A stretch of DNA of 64,000 bases, from the NCBI RefSeq assembly GCF_900112975.1, contig NZ_FONQ01000001.1, positions 1 to 64,000 on the forward strand, in the 5' to 3' direction. A model generated the notes under the pieces. It was not told the DNA's origin and made no database searches. It saw only the letters and a program-made list of their open reading frames with translations. Of the stretch, positions 1 to 64,000 are shown piece by piece. This DNA comes from Flavobacterium xueshanense (GTDB lineage Bacteria; Bacteroidota; Bacteroidia; Flavobacteriales; Flavobacteriaceae). Made by a program: the position numbers and the translations under genes. How positions within the stretch are numbered: the stretch's first letter is position 1; each line of letters begins with the position of its first letter.

Positions 1-294
1 ACTGAAAACAACATCAAAATTAGTATGACTGAAAATGGTGATCCTTACGAAAATGCAATAGCAGAGAGAATAAATGGTATTTTAAAATATGAATTTTTAC
101 TAATAGATGGATTTATAAATCATGTACAGGCATTAAAAGCAATAAGGGAATCTATTGATATTTATAACCAAAATAGGCCTCACTTAAGTTGTCAAATGTT
201 AACGCCAAATCAGACGCATTTACAACAAGTAATCAAATCAAAAAAATGGAAGAAAAAAACCTCGAAAGTTTTTACTTCCGAGGTTAATAATTAG
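1..294 (+). CDS. IS3-family transposase (orfB), C-terminal fragment
   Basis: This is the C-terminal part of a DDE transposase (integrase core, rve-type) that cuts and joins the IS ends. Frame 1 is open from base 1, upstream of the first ATG at 25, so the gene is truncated by the window edge and not by mutation. The visible part holds the segment ENGDPYENAIAERINGILK, which contains the catalytic glutamate region of IS3 transposases, and then YNQNRPHLSCQMLTPNQ, the usual 'YN..RPH..L...TP' ending. The last codons overlap a minus-strand terminator (258-285). The first two acidic catalytic residues lie outside the window. Confidence 0.85.
   Translation, partial: TENNIKISMTENGDPYENAIAERINGILKYEFLLIDGFINHVQALKAIRESIDIYNQNRPHLSCQMLTPNQTHLQQVIKSKKWKKKTSKVFTSEVNN
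258..285 (-). terminator. Minus-strand intrinsic terminator inside the IS right end
   Basis: Arms 258-269 and 274-285 form a 12-bp stem with one G-U pair and a four-base loop. Read on the minus strand it is followed by a T tract (complement of the A run 253-259). There is no T tract in the plus direction. It would stop transcripts entering from the CDGSH gene at 362-589. Confidence 0.7.
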
Positions 295-316
295 TGTAAT
301 TTTAAAATCTAATTCG

Positions 317-341
317 TGTCAACTTTTTTCAGGACTAGACA
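317..341 (+). repeat. Right terminal inverted repeat of the IS3-family element
   Basis: Read outward-in on the minus strand the end begins TGTCTAGTCCTGAAAAAAG, typical of IS3-family termini that start with TG. The matching left repeat is outside the window, so the exact length is a guess. Confidence 0.6.
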
Positions 342-361
342 ATTCGAATCAGAAAACGGTA

Positions 362-589
362 TTATTTCGTTTTCACTGGTGGCAAGTCAAATGCAGCTGA
401 TTCATGCTCAAAACCGTTACGGTGGGAACCATCACAAAAAGGTTTGTTTGCTGACAAACCACAACGACAGAGACCCAAAGTCGTTCTTCCTTCTAATCCG
501 TATGTTTTTCCTTCGCAGTCTGTTATTTCGAAATCGCCTTCTATTTTTATAGAACCATTGCGATTGATTGTTAATTTAGTCTTGCTCAT
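362..589 (-). CDS. CDGSH iron-sulfur domain protein (mitoNEET-like)
   Basis: Small cytosolic [2Fe-2S] protein of 75 residues. The signature CRCGLSANKPFCDGSH at about residues 41-56 supplies the three cysteines and one histidine (C-x-C ... C-D-G-S-H) that bind the cluster in the CDGSH/zf-CDGSH family. The length matches a single-domain bacterial member. Physiological partners are unknown; family members are thought to act in redox sensing or cluster transfer. It is transcribed toward the IS end, and the only terminator in its path is the one inside the IS. Confidence 0.88.
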   Translation of the reverse strand: MSKTKLTINRNGSIKIEGDFEITDCEGKTYGLEGRTTLGLCRCGLSANKPFCDGSHRNGFEHESAAFDLPPVKTK

Positions 590-850
590 AATGCTATTTA
601 TTTATTTTTAGAGTTCAAAGATTGCAAAATATTTCAGGACCTTTTCGCATTGCTGTGCTTTTTTTATGATTTCAAATCGTAATTTACATTAATTCTATTT
701 TGCATAACCTGATATGGAGGAAATTTTACTTGGCACGGCTGATCAGAAATACCCTCATTTCTTTACCAACAATCAGCATAAATAATAAATCTACTAAACA
801 AATAATTGACTATTTTTAGAGCTTTAAATCAATTCATTAATCAAACTCTC

Positions 851-2170
851 ATGAAAAATAAAATCGTAATCACCCTATTTTTAGGATTTCTAATTAGTAC
901 AAGCCATGCTCAAAAAATGAACATCGCCAAACTGGACAGTTTATTTCAGATTTTGGAGACCAAAGATAAATTTATGGGCAGCATTGCCGTATCAAAAAAC
1001 GGAATACTAGTTTATTCGAAATCCATCGGAATGGATGATATAGAAAGCAATAAAAAAGCAAGTAATTTTTCAAAATACCGTGTCGGTTCGATTTCAAAAA
1101 TGTTTACTTCGGCATTAATATTTAAGGCGATTGAAGAGAAAAAACTATCGTTGAAACAAACTATCGAAACTTTTTTCCCAAACATAGAAAATGCAAATAA
1201 AATAACCATTAGTAATCTATTAAACCACCGAAGTGGCATTTACAATTTTACCAATGCTCCGGAATACATGAACTACAACACTCAACCAAAATCTGAAAAA
1301 GAAATGGTGGAAATAATTGCCAAAGGGAAAAGTATTTTTGAGCCCAACAGCAAAGCCGATTACAGCAATTCCAATTATGTTTTATTGAGTTACATTCTTG
1401 AGAAAATCTATAAAAAGTCATTCAAAACCATTTTGAACGATAAAATTGTAAAACCCTTAGGCTTAAAAAACACCTATTTAGGAGGTAAAATCAATATTCA
1501 GAACAACGAAAGCAATTCCTATTCTTTTTCTGAAAAATGGATAAAAGAAACGGAAACGGATATGTCAATCCCAATGGGAGCTGGCGCAGTGGTTTCTAAT
1601 CCACAAGATTTGACGCTGTTTATTCAAAAGCTTTTCGCCAATGCACTAATCACCAAAAATAGTTTGAAGCAAATGACGACCTTACAGGAAAATTACGGAA
1701 TGGGGATTTTCCAGTATCCGTTTTATGACAAGAAAAGCTTTGGTCATACCGGAGGAATTGATGAATTCAGATCGACATTATCTTATTTTCCAGAAGACAA
1801 ATTAGCTGTTGCTTTAACCTCTAACGGCAAAACTTATGACAATAATGACATTATCATTGCCGCTTTAAGTGCATATTACAACAAACCATTTACAATTCCG
1901 ACTTTTAAAACTATTGCGCTGAAAAGTGAGGATTTAGATCCTTATTTAGGGGAATATTCAGATGCAGGGTTTCCAATGAAAATTACAATCACAAAAGAAA
2001 ATACTAAACTTTTTGCGCAAGCAACAGGTCAATCTGCCTTTCCACTGGAACCTACTGAAAAAGATAGTTTCGAATTTATAATGGCAGGAATAAAATTAGA
2101 ATTTAAACCAAACGAAAAACAGATGATTTTAAAACAAGGCGGTGGAAAATTTGCTTTGACGAAAAAATAA
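851..2170 (+). CDS. Exported serine hydrolase, beta-lactamase / class C PBP fold
   Basis: Serine hydrolase of the beta-lactamase family (Pfam Beta-lactamase type: class C beta-lactamases, DD-peptidases, esterases). ATG at 851 is chosen over an upstream TTG at 806 because it starts directly with a signal peptide (MKNKIVITLFLGFLISTSHAQ). Motifs follow in order: nucleophile motif S-I-S-K in VGSISKMFT, the tyrosine motif YSNSNY, and HTG in GHTGG. A C-terminal domain of about 90 residues follows. The mature protein is probably periplasmic or surface-attached. The substrate (peptidoglycan peptide, ester or other) cannot be told from motifs, and true antibiotic resistance is not implied. Confidence 0.85.
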   Translation: MKNKIVITLFLGFLISTSHAQKMNIAKLDSLFQILETKDKFMGSIAVSKNGILVYSKSIGMDDIESNKKASNFSKYRVGSISKMFTSALIFKAIEEKKLSLKQTIETFFPNIENANKITISNLLNHRSGIYNFTNAPEYMNYNTQPKSEKEMVEIIAKGKSIFEPNSKADYSNSNYVLLSYILEKIYKKSFKTILNDKIVKPLGLKNTYLGGKINIQNNESNSYSFSEKWIKETETDMSIPMGAGAVVSNPQDLTLFIQKLFANALITKNSLKQMTTLQENYGMGIFQYPFYDKKSFGHTGGIDEFRSTLSYFPEDKLAVALTSNGKTYDNNDIIIAALSAYYNKPFTIPTFKTIALKSEDLDPYLGEYSDAGFPMKITITKENTKLFAQATGQSAFPLEPTEKDSFEFIMAGIKLEFKPNEKQMILKQGGGKFALTKK

Positions 2171-2325
2171 AAAGAATTTCGTAAGCGCCTATATGCAAAA
2201 GAATCCTATCGCATACCTTTTACTAAATTTTGCATGTTCTAGTAATGCAAACGAAATATTTTTCAGCTGCACACAAGATTGGATTATATCAAAGGACGCA
2301 AACCACGATATTTCGATGTATTTTG

Positions 2326-2333
2326 TACATTTG
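2326..2333 (+). promoter_or_regulatory. Candidate -7 element (TACATTTG)
   Basis: Matches the Bacteroidota -7 consensus TAnnTTTG upstream of the glycosyltransferase at 2449. No TTG -33 element is visible at the usual distance, and the implied leader is about 110 bases, so this is tentative. Confidence 0.35.
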
Positions 2334-2448
2334 TCGAGACGAAGTACGCCTTAGATTATGAATATACCTTAAAGCTAAAAACACCAATTATCAACATCAG
2401 ATTCATTTTTAAACAAAAAAATTCACTTGTAAATCCTATTTTAAAAGC

Positions 2449-3501
2449 ATGAGTATCTTAAAAAAAGTAAATATATTTCGAAGAATTGTAACACATGGAT
2501 TAACCAAAAACATTGGCAGTTCACAAAAAAATTACAAAATAGATTTAACTCAAAAAATCGAGATAAAAAGGGTTTTAATTTCCAGACCCAATCACAGACT
2601 GGGCAATTTATTACTCATTACGCCGCTGGTACAAGATGTAATCACAACTTTTCCAGACTGTAAAATTGACCTGTTTGTAAAAGGTGGTTTAGCGCCAATT
2701 ATATTTAAAAATTTCACGAACATCAATTACATTATTGAACTTCCCAAAAAACCTTTCAAAGACTTAATTGATTATTTTAAGGTTTGGCTAAAAATTAAAA
2801 AGCAAAAATATGACATTGTTATCAATGTAGATAAAAACTCCTCTTCGGGACGATTATCGGCACAATTTGCGGACGCCAAATACAAATTTTTTGGAGAAAT
2901 GGATCAAAACATGCCATTGAAATATAACGATTATGAGCACATTGCAAAATATCCCGTATATGAATTCAGAAGCTTTTTAACCAAATTAGGTTTTCCTGAA
3001 AATGAAAATCCTGTACCTTCCTTAGACCTAAAATTGACTGTTTCGGAAATAAATCAAGGTCAAAAAATAGTAAAAGACCTTATTAAAAATGAGAAAGAAA
3101 CCATTAGTATATTTACTTATGCAACTTCTGATAAATGCTATTCAACTACTTGGTGGGAAGAATTTTACGACCGATTGAAAACAGAATACCAAGATTATAA
3201 TATTATTGAAATCTTACCCGTTGAAAACATTTCACAGATAGGCTTTAAGGCAACTACTTTTTACAGTAAAGATGTTCGAGAAATTGCCTCAGTAATTGCG
3301 AATACTATACTTTTTATTGGTGCGGACAGCGGAATAATGCATTTAGCCAGTGCTGCGAAAACACCGACAATTGGGCTTTTTTCACGTCAAAATATAAACA
3401 TGTATAGGCCGTACAACAATAATAGCACAGCCATAGATACGAATACTGGCGATAAAGAGGACTGGGTTAAAATAATAAACACCGTACTTGCTAAAGTCTA
3501 A
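2449..3501 (+). CDS. Glycosyltransferase family 9 (LPS heptosyltransferase-like)
   Basis: GT9 proteins transfer ADP-heptose or related sugars to the lipopolysaccharide core at the inner face of the inner membrane. The N-terminal Rossmann domain opens with ISRPNHRLGNLLLITPL (about residues 45-61), the 'RxxxxGDxlltTP'-like GT9 start. The C-terminal domain has GADSGIMHLASAAKTPTIGLF (about 295-315), the 'D-S-G-x-x-H-x-A-x-A...P-x-x-x-L-F' donor-binding signature. Its length of 350 residues is normal. It stands alone rather than in an LPS cluster, so the acceptor is unknown. Confidence 0.85.
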   Translation: MSILKKVNIFRRIVTHGLTKNIGSSQKNYKIDLTQKIEIKRVLISRPNHRLGNLLLITPLVQDVITTFPDCKIDLFVKGGLAPIIFKNFTNINYIIELPKKPFKDLIDYFKVWLKIKKQKYDIVINVDKNSSSGRLSAQFADAKYKFFGEMDQNMPLKYNDYEHIAKYPVYEFRSFLTKLGFPENENPVPSLDLKLTVSEINQGQKIVKDLIKNEKETISIFTYATSDKCYSTTWWEEFYDRLKTEYQDYNIIEILPVENISQIGFKATTFYSKDVREIASVIANTILFIGADSGIMHLASAAKTPTIGLFSRQNINMYRPYNNNSTAIDTNTGDKEDWVKIINTVLAKV

Positions 3502-3583
3502 TTATTGCTCAAAATAAAATTAAAGCGAAATAATTTAAGGTAAAAAAGTAAAAAATAAAACTGCTTAATTATAATTTAACAAC

Positions 3584-4045
3584 ATGAAAACAAAATTTTT
3601 AATCCCAATATTATTCGCCTGCATTTGTACAGGAAACCTTTGGGGACAGAGTCAAGATAACTTTACTTTAAAATTAGATCACATGGCGCTTTCAGTAAAA
3701 AATCTGGAAAAATCAGTTGAGTTTTATAAAAATGTTTTGAAACTTTCAGAAATTACCAACCTTACCAAAAAGGAAGGCATTCGATGGGTTTCTTTAGGAG
3801 AAGGAAAAGAATTGCATCTTGTTTCTACTATTAAAGAACCTGTTACTATAAACAAAGCTATTCATTTAGCTTTTAAAGTCACTCATTTTGACGCATTGAT
3901 TAAGGCACTGAAATCCCAAAATATTACGTATTCAGACTGGCCGGGAACACTTGATAAAATCACTGTTCGCGCGGATGGCATCAAACAAATCTACCTTCAG
4001 GATCCTGATGGATACTGGATTGAGATTAATAGCGATGAGAAATAA
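3584..4045 (+). CDS. Exported VOC (glyoxalase/bleomycin-resistance fold) protein
   Basis: A single vicinal-oxygen-chelate domain of about 125 residues follows a signal peptide ending near WGQSQ. Visible family features are the first strand LDHMALSVKNLEKSVEFYKNV with a metal-ligand-type His, and the closing IYLQDPDGYWIEI with the second-half D-P-D-G-x-x-x-E and its Glu ligand. VOC enzymes bind a divalent metal and act as lyases, dioxygenases or resistance proteins; which applies here cannot be decided. Export to the periplasm is unusual for glyoxalase I but frequent for this subgroup in Flavobacteria (from memory). Confidence 0.8.
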   Translation: MKTKFLIPILFACICTGNLWGQSQDNFTLKLDHMALSVKNLEKSVEFYKNVLKLSEITNLTKKEGIRWVSLGEGKELHLVSTIKEPVTINKAIHLAFKVTHFDALIKALKSQNITYSDWPGTLDKITVRADGIKQIYLQDPDGYWIEINSDEK

Positions 4046-4194
4046 TAAATATTCTTTCAAAACTATAAACGCCATTTTATACTCCCATTTTTTAAGCATT
4101 CAAATTCGCACTTACAACTTTTACGCAACAATAAATCTGCGAAAAATGAAACTTTTGTATTGAATTATGTAATAGATTTTGCTGTTTTGCATCC

Positions 4195-4202
4195 TAACTT
4201 TG
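4195..4202 (+). promoter_or_regulatory. Candidate -7 element (TAACTTTG)
   Basis: Matches TAnnTTTG 46 bases before the ATG of the flavin-binding stress protein at 4249. No well-spaced -33 TTG is present, so it is a half-site prediction. Confidence 0.45.
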
Positions 4203-4248
4203 TAAAACAAATTTACAATGTATTTTCATAAAAATAAAAATTAGGACC

Positions 4249-4758
4249 ATGAGTGATAAAGCAAATGAACACACAGTTGAAGGAATAGATAAACTTAGAA
4301 GTCTGGTTAAAGAAATCAACACCTGTCTTTTTTGTACCAATCTCAAAACTAATGATGGAGCAACCACCAGACCAATGGGAGCTGTAAAAGTATGTGACAA
4401 AGGAAATATTTGGTTTTTCAGCGAAAAAGACAGCGATAAAAACAAAGAAGTAGAGCAAGATTCCAATGTTCAATTGTTTTTTGCACATCCTGGTAAAGGA
4501 AGTTATATGGTTGTGAACGGTGCAGCAACAATTATAACTGACCGTGAAAAAATAGAAGAACTTTGGTCTCCAGTAGTAAATATATGGTTTAAAGATGGTA
4601 AAAATGACCCGAACATTTCTCTAATTAAAGTAAAACCGACAAGTGCTTACTATTGGGACACGGACGGAAACCAAATGGTTAATTTTCTAAAAATGGCTGC
4701 CTCTGTTGCAACAGGCAACAATTATATAAGTGGTAATGAAGGAGAAATAAAAATTTAA
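4249..4758 (+). CDS. Pyridoxamine 5'-phosphate oxidase-fold general stress protein
   Basis: A split-barrel flavin-binding protein of the general stress protein 26 / PNPOx-like group, 169 residues. The barrel covers about residues 14-150 with strands such as GAVKVCDKGNIWFFSEKDS and VQLFFAHPGKGSYMVVNG. The family binds FMN, F420 or haem; substrates are mostly unknown. The tail ending GNEGEIKI is typical of this subgroup and is not a catalytic motif. A bidirectional terminator follows. True PNPOx (PdxH) activity is unlikely given the missing PdxH signature. Confidence 0.8.
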   Translation: MSDKANEHTVEGIDKLRSLVKEINTCLFCTNLKTNDGATTRPMGAVKVCDKGNIWFFSEKDSDKNKEVEQDSNVQLFFAHPGKGSYMVVNGAATIITDREKIEELWSPVVNIWFKDGKNDPNISLIKVKPTSAYYWDTDGNQMVNFLKMAASVATGNNYISGNEGEIKI

Positions 4759-4765
4759 ATAATTT

Positions 4766-4793
4766 AAAACGCGCGAAATAATGGCGCGTTTTT
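4766..4793. terminator. Bidirectional intrinsic terminator
   Basis: Perfect 9-bp stem AAAACGCGC / GCGCGTTTT with a loop of about 9 bases, followed by T on both strands. It lies between the convergent stress-protein gene (+) and the LysM/NlpC gene (-) and can serve both. Confidence 0.85.
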
Positions 4794-4822
4794 GTAACTA
4801 CATTGCTAAATATTAGAGAAAA

Positions 4823-6325
4823 TTATTGTAGTACTCTGTTGATTTGAGAGAAATATTTTTGATAATATTTTTCTTTTGTGGAAGAAATAATAACGCCATT
4901 ACTCACCGAGGAATGAATGAATTTAATTTCATCTTCACAAACTTCAACGACCATTCCTACATGATTAATCTGACTTCTGCCATTTGTTTTAAAGAAAATC
5001 AAATCACCTTTTTTAGCTTCTTGTGTATTAATTATAGTACCAATACTGGATTGTTCACGAGATGTTCGTGGTAGTTTAATATCAAATGCGCCAAAAGTCG
5101 TACACATTAAACCAGAACAGTCAAATCCAGATTTTGTTGTTCCACCTGTGCGGTACCGTGAACCTATATTTTCCGAAGCACGTTCTATCAACTGGTCTAA
5201 AAACTCATGACTGAACGTAGGAGTAACTGAATTATTAAAATCGATTTTGGAAATTTCTAAGCTGGTATTATTTTTTAAATCCGTGCTCACAATTGCATCG
5301 TCATTAGTAGTTATATTATTTACTCGAATATTTAATGTGTAACCTACCGGCAGACTTTTTCTAACTTCAGGATTTTGTTTTTCTAATTCCTGAACTGTAA
5401 TTCCGTATTGTTTTGCGATAGCATATTTAGTTTCTTTAGGCAACACCTCACGGATAATTGTCTGTGACAAATTAATTTCAGATGTTTCGTTTTGAGAAAC
5501 TAAATTAGTAACTGTTCGTTGCAAATCGGAAGCTTTTGAAACTAAAGCTTCTTCTAATTTTGGCGTAATTGCTGGAAGTGTAGTAACATTTTTTGAAGAA
5601 ATTTCAGGCAATTCTTTAAATTCTTGTGCTGCTAAAACTGTTTTAGTGCTTTCTAAAGGAGTTCCCGGAATATTGATTTTCTGACCAACTCTAAGCGGTT
5701 TTACGCCTATTCCCGGATTCGCTTTATCAAATTCCTTAATCGTGATTCCGTATTTTTTTGTGATGGAATACTTGGTTTCTTTTGGCAACACTTCCCAAGT
5801 AAATGTTTCTGGACTTGAAGTTGGAGTTTCGATTGACAAAGAAGCAGTAGCTAATTCTTTTTTGGTTTCGGTCTGCTTTGCAAGTGCTGAAGTCGTTGTT
5901 TCCGTTACAATAGCGTTGTCGGGAATATTTATTTTTTGACCAATTTTTAATTCTGAAGAAGCTAGTGTCGGATTGACTTGGTTTAATTCTTTAACGGAGA
6001 TTCCATATTGTTTTGCGATTCCGTAAAGTGTTTCTTTGGGTTGAACTTCGTGTTCTTTAGCGGAATGTTTTATTGCAATCTTGGTTTTATCGGTAGTCTT
6101 TTTTGTGGAAGCGATGGGAATTAATAAAACTGAATTGAGTTTTAAAAGATTCTTGGCATTGGGATTTAATTTAAAAATAGCGCTTTGTTTAACTTCATAT
6201 TTCTCAGCGATACTCGATATTGTTTCCCCTTTTGTTATAGTATGTTTTGTGATTTTTTCCTGTGAAAAAAGAACGATACTATTTAAAAAAATTAATGTTA
6301 CTATTACTCTTAAACTCATATTCAT
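4823..6325 (-). CDS. Secreted LysM-repeat peptidoglycan hydrolase with NlpC/P60 domain
   Basis: A 500-residue exported cell-wall enzyme. A signal peptide (to about residue 22, ending FSQ) is followed by four LysM modules near residues 24-70, 88-134, 172-218 and 285-330; each carries the 'K-G/E-T-x-x-x-I-A-x-x-Y-x-I/V' pattern and binds glycan chains. Low-complexity linkers rich in K, T and S separate them. The C-terminal 125 residues are an NlpC/P60 papain-like endopeptidase with catalytic Cys in SGFDCSGLMC, His in INHVGMVVEV and a third polar residue in FIHSSV. It would cut stem peptides in the periplasm. A second Met at residue 3 (6319) is an equally possible start. Confidence 0.88.
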   Translation of the reverse strand: MNMSLRVIVTLIFLNSIVLFSQEKITKHTITKGETISSIAEKYEVKQSAIFKLNPNAKNLLKLNSVLLIPIASTKKTTDKTKIAIKHSAKEHEVQPKETLYGIAKQYGISVKELNQVNPTLASSELKIGQKINIPDNAIVTETTTSALAKQTETKKELATASLSIETPTSSPETFTWEVLPKETKYSITKKYGITIKEFDKANPGIGVKPLRVGQKINIPGTPLESTKTVLAAQEFKELPEISSKNVTTLPAITPKLEEALVSKASDLQRTVTNLVSQNETSEINLSQTIIREVLPKETKYAIAKQYGITVQELEKQNPEVRKSLPVGYTLNIRVNNITTNDDAIVSTDLKNNTSLEISKIDFNNSVTPTFSHEFLDQLIERASENIGSRYRTGGTTKSGFDCSGLMCTTFGAFDIKLPRTSREQSSIGTIINTQEAKKGDLIFFKTNGRSQINHVGMVVEVCEDEIKFIHSSVSNGVIISSTKEKYYQKYFSQINRVLQ

Positions 6326-6813
6326 TTATTTCAAATTACTTACCCCATTGTATTCTTCCTAGCGATTTCGGGATATAATTATTAAATCTCGCTCAGGCTT
6401 GCACTTTTATTGTTTTATTTAAAAAACATAAAAAATCTTAATCTCTTTTGTAAAAAGAGGGGAGTAAAATGTGCGTTTTATTATTTTGTTGATTTTTTTG
6501 TTCAAATTGCAAAAGCAATTTACAACATAACGCAAGACAATTGTAATTATGTTTGCGCAGAAAATAAATTATAGGAACAGAATCGATTAATATACCAATT
6601 CAATAAAATTTCAATAATAATTTTATTTTTCTTGATTGCTAATTTAAACTATAATATCAAAAAACGCTTCTTTTTTTTTAATTTTAACGTTATTTTCATT
6701 TATTCGCTTCTTTTTTTGATTAATTCTAATCATTTTCAATTGAAAACTATTCTCTATTGAAAAATCATTTTTTTTGTCGAATTGTGATTTATAGGTGAAT
6801 TTTTTGTTCCGGC

Positions 6814-6961
6814 TTAGCCCTGATGAAAGTGGAAAGCCTTATGAAGCAGAATTGCTTATTTTTCCTGAGAAAAAATAGCGACTGAAAGAAGCTCTTTTTT
6901 TATCTTGGAAAAAAGCAATTGAGCGAAAAAGCTTGAAACGGTGAGCAGGAAATAGCTCCTA
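6814..6961 (+). repeat. Dispersed intergenic repeat, copy A (long form)
   Basis: Begins TAGCCCTGATGAAAGTGG and ends GAGCAGGAAATAGCTCCTA. The flanks share modules with the copies at 33355-33411, 41300-41368 and 60042-60120, but the centre is longer and more diverged. Flavobacterium genomes are, from memory, rich in such non-coding repeats. Confidence 0.6.
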
Positions 6962-6982
6962 AAATAAATTGCAATTGAAACA

Positions 6983-7012
6983 AAAAACTCCCAAGTTTCC
7001 TTGAGAGTTTTA
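6983..7012 (-). terminator. Terminator of the mitochondrial-type aconitase gene
   Basis: Arms AAAACTCCCAAG and CTTGAGAGTTTT pair with one mismatch. It lies 21 bases past the stop codon at 7033, and the minus strand ends in a T run. Confidence 0.7.
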
Positions 7013-7032
7013 AAAATAAATTATTTAAATGC

Positions 7033-9300
7033 TTATGCTTTTCCAGCAGCAGCAATCAAGTTTAATGCTGAACCAGCAACGAACCAACCAATTTGTCCTT
7101 CGTTATACGTATGGTTTGCCAAGATGATATCTTTAGTTCCATTAGCGTGAATGAATTCTAATGTTAATGGTTTTCCTGGAGCAAAATCAACTAAATCAGT
7201 GAAGTTGATCGTATCATCTTCCTGGATTTTATCGTAATCCGCTTCGGTAGCAAATGTCAATCCTAAAAGACCTTGTTTTTTAAGGTTTGTTTCATGGATA
7301 CGAGCAAATGATTTTACCAATACTGCTTTCACACCTAAGAAACGAGGTTCCATTGCTGCATGCTCACGGGAAGATCCTTCCCCGTAGTTGTGATCTCCAA
7401 CAACAATTGAAGGAACGCCAGCTGCTTTGTATGCACGTGCTACAGCCGGAACTGCATCGTAAGTGCCAGTCAACTGATTTTTTACTGTATTGGGTTTTTG
7501 GTTGAACGCATTGATAGCACCAATCAACATATTATTAGAAATATTATCTAAATGTCCACGGAAACGCAACCATGGTCCAGCCATAGAAATGTGATCTGTT
7601 GTACATTTTCCGAAAGCTTTGATAAGCAATTTAGCACCTGTGATGTTTTTCCTATCCCACGGCAAGAACGGAGCTAATAATTGTAATCTTTCTGAAGTTT
7701 CACTTACAGAAACCTGAACACCTGAACCGTCTTCAGCTGGAGCCTGAAAACCTGGGTCTTCAGCATCAAAACCTTTTGGCGGCAATTCATTTCCTGTTGG
7801 AGCGTCCAGTTTTACTTCTTCACCATTTTCATTGATTAAAGTATCAGTCAACGGATTGAAACCTAAATCTCCAGCAATTGCTAAAGCGGTTACCAACTCA
7901 GGTGAACCGACAAAAGCCAAAGTGTTTGGATTCCCATCAGCACGTTTTGAGAAGTTACGATTGAAAGAGTGAACGATCGTGTTGCGTTCTTCTTTTTCAG
8001 CTCCTTCTCTGTCCCACATTCCTATACATGGTCCGCAAGCATTGGCAAAAACAGTTGCTCCCATTTTATTGAAAATATCGATAAATCCGTCACGTTCTAT
8101 GGTATAACGCACTACTTCAGAACCTGGAGTAATGGTAAATTGAGATTTTATTTTTAAATTTTTATCGGTAACTTGTTTAGCCAAAGAAGCTGCACGAGCG
8201 ATATCCTCGTACGAAGAGTTCGTACAAGAACCAATCAAACCTACTTCGATTTTCAAAGGCCAATTGTTTTTGATTGCTTCCTCTTTCATTTTAGAAATTG
8301 GAGTCGCTAAATCTGGCGTATAAGGACCGTTTAAATGTGGCTCTAATTCGTCTAAGTTGATTTCGATAACTTGATCAAAATACAATTCTGGATTAGCATA
8401 TACTTCAGCATCACCTGTTAAGTAAGGAGCAATTTTATCAGCTGCATCAGCAACATCAGCTCTGTCAGTTGAACGTAAATAACGGCTCATAGAATCGTCA
8501 TAACCAAAAGTAGAAGTGGTAGCACCAATTTCGGCACCCATATTACAGATAGTTCCTTTTCCAGTACAAGACATAGAAGTCGCTCCTTCACCAAAATATT
8601 CTACGATAGCACCTGTTCCCCCTTTTACAGTAAGAATTCCTGCAACTTTAAGGATAACGTCTTTTGGAGCTGTCCAACCTGAAAGTTTTCCAGTCAATTT
8701 CACTCCAATTAATTTAGGAAATTTTAATTCCCAAGCCATTCCCGACATAACATCAACAGCATCAGCACCACCAACGCCAATAGCTACCATACCTAAACCA
8801 CCTGCATTTACAGTGTGAGAATCAGTACCAATCATCATTCCACCTGGAAAAGCATAATTCTCAAGAACCACTTGGTGAATAATACCTGCTCCTGGTTTCC
8901 AGAAACCAATTCCGTACTTATTTGATACTGATGAAAGAAATTCAAATACTTCATTACTTTGCGTTTTTGCTCTGGCCAAATCGGTTACAGCATCAACTTT
9001 AGCTTGGATCAAGTGATCACAATGAACTGTTGTAGGAACAGCCACTTTAGATTTTCCGGCATGCATGAATTGCAACAATGCCATTTGAGCCGTTGCATCT
9101 TGACAAGCAACTCTGTCTGGTGCAAAATCAACATAATCTGCACCCCTTGTAAAAGCTTGAGACGGCATTCCATCCCAAAGGTGATTGTACAAAATTTTCT
9201 CTGTTAAAGTAAGTGGATGCCCAACAATTTCGCGTGCTTTATCAACACGATTTGTCATGTTGTCGTACACTTTTTTAATCATTTCAATATCAAAAGCCAT
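7033..9300 (-). CDS. acn: Aconitate hydratase, mitochondrial type
   Basis: TCA-cycle enzyme interconverting citrate and isocitrate through a [4Fe-4S] cluster in the cytoplasm. At 755 residues it matches the mitochondrial-type aconitases, not the larger AcnA/IRP1 type. The cluster cysteines are visible in [10 protein letters not shown] (about residue 360) and [10 protein letters not shown] (about 425). Substrate-site signatures [13 protein letters not shown] (about 160) and the swivel domain [19 protein letters not shown] (about 645) are intact. The unrelated AcnB paralogue lies upstream on the same strand, separated by a terminator, so the two can be expressed independently. Confidence 0.95.
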
Positions 9301-9363
9301 AAGATTTATATATAATTGTTACTATTCTATTTTAGACATACAAGATACAAAAAAATAGAGTAT

Positions 9364-9396
9364 AAAAAAAGCCTGAGTCATAGACTCAGGCTTTTA
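9364..9396 (-). terminator. Terminator between the two aconitase genes
   Basis: A GCCTGAGT / ACTCAGGC stem with a five-base loop, flanked by A and T runs, 27 bases past the acnB stop. It is symmetric enough to work in both directions, but its context is the end of acnB. Confidence 0.85.
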
Positions 9397-9422
9397 AAAT
9401 TATAATTAACTACTTATGTACA

Positions 9423-12194
9423 TTATTTAACTAATAACTTATGAGATGGTGCAAACTTAGTTAGGTTGATACCTTCCACTGCCGTTTTATATTCTTCTAT
9501 TGTTGGAGTTCTACCAAGGATTGTAGATAAAACCACAACCGGTGTAGACGAAAGCAAAGATTCTCCTTTTTTACCTTCCGTATCTTCTACAACTCTACCT
9601 TGGAAAAGACGTGTAGATGTTGCCATTACAGTATCTCCTTTGGCAGCTTTTTCTTGGTTACCCATACAAAGATTACAACCTGGACGCTCTAGATATAGCA
9701 TATTTTCATATGAAGTACGGGCCGCAGCTTTAGGAACATTATCGTCGAATTCGAAACCAGAGTATTTTCTTAAAACATCCCAATCACCTTCGGCCTTAAG
9801 CTCATCTACTATGTTATAGGTAGGTGGCGCTACTATAAGCGGTGCTAGAAACTCTACTTTACCTTTTTGCTCTTCAATATTCTTAAGCATTTGAGCAAGG
9901 ATTTTCATATCTCCCTTGTGAACCATGCAAGAACCGATAAATCCAAGATCTACTTTTTTAACTCCTCCATAGAAAGATAGAGGTCTAATAGTATCGTGCG
10001 TATATCTTTTAGAAACATCAGCATTATTAACATCTGGATCAGCAATCATTGGTTCAGTTATCTGATCCAAATCAACAACAACTTCAGCATAATACTTCGC
10101 ATTTGCATCCGGTCTTAGCGCTGGTTTTTCACCTGATATAATCTCAGCAATTCTTTTATCAGCAATAGCAATCAATCCTTTAAGAACTTGATTTTTATTA
10201 TCCATGCCCTTGTCAATCATTATCTGAATTCTGCCTTTCGCCATCTCTAAAGATTCAATCAAAGTATAATCTTCAGAAATACAGATAGAAGCTTTTGCTT
10301 TCATTTCTGCAGTCCAGTCCGTAAACGTAAAGGCTTGATCCGCATTAAGAGTTCCTAAGTGAACCTCAATAATTCTTCCTTGAAATACATTCTCTCCACC
10401 AAAGGTCTTAAGCATCTGAGACTGTGTAGCATGAACCACATCCCGGAAATCCATATACCCTTTCATATCTCCTTTGAATGTTACCTTCACAGATTCTGGA
10501 ATCGGCATTGAAGCTTCACCAGTAGCAAGTGCAAGAGCAACTGTTCCTGAGTCAGCACCAAAAGCAACACCTTTAGACATTCTTGTATGAGAGTCACCAC
10601 CGATGATGATAGCCCATTCGTTCACAGTAATATCGTTAAGTACTTTGTGAATTACATCAGTCATTGCATGATAAACGCCTTTTGGGTCACGAGCTGTGAT
10701 CAAACCGAAGTCGTTCATGAATTTCATTAATCTTGGAATATTTGCTTTAGATTTATTATCCCAAACAGAAGCAGTGTGACAACCTGATTGGTAAGCACCG
10801 TCAACAATTGGAGAAATCACAGTAGCAGCCATAGACTCTAATTCCTGAGAAGTCATCAAACCAGTTGTATCTTGCGAACCAACAATATTTACGGTAACAC
10901 GAACATCTGAACCAGCGTGTAAAACTTTACCCGGAGTTGAACCAACTGCGTTTTTATTAAATATTTTTTCTACCGCCGTAAGACCTTGTCCTTCAACAGA
11001 AACCTCTTTTGACGGAGCATATACAGGCACTATATCAATACCTAGAGTCTTTGATGCAAATGTTTGAAGTTTTTTTCCAAATACAATAGCATAAGATCCA
11101 CCGGCTTTTATAAATTCAATTTTCTGAGGCGTAAATGCCTTAGAAATATCAATCAATTCTTTATCTCCACTATAAAGTTTCTTTGTTTTTGTGTTGATTG
11201 TAAGAACAGTACCAGTAGCAACAGAATACACTTCCTCAAGAATAGGATCACCGCTTTCATTACGAAGAACGTTACCATTTTCATCTGATTTTTTTACCCA
11301 GTTTTTAAGGTCAAGACCAATACCACCCGTAACATCAACAGTCGTAAGGAAAATTGGAGAAATACCGTTTGTTCCAGCAACGATTGGAGCAATATTAATA
11401 AATGGAACATATGGACTTGCTTGTTTACCACTCCAAAGAGCCACGTTGTTTACACCTGACATTCTTGAAGAACCCACACCCATTGTACCCTTTTCAGCAA
11501 TCAACATTACACTCTTGTCAGGATTCGCCTCTTCTAATGCTTTGATTTCAGCTTGTGCTTCAGGAGAAATTAAACATTTACCATGAAGTTCACGATCTGA
11601 TCTTGAGTGCGCTTGGTTTCCTGGAGAAAGTAAATCAGTTGAAATATCTCCTTCACCAGCAATAAAAGTAATTACCTTAATTTCTTCTGTTATTTCTGGT
11701 AATTTAGTAAAGAACTCAGCCTTAGCATAGCTCTCTAAAATAGCCGCAGCGATTTCATTACCGCTTTTGAAAGCAGCTTCTAAACGATCCGTATCTGCTT
11801 CATAAAGAAAAACTTGTGTTTTTAAAACTTCCGCAGCATCTTTTGCAATAGCAACATCATTACCTAAAGCTAAATCAAGTAATACCTTTATAGAAGTTCC
11901 ACCTTTCATATGCGACAATAACTCTAAAGCAAAAGCAGGCGTAATTTCAGCAACTACAGATTGACCTAAAACGATTTCTTTTAAAAAATCAGCTTTTACA
12001 TTAGCAGCAGGAGTAGTTCCAGGCACAACATTATAAATAAAGAAGTTAAGAGAATCTGCTCTGTACTCGTTATTTAAATCTTTAATTTGCGCAATGATTT
12101 CGCTCAATAATTCAGCGCCATCAATTGGTTTAGGGTGAAGCCCTTGGCCTTTTCGTTCTTCAATCTCTTGAATGTAATCCTTATAAATATTCAT
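9423..12194 (-). CDS. acnB: Bifunctional aconitate hydratase 2 / 2-methylisocitrate dehydratase
   Basis: AcnB family, 923 residues, with the AcnB-specific N-terminal HEAT-like domain (about 1-160) preceding the swivel and catalytic domains. Cluster ligands appear in GFIGSCMVHKGD (about 760) and ERPGCNLCMGNQEKA (about 825). Substrate-site segments such as GSQDTTGLMTSQELE (about 435) and GGDSHTRMSKGVAFGADSG (about 530) are intact. It performs citrate/isocitrate interconversion, and in some bacteria 2-methylisocitrate dehydration in propionate breakdown; no methylcitrate genes are nearby, so a TCA role is more likely. In other bacteria AcnB also binds mRNA when its cluster is lost. Confidence 0.95.
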   Translation of the reverse strand: MNIYKDYIQEIEERKGQGLHPKPIDGAELLSEIIAQIKDLNNEYRADSLNFFIYNVVPGTTPAANVKADFLKEIVLGQSVVAEITPAFALELLSHMKGGTSIKVLLDLALGNDVAIAKDAAEVLKTQVFLYEADTDRLEAAFKSGNEIAAAILESYAKAEFFTKLPEITEEIKVITFIAGEGDISTDLLSPGNQAHSRSDRELHGKCLISPEAQAEIKALEEANPDKSVMLIAEKGTMGVGSSRMSGVNNVALWSGKQASPYVPFINIAPIVAGTNGISPIFLTTVDVTGGIGLDLKNWVKKSDENGNVLRNESGDPILEEVYSVATGTVLTINTKTKKLYSGDKELIDISKAFTPQKIEFIKAGGSYAIVFGKKLQTFASKTLGIDIVPVYAPSKEVSVEGQGLTAVEKIFNKNAVGSTPGKVLHAGSDVRVTVNIVGSQDTTGLMTSQELESMAATVISPIVDGAYQSGCHTASVWDNKSKANIPRLMKFMNDFGLITARDPKGVYHAMTDVIHKVLNDITVNEWAIIIGGDSHTRMSKGVAFGADSGTVALALATGEASMPIPESVKVTFKGDMKGYMDFRDVVHATQSQMLKTFGGENVFQGRIIEVHLGTLNADQAFTFTDWTAEMKAKASICISEDYTLIESLEMAKGRIQIMIDKGMDNKNQVLKGLIAIADKRIAEIISGEKPALRPDANAKYYAEVVVDLDQITEPMIADPDVNNADVSKRYTHDTIRPLSFYGGVKKVDLGFIGSCMVHKGDMKILAQMLKNIEEQKGKVEFLAPLIVAPPTYNIVDELKAEGDWDVLRKYSGFEFDDNVPKAAARTSYENMLYLERPGCNLCMGNQEKAAKGDTVMATSTRLFQGRVVEDTEGKKGESLLSSTPVVVLSTILGRTPTIEEYKTAVEGINLTKFAPSHKLLVK

Positions 12195-12232
12195 AATAAA
12201 AGTCTTTTCTTGGTATTTTTATTTTTTGTACG

Positions 12233-12240
12233 CAAATTTA
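12233..12240 (-). promoter_or_regulatory. Candidate acnB -7 element (TAAATTTG)
   Basis: Read on the minus strand it matches TAnnTTTG, 38 bases before the acnB start. No -33 TTG is found at 17-23 bases upstream, so support is partial. Confidence 0.45.
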
Positions 12241-12533
12241 AGAATTAAAGCCGAGAATTAAAAAAAATATAATAGATGTCGCTTTTTCAAAAATTATTAT
12301 TACAAAATAAAGAGTTTCACTACTTTTTATTGTCAAAAATTCAATTTTAAATTAAAATAATGAATTATCAATAATTTAAAATCTTTTCTTTGAAAAAGTT
12401 GAAATTTAATGTCCCTTAGGGAGTGAGATTTTACACTACTTTCAGCTAAGAACCTTTCTAAATTATCATTTACAACGTTGTAGTTGTATTTTTAAAGACT
12501 CTTTTTGGTCAAACCAACATATTAATTGAAAAC

Positions 12534-12574
12534 AAGAAAGCCAAACAGATTTTAGAAATCTGTTTGGCTTTCTT
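12534..12574 (-). terminator. Terminator of the MoxR ATPase gene
   Basis: Long perfect stem: arms of 19 bases (12534-12552 and 12556-12574) around the loop TAG, with the core GCCAAACAGATTT. It lies 18 bases past the stop at 12592. Confidence 0.88.
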
Positions 12575-12591
12575 CTCACTATTAAAAATTA

Positions 12592-13545
12592 TTACATCAG
12601 CTTCTCAATAATAGTTTCTTCACTAATACCTTCAGCATCGGCTTTGTAGTTCTTAATAATTCGATGACGCAAAATCCCGGTTGCCACAGCTTTTACATCT
12701 TCAATATCGGGAGAAAATTTTCCATTAAAAGCCGCATTGGCTTTTGCAGCCAAAATCAAATTTTGCGATGCTCTTGGTCCTGCTCCCCAATCCAGATAAT
12801 TCTTAACAAACTCATTCGACAATGGATTATCAGGACGGGTTTTACTAACCAATGTCACTGCATATTCAATTACATTATCCGCTACAGGAATTCTGCGAAT
12901 CAAATGTTGAAAATCAATAATTTCTTGAGCAGTAAACAATGGATTTATAGTGTTTTTTATATCAGAAGTAGTCTGCTTAACCACTTGAACTTCCTCTAAA
13001 AAAGAAGGATATTCGAGTTTTATAGCAAACATAAATCGGTCTAATTGGGCTTCAGGCAACGGATAAGTTCCTTCCTGTTCAATTGGATTTTGTGTCGCCA
13101 AAACAAAATATGGCAAGTCTAATTTATAATTCTCACCCGCGATAGTAACGGAACGTTCCTGCATGGCTTCCAATAATGCAGCTTGCGTTTTTGGCGGCGT
13201 TCGATTTATTTCATCTGCCAGAACAATATTCGAAAAAATAGGTCCTTTTATAAATTTAAATTGACGATTTTCATCCAATATTTCACTTCCAAGGATATCA
13301 GAAGGCATTAAATCTGGCGTGAACTGAATTCTTTTGAAATCAAGCCCTAATGCTTGCGCCAGCGTATTTACCATCAAAGTCTTAGCTAATCCGGGAACAC
13401 CTACCAACAAGGCATGACCACCAGAAAAAATACACAGCAAAATTTGGTCCACCACAGCATCCTGGCCTACAATAATTTTTGCGATTTCGTTTTTTAGCTC
13501 GTTTCTTTTTTGAACCAAGTTATGTATTGCTGCTACGTCTGACAT
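12592..13545 (-). CDS. MoxR-family AAA+ ATPase
   Basis: A 317-residue AAA+ ATPase of the MoxR type, chaperone-like proteins that mature or insert metal cofactors in partner proteins. Walker A is GVPGLAKT (about residues 49-56), Walker B is VLADEINR (about 110), and sensor 1 is FVLATQNPIEQEGTYPLPEAQ (about 148-168). A C-terminal lid domain ends the protein. MoxR genes usually precede DUF58 and von Willebrand A-domain (Bat) genes; here the next gene downstream is acnB and both flanks have terminators, so this copy looks monocistronic and its partner is unknown. Confidence 0.92.
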   Translation of the reverse strand: MSDVAAIHNLVQKRNELKNEIAKIIVGQDAVVDQILLCIFSGGHALLVGVPGLAKTLMVNTLAQALGLDFKRIQFTPDLMPSDILGSEILDENRQFKFIKGPIFSNIVLADEINRTPPKTQAALLEAMQERSVTIAGENYKLDLPYFVLATQNPIEQEGTYPLPEAQLDRFMFAIKLEYPSFLEEVQVVKQTTSDIKNTINPLFTAQEIIDFQHLIRRIPVADNVIEYAVTLVSKTRPDNPLSNEFVKNYLDWGAGPRASQNLILAAKANAAFNGKFSPDIEDVKAVATGILRHRIIKNYKADAEGISEETIIEKLM

Positions 13546-13564
13546 TTATAAAAGTATTTAAATT

Positions 13565-13606
13565 AAAAAGAGTTAGCGTTATGAAATCATAAAACTAACT
13601 CTTTTT
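13565..13606 (-). terminator. Terminator of the SurA-like gene
   Basis: Arms AAAAAGAGTTAG and CTAACTCTTTTT pair perfectly around an 18-base loop, between the SurA-like stop (13665) and the MoxR start (13545). Confidence 0.8.
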
Positions 13607-13664
13607 ATTTTGTTTAACGAAAAAATTTTTGTTGCTAATCAACCCTCAAGGGTAAAAAAGAATT

Positions 13665-15074
13665 CTATTTTTTAAGCCAATTGTTGGTAAAGGTACAATC
13701 TCTATATTCCCCAATAATTTTAATATATGTTTCTTTGATCTTCTCATCAAACCATTTTCCAATAGCAGTAATTCGTTTGTATTTCAAAGCCAATTCTTTA
13801 ATTTTGATGTAATCTTTTGCATAATCTGCTGCATGCTCATCAATTCTGTTGGTAACAGTTATTAATTTGAATTTTTTCTTACCTTCTTCTCCTTGGTCTA
13901 ATATTGGAACTGAAATTTCATTTTCTTTCAAATTAGAAACTTGACTGTAAAAAGTAGGATCCATTTTGGTCAATTCAAAACGCGTATCTTGTGTTTGTGG
14001 ATTAATTAACGCGCCACCATTCGCTCTTGTTTCTTTTTCATCAGATATTGTTCTGGCTGCTTCCGCAAAAGTAATTTCCTTGTCTTCGATTCTTTTTTTG
14101 ATCAAAGTTATTTTTTCTTTCGCTTCATTAAGAGCCGCTTCAGTTACTGTTGGCGACAATAATATATGACGCAATTCTACTTCTTGCCCTTTTATCTTTT
14201 CTATGTAAATGATGTGGTACCCAAAATCCGTTTCAAAAGGAGCTGAAATTTCACCTTCTGCTAAACTAAAAGCAACGTCCTTGAATTCTTTTACAAATGG
14301 TGTTTTACGGTTCATTTTGTAGAATCCTCCATTTGACCTAGATCCTGGGTCTTGCGAATACAAAACTGCTTTCGTTGAAAAACTGGAACCTTCTTCTATT
14401 TCTTTTTTGAAACCGTTCAATCTGTCAATCACTTTTTGCTTGTCCTCTGCAGAAACTTTAGGAGTAACAACAATTTGCGCTACTTCTAATTCTACGCCAA
14501 AGAATGGAAGATCATCTTTTGGAATTGTTTTGAAATAATTACGAACTTCTTCAGGAGTAATTTCTACAGCATCAACAATTTTCTTTTGCATTTCGGATGT
14601 CAACTTCCCTTCCTTTAAAATATCAGAGAAATAAGTTCTAAATTCTTCCTCAGAATCCTTTTTATAAAATTGCACCACTTTTTCCATAGAGCCGATTTTC
14701 TCTATCAAATAATTTAAACGGTCTTCCAACATACCTTTTATCTCGGCATCGGTAACTACAATACTATCTTGAATCGCTTGATGCGCATATAATTTATCTT
14801 CTAATAATTTCCCTAACATTTGACATCTTGTAATGTCTTTTATAGATCCGCCTCCGGTTGAAATTTCTAGATATGACTTGTCAATATCTGAATCTAAAAT
14901 AATGTAATCGCCAACAGTAGCAATAACACCATCAATTTTTTGTTTTCCAGTTGACTGGATTTTTTTAATCGGGGCAACCACTGAGTCCTTAATAATTTCT
15001 TGCGCACTTGTTACTACACTTGTAAAAAGCAAAAGGAAAAAAGTAAGTGCAATTTTATTATTAATGAATTTCAT
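13665..15074 (-). CDS. Periplasmic SurA-like peptidyl-prolyl isomerase (two parvulin domains)
   Basis: Exported chaperone/isomerase that assists outer-membrane protein folding. ATG at 15074 is preferred to the one at 15095 because it gives a clean signal peptide (MKFINNKIALTFFLLLFTSVVTSAQ). A SurA N-terminal-type helical region (about 30-170) contains VDGVIATVGDYIILDSDID-like sequence. Two PpiC/rotamase domains follow, at about residues 175-280 (with GGFYKMNRKTPFVKEF and FGYHIIYIEKIKG) and about 282-385 (ELRHILLSPTV, NGGALINPQT). The C-terminal remainder is predicted helical. It is monocistronic between a divergent promoter region and a terminator. Confidence 0.88.
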   Translation of the reverse strand: MKFINNKIALTFFLLLFTSVVTSAQEIIKDSVVAPIKKIQSTGKQKIDGVIATVGDYIILDSDIDKSYLEISTGGGSIKDITRCQMLGKLLEDKLYAHQAIQDSIVVTDAEIKGMLEDRLNYLIEKIGSMEKVVQFYKKDSEEEFRTYFSDILKEGKLTSEMQKKIVDAVEITPEEVRNYFKTIPKDDLPFFGVELEVAQIVVTPKVSAEDKQKVIDRLNGFKKEIEEGSSFSTKAVLYSQDPGSRSNGGFYKMNRKTPFVKEFKDVAFSLAEGEISAPFETDFGYHIIYIEKIKGQEVELRHILLSPTVTEAALNEAKEKITLIKKRIEDKEITFAEAARTISDEKETRANGGALINPQTQDTRFELTKMDPTFYSQVSNLKENEISVPILDQGEEGKKKFKLITVTNRIDEHAADYAKDYIKIKELALKYKRITAIGKWFDEKIKETYIKIIGEYRDCTFTNNWLKK

Positions 15075-15486
15075 TTGTATTTTATTTATTGGCATTATTA
15101 TAATTTATATTGATTGTAAAACATCCCTATTCCGTTGTATTTGAACCTTTTTGTAAAGGCCAGAATAATTTTGGCAAATATACACTTTAAGAATCAAGAA
15201 TGGAATTGAAATTTATAATACAATTCTTCAACATTCTTTAAATTTAAAACGAACAAAAATAGCAATTCAATTACACAATACAAGTTTCCTAACTACTATT
15301 AACAAAAAATTATATACGCATTTAATTACTAGTTTAAATCCGTTCTAAAAATTATCGTACCTCGCTTATTATTTACTTTAAAAAGATAAAAAACAGTACT
15401 TTTAGTATTAACATAAACAATTAAGAGAATACAATTTTTTCAAATGGCATTTATAAATAGTACTTTTGCAAACTATTTATACAAAT
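15075..15486. other. Divergent promoter region between the SurA-like gene and prfC
   Basis: AT-rich, 412 bases. The only supported signal is the prfC -7 element (15461-15468). A minus-strand promoter for the SurA-like gene must lie here but I cannot place it. Confidence 0.5.
15461..15468 (+). promoter_or_regulatory. prfC -7 element (TACTTTTG)
   Basis: Matches TAnnTTTG 18 bases before ATG 15487. It overlaps the alternative TTG start at 15466, which argues for the ATG as the true start. Confidence 0.55.
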
Positions 15487-17076
15487 ATGGGCTTTTTAGA
15501 AGAAATACAACGCAGAAGAACTTTCGGGATTATCTCACATCCTGATGCCGGAAAAACAACACTTACTGAGAAACTCCTCCTTTTTGGTGGTGCGATTCAA
15601 GAAGCAGGTGCCGTAAAGAATAATAAAATTAAAAAAGGCGCAACTAGTGACTTTATGGAAATTGAGCGCCAAAGAGGAATTTCGGTTTCTACTTCGGTTT
15701 TAGCGTTTAATTATAAAGACACGAAAATAAACATTCTCGATACTCCGGGACACAAGGATTTTGCCGAAGATACTTTTAGAACTTTGACTGCTGTTGATAG
15801 TGTTATCGTTGTAATTGATGTTGCCAAAGGTGTTGAGGAACAAACAGAGAAATTGGTGGCTGTTTGTAGAATGCGAAAAATTCCAATTATTGTATTCATC
15901 AATAAATTAGACCGAGAAGGAAAAGACGCTTTTGACTTGATGGATGAAGTCGAACAAAAACTGGGTTTAAAGGTCACTCCGCTAAGTTTCCCGATAGGAA
16001 TGGGTTATGATTTTCAAGGAATTTATAATTTATGGGAACAAAACATCAACTTATTTAGTGGTGACAGCCGTAAAAATATTGAAGAAACAATTGCTTTCTC
16101 TGATGTTGAAAATCCAGAATTAGAGAAAATTATTGGTCAAAAACCTGCTGACAGATTACGTGAAGAGCTAGAGTTGATAGACGAAGTATATCCAAAATTT
16201 GATCGTCAGGATTATTTGGACGGAAAACTACAACCTGTATTTTTTGGTTCTGCTTTAAATAATTTTGGAGTTAGAGAATTATTGGATTGTTTTGTTCAAA
16301 TTGCACCATCACCAAGACCGAAAGATTCAGAAACACGATTGGTAGATCCCAAAGAAGAAAAAATGACTGGATTTGTTTTTAAAATCCATGCTAACATGGA
16401 CCCGAAACACAGAGACCGTCTCGCTTTCATAAAAATTGTATCTGGAACTTTCGAAAGAAACAAACCGTATTATCACGTACGGCAAAAAAAGAATTTAAAA
16501 TTTTCCAGTCCGAATGCTTTTTTTGCTGAAAAGAAAGAAATCGTTGACATCTCCTATCCTGGTGATATTGTTGGTTTACATGACACTGGAAATTTCAAAA
16601 TCGGGGATACGTTAACCGAAGGAGAAATCATGAGTTTCAAAGGAATTCCAAGTTTCTCGCCGGAACATTTCCGATATATTAATAACGCAGATCCGATGAA
16701 AGCGAAACAATTGGATAAAGGAATTGATCAGTTAATGGATGAAGGTGTGGCGCAGTTATTTACACTGGAAATGAACAACAGAAAAATCATTGGAACGGTT
16801 GGTGCGCTCCAATATGAGGTTATCCAATATCGTTTAGAACATGAATATGGCGCAAAATGTACTTATGAAAACTTCCCCGTGCATAAAGCATGTTGGGTAA
16901 AACCAAATGATCCAAAAAGCGAGGAGTTTAAAGAGTTTAGAAGAATCAAACAAAAATTCTTGGCACATGATAAATACGGACAATTAGTATTTTTAGCTGA
17001 TTCTGATTTTACGATTCAAATGACACAAAATAAATATCCAAATGTGAAATTATATTTTACTTCGGAATTTGAGTAA
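15487..17076 (+). CDS. prfC: Peptide chain release factor 3
   Basis: RF3 is the translational GTPase that removes RF1/RF2 from the ribosome after termination. The protein of 529 residues matches the family length. G1 is SHPDAGKTT (about 14-22), G2 lies in KGATSDFMEIERQRGISV, G3 is DTPGHKDF, and G4 is NKLDREGKD. The RF3-specific C-terminal domain runs from about residue 380, including VGALQYEVIQYRL. ATG 15487 is chosen because it directly precedes the conserved GFLEEIQRRRTFGIISHPD start and because the promoter overlaps the upstream TTG. Confidence 0.95.
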   Translation: MGFLEEIQRRRTFGIISHPDAGKTTLTEKLLLFGGAIQEAGAVKNNKIKKGATSDFMEIERQRGISVSTSVLAFNYKDTKINILDTPGHKDFAEDTFRTLTAVDSVIVVIDVAKGVEEQTEKLVAVCRMRKIPIIVFINKLDREGKDAFDLMDEVEQKLGLKVTPLSFPIGMGYDFQGIYNLWEQNINLFSGDSRKNIEETIAFSDVENPELEKIIGQKPADRLREELELIDEVYPKFDRQDYLDGKLQPVFFGSALNNFGVRELLDCFVQIAPSPRPKDSETRLVDPKEEKMTGFVFKIHANMDPKHRDRLAFIKIVSGTFERNKPYYHVRQKKNLKFSSPNAFFAEKKEIVDISYPGDIVGLHDTGNFKIGDTLTEGEIMSFKGIPSFSPEHFRYINNADPMKAKQLDKGIDQLMDEGVAQLFTLEMNNRKIIGTVGALQYEVIQYRLEHEYGAKCTYENFPVHKACWVKPNDPKSEEFKEFRRIKQKFLAHDKYGQLVFLADSDFTIQMTQNKYPNVKLYFTSEFE

Positions 17077-17132
17077 ATTTCTGCTTGGAGAGAAAAAAGT
17101 TTTATTAAAAATCGATTTTTACACATCCACAT

Positions 17133-17172
17133 AAAAAAAACGCTAATTCTTAGAAAATTAGCGTTTTTTTTT
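17133..17172. terminator. Bidirectional terminator after prfC
   Basis: CGCTAATT / AATTAGCG stem with an A run on the left and a T run on the right. It lies between the convergent prfC and the small exported orphan gene. Confidence 0.82.
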
Positions 17173-17194
17173 ATGATTTAAAATTAATTTAGGA

Positions 17195-17554
17195 CTACGC
17201 AATCATACTATCCAAATTTACTGCTTTTTTCAAAAATGATTTTATTAGCAAACGATTAGGTGCTACGCCCGAAGTAATAATTTGTTTTTTAGTATTTGTC
17301 CCTTCTGTCGAAATTGTGCTATTGGGATCTTGTTTTGAACCCATAAACCACAATACAAAATTCATATTGTTAGAAGAAGAACCTATTGAAGCATTTTCTG
17401 TTTTTTTATTAGCATTAATTTCTAAGGAATTCACATCAACCACATCTTTAGCAGATTGAGCAAAAACAGAAACATTTGATAATAAAATAAAAACAAACAA
17501 AATAACAAGGTTAAATAACGCTTGATTGTTTGCTTTTAAAGAAAAGTATTTCAT
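17195..17554 (-). CDS. Small exported protein of unknown function
   Basis: 119 residues that I do not recognise. A hydrophobic segment at about residues 14-33 (FNLVILFVFILLSNVSVFAQ) ends in an Ala-Gln typical of Flavobacterium signal peptidase I sites. The mature part of about 85 residues is rich in N, S and T, and includes NNMNFVLWFMGSKQ and a Lys-rich region near GVAPNRLLIKSFLKK. It has no cysteine pairs, repeats or membrane helix after the signal. Flanking terminators make it monocistronic. It is likely real because it has a good signal peptide, a terminator and no competing frame. Confidence 0.65.
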   Translation of the reverse strand: MKYFSLKANNQALFNLVILFVFILLSNVSVFAQSAKDVVDVNSLEINANKKTENASIGSSSNNMNFVLWFMGSKQDPNSTISTEGTNTKKQIITSGVAPNRLLIKSFLKKAVNLDSMIA

Positions 17555-18004
17555 AGTAATTTGCTTTTTTACAGAGGATAAAATTCACTCTTTTATTTCG
17601 AGAGCGAAAGTATATCTTTTGTTTTCCAGTAAAAAACATATCCGATGAAATGCCGTAATAATCGTTTAAAGCACAAATTTGTTGTTTACACCGAAGATTT
17701 AATGGTGAGTTAATGTTGGCGCACTAAATAAAGACCTCAGTTTAAAGTGGTAAGATATTGGGAGGACCCAAACAATAACTAAGTATTAAATGAATAAATA
17801 GTACAGAAATTGATTGAACACCTATTGGTAAATGCTAAATTAAAATGGATGTAGAGACTTACATTTGATTTGTATAACCCTGAAAAATCTTTTCAAATAA
17901 CTGGTGTATCCCATTTTAAAAAATTGCAAATCATTAACAATTCGTCTCATTTAAGAATAGCTTACTAATAAAAAAGGCTCCATTTCTGGAGCCTTTTAAA
18001 AATA
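17555..18004. other. 450-base intergenic region
   Basis: Contains the terminator of the rpoC/DUF3467 transcript (17971-17997) and presumably the promoter of the small exported gene. A near-consensus TACTTTCG lies near 17606-17613 on the minus strand. I see no gene, repeat or RNA fold in the remainder. Confidence 0.45.
17971..17997 (-). terminator. Terminator of the rpoBC/DUF3467 transcript
   Basis: AAAAGGCTCC / GGAGCCTTTT stem with a seven-base loop and a T run on the minus strand, just past the DUF3467 stop at 18005. Confidence 0.88.
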
Positions 18005-18316
18005 TTATGCTTGTCCCGCAGGACCAAAATTAAGCGGAATCGGTGCTTGTTCAGTGTCTTTTATTTCGCCATGAGCGACTTCAAAACGATGAATATTTTC
18101 TCCAATTGCTTTCAGCAATCTTTTAGCATGTTGCGGCGTCAAGACGATTCTTGATTTCACCTTAGCTTTAGGAATACCTGGCATGATACTGACAAAATCT
18201 AAAACAAACTCTGATGATGAGTGATTAATTATTGCTAAGTTGGAATAAATTCCTTCTGCAATTTTTTCATCTAACTCAATATTAATCTGCTCTTGTTGTT
18301 GATTAGAATTACTCAT
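18005..18316 (-). CDS. DUF3467 domain protein
   Basis: A 103-residue protein matching the DUF3467 family, small cytosolic proteins of unknown function found directly after rpoC in Bacteroidota. Visible features are QINIELDEKIAEGIYSNLA, the NHSSSEFVLDFVSIMPG strand pair, and RIVLTPQHAKRLLKAIGEN before an acidic/Pro-rich tail. Its start lies one base past the rpoC stop, so it is co-transcribed and probably translationally coupled. Position suggests a role tied to transcription, but no activity has been assigned. Confidence 0.85.
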   Translation of the reverse strand: MSNSNQQQEQINIELDEKIAEGIYSNLAIINHSSSEFVLDFVSIMPGIPKAKVKSRIVLTPQHAKRLLKAIGENIHRFEVAHGEIKDTEQAPIPLNFGPAGQA

Positions 18317-18317
18317 C

Positions 18318-21300
18318 TTAATAAATATATTCTTCTTTGTTAGCCATCATGTCATTGTAATCTTCTTTCGAACCTACAATTGTGTTGTCATATTCTCTCA
18401 TACCCGTTCCGGCAGGGATTCTATGTCCTACAATTACATTCTCTTTCAATCCTTCTAAGTAATCGATTTTACCTGCAACAGCAGCTTCATTCAATACTTT
18501 AGTGGTTTCTTGGAAAGATGCAGCAGAAATAAACGATTTCGTTTGAAGCGATGCTCTTGTGATACCTTGTAAAACTGGTGTTGCTGTTGCAGTAACAACA
18601 TCACGAGCCACAACAAGATTTTTATCTGTACGTTTCAATAAAGAGTTTTCATCACGCAACTCACGAGGCGTAATAATTTGTCCTTCTTTTAATGCACTAG
18701 AATCTCCAGCATCTTCAACCACTTTCATACCGTACAATTTATCATTTTGAACAATAAAATCTTTAGTGTGAATCAATTGATCTTCTAAGAATAAAGTATC
18801 ACCTGGATCTTGCACTCTTACTTTACGCATCATTTGACGTATCACTACTTCAAAGTGTTTGTCGTTGATTTTTACCCCTTGTAAACGGTATACTTCTTGA
18901 ATTTCATTTACCAAATACTGTTGAACAGCCGCTGGTCCTTGAATTCTTAAAATATCATCCGGAGTAATTGCACCGTCAGATAAAGGCACCCCTGCTCTTA
19001 CGAAGTCATTTTCCTGAACTAGAATTTGGCTTGATAATTTAACCAAGTATTTTCTAACATCACCAAATTTAGATTCGATAACAATCTCACGGTTACCTCT
19101 TTTGATTTTTCCAAAAGAAACGACACCATCAATTTCAGAAACAACAGCTGGGTTTGAAGGATTACGAGCTTCTAACAACTCTGTAATTCTAGGTAAACCT
19201 CCTGTAATATCTCCTGATTTAGAAGAACGACGAGGGATTTTTACCAATACTTTACCTGCTTTAATTTTCTCACCGTTTTCAACCATCAAGTGGGCTCCAA
19301 CTGGTAAGTTATAAGAACGAATCAATTCATTGTCTTTACCGTAAACCAATAAAGTTGGAATCAATTTTTTAGCTCTGGATTCAGAAATTACTTTTTCTTG
19401 GAAACCAGTTTGCTCATCAATTTCAACCATGAATGATTGACCTTGCTCTAATTCTTCGTAAGCAATTTTACCGGTAAATTCAGAAACGATAACTCCATTA
19501 TAAGGATCCCATTTACAAATCACATCTCCTTTAACTACAGACTGTCCGTCTTTAACGAAGATACTAGAACCGTAAGGAATGTTATTAGTACTTAGTAAAA
19601 TACCTGTTCTTTCATCGATTAATTTCAACTCAGTAGAACGAGATACTACAATATCAACTGCATTACCTTCACTATCTTCTCCTTTTACCGTTTTTAAATC
19701 TTCAATTTCCAGTTTACCATTAAATTTGGTAACAATACTAGATTCTTCAGAAATACCACCCGCAACCCCACCAACGTGGAATGTACGTAATGTCAACTGT
19801 GTACCCGGTTCTCCAATAGATTGTGCTGCAATTACACCAACTGCTTCACCTCTTTGTGTCATTTTTCCAGTAGCTAAATTTCTACCGTAACATTTTGCAC
19901 AAATACCTTTTAGCGCTTCACAAGTTAACGGAGAACGAACTTCTACTTTTTCGATAGGAGAAGCATCAATTGCTTTCATTATAACTTCTGTGATTTGCTC
20001 ACCTGAATGAATTATAATTTCACTATTCAAAGGATTAATTAAATCTTGTAAAACTACACGTCCTAAAATTCTTTCTCCTAAAGTTTCAACTATTTCCTCA
20101 TTCTTTTTCAATGCTGATACTTCAACACCTCTAAGTGTACCACAATCATCGATGTTAACAATAACATCTTGAGATACATCATGCAGTCTTCTTGTTAAAT
20201 ATCCTGCATCGGCAGTTTTCAATGCCGTATCCGCAAGACCTTTACGCGCACCGTGAGTAGAAATAAAGTACTCAAGGATAGACAGCCCTTCTTTAAAGTT
20301 AGAAAGAATTGGATTTTCAATAATTTCACCACCACCAGCAGTAGATTTTTTTGGCTTAGCCATCAAACCACGCATACCGGTTAACTGACGAATTTGTTCT
20401 TTGGAACCCCTTGCTCCAGAATCAAGCATCATATACACCGAGTTGAAACCTTGTTGGTCTTCTCTAATGTTCTTCATTGCTAATTCTGTAAGTTGAGCAT
20501 TCGCAGAAGTCCAAACATCAATAACTTGGTTGTAACGTTCGTTATTAGTGATAAGACCCATGTTATAATTCGCAGAAATACCTTGAACTTGTTCTCTGGC
20601 GTCTGCAATTAATTTAGGTTTCTGATCTGGAATTCTAATATCACCAAGAGAGAATGACAATCCACCTTTGAAAGCAAATTTATAACCCATGTCTTTCATA
20701 TTATCCAAGAAAGCCGCAGTTGTAGGTACATCGGTAGCGCTTAAAACGTGTCCGATAATATCTCTAAGGTTTTTCTTAGTCAATACATCATTGATATATC
20801 CAGCTGCTTCCGGTACTACTTCATTAAATAATACACGACCAGCAGTTGTTTTAATAATTTGGTAAACTAAGTCACCCGCTTCATTAAAATGTTTTGCTCT
20901 GATTTTTACAGAAGCATTCAATTCTAATCTACCTTCATTCAAAGCAATATTTACTTCTTCAGCAGAATAAAAAGTGATTCCTTCTCCTAAAATCTTAAGC
21001 TCAGGAGTTGATAAACGTTCTTTGGTCATATAATATAGACCTAGAACCATATCCTGAGAAGGTACCGTAATTGGAGCACCATTTGCAGGATTCAGAATAT
21101 TGTGAGAACCCAACATTAATAGTTGCGCTTCCAAAATAGCTTCTGGTCCTAAAGGCAAGTGAACTGCCATCTGATCCCCATCGAAATCCGCATTAAATGC
21201 AGTACAAACTAAAGGGTGCAATTGGATTGCTTTTCCTTCAATTAATTTTGGTTGGAATGCTTGAATACCTAATCTGTGCAAAGTAGGAGCACGATTCAGC

Positions 21301-22631
21301 AATATTGGATGACCTTTGATAACATTTTCAAGGATATCCCAAACTACAGGCTCTTTCTTATCTATTATTTTTTTAGCTGATTTTACAGTTTTTACAATTC
21401 CTCTTTCTATCAATTTACGGATAACGAAAGGTTTGTATAATTCTGCTGCCATATCTTTAGGGATACCACATTCAGATAATTTCAATTCAGGTCCAACAAC
21501 AATTACCGAACGAGCAGAATAATCTACACGTTTTCCAAGTAAATTTTGACGGAAACGTCCTTGTTTACCTTTGAGGGAATCAGATAATGATTTTAATGGT
21601 CTGTTAGATTCTGTTTTTACTGCAGAGGCTTTACGAGTATTATCGAAAAGTGAATCTACAGATTCCTGCAACATACGTTTTTCGTTTCTTAAGATTACTT
21701 CTGGAGCTTTAATCTCCATTAATCTTTTCAAACGGTTGTTACGGATGATTACACGACGGTATAAATCATTTAAATCTGAAGTTGCAAAACGACCTCCATC
21801 AAGTGGCACAAGCGGACGTAATTCTGGTGGAATAACCGGTACCACTTTCATAATCATCCATTCCGGACGATTCTCACGGTTCAAGTTAGACTCACGGAAA
21901 GATTCAACTACTTGCAATCTTTTTAGCGCTTCAGTTTTACGTTGTTTAGACGTTTCATTGTTAGCATTGTGTCTCAATTGATAAGACAATGCATCAAGAT
22001 CAATTCTTGCCAATAAATCCATAATACACTCTGCTCCCATTTTGGCAACAAATTTATTAGGATCAAAATCATCAAGATACTGATTGTCAGCAGGAAGCGT
22101 ATCTAAAATATTTAAATATTCTTCTTCTGTCAAAAAGTCTAATCTTTGTAATGATTCCCCTTCTGCATTTTTAGCAATACCAGCTTGGATTACTACGTAT
22201 CTTTCGTAGTAGATAATCATATCTAATTTCTTAGATGGAAGACCAAGTATATAACCAATTTTGTTAGGAAGAGAACGGAAATACCAAATATGAGCAATTG
22301 GTACAACAAGATTGATGTGACCTACTCTGTCTCTACGTACTTTTTTCTCAGTAACTTCAACACCACAACGGTCACAGATGATTCCTTTGTAACGAATTCT
22401 TTTGTATTTACCACAAGCACATTCAAAATCTTTTACTGGTCCGAAAATACGTTCACAGAAAAGACCATCACGCTCCGGTTTGTGCGTTCTATAGTTGATA
22501 GTTTCAGGTTTCAATACTTCACCTCTTGATTCTTTCAAAATCGATTCAGGAGAAGCAAGTCCTATTGAAATTTTATTAAACCTTTTTATCGGGTTTTTAT
22601 CTTTATTGTTATTATTTCTATTATTCATCAT
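18318..22631 (-). CDS. rpoC: DNA-directed RNA polymerase subunit beta'
   Basis: Catalytic subunit of RNA polymerase. The active-site motif [10 protein letters not shown] is intact, as are the N-terminal zinc ligands in [21 protein letters not shown] and the second zinc site [17 protein letters not shown] 22631 (Met-Met-Asn) gives 1437 residues, in line with Flavobacterium homologues. The longer frame from TTG 22730 would start inside a palindromic repeat (22678-22698) and add non-conserved residues, so I reject it. It lies downstream of rpoB and upstream of the DUF3467 gene. Confidence 0.96.
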
Positions 22632-22677
22632 AGCTTTTACTATTGATTTATTTGCAATTAAAAAATTGATTTTGTCC

Positions 22678-22698
22678 AGACGTAGCAATGCTGCGTCT
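22678..22698 (-). repeat. Palindrome in the rpoB-rpoC spacer
   Basis: AGACGTAGCA followed by TGCTGCGTCT forms a near-perfect stem (one G-U). Similar GACGCAGCATTGC-type palindromes are, from memory, scattered through Flavobacterium intergenic DNA. It lies 47 bases before the rpoC start and would fold in the mRNA leader. Confidence 0.5.
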
Positions 22699-22825
22699 CT
22701 ATCACCTCGAATTACTTCTCTAAACTTCAAATAAAAATTTTGAAGTGCTATTTACAAAACCTATTAGATTTTAGTAAAAAATCGGAACGGTTTACGGGTA
22801 TAAATCCTAAAAACTTTTATAAATG

Positions 22826-22861
22826 AGTAATCAGCCCCAATAAAAATTGGGACTGATTACT
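22826..22861 (-). other. Hairpin just after rpoB
   Basis: Arms 22826-22840 and 22847-22861 pair with one C-A mismatch, 12 bases past the rpoB stop. The minus strand has no immediate T tract, so this may be an mRNA processing or stability structure, not a terminator. Confidence 0.5.
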
Positions 22862-22872
22862 TCAACTATTAT

Positions 22873-25800
22873 TTATTCTTCTAAACGAATGTCAAGTCCA
22901 AGACCTTTCAATTCATGCATTAATACATTGAATGATTCCGGTAATCCTGGTTCTGGCATAGATTCACCCTTAACGATTGCTTCGTAAGTTTTTGCTCTAC
23001 CAATAACATCATCAGACTTCACAGTCAAGATTTCTCTAAGCGTACTTGATGCTCCATAAGCTTCAAGTGCCCAAACCTCCATCTCACCAAAACGCTGACC
23101 TCCAAATTGAGCTTTACCTCCAAGTGGTTGTTGTGTAATCAATGAGTATGGACCTATAGAACGTGCGTGCATTTTATCGTCAACCATGTGACCAAGTTTC
23201 AACATGTATATAACTCCTACTGTTGCCGCTTGATGGAAACGCTCTCCTGTACCACCATCATATAAATATGTATGTCCAAAACGTGGTATTCCAGCTTCAT
23301 CAGTCAATTCATTAATTTGATCTAAAGTTGCTCCATCAAAAATTGGTGTAGCAAATTTTCTACCCAAGTTTTGTCCAGCCCAACCAAGTACCGTTTCATA
23401 AATTTGTCCAATGTTCATACGTGAAGGTACACCTAATGGGTTCAACACGATATCAACTGGCGTTCCATCTTCAAGGAAAGGCATATCTTCATGACGAACG
23501 ATACGAGCAACAATACCTTTGTTACCGTGACGTCCCGCCATTTTATCCCCAACTTTAAGTTTACGTTTTTTGGCAATATATACTTTCGCTAATTTCAAGA
23601 TTCCTGCTGGCAATTCATCTCCAACAGTAATAGTGAATTTCTCTCTACGTAAAGCACCTTGTAAATCGTTCAATTTAATTTTATAGTTATGAATCAAATC
23701 ATTAACCATTTTATTAGCTGCATCATCAGCAACCCATTGACCTTTACTTAAGTGAGCAAAATCTTCAACAGCATAAAGCATTTTTTGAGTGTATTTTTTA
23801 CCTTTTGGTAAAACTTCTTCACCCAAATCATTCATTACACCTTGAGATGTTTTCCCGTTTACGATCAAGAACAGTTTCTCTACTAATTTGTCTTTTAATT
23901 CAACAAATTTAACTTCAAACTCCATTTCAAGTGCTCCTAAAGCATCCTTATCCTGAGTACGTTTACGTTTATCTTTAACTGCTCTTGCGAACAATTTTTT
24001 GTCTAAAACCACACCATGTAAAGAAGGAGAAGCTTTTAATGAAGCATCTTTTACATCACCTGCTTTATCCCCGAAGATTGCACGAAGCAATTTCTCTTCC
24101 GGAGTAGGATCTGATTCCCCTTTTGGAGTAATCTTTCCAATTAGAATGTCCCCAGGTTTTACCTCGGCTCCAATTCTAATCATACCATTTTCATCTAGAT
24201 CTTTAGTAGCTTCTTCAGAAACGTTCGGTATGTCGTTCGTTAATTCTTCGTTACCTAATTTAGTATCTCTAACTTCTAATGAATAATCATCCACGTGAAT
24301 AGAGGTAAAAATATCGTCACGAACCACTTTTTCAGAAATTACAATAGCATCCTCAAAGTTGTATCCTTTCCATGGCATAAAGGCAACTTTTAGGTTTCTA
24401 CCTAAAGCCAATTCACCATTTTGAGTCGCATATCCTTCTGATAATACTTGTCCAGGAACCACTCTATCCCCTTTTCTTACGATAGGTTTAAGGTTGATAC
24501 TTGTACCTTGATTGGTTTTTCTAAATTTAATTAGATTGTATGTTTTCTCATCTGGCTCAAAACTCACCATTCTTTCTTCTTCAGAACGATCGTATTTGAT
24601 AGTGATGATATTTGCGTCTACATATTCTATAACTCCATCTCCTTCAGCATTAATCAATACTCTAGAATCAGAAGCTACTTGACGCTCTAAACCAGTTCCA
24701 ACAATTGGAGCTTCAGGACGAATTAATGGTACGGCCTGACGCATCATGTTGGATCCCATCAATGCTCTATTCGCATCATCATGTTCTAAGAAAGGAATCA
24801 ATGAAGCCGAGATAGAAGCAATTTGATTTGGAGCAACATCCGTATAATCTACACGTGTTGGTTCAATTACCGGGAAATCACCTTCTTGACGCGCAATTAC
24901 GTCTTCGGCAGTAATTTTTCCAGTAGCATCCATTTGAATGTTTGCTTGAGCAATCATCATTCCTTCTTCTTCTTCTGCGCTTAAGTATACCGGAGTAGAA
25001 ACTAAATCTACAGTTCCGTTAGTTACTTTACGATACGGTGTTTCAATGAAACCCATTCCGTTTACTTTAGCATAAACACCAAGAGATGATATCAAACCAA
25101 TGTTTGGTCCCTCTGGAGTTTCAATTGGACATAAACGTCCGTAATGCGTATAGTGAACGTCACGTACCTCAAATCCTGCTCTTTCTCTCGAAAGTCCACC
25201 TGGTCCTAGTGCAGATAATCTTCTCTTGTGCGTAATCTCAGCAAGTGGATTCGTTTGATCCATAAATTGAGACAACTGGTTTGTTCCAAAGAAAGAGTTG
25301 ATAACAGATGATAATGTTTTCGCATTAATTAAATCTATTGGCGTAAACACCTCGTTATCTCTAACGTTCATTCTTTCGCGAATAGTTCTTGCCATACGCG
25401 CTAAACCAACACCGAATTGCTGAGACAATTGTTCTCCAACTGTTCTAACACGACGGTTTGATAAGTGATCAATATCATCAATCTCTGCTTTAGAGTTGAT
25501 CAATTCAATCAAATATTTCACAATGGTTATGATATCTTCTTTGGTCAAGACTTGCTTTTCCATTGGTGTATCTAACCCTAATTTTTTATTTATTCTATAA
25601 CGACCTACTTCACCTAAGTTGTAACGTTGATCAGAGAAAAATAATTTGTCTATGATACCACGCGCCGTTTCTTCATCAGGCGGTTCAGCGTTACGCAGTT
25701 GCCTGTAAATGTGCTCAACAGCCTCTTTTTCAGAGTTTGTTGGATCTTTTTGTAGCGTATTGTGAATGATCGCATAATCACCTTGATTAGCATCTTCTTT

Positions 25801-26685
25801 GTGCAACAAAATAGATTTAACGTTAGAATCAATGATTTCTTCCACATTATCTTTGTCGATAATAGTATCTCTATCAAGGATTATTTCGTTACGTTCGATA
25901 GAAACTACTTCACCAGTGTCTTCATCAACGAAATCTTCATGCCATGTATTCAATACACGTGCAGCTAATTTTCTACCGATATATTTTTTTAAACCTGTCT
26001 TAGAAACTTTAATTTCTTCAGCAAGATCAAAAATTTCTAGAATATCTTTATCTCTTTCAAAACCAATTGCTCTAAAAAGAGTGGTAACTGGTAATTTTTT
26101 CTTTCTATCGATATAAGCATACATTACGCTATTAATATCTGTAGAAAATTCTATCCAAGAACCTTTAAAAGGAATTACTCTGGCAGAATACAATTTTGTA
26201 CCATTTGCATGGAATGATTGACCAAAGAAAACACCGGGAGATCTGTGTAACTGAGAAACAACTACACGCTCAGCACCATTAATAACAAATGTACCACTTG
26301 GTGTCATATAAGGAATTGTACCAAGATAAACATCTTGAACAATCGTTTCAAAATCCTCATGTTCTGGATCTGTACAATATAATTTTAGCCTTGCTTTTAA
26401 AGGCACACTATATGTTAAACCTCTTTCTATACATTCTTGAATTGTATAACGTGGTGGATCTACAAAGTAATCAAGGAATTCTAATACAAAGTTATTTCTT
26501 GTATCAGTAATTGGGAAATTTTCCATGAAGGTATTGTAAAGCCCTTCGTCGCCTCTTTCGTCAGATTTGGTTTCTAATTGAAAAAAATCTTTAAACGATT
26601 TAACCTGAACATCTAGAAAATCTGGATAATCAGGAATGTTTTTTGTTGAGGCAAAATTCAATCTTTCAGTCTGATTTGTTATCAT
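22873..26685 (-). CDS. rpoB: DNA-directed RNA polymerase subunit beta
   Basis: Catalytic-core subunit of RNA polymerase, 1270 residues. The rifampicin-pocket region is visible as [25 protein letters not shown] followed by LSALGPGGL; it has the wild-type arrangement (Q, D, H and S positions present). The C-terminal segments [19 protein letters not shown] and the [12 protein letters not shown] region are intact. It follows rplL by 275 bases that include a hairpin, suggesting attenuation or processing between the ribosomal-protein and polymerase parts of the operon. Confidence 0.97.
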
Positions 26686-26899
26686 CTATGGACAAAATTT
26701 TGATTAAAAAGTAATTTTTTTGTACAAATATGGATTTATTTATACTTTTCTTTTACTACCATTACATCTTTAAAAACCAATTTACGATAACTACTTTCTT
26801 ATTATCTGTTAATTTTTTTTCCTCGTAATGGGTAAAATGAATCTGTTTTCAAAGACTACTGTGTAAATATACAAGGTAGACTTTTGTTATACGAAAAAT

Positions 26900-26938
26900 G
26901 GTTTAGGTCATTGGGTGACTAAACCCAAGACCTAAACC
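26900..26938 (-). terminator. Attenuator-like hairpin between rplL and rpoB
   Basis: Outer stem GTTTAGGTC / GACCTAAAC and inner stem TTGGG / CCCAA are joined by a one-base bulge. On the minus strand the hairpin is followed by ATTTTT. It is probably a leaky terminator that lowers rpoBC expression relative to rplL, a known arrangement in other bacteria. Confidence 0.6.
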
Positions 26939-26960
26939 TAATTCTTTAAACTGAGTTTAA

Positions 26961-27329
26961 CTATTTAAGCTCAACAACAGCTCCAGCTTCTTCTAAAGAT
27001 TTTTTAAGCCCTTCAGCTTCTTCTTTAGAAACACCTTCTTTAACATTGCTCGGTGCGCTATCAACTACATCTTTAGCTTCTTTCAAACCTAAACCTGTAA
27101 GTTCTTTAACTAATTTTACAACTGCTAATTTAGAAGAACCAGCTTCTTTCAATACAACTGTAAATTCTGTTTGAACTTCTTCAGCAGCAGCTTCGCCACC
27201 ACCTGAAACTACTACAGCTGCAGCAGCTGGTTCGATTCCGTACTCATCTTTTAATATTGTTGCTAATTCGTTAACTTCTTTTACTGTTAGGTTAACTAAT
27301 TGTTCTGCGAATTGTTTCAAATCTGCCAT
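26961..27329 (-). CDS. rplL: 50S ribosomal protein L7/L12
   Basis: Stalk protein of the large subunit that recruits translation factors. Its 122 residues show the N-terminal dimerisation helices (1-35), an Ala/Glu-rich hinge (about 36-52), and the C-terminal globular domain with [21 protein letters not shown] (about 68-88). It lies 90 bases downstream of rplJ, its stalk partner. Confidence 0.97.
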
Positions 27330-27419
27330 TTTTTCTATCGTTTTAAAATGATTTGTAAAAATATAATTTATTTATTGTGCGCGTTTTTTAAATAAAATTA
27401 GAGTAAAACTCTATTTTCA

Positions 27420-27932
27420 TTATGCTTCCACTTCTTCTGTAGCCTCTTCGCTTTTTGCGAATTGGTTTTGAAGAGCAGAAATAACTCTTTGTGCTGGTGA
27501 CTGCAATAATCCAATAAGTTCGCCGATAAGCTCTTCTTTAGACTTGATAGTTGCTAATGCATCTAATTGATCATCTCCAATATAAATTTCAGAGTTAATA
27601 TAAGCTCCTTTTAATACAGGTTTAGCTGATTTTTTTCTGAAATCTTTGATAATTTTACCAGGAGCGTTTGCTATCTCAGAAATGAATATAGCGCTATTAC
27701 CAGTCAAAACTGAAGGTAAATCTCCATAATCATTAGCTGAAGCTTCCATTGCTTTTGCAAGCAAGGTATTTTTAACTACTTCTAATTTTATCCCTGCTTT
27801 AAAGCAAGCTCTTCTCAAGTTTGAAGTTGATTCTGCATTCATTCCAGAAATATCAGATACATAAACAATGTTTGTACCAGCTAACTGTGCAGTTAAAACT
27901 TCAATCGCGATTGATTTTTCTTCTCTAGTCAT
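27420..27932 (-). CDS. rplJ: 50S ribosomal protein L10
   Basis: Stalk base protein that carries the L7/L12 dimers. 170 residues, with the usual N-terminal VVKNTLLAKA motif and a C-terminal helical tail (about 135-170) that binds L7/L12. It starts 22 bases after rplA and ends 90 bases before rplL, in the standard L11-L1-L10-L7/L12 order. Confidence 0.96.
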   Translation of the reverse strand: MTREEKSIAIEVLTAQLAGTNIVYVSDISGMNAESTSNLRRACFKAGIKLEVVKNTLLAKAMEASANDYGDLPSVLTGNSAIFISEIANAPGKIIKDFRKKSAKPVLKGAYINSEIYIGDDQLDALATIKSKEELIGELIGLLQSPAQRVISALQNQFAKSEEATEEVEA

Positions 27933-27954
27933 ACTAAAAATTTTTAACTACCAA

Positions 27955-28644
27955 TTATACTGCTTTAGGATCCAATGCAATTGCAGGACTCATAGTGCTA
28001 GTTAGGTAAATACTTTTGATGTATGTTCCTTTAGCAGCAGTTGGCTTAAGTTTGATTAATGTTTGAATAATTTCGTGCGCATTGTCAACGATTTGCTCGA
28101 TTCCAAAAGAAATTTTACCAATTCCTGCATGCACAATACCAGTTTTATCAACTTTAAAGTCAATTTTACCAGCTTTAACCTCTTGAACAGCTTTTGCAAC
28201 ATCCATAGTTACAGTACCTGTTTTGGGGTTTGGCATTAAACCTCTAGGTCCTAAAATACGACCTAATGGACCTAATTTACCCATAACAGAAGGCATAGTG
28301 ATGATAACATCAACATCTGTCCAACCGTCTTTAATTTTTTGTAAATAATCGTCAAGACCTACATAGTCTGCACCAGCTGCTAAAGCTTCCGCTTCTTTAT
28401 CTGGAGTAACTAATGCTAACACTTTAACGTCTTTACCAGTTCCATGAGGTAATGTTACCACACCTCTAACCATTTGATTCGCTTTTCTTGGATCTACACC
28501 CAAACGTACTGCGATATCAACAGACTCATCAAATTTTGCAGAAGCAACTACTTTTATCAATGCCGCAGCATCTTTAAGAGAGTATAGTTTGTTCTTTTCA
28601 ATTTTTGAAGCAGCCTCTTTTTGCTTTTTTGTCAATTTTGCCAT
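27955..28644 (-). CDS. rplA: 50S ribosomal protein L1
   Basis: Ribosomal protein of the L1 stalk, 229 residues. The conserved stretch [25 protein letters not shown] motif is visible ([19 protein letters not shown], about 125-143), with [20 protein letters not shown] near the start. L1 is the translational repressor of the L11-L1 pair in many bacteria. It lies 13 bases downstream of rplK. Confidence 0.97.
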
Positions 28645-28657
28645 GTCTTTCTCTTAA

Positions 28658-29095
28658 TTAAAAAGGAGAATCTCCTGATACAGTTATACCCATAGACCTA
28701 GCAGTTCCAGCAATCATGCTCATAGCAGATTCGATTGTGAATGCATTTAAATCTACCATTTTATCTTCAGCAATTGCTTTGATAACGTCCCAAGTAACGC
28801 TTGCTACTTTTTTACGATTTGGTTCACCTGATCCTGACTTTAGCTTTGCAGCTTCCAATAACTGGACAGCAGCTGGAGGAGTTTTTACAACAAAATCAAA
28901 TGATTTGTCTTTATACACAGTTATTTGTACTGGGCATATTTTGCCGGGTTTATCTTGAGTTCTAGCATTAAATTGCTTACAGAATTCCATGATGTTTACC
29001 CCAGCAGCTCCTAAAGCAGGTCCAACCGGTGGCGACGGATTCGCAGCACCTCCCTTAACTTGTAGTTTAACTACCTTACTAATTTCTTTAGCCAT
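28658..29095 (-). CDS. rplK: 50S ribosomal protein L11
   Basis: GTPase-centre protein, 145 residues. [20 protein letters not shown] near the N-terminus is the conserved proline-rich signature; [17 protein letters not shown] near the C-terminus is the rRNA-binding part. First gene of the ribosomal set after nusG, with a 68-base spacer that could hold an L1 binding site. Confidence 0.97.
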
Positions 29096-29163
29096 TTTTT
29101 AAAAAATTTAACACTACAATCAGTGGAAGCGATTGTAATGGATATTATAGATGTAACAAAAAA

Positions 29164-29715
29164 TTATACTTTTTCAACTTGCATAAAACTCAACTCTAAT
29201 GGTGTTTTTCTTCCGAAAATCTTAACCATTACTTCCAGTTTACGCTTTTCTTCATTAATTTTTTCAACAGTACCGTTAAATCCATTAAAAGGCCCATCAA
29301 TAACCTTAATTGTCTCACCGATATTGAAAGGAATTGAGCGTGTGTCTGTATTTACAGCCAACTCATCAACTTTACCTAACATTCTGTTTACTTCAGAAAT
29401 TCTCAAAGGAACAGGCTCTCCACCTTTTATTTCGCCTAGAAAACCAATAACACTTGTTATAGACTTAATAATATGCGGTATTTCACCAATAAGATTCGCT
29501 TCAATCATAACATAACCAGGAAAATAAACTTTATCTTTTACGATTTTTTTTCCTTCTTTCACAGTAACGACTTTTTCAGTAGGAACCAAAACCTGCGAAA
29601 CGTAATCACCCATCCCTAATCTTGCAATTTCAGTTTCGATGTATGCTTTCACTTTATTTTCTTGTCCACTTACTGCCCTAACGACATACCACTTTTTAAC
29701 ATTACTATCTGCCAT
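29164..29715 (-). CDS. nusG: Transcription termination/antitermination protein NusG
   Basis: General elongation factor that binds RNA polymerase beta'. 183 residues: the N-terminal NGN domain (KKWYVVRAVSGQENKVKAYI at about 6-25; VYFPGYVMIE at about 62-71) and a C-terminal KOW domain (ETIKVIDGPFNGFNGTVEKI, about 128-147). It follows secE by 10 bases in the conserved secE-nusG-rplK order. Confidence 0.96.
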   Translation of the reverse strand: MADSNVKKWYVVRAVSGQENKVKAYIETEIARLGMGDYVSQVLVPTEKVVTVKEGKKIVKDKVYFPGYVMIEANLIGEIPHIIKSITSVIGFLGEIKGGEPVPLRISEVNRMLGKVDELAVNTDTRSIPFNIGETIKVIDGPFNGFNGTVEKINEEKRKLEVMVKIFGRKTPLELSFMQVEKV

Positions 29716-29725
29716 AATAAAAAGA

Positions 29726-29923
29726 TTAAGCTTTTATCCAGTTAAAAAATCCAGCTAAAGCTTTTGCGAAAATTTCATCTACCCCCCATGTTGCCAAGGC
29801 GAATAATACTGAAAAAACAGCAACAACAATCGTTAGACGTTGCACCTCAGGCCAAGCAGGCCAAGTTACATTTGACTTTAATTCCTCAAATGCTTCTGAT
29901 AAGTAATTAACAACTTTTGTCAT
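29726..29923 (-). CDS. secE: Preprotein translocase subunit SecE
   Basis: Small subunit of the SecYEG channel. 65 residues: a SecE-type amphipathic segment FEELKSNVTWPAWPEVQRLT, then one membrane helix (VVAVFSVLFALATWGVDEIF). The single-helix form is usual outside the Enterobacteria. It lies between tRNA-Trp and nusG. Confidence 0.94.
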   Translation of the reverse strand: MTKVVNYLSEAFEELKSNVTWPAWPEVQRLTIVVAVFSVLFALATWGVDEIFAKALAGFFNWIKA

Positions 29924-29940
29924 TATGATTTATTTTTTTG

Positions 29941-30011
29941 CACGGGCGGAGGGATTCGAACCCCCATCAACGGTTTTGGAGACCGCTATTCTACCCTTGA
30001 ACTACGCCCGT
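29941..30011 (-). tRNA. tRNA-Trp (CCA anticodon)
   Basis: 71-base cloverleaf. Acceptor ACGGGCG pairs with CGCCCGT, with discriminator G; the anticodon loop CTCCAAA gives CCA; the T-loop is TTCGAAT. The 3' CCA is not encoded. It lies between tuf and secE, a placement seen in many bacteria. Confidence 0.96.
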
Positions 30012-30017
30012 TAGTTA

Positions 30018-30057
30018 AAAGCCAGCGATTTTTCAGTTATGAAAATCAACTGGCTTT
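30018..30057 (-). terminator. Hairpin after tuf
   Basis: Stem AAAGCCAG / CTGGCTTT with an inner GATTTTC / GAAAATC stem, 17 bases past the tuf stop and immediately before tRNA-Trp. The T run after it is short (TTTTAA), so it may be a weak terminator or a processing signal. Confidence 0.6.
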
Positions 30058-30074
30058 ATATAATTTTTAAGATA

Positions 30075-31262
30075 TTATCCTACAATCTCAGTTACTTGTC
30101 CAGCACCTACAGTTCTACCACCTTCACGGATAGCGAAACGTAAACCAACGCTCATTGCGATTGGGCTTAACAAAGCAACATTAATAGTTAAGTTATCTCC
30201 TGGCATTACCATCTCCACACCTTCTGGTAAAGTAATAACTCCTGTTACGTCAGTCGTACGTACGTAAAACTGTGGACGGTAGTTATTATGAAATGGCGTA
30301 TGACGACCACCTTCTTCTTTTTTCAAGATATATACCTCAGCTTTGAAAGTAGCGTGTGGCTTAACTGAACCTGGCTTAATGATAACCATTCCTCTTTTGA
30401 TAGATTCTTTATCAACACCACGTAACAATAAACCTACGTTATCTCCTGCTTCACCTCTATCAAGAATTTTACGGAACATCTCAACTCCAGTAATAGTAGA
30501 AGTCAATTTTTCAGCTCCCATACCAATGATTTCAACAGCATCTCCTGTATTAGCAATTCCAGTCTCGATACGACCTGTAGCAACAGTTCCACGACCAGTA
30601 ATTGTAAATACATCTTCAACCGGCATCAAAAATGGTTTTGCTGTATCACGAATTGGTTCTTCAATCCATGAATCACAAGCGGCCATTAATTCAATAATTT
30701 TTGGTACCCAAGTAGGATCACTATTCAATCCTCCAAGAGCAGACCCTTGAATAACTGGACAATTATCTCCATCATATTCATAGAAAGACAATAAGTCTCT
30801 GATTTCCATTTCAACAAGTTCCAATAATTCCTCGTCATCAACCATATCCACTTTATTCATGAATACTACCATTCTAGGAATACCTACTTGGCGACCTAAA
30901 AGGATGTGTTCACGTGTCTGTGGCATTGGCCCATCAGTAGCAGCTACAACAAGGATAGCACCGTCCATTTGAGCAGCACCAGTAACCATGTTCTTTACGT
31001 AATCCGCGTGACCAGGACAGTCAACGTGAGCGTAATGACGGTTTGCAGTTTCGTACTCAACGTGAGATGTATTAATTGTAATACCTCTTTCTTTTTCTTC
31101 AGGAGCATTATCAATTTGATCAAATGATTTTGCTTGACAGTAACCAGCATCAGATAATACTTTAGTGATTGCTGCTGTTAATGTAGTTTTTCCGTGATCC
31201 ACGTGCCCAATTGTACCAATGTTTAAGTGGGGCTTGTTACGGTTAAAGGTTTCCTTTGCCAT
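30075..31262 (-). CDS. tuf: Elongation factor Tu
   Basis: GTPase that brings aminoacyl-tRNA to the ribosome. 395 residues, with G1 [10 protein letters not shown]2 [13 protein letters not shown]3 DCPGHADY and G4 NKVDMVDD, plus both beta-barrel domains. It is the only tuf in the window. tRNA genes flank it on both sides, and it shares a transcript with the upstream Thr-Tyr-Thr tRNAs. Confidence 0.98.
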
Positions 31263-31316
31263 TTTACTTAATTTTTAATCTTAGTTATATATTAATTTCT
31301 ATTTCCTACTTACTTG

Positions 31317-31388
31317 AGCCAATGTCGGGAATTGAACCCGAGACCTCTTCCTTACCAAGGAAGCACTCTACCCCTGAGCTACACCGGC
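31317..31388 (-). tRNA. tRNA-Thr (GGT anticodon)
   Basis: 72-base cloverleaf. Acceptor GCCGGTG / CATTGGC (two G-U pairs), discriminator T; anticodon loop TTGGTAA gives GGT; T-arm TCGGG / CCCGA. It lies 54 bases upstream of tuf. Confidence 0.95.
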
Positions 31389-31408
31389 AGAGAATTCCAT
31401 TTAAACTA

Positions 31409-31440
31409 TAAATGTTAAATTTAAATTAATTTAACATTTA
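31409..31440 (-). other. AT-only hairpin between tRNA-Tyr and tRNA-Thr(GGT)
   Basis: Perfect 12-bp arms TAAATGTTAAAT and ATTTAACATTTA around an eight-base loop. It has no GC pairs to speak of and no T run, so it is more likely an RNA-processing spacer than a terminator. Confidence 0.45.
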
Positions 31441-31452
31441 AAAGATTAATAG

Positions 31453-31533
31453 TGGGGAGAGCAGGATTCGAACCTGCGAAGTTCACACAGCAGATTTACA
31501 GTCTGCCCTCGTTGGCCGCTTGAGTATCTCCCC
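31453..31533 (-). tRNA. tRNA-Tyr (GTA anticodon)
   Basis: 81 bases with the long variable arm expected of a bacterial class II tRNA-Tyr. Acceptor GGGGAGA / TCTCCCC, discriminator A; anticodon loop CTGTAAA gives GTA; T-arm GCAGG / CCTGC. Confidence 0.96.
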
Positions 31534-31566
31534 TACTTTTACTATCATCAAACCTTTACAGTCTTG

Positions 31567-31640
31567 AGCCGGCGGAGGGACTCGAACCCACGACCTGCTG
31601 ATTACAAATCAGCTGCTCTAGCCAACTGAGCTACGCTGGC
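31567..31640 (-). tRNA. tRNA-Thr (TGT anticodon)
   Basis: 74 bases. Anticodon loop TTTGTAA gives TGT. Acceptor GCCAGCG opposite CGCCGGC leaves an A4-C69 mismatch, and the T-arm GTGGG / CCCTC has a U-U mismatch. All other stems are sound, so it is probably functional. It is the first gene after the operon promoter. Confidence 0.9.
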
Positions 31641-31650
31641 GAATCAATAA

Positions 31651-31677
31651 AAAAAGTCCGCTATTTCTAACGGACTG
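31651..31677 (-). terminator. hpf: hpf terminator with GAAA tetraloop
   Basis: On the minus strand AGTCCGTTA-GAAA-TAGCGGACT forms a 9-bp stem (one G-U) capped by a GNRA tetraloop and followed by seven T. Its 5' arm lies immediately after the -7 element of the tRNA/tuf promoter. Confidence 0.88.
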
Positions 31678-31706
31678 CAAATGTAGAGATTTTATCTCTC
31701 AATCAA
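31678..31706 (-). promoter_or_regulatory. Promoter of the Thr-Tyr-Thr-tuf operon
   Basis: Minus-strand TTG at 31704-31706, an 18-base spacer, and TACATTTG at 31678-31685: a full match to the Bacteroidota -33/-7 pattern. The expected start site, about 5-7 bases further on, falls inside the 5' arm of the adjacent terminator. Confidence 0.75.
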
Positions 31707-31730
31707 AACATTTTTTCGAAAAAATTTCTA

Positions 31731-32033
31731 TTAAATATGAGAACTTATCTTTTCTTTTCTTTTTAATAACATTCGTTCTAAAGATTCTGCCGAAAGTTCC
31801 ACAGCCTCTTCAAAAGTTTTACACTGCTTTTTTACTAAAAAATCATCTCCGGGAACATTAATTTTGACCTCCACAATTTTATTCTCTTTATCACTTGTCT
31901 TTTCAACTTTCAAAAAAACATCCGCTGACACAACTTTGTCATAGTACTTTTCCAACTTGTCCATTCTTTCTTGAACAAAATCTACTAACTTTTTGTCAAT
32001 AGTAAAGTTAACTGCATGAACACTTACCTTCAT
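31731..32033 (-). CDS. hpf: Ribosome hibernation promoting factor (short HPF/RaiA type)
   Basis: Small protein that binds the decoding region of idle ribosomes and promotes dormancy. About 100 residues with the S30AE/HPF fold (KVSVHAVNFTIDKKLVDFVQ at the N-terminus, VKINVPGDDFLVKKQCKTFE in the middle, basic ending RMLLKRKEKISSH). Lacking the C-terminal dimerisation domain of long HPF, it is the short form. ATG 32033 is preferred over 32039 by comparison with the family start MKVxVxxxNF. It lies 24-30 bases after the recombinase gene and is likely co-transcribed with it. Confidence 0.9.
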   Translation of the reverse strand: MKVSVHAVNFTIDKKLVDFVQERMDKLEKYYDKVVSADVFLKVEKTSDKENKIVEVKINVPGDDFLVKKQCKTFEEAVELSAESLERMLLKRKEKISSHI

Positions 32034-32063
32034 AATCATCTTTTTTAATTGTTACACATTATA

Positions 32064-32960
32064 TTACTTCTTCCCCCTGGGATGCGCATCTTTGTGCACA
32101 TTTTTAAGTTCTGACAAACTACTATGAGTATACACCTGAGTAGACGCGAGACTGGAATGCCCTAATAATTCTTTGACTGAATTTAAATCTGCTCCATTGT
32201 TTAATAAATGTGTTGCAAAAGTATGCCTCAATATGTGAGGACTCTTTTTTACTTTTTCAGAGACAGTACTAAAGTAAGAATTTATTAATCGATACACAAA
32301 AGATTCATTTAATTTTAACCCTTTTATTGTGAGAAAAAAATAATCATTGTCAACAATATCCGACAATAAAGTTCTTTCATTTAAGTACAATGAAAATTGA
32401 TCTGTAATTATTGATAAAACAGGAAGAATGCGCTCTTTGTTTCGCTTTCCCAACACTTTTATAGTACCGCTCGATAAATTAATATTTTCTATTTTAAGAT
32501 TAATCAATTCAGCTCTTCGCATTCCTGTCGTGTAAAATAAATCGATAATAAGCTTATTCCTAACCTCTTCAAATCCGATTGTATTTTGTATTTGATCTAA
32601 AACTGCTAGCACTTCCTTTTCAGAAAAAGGAATTTGTATAACCTTAGGAGTTTTTAGGGCTTTATGTTTCAAAAGCGGACTAACTTGTATTTGTCTTGTT
32701 TTTAATAGAAACTTGTAAAACGCTTTCAAGGAAGCTATCTTTCTATTTATCGAAACATTGGATACCGAATCATCAACTAATGAAACTATCCAATTTCTAA
32801 TTTGACCGTAATGAACCTGATCAATATTTTCCTGATCAAAATGGTGCTTATTAAACGAGTCAAAAGAATCAATATCTGTGCAATAAGCCGTTATTGTGTG
32901 TGGAGAATATTTTTTCTCTAAGCAGAGATAATCTCGAAATGCATCTTTATTTGTAGACAT
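32064..32960 (-). CDS. Tyrosine recombinase, XerC/XerD type
   Basis: 298 residues, the usual length for Xer proteins that resolve chromosome dimers. An N-terminal SAM-like core-binding domain (about 1-85) precedes the catalytic domain. Catalytic residues are Arg in TTGMRRAEL (about 170), Lys near VLGKRNKER, the HILRHTFATHLL His-Arg pair (about 245-256), His in LLGHSSLAST, and the nucleophile Tyr in VYTH (about 278). Its housekeeping context (rpsU, hpf) argues for a chromosomal Xer and not a mobile-element integrase. XerC versus XerD cannot be told by eye. Confidence 0.9.
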   Translation of the reverse strand: MSTNKDAFRDYLCLEKKYSPHTITAYCTDIDSFDSFNKHHFDQENIDQVHYGQIRNWIVSLVDDSVSNVSINRKIASLKAFYKFLLKTRQIQVSPLLKHKALKTPKVIQIPFSEKEVLAVLDQIQNTIGFEEVRNKLIIDLFYTTGMRRAELINLKIENINLSSGTIKVLGKRNKERILPVLSIITDQFSLYLNERTLLSDIVDNDYFFLTIKGLKLNESFVYRLINSYFSTVSEKVKKSPHILRHTFATHLLNNGADLNSVKELLGHSSLASTQVYTHSSLSELKNVHKDAHPRGKK

Positions 32961-33012
32961 AAAAAAACCGTTAGCATCAAAGTTATAAAATTTTGATGAC
33001 TAACGGTTTTTT
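32961..33012 (-). terminator. rpsU: Terminator of rpsU
   Basis: Outer stem AAAAAACCGTTA / TAACGGTTTTTT with an inner ATCAAA / TTTGAT pairing, between the rpsU stop (33028) and the Xer start (32960). It makes rpsU largely monocistronic. Confidence 0.85.
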
Positions 33013-33027
33013 ATTTAATTGAATCGA

Positions 33028-33222
33028 CTAACTTTCTAAGTTATCTCTCATATTTTGGATATAAGCCGCTTTTTGAATTTTGATTCTATTTGTAACTGAA
33101 GGCTTAATAAAAGCAGTACGTGCTCTTAATTGACGTACAGTTCCTGTTTTATCAAATTTTCTTTTGTAACGTTTTAACGCTCTATCGATATTTTCTCCGT
33201 CTTTAATTGGTATAATTAACAT
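33028..33222 (-). CDS. rpsU: 30S ribosomal protein bS21
   Basis: bS21 sits near the anti-Shine-Dalgarno end of 16S rRNA. In Bacteroidia it helps hide that end, which explains why their mRNAs lack Shine-Dalgarno sequences. 64 residues: LIIPIKDGENIDRALKRYKR at the start, then a basic helix FDKTGTVRQLRARTAFIKPS. A longer open frame exists upstream (to 33324), but it runs through the promoter (33252-33259) and the ribosome binding site, so ATG 33222 is the start. Expression is probably autoregulated through its unusual Shine-Dalgarno (33231-33242). Confidence 0.95.
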   Translation of the reverse strand: MLIIPIKDGENIDRALKRYKRKFDKTGTVRQLRARTAFIKPSVTNRIKIQKAAYIQNMRDNLES

Positions 33223-33230
33223 AATATAGA

Positions 33231-33242
33231 CACCCCCTTTCT
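33231..33242 (-). promoter_or_regulatory. rpsU: Extended Shine-Dalgarno of rpsU
   Basis: Minus strand AGAAAGGGGGTG, eight bases before ATG. It can pair over 12 bases with the 16S 3' end CACCTCCTTTCT, with one G-U. I saw no comparable site at the other starts I inspected in the window. Confidence 0.85.
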
Positions 33243-33251
33243 TTAAGTGTG

Positions 33252-33259
33252 CAAAAGTA
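33252..33259 (-). promoter_or_regulatory. rpsU: rpsU -7 element (TACTTTTG)
   Basis: Matches TAnnTTTG and implies a leader of about 25 bases that contains the whole Shine-Dalgarno. No TTG is found at the -33 distance. Confidence 0.55.
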
Positions 33260-33354
33260 AATAAAATTTTGAATTTTGAGTCATGAATTGCAAATTTATT
33301 TTGAGTGTGCTTGCAAAACATCAATTCCGTATGACGATTATGTTTTCATTTACT

Positions 33355-33411
33355 GTCAGGCTATCCGCTGCAATCTTTTCCGTAGCGACGCACCGGTAAA
33401 GGATTTCCACT
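33355..33411 (-). repeat. Dispersed intergenic repeat, copy B (minus orientation)
   Basis: Reverse complement reads AGTGGAAATCCTTTACC ... GGAAAAGATTGCAGCGG then ATAGCCTGA. It shares the 'aGYGGMAWCCTTT' and 'AAAGATWNAGCGGATAGC' modules with copies C and D. It lies between rpsU and the acyl-CoA dehydrogenase terminator. Confidence 0.65.
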
Positions 33412-33425
33412 AGTATTTTTGGTAC

Positions 33426-33462
33426 AAAAAAAGAGTCAAAAAATAAATTGACTCTTTTTTTT
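33426..33462 (-). terminator. Terminator of the acyl-CoA dehydrogenase gene
   Basis: AAAAAAGAGTCAA / TTGACTCTTTTTT stem around an eight-base loop, about 85 bases past the stop at 33548. Strong T run on the minus strand. Confidence 0.82.
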
Positions 33463-33547
33463 CTTTATTAAAACCCACTTTATTGAGCCTAAAGCATCAT
33501 GTTAAGAAAAACTTATTCACTTTTGCCATAATTGTATCAAGGCCAAA

Positions 33548-34717
33548 CTACTTTACTGCAGGTTCGTAATTTTGATTATCAATGATCATTTTTCCTAAAA
33601 TCTCTTTAAGAATTTCTGAAGTCCCTCCGCCTATTGGTCCTAAACGACTGTCTCTAAACAAACGTGCTAATGGATACTCCTCCATATAACCATAACCACC
33701 TAACATTTGTAAACAGCTATAAATAGCCTCATCTGCAACTTTAGTAGATTTTAGCTTAGCCATAGTCGCCTCCTTTACAACGTATTCTCCTTTGTCCAAA
33801 CGAGCGACTGCGGCGTAGTTAAACACCTTACAATGTTCTACCTCTGTCGCATGCTCAACAAGAGTATGTCTCAATGCTTGAAACTTACTGATTTTTTTTC
33901 CAAATGCTTCTCTATGCGACATGTAATCTATCGTATAATCTATCGCATATTCTCCTCTGGCATGTGCGTTTATCGCCATAATTAAACGCTCCAAGGCAAA
34001 ATGCTGCATGATATAAGGAAATCCTTTCCCCTCTTCACCCATTAAGTTTTCTGCCGGAATCTCTACGTTATCAAAGGCAATTTCGGCAGTGTCCGATGCT
34101 CTCCAACCTAATTTATCCAACTTGACAGCCGATATACCTTTCAAACTGGTATCCGTTAAAAAGATGCTAATCCCTTTATTTCCAAGTTCAGGATTAGTTT
34201 TTGCCGCAATAATATAATAATCTGCATAAACACCGTTTGTAATAAATGTTTTAGAACCATTAATAATATATTTGTCTCCTTTTTTTACGGCATTGGTGCG
34301 CATCCCCGCAACATCACTACCTCCAAAAGGCTCTGAGATACATAAAGCACCTATTTTTTTTCCAGCGATACTTGGTATTAAGTAATCTTGTTTTATTCTT
34401 TCGTCACCCTCCGCATTCAAATGGGTCATGGCCAAATAAGAATGAGCCCACATTGCAGCAGCAAAACCTGACGACTTTATTTTTTGTAATTCTTCGAGAA
34501 AAATAACAGTGTAAAATAAATCTAGATCCAGACCGCCATAAGCTTCTGGATATGCAAGACCAAAGTACCCCATCTCGCCAAATTTCTCCCAAATAAAACG
34601 CTCTATCGTACCTGTTTTTTCCCACTTTTCAATATGCGGAACAACTTCTTTCTGCAAAAAATCTTTTAAACTTTCTCTAAATGCTTGGTGTTCTTCAGTG
34701 AAATAAATTGAATTCAT
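33548..34717 (-). CDS. Acyl-CoA dehydrogenase (catalytic Glu in the IVD/LCAD position)
   Basis: FAD enzyme that introduces a trans-2,3 double bond into an acyl-CoA. ATG 34717 gives 389 residues and starts at the conserved MNSIYFTEEHQAFRESL; an upstream ATG at 34759 adds a non-conserved leader. FAD/substrate loops appear in ALCISEPFGGSDVAGM and YIINGSKTFITNG; the C-terminal signature is MLGGYGYMEEYPLARLFRD. The usual MCAD-type catalytic Glu (in YEGT) is Gly here (GGGTSEIL), whereas ALERLIMA supplies a Glu at the position used by isovaleryl- and long-chain acyl-CoA dehydrogenases. Branched- or long-chain substrates are therefore likely. It stands alone, without ETF or thiolase genes. Confidence 0.9.
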   Translation of the reverse strand: MNSIYFTEEHQAFRESLKDFLQKEVVPHIEKWEKTGTIERFIWEKFGEMGYFGLAYPEAYGGLDLDLFYTVIFLEELQKIKSSGFAAAMWAHSYLAMTHLNAEGDERIKQDYLIPSIAGKKIGALCISEPFGGSDVAGMRTNAVKKGDKYIINGSKTFITNGVYADYYIIAAKTNPELGNKGISIFLTDTSLKGISAVKLDKLGWRASDTAEIAFDNVEIPAENLMGEEGKGFPYIMQHFALERLIMAINAHARGEYAIDYTIDYMSHREAFGKKISKFQALRHTLVEHATEVEHCKVFNYAAVARLDKGEYVVKEATMAKLKSTKVADEAIYSCLQMLGGYGYMEEYPLARLFRDSRLGPIGGGTSEILKEILGKMIIDNQNYEPAVK

Positions 34718-34884
34718 ATATTGTATATTTTTTTTAACAAATGGTATTAATTGAAACATAATGATGCGGTGATGTTTCAGTTTTTGTTTTTTTAACGGTT
34801 AAAATAATTAGCTAATAAAAAAGTAATGCATCTATTTTAAAATGTAATGCAATACCACTATCCATAGCTGTAAATTTGATACTT

Positions 34885-35781
34885 CTAATTAAAGTCCAAA
34901 TATAAGCCAATTATATTTGCTTTATCAACAGGAAATCCCTTAATTTTTGTTAAATCCTCAATATTCTTAATATTTCCGTTCATACTCCTGTACGTTACTA
35001 TTTCCTTAGCCAGCGCGTATCTGAAATAATAAAACTGCGAAAGCTCCTTCAACGAAGCGTTATTGATCTCTATTTTTTTAAATCGTGGTACTGCCAAAAC
35101 TGTAAAATGCGTTATTAAATTTTCAATTACTTCAGGTGATAATCCCCAAACATCCTGCATTTGTTCCATAGAAACAAATCCTCCTAAAGTTTCTTTTTGT
35201 TTCAAAATACGAACAGAAATAGCTTCACCAATTCCGTAAATTTTGACTAAATCCTCTTTTGTCGCCTGATTAATATCAATAATGATTATTTTTTCTTTTT
35301 TGGCGAAAGTCTTATTTTGATACGCTTCGAATTCTTTAAATTTACTATTCTGTTTTTTATTATTTACCCAATCCGGAAATTTAAAATAAGGTGCGATCAA
35401 ATTCAATAAGGAATCGGAGACTTTGGTCACATTTTGAAATTCTTCGGGTGAGTTGACATATTTATTTTCTCTTCTAAAGGCCAGCAAACGATCTATCTCT
35501 TGAATTGACATTCCTAATTTATACCCTTTATAATCCGTTATAAAATTCGGGTTGAAAAGGTATATTTTTGGTTGGCTGTTTTTAGAGTCCATTTTAAGAG
35601 AATCCATCTCAGTTTGTAGAGAAAGCCATTTTTGTTTTTCAGGATATTCTTTACTCACTGTGCTAAAATCAATAAAAAAGTAAACCAGCTGCAAAACGAC
35701 GATAATTAGAAACAAAAAGAAAATACTTGTGCGCTGTTCATTGGTGAACTTAAAATAAGTTTGAATCGTTTTGAAACTCAT
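34885..35781 (-). CDS. Membrane-anchored helix-hairpin-helix protein (ComEA-like repeats)
   Basis: 298 residues. One membrane segment at about 18-37 (IFFLFLIIVVLQLVYFFIDF) follows a short cytoplasmic end. Three helix-hairpin-helix modules then repeat: GMSIQEIDRLLAFRRENKYV (about 92-111), IDINQATKEDLVKIYGIGEA (about 173-192), and EINNASLKELSQFYYFRYA with NIEDLTKIKGFPVDKANI (about 235-290). HhH repeats bind DNA without sequence preference; ComEA uses one in DNA uptake. With three copies this may bind DNA outside the inner membrane, but a structural role cannot be excluded. No other competence genes are near. Confidence 0.8.
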   Translation of the reverse strand: MSFKTIQTYFKFTNEQRTSIFFLFLIIVVLQLVYFFIDFSTVSKEYPEKQKWLSLQTEMDSLKMDSKNSQPKIYLFNPNFITDYKGYKLGMSIQEIDRLLAFRRENKYVNSPEEFQNVTKVSDSLLNLIAPYFKFPDWVNNKKQNSKFKEFEAYQNKTFAKKEKIIIIDINQATKEDLVKIYGIGEAISVRILKQKETLGGFVSMEQMQDVWGLSPEVIENLITHFTVLAVPRFKKIEINNASLKELSQFYYFRYALAKEIVTYRSMNGNIKNIEDLTKIKGFPVDKANIIGLYLDFN

Positions 35782-35972
35782 ATTGTACTGATGGATTTGA
35801 TCTTTGAAATAATGCCTCTAAAATTAGAAATAAAATTAAGACAAATCACTTTGTAAATTAAAAAGATTCCAAGTGAAAATTAACACTTTAGATAAGCTGG
35901 ATTAAATAAAATTATACGAAATCAATATAAAAAAAGGCAATGCATCACTTTTTACAAGTTAAAATTCAATTA

Positions 35973-36006
35973 TTGTTTTTATTTTTTATAAAAAACAATA
36001 CATTTG
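35973..36006 (+). promoter_or_regulatory. Promoter of the APC permease
   Basis: TTG at 35973-35975, a 23-base spacer and TACATTTG at 35999-36006: both Bacteroidota elements, at the long end of allowed spacing. ATG follows 31 bases later. Confidence 0.65.
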
Positions 36007-36037
36007 GACCTTAATAACAAACAAAACCATATAACCC

Positions 36038-37489
36038 ATGTCAATTTGGAAAACTAAACCACTTTCGGTATTGCTAAATGAAGCATCAGAATCTGAAAAA
36101 GGATTAAAAAGGACTTTGTCTTCGCGTTCATTAGTAGCACTTGGAGTTGGAGCAATTATTGGAGCAGGATTATTCTCATTAACAGGTATTGCCGCCGCAG
36201 AACACGCAGGCCCGGCAGTTACACTTTCATTTATTTTAGCCGCGGTAGGATGCGCATTTGCAGGACTTTGCTATGCTGAGTTTGCATCCATGATACCAGT
36301 AGCAGGTAGTGCGTACACCTATTCTTACGCCACAATGGGAGAATTTATGGCTTGGATCATAGGATGGGATTTAGTCCTAGAATATGCATTAGGAGCCGCA
36401 ACAGTTGGAGTAAGCTGGTCCCGTTATTTACTTGAATTACTAAACAAATATGGTGTTCATCTACCCCATAATTTAATATGTTCGCCCTGGGAAACATTAA
36501 AATTAAGCGATGGAACAATTATAGAAGGAGGTATAATAAACCTACCGGCTATTTTTATAGTTTCAATGTTGTCTTTGTTATTAATCAGAGGGACAAAAGA
36601 ATCTGCATCTATCAATAACTTCTTAGTTGTAGTAAAAGTAATCGTAGTTATTATGTTTATCGTTTTAGGCTGGAGCTTTATTGACACTGCAAATTACACG
36701 CCATATATTCCTGAAAACACAGGTGTTTTTGGAGAATTTGGTTGGTCAGGAATAGCTGCTGGAGCTGGAACTGTATTCTTTGCTTTCATTGGTTTTGATG
36801 CCGTATCTACTGCTGCACAAGAAGCAAAAAATCCACAAAAAGGGATGCCAATTGGTATTTTAGGATCATTAGTAATCTGTACTATACTTTATGTTTTATT
36901 TGCTCACGTAATGACTGGACTTGTACCTTACGGTGAATTTGCAGGAGATGCCAAACCAGCAGCGACAGCATTTGCCAGAACTGGATATACCTTTTTGCAA
37001 ACTGGTTTAATTGTGGCTATTTTAGCGGGTTACACTTCTGTAATGTTAGTAATGTTAATGGGACAAAGTCGTGTTTTTTACACGATGAGTAAAGATGGTT
37101 TATTACCTTCTTTCTTTAGTGACATTCATACAAAATTCAGAACTCCATGGAAAACAAATCTTTTCTTCATGGTATTTGTTAGCCTTTTTGCAGGTTTTGT
37201 ACCCGTAAGTGATTTGGGTCACATGGTAAGTATCGGAACATTATTAGCGTTTGTATTAGTATGTATTGGAGTACTAGTAATGCGTAAAAAAATGCCGGAT
37301 GCACCAAGATCATTCAAAACACCATTCGTTCCTTACGTTCCAATTGCAGGAATATTAATTTGTCTGGCTTTGATGTATTCATTACCAAATGAAAGCTGGG
37401 CGAGACTTGTTATCTGGATGGCCTTAGGAGTTATTATCTACTTTGTATATGGAAAGAAAAATAGTAAATTGAACAATCCGGATAAATAG
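36038..37489 (+). CDS. APC-family amino acid permease
   Basis: Inner-membrane amino-acid/cation transporter of the APC superfamily (cationic-amino-acid-transporter-like), 483 residues with about 12 membrane helices. The family motif LVALGVGAIIGAGLFSLTG (about residues 31-49) forms the unwound substrate-binding part of helix 1; GWSGIAAGAGTVFFAFIGFDA (about 233-253) is helix 6. Sequence does not fix the amino acid; related proteins carry cationic or branched amino acids. Own promoter and a bidirectional terminator make it monocistronic. Confidence 0.92.
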   Translation: MSIWKTKPLSVLLNEASESEKGLKRTLSSRSLVALGVGAIIGAGLFSLTGIAAAEHAGPAVTLSFILAAVGCAFAGLCYAEFASMIPVAGSAYTYSYATMGEFMAWIIGWDLVLEYALGAATVGVSWSRYLLELLNKYGVHLPHNLICSPWETLKLSDGTIIEGGIINLPAIFIVSMLSLLLIRGTKESASINNFLVVVKVIVVIMFIVLGWSFIDTANYTPYIPENTGVFGEFGWSGIAAGAGTVFFAFIGFDAVSTAAQEAKNPQKGMPIGILGSLVICTILYVLFAHVMTGLVPYGEFAGDAKPAATAFARTGYTFLQTGLIVAILAGYTSVMLVMLMGQSRVFYTMSKDGLLPSFFSDIHTKFRTPWKTNLFFMVFVSLFAGFVPVSDLGHMVSIGTLLAFVLVCIGVLVMRKKMPDAPRSFKTPFVPYVPIAGILICLALMYSLPNESWARLVIWMALGVIIYFVYGKKNSKLNNPDK

Positions 37490-37504
37490 ATTCATATCAT
37501 AATC

Positions 37505-37551
37505 AAAAAAGGGATTATAAAGTAGTTAAAGTACTTTATAATCCCTTTTTT
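37505..37551. terminator. Bidirectional terminator, APC permease / PspC gene
   Basis: Perfect 20-bp arms (AAAAAAGGGATTATAAAGTA and complement) around a seven-base loop, between convergent genes. Confidence 0.9.
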
Positions 37552-37564
37552 TATGTGAAGACAT

Positions 37565-37792
37565 TTACAAATCAAAAACCGAAGTCCGTTTTGCCCGAAT
37601 CAAATCCTTTAATCTTATCCAGAAAGCCAGCGTTAAATAAACTGCAAACCACAATCCAGCGGTAGCAAACGATAAATAAATAAAAAAAAGTCGTACACTA
37701 CTGGCACGCATTCCTAAAGTATCCGCTAAACGGGAGGAAACATGAAAACCGTGTTTCTCAAAAAAAAACTTGAGTTTTATAATTGCTGACAT
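37565..37792 (-). CDS. PspC-domain membrane protein
   Basis: 75 residues. PspC domain: RLADTLGMRASSVRLFFIYL at about 21-40 is the 'G-V-...-ADxxGxxxxxVRxxFxx' pattern, followed by a membrane helix (LSFATAGLWFAVYLTLAFWI). In other bacteria PspC proteins sense envelope stress, but many small copies in Bacteroidota have no known role. It lies 55 bases downstream of the DUF2851 gene on the same strand. Confidence 0.8.
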   Translation of the reverse strand: MSAIIKLKFFFEKHGFHVSSRLADTLGMRASSVRLFFIYLSFATAGLWFAVYLTLAFWIRLKDLIRAKRTSVFDL

Positions 37793-37847
37793 TTTATGAA
37801 TAATTAGTTATGTGCAAAATTACAAAATTATCCAATTGACGCCTTTG

Positions 37848-39137
37848 CTAAACCACTAATTGTTTTTTCAGCAGTTCTATTCCAACACTACACTCTAAAC
37901 ATTTACTTTTGTTACAATATTCATTCTTGAGTTGAAGTAATGACTGTGTCTCAAAAGCACTTTTTGAAACAATTCCGAAAGAATTAAATTTATCAATAAT
38001 AGCATTTTTTTCTGGTGCAACTTCATTTAAGAGACGAATCAAATCCTCAGAAATTTCTTTTCCCTGACTTTTTGCAAAAGTAAATTGTAACGGAATTATT
38101 GTATTTATAACAATCAAATCGATGAAAGATTTAGAAAGCGATTTCTTTTTCTTCGGACTTTCTTTATCAAATTGATAATGATTAAGCCAATATTCAGAAG
38201 CTGATACCTGGAACAAATCATAACAGCTTTTCAAAGAATTTAACATGTTGATTCTCGAAAATAAATTCTCCTGACTATGGTATAAATTGGCAAATTGGGA
38301 AAGCCTAATCGTTGGGAAATTATCCGGACGATGCTTGAAAAACTGAACTGGTTCAACATAAGACTTATCCAATTGATATTTATGCAGCAAATAAAAATAC
38401 CTGAATTTTAAATCCTTAAAATAATTATCTTCCTTTTCATAATCCAATAGTCCAGCAGTTCCAAAAATCAAAGCTTCGAGATTTTCAACCTCAAAACTTT
38501 CTTTTCTTATAATAGAAAAAGGAATAGTTTGGGCAATTTTAAAAAAGATTTCACCATTCGTGTTTAATCCAAAATTCTTCGCCAAAAGACAAAATAACAC
38601 CGCTTCCCAATCTTGATTCGTTTGTTCCAATAAATCAAATATCGGTTTTGATTTTCTTTCCAACCGTTCAAAAAATAAACGTTCCTGCCAATTTTTAAAC
38701 ACAAATTCATCAATTTCTTGAATTTGCTTCTCACAGAAAATCCACGATTTAGGAGAAATTAAAGATTGATAATTGGATATCGTTACAGCATCAACATATT
38801 TTTTAAGTTCCAAAACGGGAATTTCAGTATTGTTTTTTCTGAAAATTTCCGTGTCGTGTTCCCAGACCACATGAAGAATCACGTTTTTATAGGCTTCATC
38901 TCTTTCGTGATGATGCACATACCAGTCTGAAGATTTAAGATGAATTTCTACATTTCCTGCCCATTTTTGATTACCAATAGTTATTTGGGCATTGAAAAAA
39001 TCAGGTCCGGCAAGTTCTAAATATTGTCCAACATTGATAATTGTGATTTCCTCCCCATTGAAGGTTTTCAAATTCAAGGTATCAAACTTCTTGAATTTCC
39101 ATAGATAATGAAGGAAATCTTCTTTCATATTGAACAT
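37848..39137 (-). CDS. DUF2851 family protein
   Basis: 429 residues that match the DUF2851 family, cytosolic proteins of unknown function common in Bacteroidota. Visible features are EDFLHYLWKFKKFDTLNL at the start and the conserved core GPDFFNAQITIGNQKWAGNV followed by EIHLKSSDWYVHHHERDEAY (about 44-83). The acidic/His residues there (E-I-H-L-K-S-S-D-W, H-x-H-x-x-D) resemble a nuclease-like active site, but that is only my inference. The C-terminus ends with a C-x4-C-x2-C cluster (NKSKCLECSVGIELL). A second Met at residue 4 (39128) is an alternative start. Confidence 0.85.
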   Translation of the reverse strand: MFNMKEDFLHYLWKFKKFDTLNLKTFNGEEITIINVGQYLELAGPDFFNAQITIGNQKWAGNVEIHLKSSDWYVHHHERDEAYKNVILHVVWEHDTEIFRKNNTEIPVLELKKYVDAVTISNYQSLISPKSWIFCEKQIQEIDEFVFKNWQERLFFERLERKSKPIFDLLEQTNQDWEAVLFCLLAKNFGLNTNGEIFFKIAQTIPFSIIRKESFEVENLEALIFGTAGLLDYEKEDNYFKDLKFRYFYLLHKYQLDKSYVEPVQFFKHRPDNFPTIRLSQFANLYHSQENLFSRINMLNSLKSCYDLFQVSASEYWLNHYQFDKESPKKKKSLSKSFIDLIVINTIIPLQFTFAKSQGKEISEDLIRLLNEVAPEKNAIIDKFNSFGIVSKSAFETQSLLQLKNEYCNKSKCLECSVGIELLKKQLVV

Positions 39138-39257
39138 ATTAGATTGAATACTAATGTAGTGAAAAAAGAAATAGCAAATTATCTAAATTAAAAATGACAT
39201 ACCAATATCGGGTGTAAAACAAATTACATTATGATAATTAATAAAATATACGTGATT

Positions 39258-39740
39258 TTATTTCATCAAATATAATTTGGCGCAAGCACGGGCGTCAGAT
39301 AAAGCTTCGTGGTGATTCAGTGCGATGTTCATTTCCCGACAGCAATCGCTCAATTTGGTTGGTTTTAATCCTTTGGCTCTGTAAATTTTCACGGTACATT
39401 CCCATCGAGACGAAATATTCAAATCCGCGTAATCTAAATTATAAAGCGCCATTGATTTCGTCAAAACATTCCTATCAAAGCTTTCATTGTGGGCTACTAC
39501 TACTCTATTTCGGAGTCTTTTTTGAATTTCAGGATACACTTGGGTAAATGACTTTGCATTCACGGTATCGCGAGGATATATACCATGCACTTGAATGGTA
39601 AAGGGAGAATATAAATTGTTTGGAGGTTTAATCAAACTAACAAACTCATCTACAATTATTCCGTTTTCTACGGTAACAATTCCTACTGAACACGGATGGA
39701 ATGCCGTTGCGGTTTCAAAATCTATGGCAGTGAAGTTCAT
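39258..39740 (-). CDS. DEDDh 3'-5' exonuclease (DnaQ-like)
   Basis: 160 residues forming a single RNase T/DnaQ exonuclease domain. Catalytic acids are D and E in TAIDFETA (ExoI motif, about 4-11), D in VVAHNESFDRNVL (ExoII, about 78-90) and H plus D in HHEALSDARACA (ExoIII, about 143-154), giving the DEDDh set. Without a polymerase or clamp-binding region it probably acts alone on single-stranded ends in DNA repair or RNA trimming. It is not clearly in an operon. Confidence 0.88.
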   Translation of the reverse strand: MNFTAIDFETATAFHPCSVGIVTVENGIIVDEFVSLIKPPNNLYSPFTIQVHGIYPRDTVNAKSFTQVYPEIQKRLRNRVVVAHNESFDRNVLTKSMALYNLDYADLNISSRWECTVKIYRAKGLKPTKLSDCCREMNIALNHHEALSDARACAKLYLMK

Positions 39741-39839
39741 ATTATAAATTTGTTATAAATCTAAAAAGCCACAAACTTAACGAAATAAACTCGTCAAATT
39801 CATGGCTGTAAAAAATTTAATATTTTGAATAATAAAATT

Positions 39840-41201
39840 TTACTTTATCGACCCAATAATATCATATTTGGTAATAATATGGTGACTCCCATTTTCTAAT
39901 TCCACTAAAACAGCTTCATTTTCTTTCGTGAATAATTTAGAAACTTCTTCGATAGGTGTTCCGTATTTCACTATTGGGAAAGGTTTGCCCATAATTTCCT
40001 TTATAGGTTTATCGGCTACATCTTTGTCAGCCACGTAACTTTGAAACAGATCACTTTCATCAACAGAGCCTACAAATCCAGTGATATCAATTACCGGAAT
40101 TTGAGAAATCTTGTATTTACGCATTCTTTCAATAGCATGCGAAACCAACTCTTCAGTACGCACTACAATTAATGGTTTATCAATATGATCCTTTATGAGA
40201 TCTTCGGCCTTCGTAATTTCTTCTTCCATAAAACCACGTTCCCGCATCCAGTCATCATTAAACATTTTGCCCACATAACGACTTCCTGAATCATGGAAAA
40301 GGACCACAACAACATCTTCGGGTTTGAAATGTTCTTTTAGTTGTAACAATCCTTTTATTGCTGCTCCAGCTGAATTCCCAACAAATATTCCTTCTTCAAG
40401 CGCAATTTTCCGAGTATACACCGCAGCATCTTTATCGGTTACTTTTGTAAAACCATCAATTAGAGAAAAGTCAACATTTTTTGGAAGTATGTCTTCTCCA
40501 ATTCCTTCGGTGATATACGAATAAATTTCATTTTCATCAAAAATTCCAGTTTCGTGGTATTTTTTAAACACAGAACCATACGTATCAATTCCCCAAATTT
40601 TAATGTTTGGATTTTTCTCTTTCAAGTATTTTGCCACTCCGGAAATTGTTCCTCCGGTTCCTACACCAACCACAAAATGAGTAATTTTACCTCCTGTTTG
40701 ATCCCAAATTTCTGGTCCCGTTTGCTCGTAATGCGCTATTGCATTTGAAGGATTATCGTACTGATTTACATACCAGGAATTAGGAGTTTCTTCTGCCAAT
40801 CTTTTAGAAACAGAATAATACGATCTTGGATCAGTAGGTTCTACATCCGTAGGACATACCACAACTTTTGCTCCAACTGCACGAAGAATATCCATTTTCT
40901 CTTTGGACTGTTTGTCTGAAATCACACAAATCAGTTTATATCCTTTTATGATAGCTACTAATGCCAATCCCATTCCAGTATTCCCTGAAGTGCCCTCGAT
41001 GATTGTTCCGCCTGGTTTCAAGCGTCCATCGGCCTCAGCATCTGCAATCATTTTTACGGCCATCCTGTCTTTTACGGAATTCCCAGGATTAAACGTTTCG
41101 ACTTTTGCAAGTACTAAAGCCTCTACTTCGGCAGTTACTTTATTTAGTTTAACTAAAGGTGTATTGCCTATTGTGCCTAATATATTTTCTGCGTAGCGCA
41201 T
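39840..41201 (-). CDS. Cystathionine beta-synthase-like PLP enzyme with CBS domains
   Basis: 453 residues. Fold-type II PLP domain (about 1-320): PLP lysine in NPGNSVKDRMAVK (about 40-52), cofactor loop EGTSGNTGMGLA (about 68-79), and glycine loop VGVGTGGTISG (about 180-190). A regulatory pair of CBS domains follows (about 335-453, with VSHAIERMRKYKISQIPVID and a second repeat near the end). It makes cystathionine from serine and homocysteine, or acts as a cysteine synthase; the CBS pair suggests the first. No neighbouring sulfur genes are present. Confidence 0.88.
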   Translation of the reverse strand: MRYAENILGTIGNTPLVKLNKVTAEVEALVLAKVETFNPGNSVKDRMAVKMIADAEADGRLKPGGTIIEGTSGNTGMGLALVAIIKGYKLICVISDKQSKEKMDILRAVGAKVVVCPTDVEPTDPRSYYSVSKRLAEETPNSWYVNQYDNPSNAIAHYEQTGPEIWDQTGGKITHFVVGVGTGGTISGVAKYLKEKNPNIKIWGIDTYGSVFKKYHETGIFDENEIYSYITEGIGEDILPKNVDFSLIDGFTKVTDKDAAVYTRKIALEEGIFVGNSAGAAIKGLLQLKEHFKPEDVVVVLFHDSGSRYVGKMFNDDWMRERGFMEEEITKAEDLIKDHIDKPLIVVRTEELVSHAIERMRKYKISQIPVIDITGFVGSVDESDLFQSYVADKDVADKPIKEIMGKPFPIVKYGTPIEEVSKLFTKENEAVLVELENGSHHIITKYDIIGSIK

Positions 41202-41299
41202 TTTAGTATGAATTTAAGATTGTGATTTTGTTGTAAAAACTGGTGCAAAGATAGTATTTTGTTATAAAATATTCTTCTTTACGCGATTTTGCGTTCGTC

Positions 41300-41368
41300 A
41301 TAACAGCGGCATCCTTTACTTGCTTTTTTTAAGCAAGGAAAGATATAGCGGATAGCACGATAAAACGC
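41300..41368 (+). repeat. Dispersed intergenic repeat, copy C
   Basis: Core AACAGCGGCATCCTTTACTT, then AAGCAAGGAAAGATATAG and CGGATAGCACGATAAAA. The CTTTACTTGCTT / AAGCAAGGAAAG segments pair into a hairpin. It lies between the CBS-like gene and the porin gene. Confidence 0.75.
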
Positions 41369-41407
41369 CCAAAAAAAACGATATGGAAAATTGTAATTAT
41401 TAATAAA

Positions 41408-43366
41408 TTAATTGAAGAAGTTCCAAATCAAACCAAATCGAATCGTGAAATCACGCGATGGATTATTAGGTGACGCATAAAAATTGTTACCCATAAGAGC
41501 AGAATTAAAATGTTCCGCTTTGAAATAGATTCTTGTTCTTTGGATTTTTGCGTTGATGAAGAAATCAAGATTAGGATGATTTCCGATTTGCTTTTCATTT
41601 TGTACAAAAAACTCTCCTACCACCGGATTGTATTCATTGGCATAGTAGCTGGAAAAGTAATTTAACGAGATACCGGTTTGCAGAAACAAGGCTTTTTTGA
41701 ACAAATAATTCGTATAGTAAATCGTATTACGTGTGACAATTTCAGGAACATTGAGAATTGCATCTTGTTGCTCCGTTTTTTGATATAAAATTGTATTGTC
41801 CAAAGCAAAGTTTCCAAGTTTAAACTCTCTGCTGATTTTAAGCGACAAATAATTTATGGTTCCGTTGTATTGCGCCGGCGCAACAATTTGTGTTTGATCA
41901 ACTTTTTGTTGGGCAGTTGATGCATCAGTAAAATACAAATGATCATTTAGAACAGACAACTGCAACTCGGCATCAACCCAAGGAGAAATCGCATTTGCTT
42001 TGATTGTATTAATTTTTTCATTTTTGAAATCATTTGACCAATTGTATTGTACAAAACTGCTTTGGTGCAAATTGTAATTATTATTTGGCAGTTTATTTAT
42101 ATTTTGATACTGAAATGCAAGTTGAATTTCATCATTCAGGTCATATTGCACTTTAGTATCCAAATTAGAAAGCGATTGAGCAGTTACGGATCTTGAGTAT
42201 AAAAATTTACCATTCCACTTATTACGTCGGTATTCGTATTGTCCCCCAGCACTGTTAATTTCCTGACTAAATGAGCTTGGTATCGTATTTTGATTATCAA
42301 AGATAAGTATCTTATTGTAGTAATAATTTGATCTGAAATCATCTACAAAAAACTGGAAAGTTCCCAAAGTAGTATTCTCATATATTAATCCTACTTTATT
42401 GTACATTTTATTGTAACGGGTTTGGTCATTAATTTCACTGTCCAGAAAAGAATTTCCAAAACGATATACCGTCTCAGAACCAACGGTTGATGGAACTGTT
42501 TCCTGATTGTATTCGAAAAACTTATTTTCGTAATTAAATTGGTGTGTCACGTATAGATTATTATCTCCTTTCTTAGAATTAATTCTGAAATTATGATCCA
42601 GAAAAACTCTTTTCCCTTTTAGAAATGACTTAGCGTCATTAAAATAGACTTCAAATCGTTGTCGGTTGTTATAGTTTGGATCTTCACTTTCAAAATTCTC
42701 AATGGTCGTGATTCCTCCATTTTCCTGATTCAGAATGTCTTGGAAGGTATAATGAGCTTTCGCAAAATAGCGTTTGTTTTTAGTGTTGTAATTGGTGGTA
42801 AATCTAAAATTACCCGTACTGGATAATTGGTTGAGATATTCTCCTTCTGAACGCAAACCTTTATAGGCAATGGAAAAATTGAGATTTTCAGAAGTATTTA
42901 AAGTAATAAAAGCATCAACAGACTGTCCTTTTTTTATAGTGGTTTTAAAATATAATTCGGTCACCGGAGTTGCAACGGAATAATAACGTATTTGATTCGC
43001 CTCTAAAAAATTAAAATGTTTTGCTTTAAAACCAAATTCAGGATATGGTGAAAAATCGGTTAAGCTATACTGCAACGTATTGTAGGTTTGTCCATCATTT
43101 GCAAAAGGCAGAAGTCCAAAAATGTCTTTTCGCAAATAGTTATGACTGTATTCTTTTTGAATGGTCAGAGAAGTATCGATGTAAGTAGTATCGTTGTCTA
43201 TGGTGATAACCTTGTAGAGATCGATGGTGGCTGTTTTTTTTATACTTTTTTTAATTGTATCAGAACTATTGTATTTACTATTTTTACTCAAGCTGCCAAT
43301 TTCCTTTTTTTGAGAAAATAATAGAATTGGTAATGCCAAAAAATAAAACAAAAATAATATTCTCAT
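41408..43366 (-). CDS. Putative outer-membrane porin (Porin_10-like)
   Basis: 652 residues. A signal peptide (to about residue 18, ending LLFSQ) is followed by a soluble part with FGLLPFANDGQTYNTLQYSL near residue 82 and then alternating aromatic strands to the C-terminal FTIRFGLIWNFFN, whose terminal aromatic is typical of outer-membrane barrels. The profile fits the 'putative porin' family of Bacteroidota. A pore or adhesion role cannot be told apart here. It sits alone with repeat copy C downstream. Confidence 0.75.
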   Translation of the reverse strand: MRILFLFYFLALPILLFSQKKEIGSLSKNSKYNSSDTIKKSIKKTATIDLYKVITIDNDTTYIDTSLTIQKEYSHNYLRKDIFGLLPFANDGQTYNTLQYSLTDFSPYPEFGFKAKHFNFLEANQIRYYSVATPVTELYFKTTIKKGQSVDAFITLNTSENLNFSIAYKGLRSEGEYLNQLSSTGNFRFTTNYNTKNKRYFAKAHYTFQDILNQENGGITTIENFESEDPNYNNRQRFEVYFNDAKSFLKGKRVFLDHNFRINSKKGDNNLYVTHQFNYENKFFEYNQETVPSTVGSETVYRFGNSFLDSEINDQTRYNKMYNKVGLIYENTTLGTFQFFVDDFRSNYYYNKILIFDNQNTIPSSFSQEINSAGGQYEYRRNKWNGKFLYSRSVTAQSLSNLDTKVQYDLNDEIQLAFQYQNINKLPNNNYNLHQSSFVQYNWSNDFKNEKINTIKANAISPWVDAELQLSVLNDHLYFTDASTAQQKVDQTQIVAPAQYNGTINYLSLKISREFKLGNFALDNTILYQKTEQQDAILNVPEIVTRNTIYYTNYLFKKALFLQTGISLNYFSSYYANEYNPVVGEFFVQNEKQIGNHPNLDFFINAKIQRTRIYFKAEHFNSALMGNNFYASPNNPSRDFTIRFGLIWNFFN

Positions 43367-43433
43367 CTGGAAGGAATCTTGTTAATAGATTTAAAAATAA
43401 TTAAACAAAGGTATAGCATAAATAGCTACAAAT

Positions 43434-43463
43434 AAAAAAACATCCAAGGAAGTGGATGTTTTT
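43434..43463 (-). terminator. Terminator of the S8 protease gene
   Basis: AAAAACATCC / GGATGTTTTT stem with an eight-base loop, 24 bases past the stop at 43487, T run on the minus strand. Confidence 0.82.
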
Positions 43464-43486
43464 ACTATTAAAAAAAGTTATACTAT

Positions 43487-45352
43487 CTATTTTTTAATGA
43501 ACTTGACATTGATGGTTCTATCCGGACTAATAAATTTGACAAAATACATCCCAGAAGTCAAATCAGAAACTTTGATATTGTTTATTTGTCGATATTTAAG
43601 AATACGAATTAATCTCCCAGTTAAATCATAAATTGCAATGTCAGAAAGATCGAAAGACGATGGTAAATCAAAAAAAAGATTTTCTTGAACAGGATTAGGA
43701 TAAAATTTAATAAGATCGTTCTTATCGAAATCTGAAGAAGATAAAAACATATTATCTAAACCACCGGCAATAAGAGTAAAATCTTGAGTTCCTGATAATA
43801 AAGCACCTTTGTTTGTTACTTGGATTGTATATTTTCCAGCTGGTGCATTTTCAATAAAGACTTTCTCTATGTTATCAACATTATTATCAGAACTTTGAGT
43901 AGCAGCACTGTTTAAAGAAGTAGGATCCAATTTCCAAGGAAAATAAACAGTACCAGATTCATTTATAATTTTAAGATCTAAATTATTGACCAAGTTAGTT
44001 GTCCTGTTATCCGCTGTGATTGGTGTAACAACAGCACCCAAAGCAACAGGATCAGTCCAAGCTATAGAAACATGTAATGCCCTTGGAGAAGAAATAGTGA
44101 TCTGTTTAGTAAAAACAACTTTGTCTGTTAAACTCGTTTCTAAAATCAATGAAGTCTTTCCGTTTGAACTAATCAATTTAGCAGCTTCTTCTCCATTGGC
44201 TAAGCCCCATCCGTACGAATAATCAGGCCCCATTGAAAACCCTGCTTCATCTGCGGTATGACACAACAAACCACGAGCTGTTGCAGCTTTCATAAATGTA
44301 GCATTCAAATTATTATAATGCTGCTGCAATAACACAATTAAGCCTGTGATTGCGGGAGCGGCCATTGAAGTACCACTTAACGTTTCATAAGTATTATCAT
44401 TTGGTCCGTTGCATGAATACACTCCTACTCCTTTAGCACTGATATCTGGCTTAATCCTTCCATCATCAGTAGGTCCGTAATTACTAAACGAACTCATTGT
44501 CACGCTCGCTGGACCTGTATAATTTAAAACTGAATTAACAGCCGCAACGACAATTGTATTTTTAGATACGGTTGCCCCTGTAAGCATATCGAAACCACCT
44601 TTAGCATTTATTTGTGGGTGGTCACTATTTCGCGAATTCCCTGCTGCAACAACAATTTGATAGTACGGAAAAACCTCTGAAATTTTATCAAAATCAGACG
44701 AGGTTTGATCATAATAACCAAATCTGGCACTCGCGAAAGAATTTGTAATACTATAACCGTATGAATGATTTGAGACCAAATACCCCTCACCACCAAAACT
44801 TGTCATTTCTTCAACATCACTATCCCAAAAAAAAGTTTTTGCTTTTGCTTGATATGCTAGACCTCTAGCTCTAGCAACAACACCTAATCCAATTATGGTA
44901 CCAGTGACATGTGTAGAATGAGCGCTAGGAGACACTGCTCCATCACCAAAAGAAACCTTTGAACCAGACAACTCCTGATGTGTTCCCCGGACTTTTCCGC
45001 CATCCCAAACTCCAGCTGTAATGCCACTACCTGTTAAATTAAGACCTAAAACACCGTTAGGTTGCAATGAATTTGCTCGAATGGAAGCAGCAGAAGCGTC
45101 GTTTTCAATTGTGTAAAAAACAGGTACACCATCATAAATACGCTGGAGCGAACTTGTTTCCGAATCTAGCAACCTATACTGAAGCTTGTAATTGTGAATT
45201 TTTCTTTTTTGCTCCTTTTGTGCTTCTGATAATTTAACAATAAAATTATTGATTTGTTCATTGTCATAGGACTGTGTAATTTTCTTTCGCTCTTCTATGG
45301 TCTGTGCAGTAGAAATTTGAAAAATCAGTATGCAAAATAATATTTTTTTCAT
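43487..45352 (-). CDS. Secreted subtilisin-like (S8) protease with type IX sorting domain
   Basis: 621 residues. Signal peptide to about residue 17 (ISTAQ). The S8 domain (about 100-400) has catalytic Asp in GVWDGGKVRGTHQEL, His in AHSTHVTGTIIG, the oxyanion Asn in VVAAGNSRNSD, and Ser in SGTSMAAPAITG. A beta-sandwich (P/proprotein-like) domain follows at about 405-530. The last ~75 residues form a type A type IX secretion signal: FYPNPVQENLFFDLPSSF ... IYDLTGRLI ... LTSGMYFVKF. The product should be secreted or attached to the cell surface. The next upstream genes are a SusD/SusC pair on the same strand. Confidence 0.92.
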   Translation of the reverse strand: MKKILFCILIFQISTAQTIEERKKITQSYDNEQINNFIVKLSEAQKEQKRKIHNYKLQYRLLDSETSSLQRIYDGVPVFYTIENDASAASIRANSLQPNGVLGLNLTGSGITAGVWDGGKVRGTHQELSGSKVSFGDGAVSPSAHSTHVTGTIIGLGVVARARGLAYQAKAKTFFWDSDVEEMTSFGGEGYLVSNHSYGYSITNSFASARFGYYDQTSSDFDKISEVFPYYQIVVAAGNSRNSDHPQINAKGGFDMLTGATVSKNTIVVAAVNSVLNYTGPASVTMSSFSNYGPTDDGRIKPDISAKGVGVYSCNGPNDNTYETLSGTSMAAPAITGLIVLLQQHYNNLNATFMKAATARGLLCHTADEAGFSMGPDYSYGWGLANGEEAAKLISSNGKTSLILETSLTDKVVFTKQITISSPRALHVSIAWTDPVALGAVVTPITADNRTTNLVNNLDLKIINESGTVYFPWKLDPTSLNSAATQSSDNNVDNIEKVFIENAPAGKYTIQVTNKGALLSGTQDFTLIAGGLDNMFLSSSDFDKNDLIKFYPNPVQENLFFDLPSSFDLSDIAIYDLTGRLIRILKYRQINNIKVSDLTSGMYFVKFISPDRTINVKFIKK

Positions 45353-45410
45353 TTATAAAAATTAAGTATTGACTTTAGTATACTATTATTTATTAAAAAA
45401 CTTGAAACAA

Positions 45411-45446
45411 AAAAACCTCCCAAATGGTTAAAAAAGGGAGGTTGTT
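45411..45446 (-). terminator. Terminator of susD copy 1
   Basis: ACCTCCC / GGGAGGT stem, 22 bases past the SusD stop. It separates susCD1 from the protease, so co-transcription would need read-through. Confidence 0.75.
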
Positions 45447-45467
45447 TGAAAATACCAGATCTATAAA

Positions 45468-46907
45468 TTAGTATCCAGGATTTTGCTGTAAATTACTATT
45501 CAAATCTCTTTGAAATTGAGGAATAGGAAGTTGCCATTTAAAATCGCCCGCAGGAATTGTCAAAGCTGTAGTTTCAACTTTGGTACCAGCACCACTAGCG
45601 TAATCACCTTCAACAGCATTTCTTACCATAGACAAACCTAATCTTTTTAATGTAAAGAAACGATCCATTTCAAAAGCAAGTTCTAATCTTCGTTCAAGTA
45701 AAATAGCATTTAGTAATGCAGGCCCCGTTTCATTACCAGAAACAAAAGGAGCATATCTTTGCGATCTTACCGCATCAAGAAATGCTAAACCTCCACCATT
45801 AATTCGATACTGAGCCTCTGCCATGTTTAAATAAACTTCTTCTATACGCAATACTTTTATATCAACAATAGCTGGATTACCAGTTAAACGGCTTAGGTAT
45901 TTAATAACGTGATTATAAGGTATGGTATTGTAAGCACTTGTCTGAATGTAAGCAGCTTTTCTAATATCAGTGGTTTGAAACAAATCTGAAAAGCTCTTAG
46001 GTACAACGTACTCAGAACGAATACCACTTGCTACAGTCTGATTGTATACAACACCAGGTGTAACAGCATCAACTTGATCTATCCTAAGTTTAAATAAAAC
46101 ACCAGGGGCTTTTATATCTGTATCTTTCCAAAGATTAACAAAACCCGTTCTAGGACAAACAGTATTACCTGCAATAGCAAGATTTCCATATTGAATAACC
46201 TTTGGGAAATCTCCTAAATAAAGATACACACGAGACAATAAGGCATAAACAGCAGCCTTTGAAGCCTTTCCTGAGGCAACTGTATTAGTTGTACCAATTT
46301 TGTCAGCAGCAATAAGCAAATCATCTACTACTTTCTTGTAAGTATCTTGAACAGTCGGCCTTGTTGGTTTAGAAAAAGGGGCAACAACATCTAGATAATA
46401 CATTCCAAGAGAAGCATTAGCGTCAGCTGCCTGAGTAGGAATTTTAGAATAAATCCTAACTAAGTCAAAATTGTTTAACGCTCTAATAAAACGGGCCTGT
46501 CCTTCTATATTATCTCTAGCAGCATTTTGAGGAATGATCTCAATATTATCAATTACTCTAGTGGCTGTTTCTGCAGCTCTATAGGCACTAATATAATAAT
46601 TAAAATGAGAACTATTAGGCACTGATTGCAATCTAAAACCACCAGCATTAGTCTGACGCCCTTCTACTTTAAGAATTAGGTTATCAGTCATTACTTCAGA
46701 GTCTATGATAAACTCAGAGCCGTAACCACCGTCACCACCATTTTTAATCATGTAAGAGTACGCTCCCCTTAGCATATTCTCAAAATCTTCCGCATTACGC
46801 AAAACAATTGACTCACTGACTGCGTTGTAAGGTGCAAATGTGATATCTTCATCATCGCAAGAATTTAATGCGAAAGATAAAGCAACAAGATATATTATTT
46901 TTTTCAT
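45468..46907 (-). CDS. SusD/RagB outer-membrane lipoprotein, copy 1
   Basis: Surface-exposed nutrient-binding lipoprotein that works as the lid of a SusC channel. 479 residues with a lipoprotein signal peptide (lipobox LNSC, Cys at about 17). TPR-like helices carry EDFENMLRGAYSYM near the start, and the C-terminal LPIPQFQRDLNSNLQQNPGY is the usual SusD ending 'P-I-P...E-x-x-x-N-P-...-Q-N-P-G-Y'. Its start lies 11 bases after the SusC copy 1 stop. No glycoside hydrolase is linked, so a carbohydrate substrate is not implied. Confidence 0.92.
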   Translation of the reverse strand: MKKIIYLVALSFALNSCDDEDITFAPYNAVSESIVLRNAEDFENMLRGAYSYMIKNGGDGGYGSEFIIDSEVMTDNLILKVEGRQTNAGGFRLQSVPNSSHFNYYISAYRAAETATRVIDNIEIIPQNAARDNIEGQARFIRALNNFDLVRIYSKIPTQAADANASLGMYYLDVVAPFSKPTRPTVQDTYKKVVDDLLIAADKIGTTNTVASGKASKAAVYALLSRVYLYLGDFPKVIQYGNLAIAGNTVCPRTGFVNLWKDTDIKAPGVLFKLRIDQVDAVTPGVVYNQTVASGIRSEYVVPKSFSDLFQTTDIRKAAYIQTSAYNTIPYNHVIKYLSRLTGNPAIVDIKVLRIEEVYLNMAEAQYRINGGGLAFLDAVRSQRYAPFVSGNETGPALLNAILLERRLELAFEMDRFFTLKRLGLSMVRNAVEGDYASGAGTKVETTALTIPAGDFKWQLPIPQFQRDLNSNLQQNPGY

Positions 46908-46918
46908 AATTTTATTAA

Positions 46919-49900
46919 TTATAAATTAATTGATACTCCAAAAAGGAATGTTTGAACACTAGGATAAGAATATAATGCAAATTGTCCAGGAACTAATAAG
47001 CCTGTTTGACTTTCAGCACTACCGATTCCTACCTCTGGATCACCATTGAATTTACTCCATGTAAATAAGTTTTGCATTTGAGTGTATATTCTAACGTCAT
47101 CTACAGGAAGATTAGAAAATGCTTTCTTAGTAAATTTATATCCAATATTAAGATTTCTAAATCTAATGTAGCTTGCATCTTCTAAGAAACGATCTGACTC
47201 AAGGTTAGAGTTAATTCCTGACTTCTGTTGTGGCGCAGGCAAAGAAGCAGTTGTGTTAGTTGCAGTCCAAAAATCAAAGGCAGCAACAGCCTGATTTCTA
47301 TTTGGTGCAGCACCATCTGCAGTCATATTTTGCCACATGTAGTTATAAGTGTAATTTCCTTCTTTAAATACAAAATCAGTAGAAATATCAAACCCTTTGT
47401 AAGCAAACTGCATACCAAAACCACCTTCGTATTTGGCATATGGAGTTTTACCAGTAAAAACTCTGTCTCCAGCACTATAAACATCCGTAACCGTACCATC
47501 TAATTTTGTGTACGTCGCACGACCATTAGTAGGATTAACTCCTGCGTAAGGTACAAGGAAGAAATCATCAGGAGAACGACCTACTTTATTCCATGTTAAC
47601 CCTCTTGAAAGTTGGTTATTAGGATCTCCAGGACGGTTTAACTCGTTAATTTCTCTGTCAAAAACAGCAGCATTTACATAAAAAGACAAAGTAGTGTTTG
47701 CATTTTTGATTGCAAAAGCCTTAAGCTCTACTTCAGCTCCTTTAGAAGTCCAGTCACCTGCATTAATAAGCGCTGAAAAGGCCGTTCCAACAGTAGTATT
47801 ATCACTGTAGATAAAATCATTTCTTTTATCTTTAAATACTGAACCTGAGAAAGTCAACCAATTATTTAATACTGCAGATTCAATACCAATTTCGTATTTC
47901 TCCGCTTTTTCAAACTTCAAGTTATTATTTCCAACAGTGCTATTTGTTAATACAGTTCCGATACCTCCACCATATTGTGAAGTACTAAAAAGACTTTGAG
48001 CAGTATAACTACCAATACCGTTAGTTGAATTTAATTCACCATAAGATGCTCTCAACTTCAAATTATTCAACCATTTTACATTACTCATAAAAGATTCACT
48101 CGTAACATTCCATCCTAAAGAGATTCCCTTCGCAAATGAGTATTTATTATTAGTCCCTAACACAGATGAACCATCGCGTCTCCCATATAACGATACTAAA
48201 TATTTACTATCAAAATCGTAATCGATGTTACCAAAGATAGAAACAGTCGCATTTTCAGATCTTCCAGTTGCAGGTACTCCAATAACGGCTGTCCCTGCGG
48301 TAGGCAAATCACCATTTACATATCCTTTTCTAGTCATTGTATATGATCTAAAGTTAGATTTGAAGTACTCGTACAAAACAGTAGATTCAAAGTTATGCTT
48401 ACCATTGATACTATATTTATAATTCAAACTGTTAGTTAACTGATACTCTAACGAATCCCATCCATTATCAGTCTTTGAACCTCTAGCAGCAGCATCTCCA
48501 ACAATCTGATCTAAAAATGAACCTGGTTTTGTGAAAGACTCTCTCTGATATCTTTCGTAGTTCATATTCATTTGAGTTTTGAATGTCAAGTCTTTCACTA
48601 TTCCTAACTCTACATAAGGACGTCCATATAATCTGAAAAATCGACGTTGTTCCGTGTTAGTAATAATCGCCTCTTGAATAGGGAATCCTGCTAATAAGTT
48701 TGTATTAAAAACTGGGTTTCCTAAAACATCATTAATCACATTTCCGGTCGCATCTCTTGCATAAAACGGCTCGTAAGGATTATAGTCATACATTGCTCTA
48801 ATTGGACTTTGCGCATTGTTACGATCTCTTGAGTCATTGAATTTCTCATATGATCCACCAACATTGAAACCAAACTTCACTCTGTCATTAGCCTTATACT
48901 CACTATTATACCTACCAGTGATTCTATTAAACCCTTTAAGTTTGTCTATAATTCCACTATCCTCGGTATAACCTACAGACATAAAATTAGTAAATTGATC
49001 ATTACCACCTGAATAAGAAAAATTATTATTTTGCACAAATCCTTTTCTTAGCAAGTCATCTTGCCAGTTGTGATCATACGAACGCAATAATGCTAATCTT
49101 GCCGGAGTTACCGTGGCTGCCGTCGTTGAACCTGCACCAATTAAACCTTCATATCGGATTTTTTCGTCTGCATTCATCATGTCAAATGGATCAGCAATTT
49201 TTTGAGTAAATCCAATTGAATTATTGAACTGAAATTTACCTTTTGCATTTTTACCTTTTTTAGTAGTAATAACTACTACACCATTTCCACCGCGTACACC
49301 ATAAATTGCAGCAGAAGCTCCATCTTTTAATATAGAAACAGATTCGATATCATTCGAGCTCAAAGCAGAAGCTTCAGTTCCGCTAACAAATGCACCATCA
49401 ACTACATAAATAGCTTCAGCCGTACCTCCTGTAATACTAACAGCACCACGAACAGTAACGTAAGCCGCAGCTCCAGGCTTCCCATTTTGAGCCGTAACCT
49501 GCACCCCAGCTGCTTGCCCTTGTAATGCATTTTGAATAGTTAGCGCTGGCGATTGCTTAGCTATTTCATCTGCAGAAACTGTCGAAACAGAGGAAGACAC
49601 TTTCCTAGAATCTTTTGAATAATACCCTAGATTAGTTTGAACAATTACCTCATTCAAACTCACTCCATCCTGCATAGCAACATTTACATTGTTTGAAGAA
49701 CCAACTGTTTTTGAAGTTTCAGTCATTCCAACAAAAGAAAAAACTAAAACGTCTCCAGTTTTTGCTTTGATAGAATATTTTCCATCTAAATCTGTTTGAA
49801 CTCCTAACTTGGACCCTTTTACCGAAACATTTACACCAGGCAAAGGCCCCGTTGCATCAGATACTACTCCAGATACCGTTTTCTCTTGAGCAAACGATAA

Positions 49901-49954
49901 CTGCATTGATAACGCTAAAAATAGCGTGATAATCCATTTGTACTTTGATCTCAT
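46919..49954 (-). CDS. SusC/RagA TonB-linked outer-membrane protein, copy 1
   Basis: TonB-dependent transporter paired with SusD, 1011 residues. Signal peptide (to QLSFAQ), carboxypeptidase-like beta-sandwich (about 25-105, GVVSDATGPLPGVNVSVKG), plug domain (about 106-235, with GNGVVVITTKKGK), then the barrel, ending in FLFGVSINL. The plug start deviates from the family's VVVGYG (here IVQTNLGYYSKDSRK), unlike copy 2. The signal peptide and first domain closely resemble copy 2, showing an old duplication. A possible -7 (TAAATTTG, 50009-50016) lies upstream. Confidence 0.93.
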   Translation of the reverse strand: MRSKYKWIITLFLALSMQLSFAQEKTVSGVVSDATGPLPGVNVSVKGSKLGVQTDLDGKYSIKAKTGDVLVFSFVGMTETSKTVGSSNNVNVAMQDGVSLNEVIVQTNLGYYSKDSRKVSSSVSTVSADEIAKQSPALTIQNALQGQAAGVQVTAQNGKPGAAAYVTVRGAVSITGGTAEAIYVVDGAFVSGTEASALSSNDIESVSILKDGASAAIYGVRGGNGVVVITTKKGKNAKGKFQFNNSIGFTQKIADPFDMMNADEKIRYEGLIGAGSTTAATVTPARLALLRSYDHNWQDDLLRKGFVQNNNFSYSGGNDQFTNFMSVGYTEDSGIIDKLKGFNRITGRYNSEYKANDRVKFGFNVGGSYEKFNDSRDRNNAQSPIRAMYDYNPYEPFYARDATGNVINDVLGNPVFNTNLLAGFPIQEAIITNTEQRRFFRLYGRPYVELGIVKDLTFKTQMNMNYERYQRESFTKPGSFLDQIVGDAAARGSKTDNGWDSLEYQLTNSLNYKYSINGKHNFESTVLYEYFKSNFRSYTMTRKGYVNGDLPTAGTAVIGVPATGRSENATVSIFGNIDYDFDSKYLVSLYGRRDGSSVLGTNNKYSFAKGISLGWNVTSESFMSNVKWLNNLKLRASYGELNSTNGIGSYTAQSLFSTSQYGGGIGTVLTNSTVGNNNLKFEKAEKYEIGIESAVLNNWLTFSGSVFKDKRNDFIYSDNTTVGTAFSALINAGDWTSKGAEVELKAFAIKNANTTLSFYVNAAVFDREINELNRPGDPNNQLSRGLTWNKVGRSPDDFFLVPYAGVNPTNGRATYTKLDGTVTDVYSAGDRVFTGKTPYAKYEGGFGMQFAYKGFDISTDFVFKEGNYTYNYMWQNMTADGAAPNRNQAVAAFDFWTATNTTASLPAPQQKSGINSNLESDRFLEDASYIRFRNLNIGYKFTKKAFSNLPVDDVRIYTQMQNLFTWSKFNGDPEVGIGSAESQTGLLVPGQFALYSYPSVQTFLFGVSINL

Positions 49955-50152
49955 ATTAATTTATTAAATTAGTTATTTGACAAAAATCATAATAATTTCT
50001 TAAAGAAACAAATTTATTTTACAAATAACGAAACGAACATTTGTTAAAGTTTCTACTCAAAATAATAGATTACCTCATTATTTTTTGACATTTACTACAT
50101 ATTATGAGTTTATAGTATTACATAAAGCTATATTTTTGTCAAAATTAATTTA

Positions 50153-50812
50153 ATGTTAAGCCCCTTCTTTTTAACACCACATTTAGAAACAGGAACTGAC
50201 GAAGCCGGTCGAGGTTGCCTTGCTGGACCTGTTACTGCTGCAACCGTAATATTACCATCTGATTTTCATAATGAGTTATTAAATGACAGCAAGCAGTTAT
50301 CCGAAAAAGCTAGAGAAAAATTAAGACCTATTTTAGAACAGCAATGCATTTCATTTGCGGTAACACATTTAGAGCCTTTAATTATTAATGAAATCAATAA
50401 TTAAAATGCATCTATAAAAGCGATGCAGGAAAGTATTTTAAAATTAGATCCAAAACCCGCTCATATTGTAGTAGACGGAAACAGTCCATTCATACCCAAA
50501 GGCGGAATTAAAAACCGTGCAGGTAAAATTTTCACTGACGCTGAAATTGATATTCTAAATTCAATTCCAAATGCCGATATTATAAAGGGAGATGCTAAAT
50601 TCTTAAGTATTGCCGCCGCTTCCGTATTAGCAAAAACCTATCGGGATGAATATATGAATAAGATTCGCAGGGAATTCCCAATCTACAGTTGGAAACAAAA
50701 TAAAGGTTATCCTACCAAAGAACATCGGGAAGCTATCCGAATTTATGGCGTTACAAAATACCACCGAATGACATTTCCCTTGTTGCCAGAACAGTTGAAA
50801 TTTAATTTATGA
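50153..50812 (+). pseudogene. rnhB: Ribonuclease HII, left copy broken by an in-frame stop
   Basis: The reading frame matches the intact rnhB at 56238-56897 over its full 219 codons, with about 34 differences counted by eye. Codon 84 is TAA (50402-50404) where the intact copy has Leu; the preceding codon also changed (Ile to Asn). The catalytic-site segments DEAGRG and [18 protein letters not shown] remain, and the frame is otherwise intact. The fragment after the stop could start again at ATG 50423. The -33 promoter element seen at the right copy is missing here. Without translation of stop codons it cannot make full RNase HII. Confidence 0.9.
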
Positions 50813-50819
50813 TTTTAGA

Positions 50820-51165
50820 TTAAAGGTTGGAGATTTCAGATTTCTCAAAAATTGCGTCAAAAAGAATGGAGAAATGTTTTAGAATTTTTGTTTTTACATC
50901 GGCTTCATCCACTTTTTCGACTCCAAGTTCTACATTTAAGGAAGTTACGGCTTTACCGCGAATCCCACACGGAATAATATTATCAAAATAACTCAAATCA
51001 GCATTTACGTTCAGTGCAAATCCATGCATGGTTACCAAATGCGAAGCGGGAACACCCATAGCACAAATTTTTTTGGCAAATGGAGTTTCTGCACCCAACC
51101 AAACACCGGTTTCCCCTTCGCTTCTGTAGAAAAAAAATTCATGAAAAAGACCGTATATTTCTTAT
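50820..51165 (-). pseudogene. lipB: Octanoyltransferase LipB, truncated left copy
   Basis: The C-terminal half of LipB, closely matching the intact copy at 56894-57625 from its [17 protein letters not shown] segment to the end (visible here as [20 protein letters not shown] then [16 protein letters not shown]). Upstream an in-frame TAA cuts the frame at about 51166 and the N-terminal ~120 residues are gone, including the catalytic-domain start and the [12 protein letters not shown] substrate loop. The thiol residue segment [10 protein letters not shown] is still present. It converges on the broken rnhB exactly as the intact pair does. Confidence 0.88.
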
Positions 51166-51318
51166 AAATCTTATAAAAGCCAACAAACTGCCATGTAACT
51201 TTTTGAAAACAATTCTTAACGACATTACATAATTATTAAAAAAAGTGAAAGAACAATTAAAATCTATTATCGAATAGTAAGGAAATGCTTTTGTAACCAT
51301 CTAATTATTTTACAAAAA

Positions 51319-51353
51319 AAAACCTTCCACAATCAAAATGACTGGGAAGATTT
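51319..51353 (-). terminator. Terminator-like hairpin after susD copy 2
   Basis: AACCTTCC / GGAAGATT pair imperfectly (one mismatch) around a 16-base loop, followed on the minus strand by a run of T. It lies 26 bases past the SusD stop. Confidence 0.55.
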
Positions 51354-51378
51354 TCTCTATTTAAATTGTAAATGTAAT

Positions 51379-52929
51379 TTACCAACCAGGATTTTGCTGA
51401 GCAGCTAAAATTGGATTAGTTGTTGTTACTAATAATGGAATTGGCCATAAGAATCTAAAATCGCTTCCTGGAATAGCCACATTTGTTCTTGGACCTGTAT
51501 ATGCCGTTCCTAGTGTAAAAGAACCCGCAGGAGGATTACCATTTGCTAATTTTGCAGGAATTCCATCTATAGGGAATAAATTATCGCCTTGTAATCTGTG
51601 AATATCCGACCATCTTCTTCCTTCACAAATAAATTCAATTCTACGTTCTTTTAGAATTGCACCAACCAAATTTGTTGCCGTAAGAAAATTTGCTGCGGTA
51701 TAAGCTTGACTAGCAGGAACCGCTAATGATCTATTTCTAACTCTATTCAACTGTGCTAAAGCAGACGTTAAATCTGGCGAAATTTTCCTAGCATTGGCCT
51801 CTGCCATATTTAAAAGAACTTCTGCAAAACGAATTACTGGAGCAGGATCAGTTGAATTTGTAATATCAGTATATTTGTTTGTTAAAACATTGCCAGCATT
51901 AATTGTTGTCATCACACCATTTTCTCTTCTTTTGTCATCATTTAACCAAATTGGATCTCTCCAAATAATCGGACTAATACAGATTAATGCTCTATTTTTA
52001 TACATTGACGCAAGAGCACCATTCACACCTGGGTTTTGACCAGCTGTAGCACCGTGTTGAATTGAAAAAATAGTCTCAACATTCGTACCTAAAGTAAAGG
52101 CAGCTGCAGGAGTTGGAGCTAAAGAAAAAGCAGACAATTTCGACCCTTCAACTATTACATTATCCCAATCTCTTTTTTGCAAATAAACTCTAGTTTTAAA
52201 AGCGATAGCAGCTTCTTTTGTTGCTCTAAATTTATTTGTACCGATAAGGTTACTCTCTGCAAAATTTAAATCAGCTAAAACTTTGGTGTAGCATTCCGCA
52301 ACTGTATTTCTTCCTTGCGCTTTTTCGCTATCTACTTCCGCGTCAGTATCAACACCTACCTCTCTGTATGGTAGACCCGGGTGACTTGCACCAACAGTAA
52401 AATTGTAAGGCCTTGCGAAATAATTCAACATTTCAAAATGTGTTATTGCTCTTAAAAATCTTGCCTCCGCTATGTAACTATTTCCAAGCTGAGTTGTAAT
52501 AACATTTTTACTTACTGCATCAGTTACACCTTCTATAATTAGATTACATCTATTAATTAATCTGTAACCATCCACAAAATAATAGGTATTGTTTGCTGTA
52601 CCAGCATCATATGTACCTGTATATGTTAACTGGTAAAATCCAGCTAAATTAATTACATCTTCTCCTCTATTATCGCCTTGCTGAACAAAAGCCGCACCCC
52701 ATATATAACCTCGACCACTATTCGGGTTGTTTGCCGTATTGTTAAAAATACCAACCGAAGCCGCGTTATACATACCGTTCATTGAAGCCGTTATCAAAGT
52801 AGGCGTTGTGAATGCAACATCGGCAGATACTGCATTTATAGGAGTTAGTTCGAGTATTTTCTCATCAGAGCAAGAAAATAAACCCATTACTACCATTAGA
52901 CTAGTTACTATTTTTAAATATGTTTTCAT
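51379..52929 (-). CDS. SusD/RagB outer-membrane lipoprotein, copy 2
   Basis: 516 residues with lipobox LFSC (Cys at about 20) and the SusD fold: TPR-like helices with ISAEARFLRAITHFEMLNYF-type sequence (visible as IAEARFLRAITHFEMLNYFA), and the C-terminal FRFLWPIPLLVTTTNPILAA ending QQNPGW. It is the lid partner of the SusC copy 2 gene, which ends four bases upstream, so the two are tightly coupled. It is well diverged from copy 1, so the substrates may differ. No degradative enzyme genes are attached. Confidence 0.92.
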   Translation of the reverse strand: MKTYLKIVTSLMVVMGLFSCSDEKILELTPINAVSADVAFTTPTLITASMNGMYNAASVGIFNNTANNPNSGRGYIWGAAFVQQGDNRGEDVINLAGFYQLTYTGTYDAGTANNTYYFVDGYRLINRCNLIIEGVTDAVSKNVITTQLGNSYIAEARFLRAITHFEMLNYFARPYNFTVGASHPGLPYREVGVDTDAEVDSEKAQGRNTVAECYTKVLADLNFAESNLIGTNKFRATKEAAIAFKTRVYLQKRDWDNVIVEGSKLSAFSLAPTPAAAFTLGTNVETIFSIQHGATAGQNPGVNGALASMYKNRALICISPIIWRDPIWLNDDKRRENGVMTTINAGNVLTNKYTDITNSTDPAPVIRFAEVLLNMAEANARKISPDLTSALAQLNRVRNRSLAVPASQAYTAANFLTATNLVGAILKERRIEFICEGRRWSDIHRLQGDNLFPIDGIPAKLANGNPPAGSFTLGTAYTGPRTNVAIPGSDFRFLWPIPLLVTTTNPILAAQQNPGW

Positions 52930-52933
52930 TTTT

Positions 52934-55900
52934 TTATAAATTTACGTTAATACCAATTGAAAAAATTCTTGCTCTTGGTGTACCGTTTAAATCAACTCCA
53001 GAAGTTTCTAATTCAGGATCTAATCCTTTGTATTTGGTTATTAGGAATAAATTTTGAACTTGAGCATATAGTCTTACCCCTTCAACACTTATTTTTTCCG
53101 TCAAAAGTTTTGGAAATGAATACCCTAAACTTACATTGTCTAAGCTTATAAAATCCGCATCTTCAACGAAACGAGTTGTTAGATTACTTGCTTGATTAAT
53201 AAATGGATTTTGATTAGCGACTATTCTAGGTGTTACTCCATCACCCGGGTTAGTTACACTTTGCCATCTACCAAGAATTTCTGTGCTGTTGTTGCTCAAA
53301 CCTAAATTAAGTAAATCTCTTCTAGTACCATTAAAAACTTTGTTTCCACCACTAAAACGAATCAAAAAGCTAAAATCAAAATCCTTGTAGCTCATTCTGG
53401 AATTAAATCCCCCAAAATAAGTAGGAAGCGAATTTCCCTGGATTTTTTTATCAGCTTGTGTTAGAGACGATACAACGGATACGTTAGTAGGATCAGCTGG
53501 ATTAAAAACTCTATAGCTACTAGTGGCTATGTTACCTTGCACTAAACTACCATCAGCCTTGTAATAAACCGGGTTACCGTTAGCAGCATTTACACCCCAG
53601 TAGGTAAAACCATAAAGTGAATTTAAGGATTCTCCCTCACGAATGATAATGTTTGGTTGAATATTTATATCTCCTGAACTTCCACCTATAATATCGGCAC
53701 CATTATTTGGTAAATTGTAAACCTTGTTTTTCTGCAAGGTTAAATTTGCATTAACGTTCCATTTAAAATTTTTATTATTTACAACACTGTAATCTAATCC
53801 AAATTCGTATCCTTTATTCAAAACGTTTGCAGCGTTTCGATCTATTGCATTTCCTGGAACACCTAAAGATGGATCAATTGGAAATTGCAACACAACATCT
53901 TCAGAAGTGTTTTTGAAATAGTCAAAATTTAATGTTAAACGGTTATTAAACAGCGCTAAATCTACTCCATAATCTATTTTAGTACTGGTTTCCCACTTCA
54001 AATCTCTGTTAGCAAAAGTTGTAAATGCTATACCATTATTTGGACCATAAAACGAAGGAGAATAAGTACTCAAGTAAGGATAATTGCTTCTACCTACGTT
54101 TGTGTTACCAGTTAAAGAGTACGATCCTCTAATTTTGAATTGTGAAATGACACTTTTAAAATCTTCCATAAAACCCTCATTGGCTATGTTCCAACCCCCG
54201 GATATTCCCGGGAAATTTTGGTAACGAATGTCCGAATTAAATTTTGATAGTCCATCTCGTCTCACAGTTCCTTGTATAAAATATTTACTTTTGTAGTTGT
54301 AGCTTGCTCTACCAATATAAGAAATGATACCTTCCTCATTAACTCCGCCACCTGATTCTTGTGTACCAAAAGCTCCTGTAACTACATTTTGATTAAAAAA
54401 TGGATCAGTTATATTAGTTCCTGTAGCAAAAAAACTTTCATTCTTTTCTTTTTGAGCTTCGTAAACAGCGGTTAACGATAAGTTATGATCGTTACCAAAT
54501 GTTTTATTGTACGATAAAATATTTTGAACATTCCAGCGAGTTAAAGTATTATTATTGTTACTCAAACGTCCATTTGTCCCACGACCGTCACCATGCAACG
54601 GGTTCCAATATAAAAATCCGTTTGTTGATGCGTTGTCAACTCCAATTTGGAAACGATAATTTAAACCTTTAACGATATCAGCTGATAAAAAAGCACTGGA
54701 TATAATTCTAGTTACTTTAGATTCAAATTTATTATTTGCTAATACATAGCTAATATTTGACAAATTGTCCGTAGCCTGAGTAAGATTTGTTCCCTGACCA
54801 ATATTTCCTGAAGCATTTAAATTATAACCCGTTGGGTTTTTGGAATCAAAAGGAGAAGTATTTGGCAACTGTCTTATTGCACTAAAGATATTTCCTGAAA
54901 TAGAGTTTCTTCCTGTATTTAATCCGTCTGTATTAGTTTTGGTAACCCCAATATTAGCTCCAGCAGTCAACCATGAAGTTATTTCATGTTCAAGGTTAGA
55001 TCTAAGAGAATACCGATCTAAACTGTTTGATTTCGCAATACCATCTTGAGTGGAGTATCCTAATGACATGAAATATTTAGTCTTATCAGAACCTCCATTA
55101 AAGGATAGAGAATGATCTGTTTGAACAGCACCTTTATTTAAAACCTCACTTTGCCAGTCAGTGTCAAAATTACTACCAGCTGCCCAAACTGCTTGTCCAG
55201 CATTTATTCTTTTTTCATTATTAATTACCAAAAAGTCAGCAGTTTTAAGTAAATCAAATGTTTTTGTTGCAGAAGCAAATCCTGTGACATTGCTGTAAGA
55301 AACTTTCATCGCACCTTTTTTACCTCTTTTTGTAGTTATCAAAATTACACCATTCGCTGCTCTTGAACCATATATTGCTGTCGCGGCACCATCTTTTAGT
55401 ACTTCAAATGATTCGATATCATTAGGGTTAATATCGGCTAAACCATTAGTATCAGCAGAACCTCCAATGTCTCCAGAGTATATTGGTAAACCATCTACTA
55501 CATATAAAGGTTGAGTGCCACTATTAATTGTAGCTACACCCCTAATTCTCACCCTCGGTGCTACACCTAAAATCCCGTTCTGGGTAGTAACCTGAACACC
55601 CGCAGCTCTACCTGCCAATTGACTTTCAAAACTAGGCGTGATTAAACCTTTTATAGCATCGCCACTAATATTAGAAATAGAACTAGTAAGGTCTTTCTTT
55701 TTCTGAACTCCATACCCTACGACAATAACTTCTTCTAAAGTGTTATCCTCTTGTAGCATTTTTATGTTAACCGTTGAAGAGTTTCCAACATTTGCTGACA
55801 TGTCCTTCATACCTACAAAAGAAAATACCAAAACTTCACCCGCACTTGCTTTAATGGAATATTTACCCTCAAAATCTGTTTGCGCACTTCTATTTGTACC

Positions 55901-56038
55901 TTTAACAACAATGTTTGCTCCTGGAATAGGTCCGGTAGCGTCTGAAACTGCACCTGTAACCGTTTTCTCTTGTGCAAACACAAATTGCATTGACAACGCC
56001 AACAGCAACGAAAAAATCCATTTGAATTTTGATCTCAT
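52934..56038 (-). CDS. SusC/RagA TonB-linked outer-membrane protein, copy 2
   Basis: 1034 residues. Signal peptide ending MQFVFAQ, carboxypeptidase-like domain (about 25-105), then the canonical SusC plug start EEVIVVGYGVQKKKDLTSSI (about 102-121), AANGVILITTKRGK (about 225), and a TonB barrel ending in IFSIGINVNL. The 5' region to about residue 90 is strongly similar to copy 1 whereas the barrel is diverged, as expected for paralogues with different ligands. A candidate -7 (TATTTTTG, 56106-56113 minus) lies upstream, in the promoter region shared with rnhB. Confidence 0.94.
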   Translation of the reverse strand: MRSKFKWIFSLLLALSMQFVFAQEKTVTGAVSDATGPIPGANIVVKGTNRSAQTDFEGKYSIKASAGEVLVFSFVGMKDMSANVGNSSTVNIKMLQEDNTLEEVIVVGYGVQKKKDLTSSISNISGDAIKGLITPSFESQLAGRAAGVQVTTQNGILGVAPRVRIRGVATINSGTQPLYVVDGLPIYSGDIGGSADTNGLADINPNDIESFEVLKDGAATAIYGSRAANGVILITTKRGKKGAMKVSYSNVTGFASATKTFDLLKTADFLVINNEKRINAGQAVWAAGSNFDTDWQSEVLNKGAVQTDHSLSFNGGSDKTKYFMSLGYSTQDGIAKSNSLDRYSLRSNLEHEITSWLTAGANIGVTKTNTDGLNTGRNSISGNIFSAIRQLPNTSPFDSKNPTGYNLNASGNIGQGTNLTQATDNLSNISYVLANNKFESKVTRIISSAFLSADIVKGLNYRFQIGVDNASTNGFLYWNPLHGDGRGTNGRLSNNNNTLTRWNVQNILSYNKTFGNDHNLSLTAVYEAQKEKNESFFATGTNITDPFFNQNVVTGAFGTQESGGGVNEEGIISYIGRASYNYKSKYFIQGTVRRDGLSKFNSDIRYQNFPGISGGWNIANEGFMEDFKSVISQFKIRGSYSLTGNTNVGRSNYPYLSTYSPSFYGPNNGIAFTTFANRDLKWETSTKIDYGVDLALFNNRLTLNFDYFKNTSEDVVLQFPIDPSLGVPGNAIDRNAANVLNKGYEFGLDYSVVNNKNFKWNVNANLTLQKNKVYNLPNNGADIIGGSSGDINIQPNIIIREGESLNSLYGFTYWGVNAANGNPVYYKADGSLVQGNIATSSYRVFNPADPTNVSVVSSLTQADKKIQGNSLPTYFGGFNSRMSYKDFDFSFLIRFSGGNKVFNGTRRDLLNLGLSNNSTEILGRWQSVTNPGDGVTPRIVANQNPFINQASNLTTRFVEDADFISLDNVSLGYSFPKLLTEKISVEGVRLYAQVQNLFLITKYKGLDPELETSGVDLNGTPRARIFSIGINVNL

Positions 56039-56193
56039 ATTAATTTGTTTTGAATTAGTTATTTGGCAAAAATCATAATAATTTCTTAAAAAAACAACTT
56101 TATTTCAAAAATAACAGAATTAACATTTGTTAAATTTTTTGCTAAAAATAATAGATTACCTCTCCTATGTTAATACTTTATTCTTATTATATG

Positions 56194-56223
56194 TTGATAT
56201 CGCTATAAAAAAAAATATTTTTG
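56194..56223 (+). promoter_or_regulatory. rnhB: Promoter of rnhB (right copy)
   Basis: TTG at 56194-56196, 19-base spacer, TATTTTTG at 56216-56223; ATG follows 14 bases later. It lies inside the longer open frame from 56127, which is why that frame start is rejected. Confidence 0.75.
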
Positions 56224-56237
56224 TCAAAATTAATTTA

Positions 56238-56897
56238 ATGTTAAGTCCATTTTTTTTAACACCATATTTAGAAACAGGAACTGACGAAGCAGGCCGTGGT
56301 TGTCTGGCCGGTCCTGTTACTGCAGCCGCTGTAATATTACCCGTGAATTTCCAAAATGAATTATTAAATGACAGCAAGCAGTTATCGGAAAAAATAAGAG
56401 AAAAATTAAGACCAATAATAGAGCAGCAAGCCATATCATTTGCAGTAACACATCTGGAACCTTTAATAATCGATCAAATTAATATTTTGAACGCATCGAT
56501 CAAAGCCATGCAGGAAAGTATTCTTAAATTAGATCCAAGACCGGAATCTATTATAGTAGACGGAAACAGTCCATTCATACCTAAAGGCGGAATTAAAAAC
56601 CGTGGAGGGAAAATTTTCACTGACGCGGAAATTGAAATCCTAAATTCAATTCCAAATGCCAGTATCATAAAGGGAGATTCTAAATTTATGAGTATTGCCG
56701 CTGCTTCGGTATTAGCAAAAACCTATCGGGATGATTATATGAACCGGATACATGAAGAATTCCCGATGTATAATTGGAAACAAAATAAAGGTTATCCTAC
56801 CAAGGAACATCGTGAAGCAATTCGGAAATTTGGGACCACTAAATACCACCGAATGACATTTCGATTGTTACCGGAACAATTAAAATTAGGAATTTAG
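56238..56897 (+). CDS. rnhB: Ribonuclease HII
   Basis: Endonuclease that cuts RNA:DNA hybrids and starts ribonucleotide excision repair. 219 residues, normal family length. Acidic active-site residues are visible in [14 protein letters not shown] (Asp-Glu, about 12-25), [11 protein letters not shown] (Asp, about 105) and [11 protein letters not shown] (Asp near 165). ATG 56238 is chosen because it starts at the conserved [14 protein letters not shown] and follows a promoter. The stop overlaps the lipB stop on the opposite strand (TTAG), so the transcripts converge. It is the intact member of a duplicated pair. Confidence 0.95.
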
Positions 56898-57625
56898 ATT
56901 TTTGATTGCTTTTTACCCTTTTCAGATTTCTCAAAAGTCGCTTCAAAAAGAATGGAGAAATGTTTCAGGATTTTTTCTTTGACTTCTTCTTCATCTACTT
57001 TTTCGACTCCAAGCTCGACATTTAACGATGTCACTGCTTTACCGCGAATCCCACACGGTATAATATTGTCAAAATAACCCAAATCAGCATTTACGTTAAG
57101 TGCAAATCCATGCATGGTTACCCAACGGGACGCACGTACGCCCATAGCGCAGATTTTTCTAACAAATGGCGTTCCTACACCTAACCAGACTCCGGTTTCC
57201 CCTTCGCTTCTTCCGCAAACAATACCGTATTCTTGAAGGGTAAGAATAATAGCTTCTTCCAGAAAACGCAAGTATTTATGAATATCAGTAAAGAAATTTT
57301 CTAAGTCAATAATTGGATAGCCCACAATTTGACCTGGCCCGTGATAGGTAATATCACCTCCACGATTGATTTTATAAAAAGTAGCCCCTTTGGCTTCGAG
57401 TTGTTTTTCGGATAAAAGCAAATTGCTTAAATCACCACTTTTACCCAAAGTATAAACATGAGGATGTTGCACAAAAAGGAAGTAATTGGGCGTTTGTAAA
57501 CTCGTTTCCTCTCTCCTGTTTTTAATTTTTAAGTCAACTATTTCTTTAAACAATTCTTCTTGGTATTCCCAAGTTTCTTTATAATCTTTAGTTCCTAAAT
57601 CTTTAAGTTGGATGATTTTGTTCAT
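56894..57625 (-). CDS. lipB: Octanoyltransferase LipB (intact copy)
   Basis: Moves octanoyl groups from acyl carrier protein to lipoyl domains, the first step of lipoate synthesis. ATG 57625 gives 243 residues starting [20 protein letters not shown]; the longer frame begins at a TTG at the edge of a large hairpin and is rejected. Conserved LipB segments: [20 protein letters not shown] (about 77-96), [10 protein letters not shown], and the acyl-thioester site [20 protein letters not shown] then [14 protein letters not shown] with the catalytic Cys. The last two codons overlap the rnhB end. Only its partial copy remains at 50820-51165. Confidence 0.95.
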
Positions 57626-57719
57626 TTTTTTTTGAGATGCCAAAAGTTTTGAGGAGCAAAGGTACAAAGGTTTGAAATATGAATTTTGAAAATTAGACCA
57701 CAATTTATATGACAAGAAC

Positions 57720-57772
57720 AATAAATGGATATTAATAATCTATTTGTATAGAATTATTAATATCCATTTATT
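57720..57772 (-). other. Long AT-rich hairpin between fdh and lipB
   Basis: Perfect 20-base arms (57720-57739 and 57753-57772) extend inward by four more pairs after one bulged A, leaving a four-base loop. No T run follows on the minus strand. It could be a terminator of the dehydrogenase gene or a mobile palindrome. Confidence 0.6.
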
Positions 57773-57848
57773 CCTCCGTGGAATCGAGCAAAAAGCTGTT
57801 AAGACTTACGTTCCAGTTTGTACTTACTACAATAAACAATTAAATAGT

Positions 57849-59006
57849 TTATGATTTTTTACCCGTAACCATCTCTGGTTTTAATATCACTTTTGTCCAT
57901 CCATTGTCACGGGCATCAAAATGTTTGTAGGCATCAGGAGCCTCGTCTAATGAAAGTTCATGCGAGACAATTAATGATGGTTTTGCTTTACCAGTAGAAA
58001 TCAATGTAGAAAGTTGGCGGTTATATGATTTTACATTCGCCTGCCCCGTGGCAATTTTTTGCCCTTTCATCCAAAATTGACCAAAGTCAAAATCCATGTG
58101 TCCTTCTTTTTGTAATTCCTCTTTAGATTTCGGATCTTTTGGCACAAAAACCCCTACAACTCCGATGCAACCTGTTGCTTTCACGGCTTGGACGAGTTCA
58201 TTCATCGTAATATTAGAATGCTCCGTACCATGTTTATCACAACACTGATAACCTACGCATTCGCAACCTTTATCGGCACCCATTCCTTTGGTAAGTTCCA
58301 GCACCTGTTCCACAGCAGAACCTTTCGAAAAATCAATAGCAATAGCACCTAGTTCTTCAGCAAGCTTCAATCGGTCAGGGTGATTATCAACCACCATTAT
58401 TTGGCTAGCGCCTTTTATACTTGCCGAATGTGCTGCCATAAGTCCGACTGGACCTGCGCCATAAATAACTACTGAATCACCAGGTTGTACACATGCCAAT
58501 TCAGTAGCATGATATCCAGTCGGGAAAATATCAGATAACATTACATAATCATTTTCTTTTTCAACAGCGTCTTCCGGTAATTTGAGACAATTAAAATCGC
58601 CATGAGGAACGCGCAAATATTCAGCCTGCCCGCCACTAAAAGGGCCCATTCCGGCAAAACCATAAGCAGCACCTGCAAATCCTGGGTTCATTGTAAGACA
58701 AAAACCCGTTAAACCACTTTCACAATTGCGGCAATGACCACATCCAATATTGAATGGAAGACAGACCATATCCCCAATTTTAATTTGAGTCACGGCTTTA
58801 CCCACTTCCACAACTCTACCCATATTTTCATGTCCAAATATCCTTCCGGATTCCATATCGGTTCGACCTTGATACATATGGAGATCAGATCCACAAATAT
58901 TAGTTGCGGTTATTTTTACCAATACGTCCGTCGGTTGCTCAATTACGGCATCCGGCATTTCTGTGACCCTTACATCGAGCGGGCCGTAATAAACAATTGC
59001 TTTCAT
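57849..59006 (-). CDS. Zinc alcohol dehydrogenase, glutathione-independent formaldehyde dehydrogenase type
   Basis: 385 residues of the medium-chain zinc dehydrogenase family. Catalytic zinc ligands: Cys in ATNICGSDLHMYQGR (about 33-47) and His-Glu in GRIFGHENMG (about 55-64); structural zinc: CGHCRNCESGLTGFC (about 89-103). The NAD-binding glycine motif is GAGPVGLMAA (about 179). The segment CVGYQCCDKHGTEHSN, and the overall length, fit the Pseudomonas putida-type formaldehyde dehydrogenase/dismutase. The substrate could also be another alcohol. Monocistronic. Confidence 0.87.
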   Translation of the reverse strand: MKAIVYYGPLDVRVTEMPDAVIEQPTDVLVKITATNICGSDLHMYQGRTDMESGRIFGHENMGRVVEVGKAVTQIKIGDMVCLPFNIGCGHCRNCESGLTGFCLTMNPGFAGAAYGFAGMGPFSGGQAEYLRVPHGDFNCLKLPEDAVEKENDYVMLSDIFPTGYHATELACVQPGDSVVIYGAGPVGLMAAHSASIKGASQIMVVDNHPDRLKLAEELGAIAIDFSKGSAVEQVLELTKGMGADKGCECVGYQCCDKHGTEHSNITMNELVQAVKATGCIGVVGVFVPKDPKSKEELQKEGHMDFDFGQFWMKGQKIATGQANVKSYNRQLSTLISTGKAKPSLIVSHELSLDEAPDAYKHFDARDNGWTKVILKPEMVTGKKS

Positions 59007-59231
59007 ACTATCTATATTTAAATCGTTATACTTATTGATTAAGGTATTTATTCCTTTTTATTTCAATACATTTTTGGAATTTAATAAAAATTTAAAGATA
59101 TAGTTATTTTTTTAAGTTATTGTAAATCAATTAGTTAATATAGTGTTATAGTTTTAGGAAGCGAAAATATGAGTGAAAATAAATGGTATTTTTTAATGGT
59201 TCCTTTTTTATAAGAAAGTACAGTATTAATA

Positions 59232-59957
59232 TTACTCTAAAAGCACCTCTAACGAAGTGATTTCAGGATTTTGTAAACAATCAGTTAAAGAAAATTGTAG
59301 TTCCAAGGATTTGCGGTCTTCACTAATATTTGCTTTTGAATTTGAAACCGATTTTATTTTTTTAGGAAAATAATATTTTAAAACATAGTCTTGCGTAATT
59401 CTGAATTTAGAAACTTGCGTTTTATAACTTTGAATCTTGCCTTGCTGTTTTTTTAATTCAATCGCATCTGTAATTTTGACTATCCTATTAAAAACACTTC
59501 CGTTAAAAGTGTAATTCACACTGTAATAATGCTCCTCGGCAACCAATGCATAATTATTTTCTATATCATCTGCGTATTCTTCGGTTTTGTGTAAATCGGC
59601 AACTTCCTCTATTTTAGTAAAATTCTGAGTGATTGTTGTGCGAAATTCTTTCTCAAAAGAACTTTTCTTGACATGCACTTTTACAGTATTAAATTTTTCA
59701 AAAATGGCTTTTTCAAAAGCTGGCAATCTGGAAAACGTTTCGGAATGTTTTGTTATCAAATCCTTAAAAACATAAGTAGTATCCTTAAAAACATCTTCTT
59801 TGGAATATTCCTCTCCCACCAATTGCATGTAACTTTGTTCCTCACGCAGTTTGCTAATTTCTATATTCCCGGTTCCGTCCTGGTTTAAATTCATGGTTTC
59901 TGTGACTTGGCAACTTGTTAAGAATATTGTTAGAAATAATGTGATGTATTTTTTCAT
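59232..59957 (-). CDS. Lipoprotein of unknown function
   Basis: 241 residues. The N-terminus MKKYITLFLTIFLTSC ends in a lipobox (LTSC, Cys at 16), so the protein is membrane-anchored. I do not recognise the rest. A predicted beta-rich body runs to the C-terminus, with MNLNQDGTGNIEISKLREEQ after the lipobox and alternating charged strands such as VHVKKSSFEKEFRTTITQNF. It has the general look of conserved Flavobacterium lipoproteins, but no function follows. It stands between fdh and lysS without an operon partner. Confidence 0.65.
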   Translation of the reverse strand: MKKYITLFLTIFLTSCQVTETMNLNQDGTGNIEISKLREEQSYMQLVGEEYSKEDVFKDTTYVFKDLITKHSETFSRLPAFEKAIFEKFNTVKVHVKKSSFEKEFRTTITQNFTKIEEVADLHKTEEYADDIENNYALVAEEHYYSVNYTFNGSVFNRIVKITDAIELKKQQGKIQSYKTQVSKFRITQDYVLKYYFPKKIKSVSNSKANISEDRKSLELQFSLTDCLQNPEITSLEVLLE

Positions 59958-60041
59958 TGGATTTTTGCGAAATAATTTGATTTCAAATATAGATGATTTG
60001 TACTATTTTTCATGTTTCTGTGAAAAATAAAAGTTATTGCA

Positions 60042-60120
60042 TAGCCCCGATAGCAGCGGCATCCTTTTTTTCTTGTTTTTTCGAACGAGAAAAAAAGATA
60101 GAGCGAATAGCGGGACAAAT
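60042..60120 (+). repeat. Dispersed intergenic repeat, copy D
   Basis: The best copy: TAGCCCCGATAGCAGCGGC then ATCCTTTTTTTCTTG ... GAGAAAAAAAGATAGAGCG then AATAGCGGGACAAA. The CTTTTTTTCTTG / CGAGAAAAAAAG arms pair. It lies 100 bases before lysS. Confidence 0.75.
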
Positions 60121-60193
60121 CGTCATGAAAAAACGAAATATTCTGCTTCAAAAAACGGTACATTTTAAACTTTAAATTTTAAAACTTATATAG

Positions 60194-60201
60194 TATCTTT
60201 G
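60194..60201 (+). promoter_or_regulatory. lysS: lysS -7 element (TATCTTTG)
   Basis: Matches TAnnTTTG, 21 bases before the lysS ATG. No -33 TTG is visible at the expected distance. Confidence 0.55.
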
Positions 60202-60222
60202 CGCTCTTAAAATCAGAATATA

Positions 60223-61932
60223 ATGGCATTATCCGAACAAGAAATATTACGTAGAGAAGCACTTACCGAATTACGCAATTTAGGTATTGAGCCTTATCCA
60301 GCAGCTGAATTCATTACAACCGCCTATTCCAGCGAAATCTTAGCCGATTTCGGGAAGTACGAAGGTAAGGAAGTTGTTTTAGCAGGACGTTTGATGGGTA
60401 AGCGTATCATGGGAAAGGCGTCATTTGCGGAATTGAAAGATGCTGAAGGACGTATTCAAATCTATGTTTCGAGAGATGACATTTCGACTGATGAAGAGAA
60501 GACAATGTACAATGTAGTTTTCAAAAAACTATTAGATATTGGTGATTTTATTGGGATTCGCGGAACGGTTTTCAAAACACAAGTTGGTGAAATCTCAGTT
60601 CATGTTTATGGATTGACGGTTTTGGCAAAAGCCTTAAAACCACTTCCTGTGGTAAAAACGGATGCTGATGGGAAAACGTACGATGCTTTTGCTGATCCGG
60701 AACAAAGATACCGTCGTCGTTACGTGGATTTAACCGTAAACGATTACGTGAAGGAAACGTTTATCAAAAGAACTAAATTGTTCAATGCAATGCGTTCTTT
60801 CTTTAATGACAAAGGATATCTTGAGGTAGAAACGCCTGTTTTACAACCAATTCCTGGTGGTGCTGCGGCGCGTCCATTTATCACGCACCACAACGCGCTT
60901 GACATGCCTTTGTACATGCGTATTGCCAATGAATTATACTTAAAAAGATTGATTGTTGGTGGTTTTGATGGAGTGTATGAGTTTTCGAAAAACTTCCGTA
61001 ACGAAGGAATGGACCGAACTCATAACCCAGAGTTTACCGCCATGGAAATATATGTAGCTTACAAAGACTACAACTGGATGATGAAATTCACTGAAAACTT
61101 GTTGGAACATTGCGCCATAAGTGTAAACGGAACTTCAGAAGCGACTTTTGGGGAACACACTGTGAACTTCAAAGCGCCTTATGCTAGAGTTACAATGACT
61201 GATTCTATCAAACAATTTACTGGTTTTGATATATCAGGAAAAAGTGAAGTTGAATTATTTGATGCAGCAACAGGAATGGGTATTATTGTGGATGCAACCA
61301 TGGGAAAAGGGAAATTGATTGATGAGATTTTTGGCGCTAAATGCGAAGGAAATTATATTCAACCAACTTTTATCACTGATTATCCAAAAGAAATGTCTCC
61401 GCTGTGCAAACAACACCGTGATAATCCAGAATTGACGGAACGTTTTGAGTTAATGGTTTGTGGTAAAGAAGTAGCGAACGCTTATTCTGAGTTGAATGAT
61501 CCGATTGACCAAAGAGAACGTTTTGAAGAGCAGATGAGATTAGCTGAAAAAGGAGATGATGAAGCTACTGGAATTATCGATGAAGATTTCTTGAGAGCGT
61601 TAGAATATGGAATGCCACCAACTTCCGGATTAGGAATTGGAATGGACCGTTTGATGATGTTCCTGACCAATAATGCTTCTATTCAAGAAGTATTGTTGTT
61701 CCCTCAAATGCGACCAGAGAAAAAACAAGTAAAAATTGAATTGGAAGAAGATGAGAAATTAATTGTCTCGTTATTACAAGGAAATGAAAACCAAATGGAG
61801 TTTGGTTTTTTAAAAATAAAATCGGAGTTGAGTGGTAAAAAATGGGACAAAGCCATGAAAAATTTATCTTCTTTAGGATTGACCGAAGTTGTCGTAAATG
61901 GTGATGTGAAAGCTTGTAGATTGAAAGAATAA
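60223..61932 (+). CDS. lysS: Lysine--tRNA ligase (class II)
   Basis: Charges tRNA-Lys. 569 residues, longer than the usual ~505 because of a C-terminal extension of about 65 residues (from about residue 505, KKQVKIELEEDEKLIVSLLQ onward) as in other Bacteroidota. The N-terminal OB-fold anticodon domain (about 55-145) has KEVVLAGRLMGKRIMGKASF. Class II motifs: RYRRRYVDL (motif 1 region), FRNEGMDRTHNPEFTAMEIY (motif 2) and GLGIGMDRLMMFL (motif 3). A strong terminator follows. Confidence 0.96.
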   Translation: MALSEQEILRREALTELRNLGIEPYPAAEFITTAYSSEILADFGKYEGKEVVLAGRLMGKRIMGKASFAELKDAEGRIQIYVSRDDISTDEEKTMYNVVFKKLLDIGDFIGIRGTVFKTQVGEISVHVYGLTVLAKALKPLPVVKTDADGKTYDAFADPEQRYRRRYVDLTVNDYVKETFIKRTKLFNAMRSFFNDKGYLEVETPVLQPIPGGAAARPFITHHNALDMPLYMRIANELYLKRLIVGGFDGVYEFSKNFRNEGMDRTHNPEFTAMEIYVAYKDYNWMMKFTENLLEHCAISVNGTSEATFGEHTVNFKAPYARVTMTDSIKQFTGFDISGKSEVELFDAATGMGIIVDATMGKGKLIDEIFGAKCEGNYIQPTFITDYPKEMSPLCKQHRDNPELTERFELMVCGKEVANAYSELNDPIDQRERFEEQMRLAEKGDDEATGIIDEDFLRALEYGMPPTSGLGIGMDRLMMFLTNNASIQEVLLFPQMRPEKKQVKIELEEDEKLIVSLLQGNENQMEFGFLKIKSELSGKKWDKAMKNLSSLGLTEVVVNGDVKACRLKE

Positions 61933-61955
61933 GTTTATTCGAAAAATATATTTAT

Positions 61956-61988
61956 AAAAAAGAGCTTCAATCGAAGCTCCTTTTTTTT
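61956..61988 (+). terminator. lysS: lysS terminator
   Basis: GAGCTTC-AATC-GAAGCTC stem with an A run before and eight or more T after. It is almost identical in sequence to the palindrome at 62723-62754. Confidence 0.92.
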
Positions 61989-62027
61989 ATAGAATATTAT
62001 CTTTATATTTGAGTAAAATTAATCAAG

Positions 62028-62258
62028 ATGGAAAATCTAATTTCACGAATTACAATAAACCCCGATGTTTGCCACGGAAAGCCAACCGTAAGAAATATGA
62101 GATGGCCCGTGGAAGTAATATTAGATATGTTAGGTTCTGGTATGGAAACCAGTGAAATCTTAGACGATCATCCTGAATTAGAGAGAGAAGATATTTTAGC
62201 ATCGTTATATTATGCGAAATTATCGATTTCAGGAGATATTCTAAAAGAAGTAAGTTAA
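62028..62258 (+). CDS. DUF433 antitoxin
   Basis: 76 residues of the DUF433 family: ITINPDVCHGKPTVRNMRWP followed by VEVILDMLGSGMETSEILDD and ELEREDILASLYYAK. The fold is a helix-turn-helix-like domain, and the family is the usual antitoxin partner of DUF5615 PIN-like toxins. Its stop overlaps the toxin start (TAATG), the classical toxin-antitoxin arrangement. It lies 39 bases after the lysS terminator and 95 bases after the lysS stop. Confidence 0.88.
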   Translation: MENLISRITINPDVCHGKPTVRNMRWPVEVILDMLGSGMETSEILDDHPELEREDILASLYYAKLSISGDILKEVS

Positions 62259-62620
62259 TGAAATTTCTATGTGATGTACATATTTCAATTAAACTTACAA
62301 AACACATCAACAATCAACGATTTGAATGCATTCATATCAATACTATTTTAGATAAATGGTTTACAACAGATAATACTATTGCTAAATTTTCCGACCTAAA
62401 CGATTTTATATTAATCACGAAAGATTTTGATTTTAAAAACTCGTTCCTAGTACAAAAAAGTCCAAAAAAATTAATAAAGATAAATTTAGGCAATATCTCA
62501 AATACTCAATTAATTAAGGTCTTTGATCACTTTATCAGTGAAATAGAAACGATTAACAAAACCCATAATCAATATATGATTGAAATTGATAGCCATTTTA
62601 TCAAGGTGACCACTATTTAA
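62258..62620 (+). CDS. DUF5615 PIN-like toxin
   Basis: 120 residues matching DUF5615, PIN-like ribonucleases. Asp residues at the expected positions are visible: LCDVHISIKLTKHIN at the N-terminus (D6; the family usually has D-x-N/D) and the second acidic motif in LITKDFDFKNSF (about 64-75). PIN folds bind Mg/Mn and cut RNA. Translation is coupled to the antitoxin by a one-base overlap. The family's usual D-E-N start is D-V-H here, so activity is not certain. Confidence 0.82.
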   Translation: MKFLCDVHISIKLTKHINNQRFECIHINTILDKWFTTDNTIAKFSDLNDFILITKDFDFKNSFLVQKSPKKLIKINLGNISNTQLIKVFDHFISEIETINKTHNQYMIEIDSHFIKVTTI

Positions 62621-62722
62621 TAAACTGATGCAAAACTTAAAAAATTGTCTAATTTGTACTTTTTGTAGTTTTTTTGAAATTTGATTTGATAGTTTGGTGA
62701 TTCATTCTTAAAAAAAATCATG

Positions 62723-62754
62723 AAAAAAAGAGCTTCAATTGAAGCTCCATTTTT
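62723..62754 (-). terminator. Terminator between the toxin and the TonB receptor gene
   Basis: Perfect palindrome GAGCTTCAATTGAAGCTC flanked by A and T runs. It lies about 27 bases past the receptor stop on the minus strand and 100 bases past the toxin stop on the plus strand, so it can end both. Confidence 0.88.
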
Positions 62755-62780
62755 GTTCCAAACTATAAATCTGATACTTT

Positions 62781-64000
62781 CTAAAACCCAAAACTAATAT
62801 TCAAAAAGAAATTTCTTCCTTTACGAGGAATATTGTTCCAATCTGAAAAAGTAGAATAATATGCATCTAAAACATTCTCTATTCCTGCTTTTACATTCCA
62901 TTTGCTTTTATCAATCTGAAATGAATAACTCGATGCGAAGTTTAAAATCGCATAATCCGGCGTTCTGTCTTCTCCGTAAAAAGGACTAAATTGTGTTTGA
63001 ACTGCATTACCCTGAACCGCGATTTCAGAAGAGAATCTATTTAGTTTATAAAGCAACGTTGACGAATACCGCAACGGACTTATAAAAGGTAAATTCTCTT
63101 TTTTATAATCCTGTCCATAGCTGTAAACCAATTGCCCTGACCACTTAAAGTTCTTGTCAAATTGGTATTCGATATTCAAATCAGTATTAAAAATAGTAGC
63201 ATAATCCAGTGCTGTGTAGATTTTTATTCCGCTTGCGCCAATAGTCATCGGAATCAAATTCTCAGCTGGTTTACCAACAACATAATTTGAGATGTGAAAA
63301 TAGGAAGACGAGATTTTAGTGCTTATTTTTTGGGTTTTGTAACCAATAAAAGCATTCGCCTCTGATGATTTTTCGTTTCTTAATTCCGGGTTTCCAATAT
63401 AATCGTACCTATCAAAACTATTGAATAAATAAAATCCATAGCCCTCAGAAACAGATGGAGCACGCTCACCATAAGCAAGTCCAAATCCATACTGAAACCC
63501 TTTTTTATCGTACACGTAATTTGATGAAATGCTTTTTAAAATTCTATTTTTGCCGTCTTTCATATTTGGATAAAAAATCTGCAAACTTTCCAGTCCTATA
63601 TCATCGGCAACTTTATTAAAATGATTCGCAATGCTAGCTGAAAACCTCAAACTGGATTGACTGTTCAAAATGACATTATCTTCCATAAACACCTCATTAT
63701 AAAGTGTTCGCACATCCGGCCAGGTAAACATAAACATCAAACTTTCTTTTGGATCGCTCGGATACATCGTCATTTCGGCAATGGAACGGTTATAAAACGA
63801 ATTCAAATCGACCAGAAAATGATGTCTTTTATAAACTCCTTTGGCTTTTGAATAGAATCCGTACGTATCGCTCCAGCCTGGCATATCCATTCGAATAGGT
63901 ACAAAAGGACGTTTGCTGTCATCCATTATGTGTGTAATCGTGTTGTAATAAATTTTGGTTTCCCAATTTTCAATTTTTGATGACTTTGGCACATATTCAA
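62781..64000 (-). CDS. TonB-dependent receptor, C-terminal part (runs off window)
   Basis: The frame stays open to base 64000 beyond the first potential start (GTG at 63990-63992), so this is the C-terminal ~406 residues of a larger receptor. It is beta-rich with alternating aromatics, carries PSVSEGYGFYLFNSFDRYDY and GNPELRNEKSSEANAFIGYK, the segment typical of TonB barrels ('P-E-L-x-x-E-x-S'), and ends NIPRKGRNFFLNISFGF with a terminal Phe. The ligand is unknown; the plug and TonB box lie outside the window. Confidence 0.88.
   Translation of the reverse strand, partial: EYVPKSSKIENWETKIYYNTITHIMDDSKRPFVPIRMDMPGWSDTYGFYSKAKGVYKRHHFLVDLNSFYNRSIAEMTMYPSDPKESLMFMFTWPDVRTLYNEVFMEDNVILNSQSSLRFSASIANHFNKVADDIGLESLQIFYPNMKDGKNRILKSISSNYVYDKKGFQYGFGLAYGERAPSVSEGYGFYLFNSFDRYDYIGNPELRNEKSSEANAFIGYKTQKISTKISSSYFHISNYVVGKPAENLIPMTIGASGIKIYTALDYATIFNTDLNIEYQFDKNFKWSGQLVYSYGQDYKKENLPFISPLRYSSTLLYKLNRFSSEIAVQGNAVQTQFSPFYGEDRTPDYAILNFASSYSFQIDKSKWNVKAGIENVLDAYYSTFSDWNNIPRKGRNFFLNISFGF

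Follow-up and report, generated by a model that had tools for sequence, protein, structure and literature searches.

The junction between hpf and the tRNA-tuf operon of Flavobacterium xueshanense carries a predicted intrinsic terminator whose 5' arm overlaps the start region of the tRNA-tuf promoter, and comparison with related genomes makes it probable that this terminator acts on read-through from hpf and is largely dismantled in RNA that begins at the overlapping promoter. Polymerase arriving from hpf would copy the bases just past the -7 box and make RNA with both arms, which could form the 9-bp hairpin; this RNA would be released at the U-run, hpf transcripts would stop there and the tRNA-tuf operon would not be driven by them. 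Polymerase starting at the overlapping promoter would begin about 5-6 bases past the TTTG of the -7 box, its RNA would lack the outer bases of the 5' arm and have a weak inner stem, and elongation would go on into the tRNAs and tuf.

Layout of the junction

The window is the whole stretch of DNA that was analysed (64 kb), and all positions are those of the window. The features of the junction, in the direction of transcription, are the following.

31731..32039, minus strand: open reading frame upstream of the hairpin, presumably hpf (ribosome hibernation promoting factor)
31704..31707, minus strand: -33 promoter element TTTG, with an 18-nt spacer to the -7 box
31678..31685, minus strand: -7 promoter element TACATTTG, of the Bacteroidetes TAnnTTTG type
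31672..31673, minus strand: predicted transcription start, base 5 or 6 past TTTG and inside the 5' arm, placed by published spacing
31668..31676, minus strand: 5' arm AGTCCGTTA of the predicted terminator hairpin, 2 bases past the -7 box (sequence, hairpin scan, covariation)
31664..31667, minus strand: GAAA loop (GNRA-type), common to all four forms found in the genus
31655..31663, minus strand: 3' arm TAGCGGACT of the hairpin (sequence, hairpin scan, covariation)
31649..31654, minus strand: terminator U-run of six T, predicted end of the hpf RNA (sequence, hairpin scan)
31566..31640, minus strand: tRNA-Thr(UGU), first gene of the downstream operon
31452..31533, minus strand: tRNA-Tyr(GUA)
31316..31388, minus strand: tRNA-Thr(GGU)
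30075..31262, minus strand: open reading frame, taken from its sequence to be tuf (elongation factor Tu)

Read 5' to 3', the minus strand is ...GTTTTGATTGAGAGATAAAATCTCTACATTTG CAGTCCGTTAGAAATAGCGGACT TTTTTT ATTG..., followed by tRNA-Thr(UGU). A single C separates TACATTTG from the hairpin at 31676-31655, which the terminator scan called with 9 pairs (4 of them GC), a loop of 4 and then six T; this is the G+C-containing stem, short loop and immediate U-run of an intrinsic terminator. The promoter has the TAnnTTTG -7 box, and a -33 TTTG at suitable spacing, that characterise primary sigma factor promoters of Bacteroidetes. The preliminary description had placed a -33/-7 promoter directly upstream of an hpf terminator with its first arm at 31668-31676 on the minus strand, and both the sequence and the hairpin scan confirm this arrangement, except that the TTTG edge is at 31707 and not at 31706. 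An AT-rich near-inverted repeat (AAATTTTTTCGAAAAAAT) also lies at 31708-31730 on the minus strand, past the hpf stop and ahead of the -33 element; similar A/T tracts occur in many members of the genus and are perhaps an UP-like element.

On the minus strand the genes run in the order xerC-like integrase, hpf, the element, tRNA-Thr, tRNA-Tyr, tRNA-Thr, tuf, tRNA-Trp, secE and nusG, and the same run continues past nusG with genes for ribosomal proteins and rpoB; the protein names are those that we take the sequences to indicate. Hpf serves slow or stationary cells and the tRNA-tuf operon serves growth, and therefore a separation of the two transcription units is sensible.

Uniqueness was assessed in the window together with a further 400 kb of the same genome (464 kb in total). 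This sample had 173 predicted terminators and 132 TTG-N16-20-TAnnTTTG sites, and only one junction, the one described here, combined both. A layout generic to the genome was thus ruled out, as just 1 of the 173 predicted terminators in the 464 kb has an arm at a promoter end. No second copy of the 29-mer with up to 3 mismatches was found in the genome, and TTTGCANNCCGTTAGAAA, searched with up to 1 mismatch, occurs nowhere else in it. Rfam 15 gave no match over the element at the gathering score; the sub-threshold matches were sroB and ncS025, the best being sroB, whose 36.5 bits fall short of the gathering score of 44. The search of the assembly for 16S rRNA gave no match despite its stated completeness of 100, and the rRNA operons are perhaps missing from the draft assembly.

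Predicted start and folding of the new RNA

A report on F. johnsoniae (PMC6847099) gives 434 candidate -7 elements upstream of predicted starts, of which 241 have 4 or 5 nt between the -7 element and the start and are counted as probable promoters, these 241 having themselves been chosen by that spacing. A report on F. psychrophilum puts the -7 box at -12 to -5 (PMC9723704). From the spacing in these two species we infer the exact start at C31673 or C31672, that is, at base 5 or 6 past TTTG and inside the 5' arm, which agrees with the usual start 5-7 bases past TTTG on which the preliminary description had relied. The new RNA would then lack 3 or 4 of the 9 bases that make up the 5' arm. The folding energy of the whole hairpin is -12.2 kcal/mol; it is -11.9 for RNA from base 2 and -11.5 from base 3, and then -6.8 from base 5, -3.7 from base 6 and -1.7 from base 7. 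A start at base 5 or 6 would therefore remove close to half or more of the stability and leave a small GAAA-capped stem. It had been claimed that new transcripts could not form the 9-bp stem; this holds for RNA from 31673 or 31672, but an inner stem of 6 or 5 bp, respectively, survives, so the stem in the new RNA of Flavobacterium xueshanense would be weakened and not abolished.

A different placing of the start would turn the hairpin into an attenuator of the tRNA-tuf operon. If transcription began at the purine A31676 or G31675, the new RNA would have almost the whole hairpin with the energies given above for bases 2 and 3, and a part of it would stop at the U-run some 20-28 bases in, tuning the output, perhaps through the choice of start. 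This alternative draws on a preference for purines: in B. thetaiotaomicron, 45% of starts are A and 41% are G (86% purines), whereas bases 5 and 6 past TTTG are both C here and the nearest purines are A31676, G31675 and G31671 (bases 2, 3 and 7). The base composition after the -7 box was also searched for a purine peak that would place the start, in a set of only 18 strong intergenic promoters from the 464 kb sampled; 11 of these 18 have A at base 2 past TTTG, and 17 have C or T at base 1. Set against this are the spacing in the two Flavobacterium species and the pairing outside the family described below, and we consider an attenuator unlikely.

Conservation in the genus

An hpf orthologue was found in 131 of 150 genomes of the same genus, and 130 loci were read after one weak match was excluded. 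The promoter box with the overlapping hairpin was present at all 130 junctions, and by the rule used a separate terminator after hpf was found at none of the 130. The -7 box is TACATTTG in 127 of them and TATATTTG in 3, the spacer from the -33 TTTG is 18 nt in 97 and 19 nt in 23, and TTTT replaces the -33 TTTG in 10. Behind the element lies tRNA-Thr(UGU) in 122 of the 130 loci. At the G132, G144 and L134 junctions it was not found past the element, yet tRNA-Tyr follows, and in G144 the U-run is broken as well.

What the preliminary description had not mentioned is that the element is nearly frozen across the genus. The 31-mer from TACATTTG to GGACT occurs in just 4 forms over the 130 genomes (117, 6, 4 and 3), compared with 77 distinct 31-mers upstream of the element and 112 at the end of hpf in the same genomes, and with 10 forms of the tRNA's first 31 nt at 122 junctions. 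This is more constraint than a terminator and a promoter should require, and dual use of the bases does not by itself fully explain it. It suggests a further constraint, for example on the first transcribed bases or on a 5' leader hairpin.

One reading of this near-freezing is that a protein recognises the conserved block in a sequence-specific manner, either in the DNA that directly follows the -7 box or in the new RNA, there as a 5' leader hairpin (CCGUUA-GAAA-UAGCGG), with termination of hpf being secondary. The family members that keep CCGTT with the U-run gone and the outer stem gone or shortened (G206, G407, G182 and G329) also speak for it, and the loop of G407 is GCGA in place of GAAA, which is also GNRA. 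The changes of sequence elsewhere speak against it: within the stem U-G and U-A alternate, which fits RNA pairing and not a DNA palindrome, so that a palindromic operator is disfavoured; in the family member G262 the stem is wholly different (GCCCGT/ACGGGC) at the same position; and outside the family the sequence shifts while the pairing stays. Taken together, a site read by its sequence seems to us quite unlikely.

Conservation in the family

The core 26-mer, with up to 3 mismatches, was found in 226 of 299 genomes and 180 of 236 genera of the family, and a reversed control pattern gave no match in the family genomes. Class-wide it was found in 8 of 295 genomes, all 8 from Flavobacteriaceae. 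Among the matches listed the holders include Flavobacterium, Maribacter, Tenacibaculum, Winogradskyella, Polaribacter, Aquimarina and Gillisia. Four of the matches listed (L351, L376, L397 and L421) have the exact family element under Pelagibacter, Lentimicrobium, Rhizobium and Limnohabitans MAG titles and are perhaps mis-binned Flavobacteriaceae contigs, and the family genome G355 has the core pattern twice, on separate contigs, perhaps from duplication or assembly redundancy.

Thirty-one family loci from other genera, picked because they match the core pattern and have a recognisable tRNA-Thr, were read, and the hairpin with a U-rich tail was present in 30 of them. In the exception, L155 (G341), the upstream frame is xerC-like and not hpf, and the outer 3' arm and the U-run are lost while the promoter and the 5' half are kept; this locus looks like a natural decay of the element. 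Of the 73 family genomes negative for the pattern 41 were searched and 35 of these have hpf; 30 of the loci were retrieved and scoring covered 22 junctions, among which 10 have sequence-changed overlapping hairpins, 2 have separate terminators and 10 have neither.

The family alignment consisted of 26 distinct gap-free 26-mers, picked by hand. Of its cells 88% pair, compared with at most 46% in slid structures, and both sides are changed in 12 cells against a shuffle mean of 4.2, with none of 500 shuffles as high. Double changes fall in 4 different pairs, a number that is not unusual taken alone, as 95 of the 500 shuffles reach it. It was also observed that where the terminator is absent but CCGTTAG is kept (L170, L177 and L182, in G206, G407 and G182, respectively), a small inner hairpin is possible, which hints at a role of the inner stem in the new RNA.

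Pairing and layout exchange outside the family

The class sample comprised 127 genomes of 126 genera, 122 of them with hpf, from which 120 loci were read; 72 junctions were linked to tRNA-Thr(UGU) and 70 of the 72 had TAnnTTTG. The order sample, in which some genomes share a genus, added 40 further loci with 28 linked junctions, 26 of these with TAnnTTTG. Overlap was scored for a hairpin with a U-rich tail whose 5' arm starts no later than base 2 past TTTG, the hairpin thresholds having been fixed after the sequences had been viewed. By this rule 20 of the 70 class junctions have an overlapping hairpin compared with 1.26 expected from a shuffle of everything beyond base 6 past TTTG, 23 have a separate terminator upstream of the promoter compared with 1.28 expected, and 2 have both. 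The 26 order junctions divide into 12 overlapping, 1 separate and 13 with neither. In total, an overlapping hairpin is present in 32 of the 96 order and class junctions, with 30 having overlap only, 22 a separate terminator only, 2 both and 42 neither. These 42, and the 10 of 22 pattern-less family junctions in which the rules used also found neither terminator, count against our preferred reading.

Bases complementary to the start region follow that region as it changes. The complement of a junction's own bases 1-6 with a U-rich tail was found in 21 of 70 class leaders, whereas 2.34 were expected with the bases of other genera, and the best of 2000 permutations reached 13 and none reached 21, kinship being ignored in these figures. 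Across the class base 3 pairs as GC, CG, AT, TA or GT and base 4 as TA, AT, CG or TG. Outside the family, then, the sequences compared change while the pairing persists, with double compensatory changes at bases 3 and 4 past TTTG, and the swap of start bases together with the double changes, kinship ignored, indicates that the stem is kept as RNA pairing. Conservation in relatives, which had been proposed as a check on the layout, is thus complete at the 130 genus junctions and extends to a part of the order and class, there with compensatory changes. Since bases 1-4 precede the published start, their pairing would act only in the upstream RNA if the start rule holds.

The stems reach even further back. 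The G of the -7 box is part of the stem in 14 of the 20 class cases, with C as its partner in 8 and T in 6, and in 5 of the 20 the last T of the box belongs to the stem too. RNA from the promoter cannot contain bases of the -7 box and so these pairs can form only in RNA from upstream, which argues against an attenuator, with the reservation that in the six G-T pairs the partner may be the first U of the tail. At a wobble limit of 3, the 24 class cases have a median energy of -15.5 kcal/mol for the whole hairpin; the median is -10.3 for RNA from base 2, -4.9 for RNA from base 5 and -2.8 for RNA from base 6. Some of the hairpins with the boxA-like tails described below stay strong after truncation (-19.7 in G506 and -14.5 in G523), which counts against our preferred reading.

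The overlapping hairpin also tends to be absent where a separate terminator already stands upstream of the promoter, as is expected if the hairpin serves the upstream gene, and this too speaks against an attenuator: 22 of the 24 non-family junctions with a separate terminator have no overlapping hairpin. With kinship ignored, this exclusion has a Fisher p of 0.0024 over the 96 junctions, and the class junctions by themselves give 0.007 with a wobble limit of 1, 0.011 with 2 and 0.015 with 3. The tail is a boxA-like TTCTTT and not a plain U-run in 8 of the 32 non-family overlap cases, and when hairpins with such tails are left uncounted the exclusion weakens, with p at 0.032 for class and order and 0.069 for the class alone.

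A related observation is that a motif GTTC(A/T)TT, which we take to be boxA-like, is present in the tRNA-tuf leader at 36 of 70 class junctions, compared with 2.15 expected from shuffles. It lies between the promoter and tRNA-Thr, for example in L200, L214 and L225, it was found at 0 of the 130 same-genus junctions, and elsewhere it sometimes doubles as the hairpin tail. It may mark antitermination of the tRNA-tuf operon.

That an ordinary terminator and an ordinary promoter were simply squeezed together, the overlap bringing no selected benefit, is highly improbable: hpf and the tRNA lie close together (mostly 90-92 nt apart in the genus), and the bases past the -7 box are CAnnCC in 53 of 70 class junctions (CAGTCC in 24), with or without a hairpin, so that a complement evolving onto fixed start bases could explain the position of the hairpin, but the spacers on the two sides of the element in the genus have sd of only 1.6 nt (hpf stop to TTTG) and 1.5 nt (TTTG to tRNA) against 27 and 70 nt for the next two tRNA spacers, and the frequent class-wide placing of an arm at the promoter end is matched by no other terminator in the 464 kb.

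What is best supported by the comparisons, through conservation, compensatory changes and layout exchange, is therefore the idea already put forward in the preliminary description, that the same bases would block read-through from hpf and spare new initiation. Whether the overlap also works as an active switch beyond insulating is a more tentative matter, and we think it unlikely. By choice of start, RNA from A31676 or G31675 would terminate almost at once and RNA from C31673 or C31672 would escape, and nucleotide levels could then set tRNA-tuf output. By recycling, the polymerase that has ended the hpf RNA would be released about 24-36 bp past the -7 box and might slide back and restart, which would link the hibernation gene to the growth operon; sliding back and restarting after termination was shown for another system in a single-molecule study (PMC6978380).

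Meaning and comparison with known systems

If the terminator acts as proposed, many members of the class shield a central growth operon by a terminator that only a passing polymerase can build, and the promoter's own start bases are reused as half of that terminator. This would give a simple rule for finding operon borders, namely hairpins that begin at the -7 box, and a caution for annotation, as a hairpin placed in this way does not have to attenuate the operon that follows it. Genetic tools for these bacteria would also gain a compact part that is insulator and promoter in one. The near-frozen sequence in the genus, with fewer forms than the adjoining tRNA start, is a puzzle that can be tested. 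In the open-licence literature searched, no account was found of a promoter start region at tuf that doubles as the 5' arm of the preceding terminator, in line with the earlier statement that the layout was not known to have been described for tuf.

Interlocked promoters and terminators are known, and in E. coli the ampC attenuator doubles as the terminator of the frd operon. The junction described here resembles ampC/frd in that adjacent operons have interlocking promoter and terminator regions and one hairpin ends the upstream operon and sits at the start of the downstream transcription unit. The difference is that the ampC hairpin lies wholly inside the ampC RNA and attenuates it, whereas here the predicted start is inside the 5' arm and the new RNA should mostly escape. 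E. coli pyrC is similar in that a shift of the start by a few bases decides whether a 5' hairpin forms; the pyrC hairpin, however, prevents translation, and a single promoter has both starts, whereas here the hairpin is a predicted terminator and each of the two RNAs belongs to an operon of its own. The gene order of three tRNAs and then tuf recalls the tRNA-tufB operon of the E. coli type, with Thr-Tyr-(Gly)-Thr tRNAs followed by tuf, but here the operon lies behind hpf and has a TAnnTTTG promoter of the Bacteroidetes type. Finally, the element shares a stem, a short loop and a U-run after hpf with an ordinary terminator between operons, and the plain layout alone, with a separate terminator and then a promoter, is what 22 of the 96 non-family junctions have; what sets the element apart from an ordinary terminator is that its 5' arm is the start region of the promoter.
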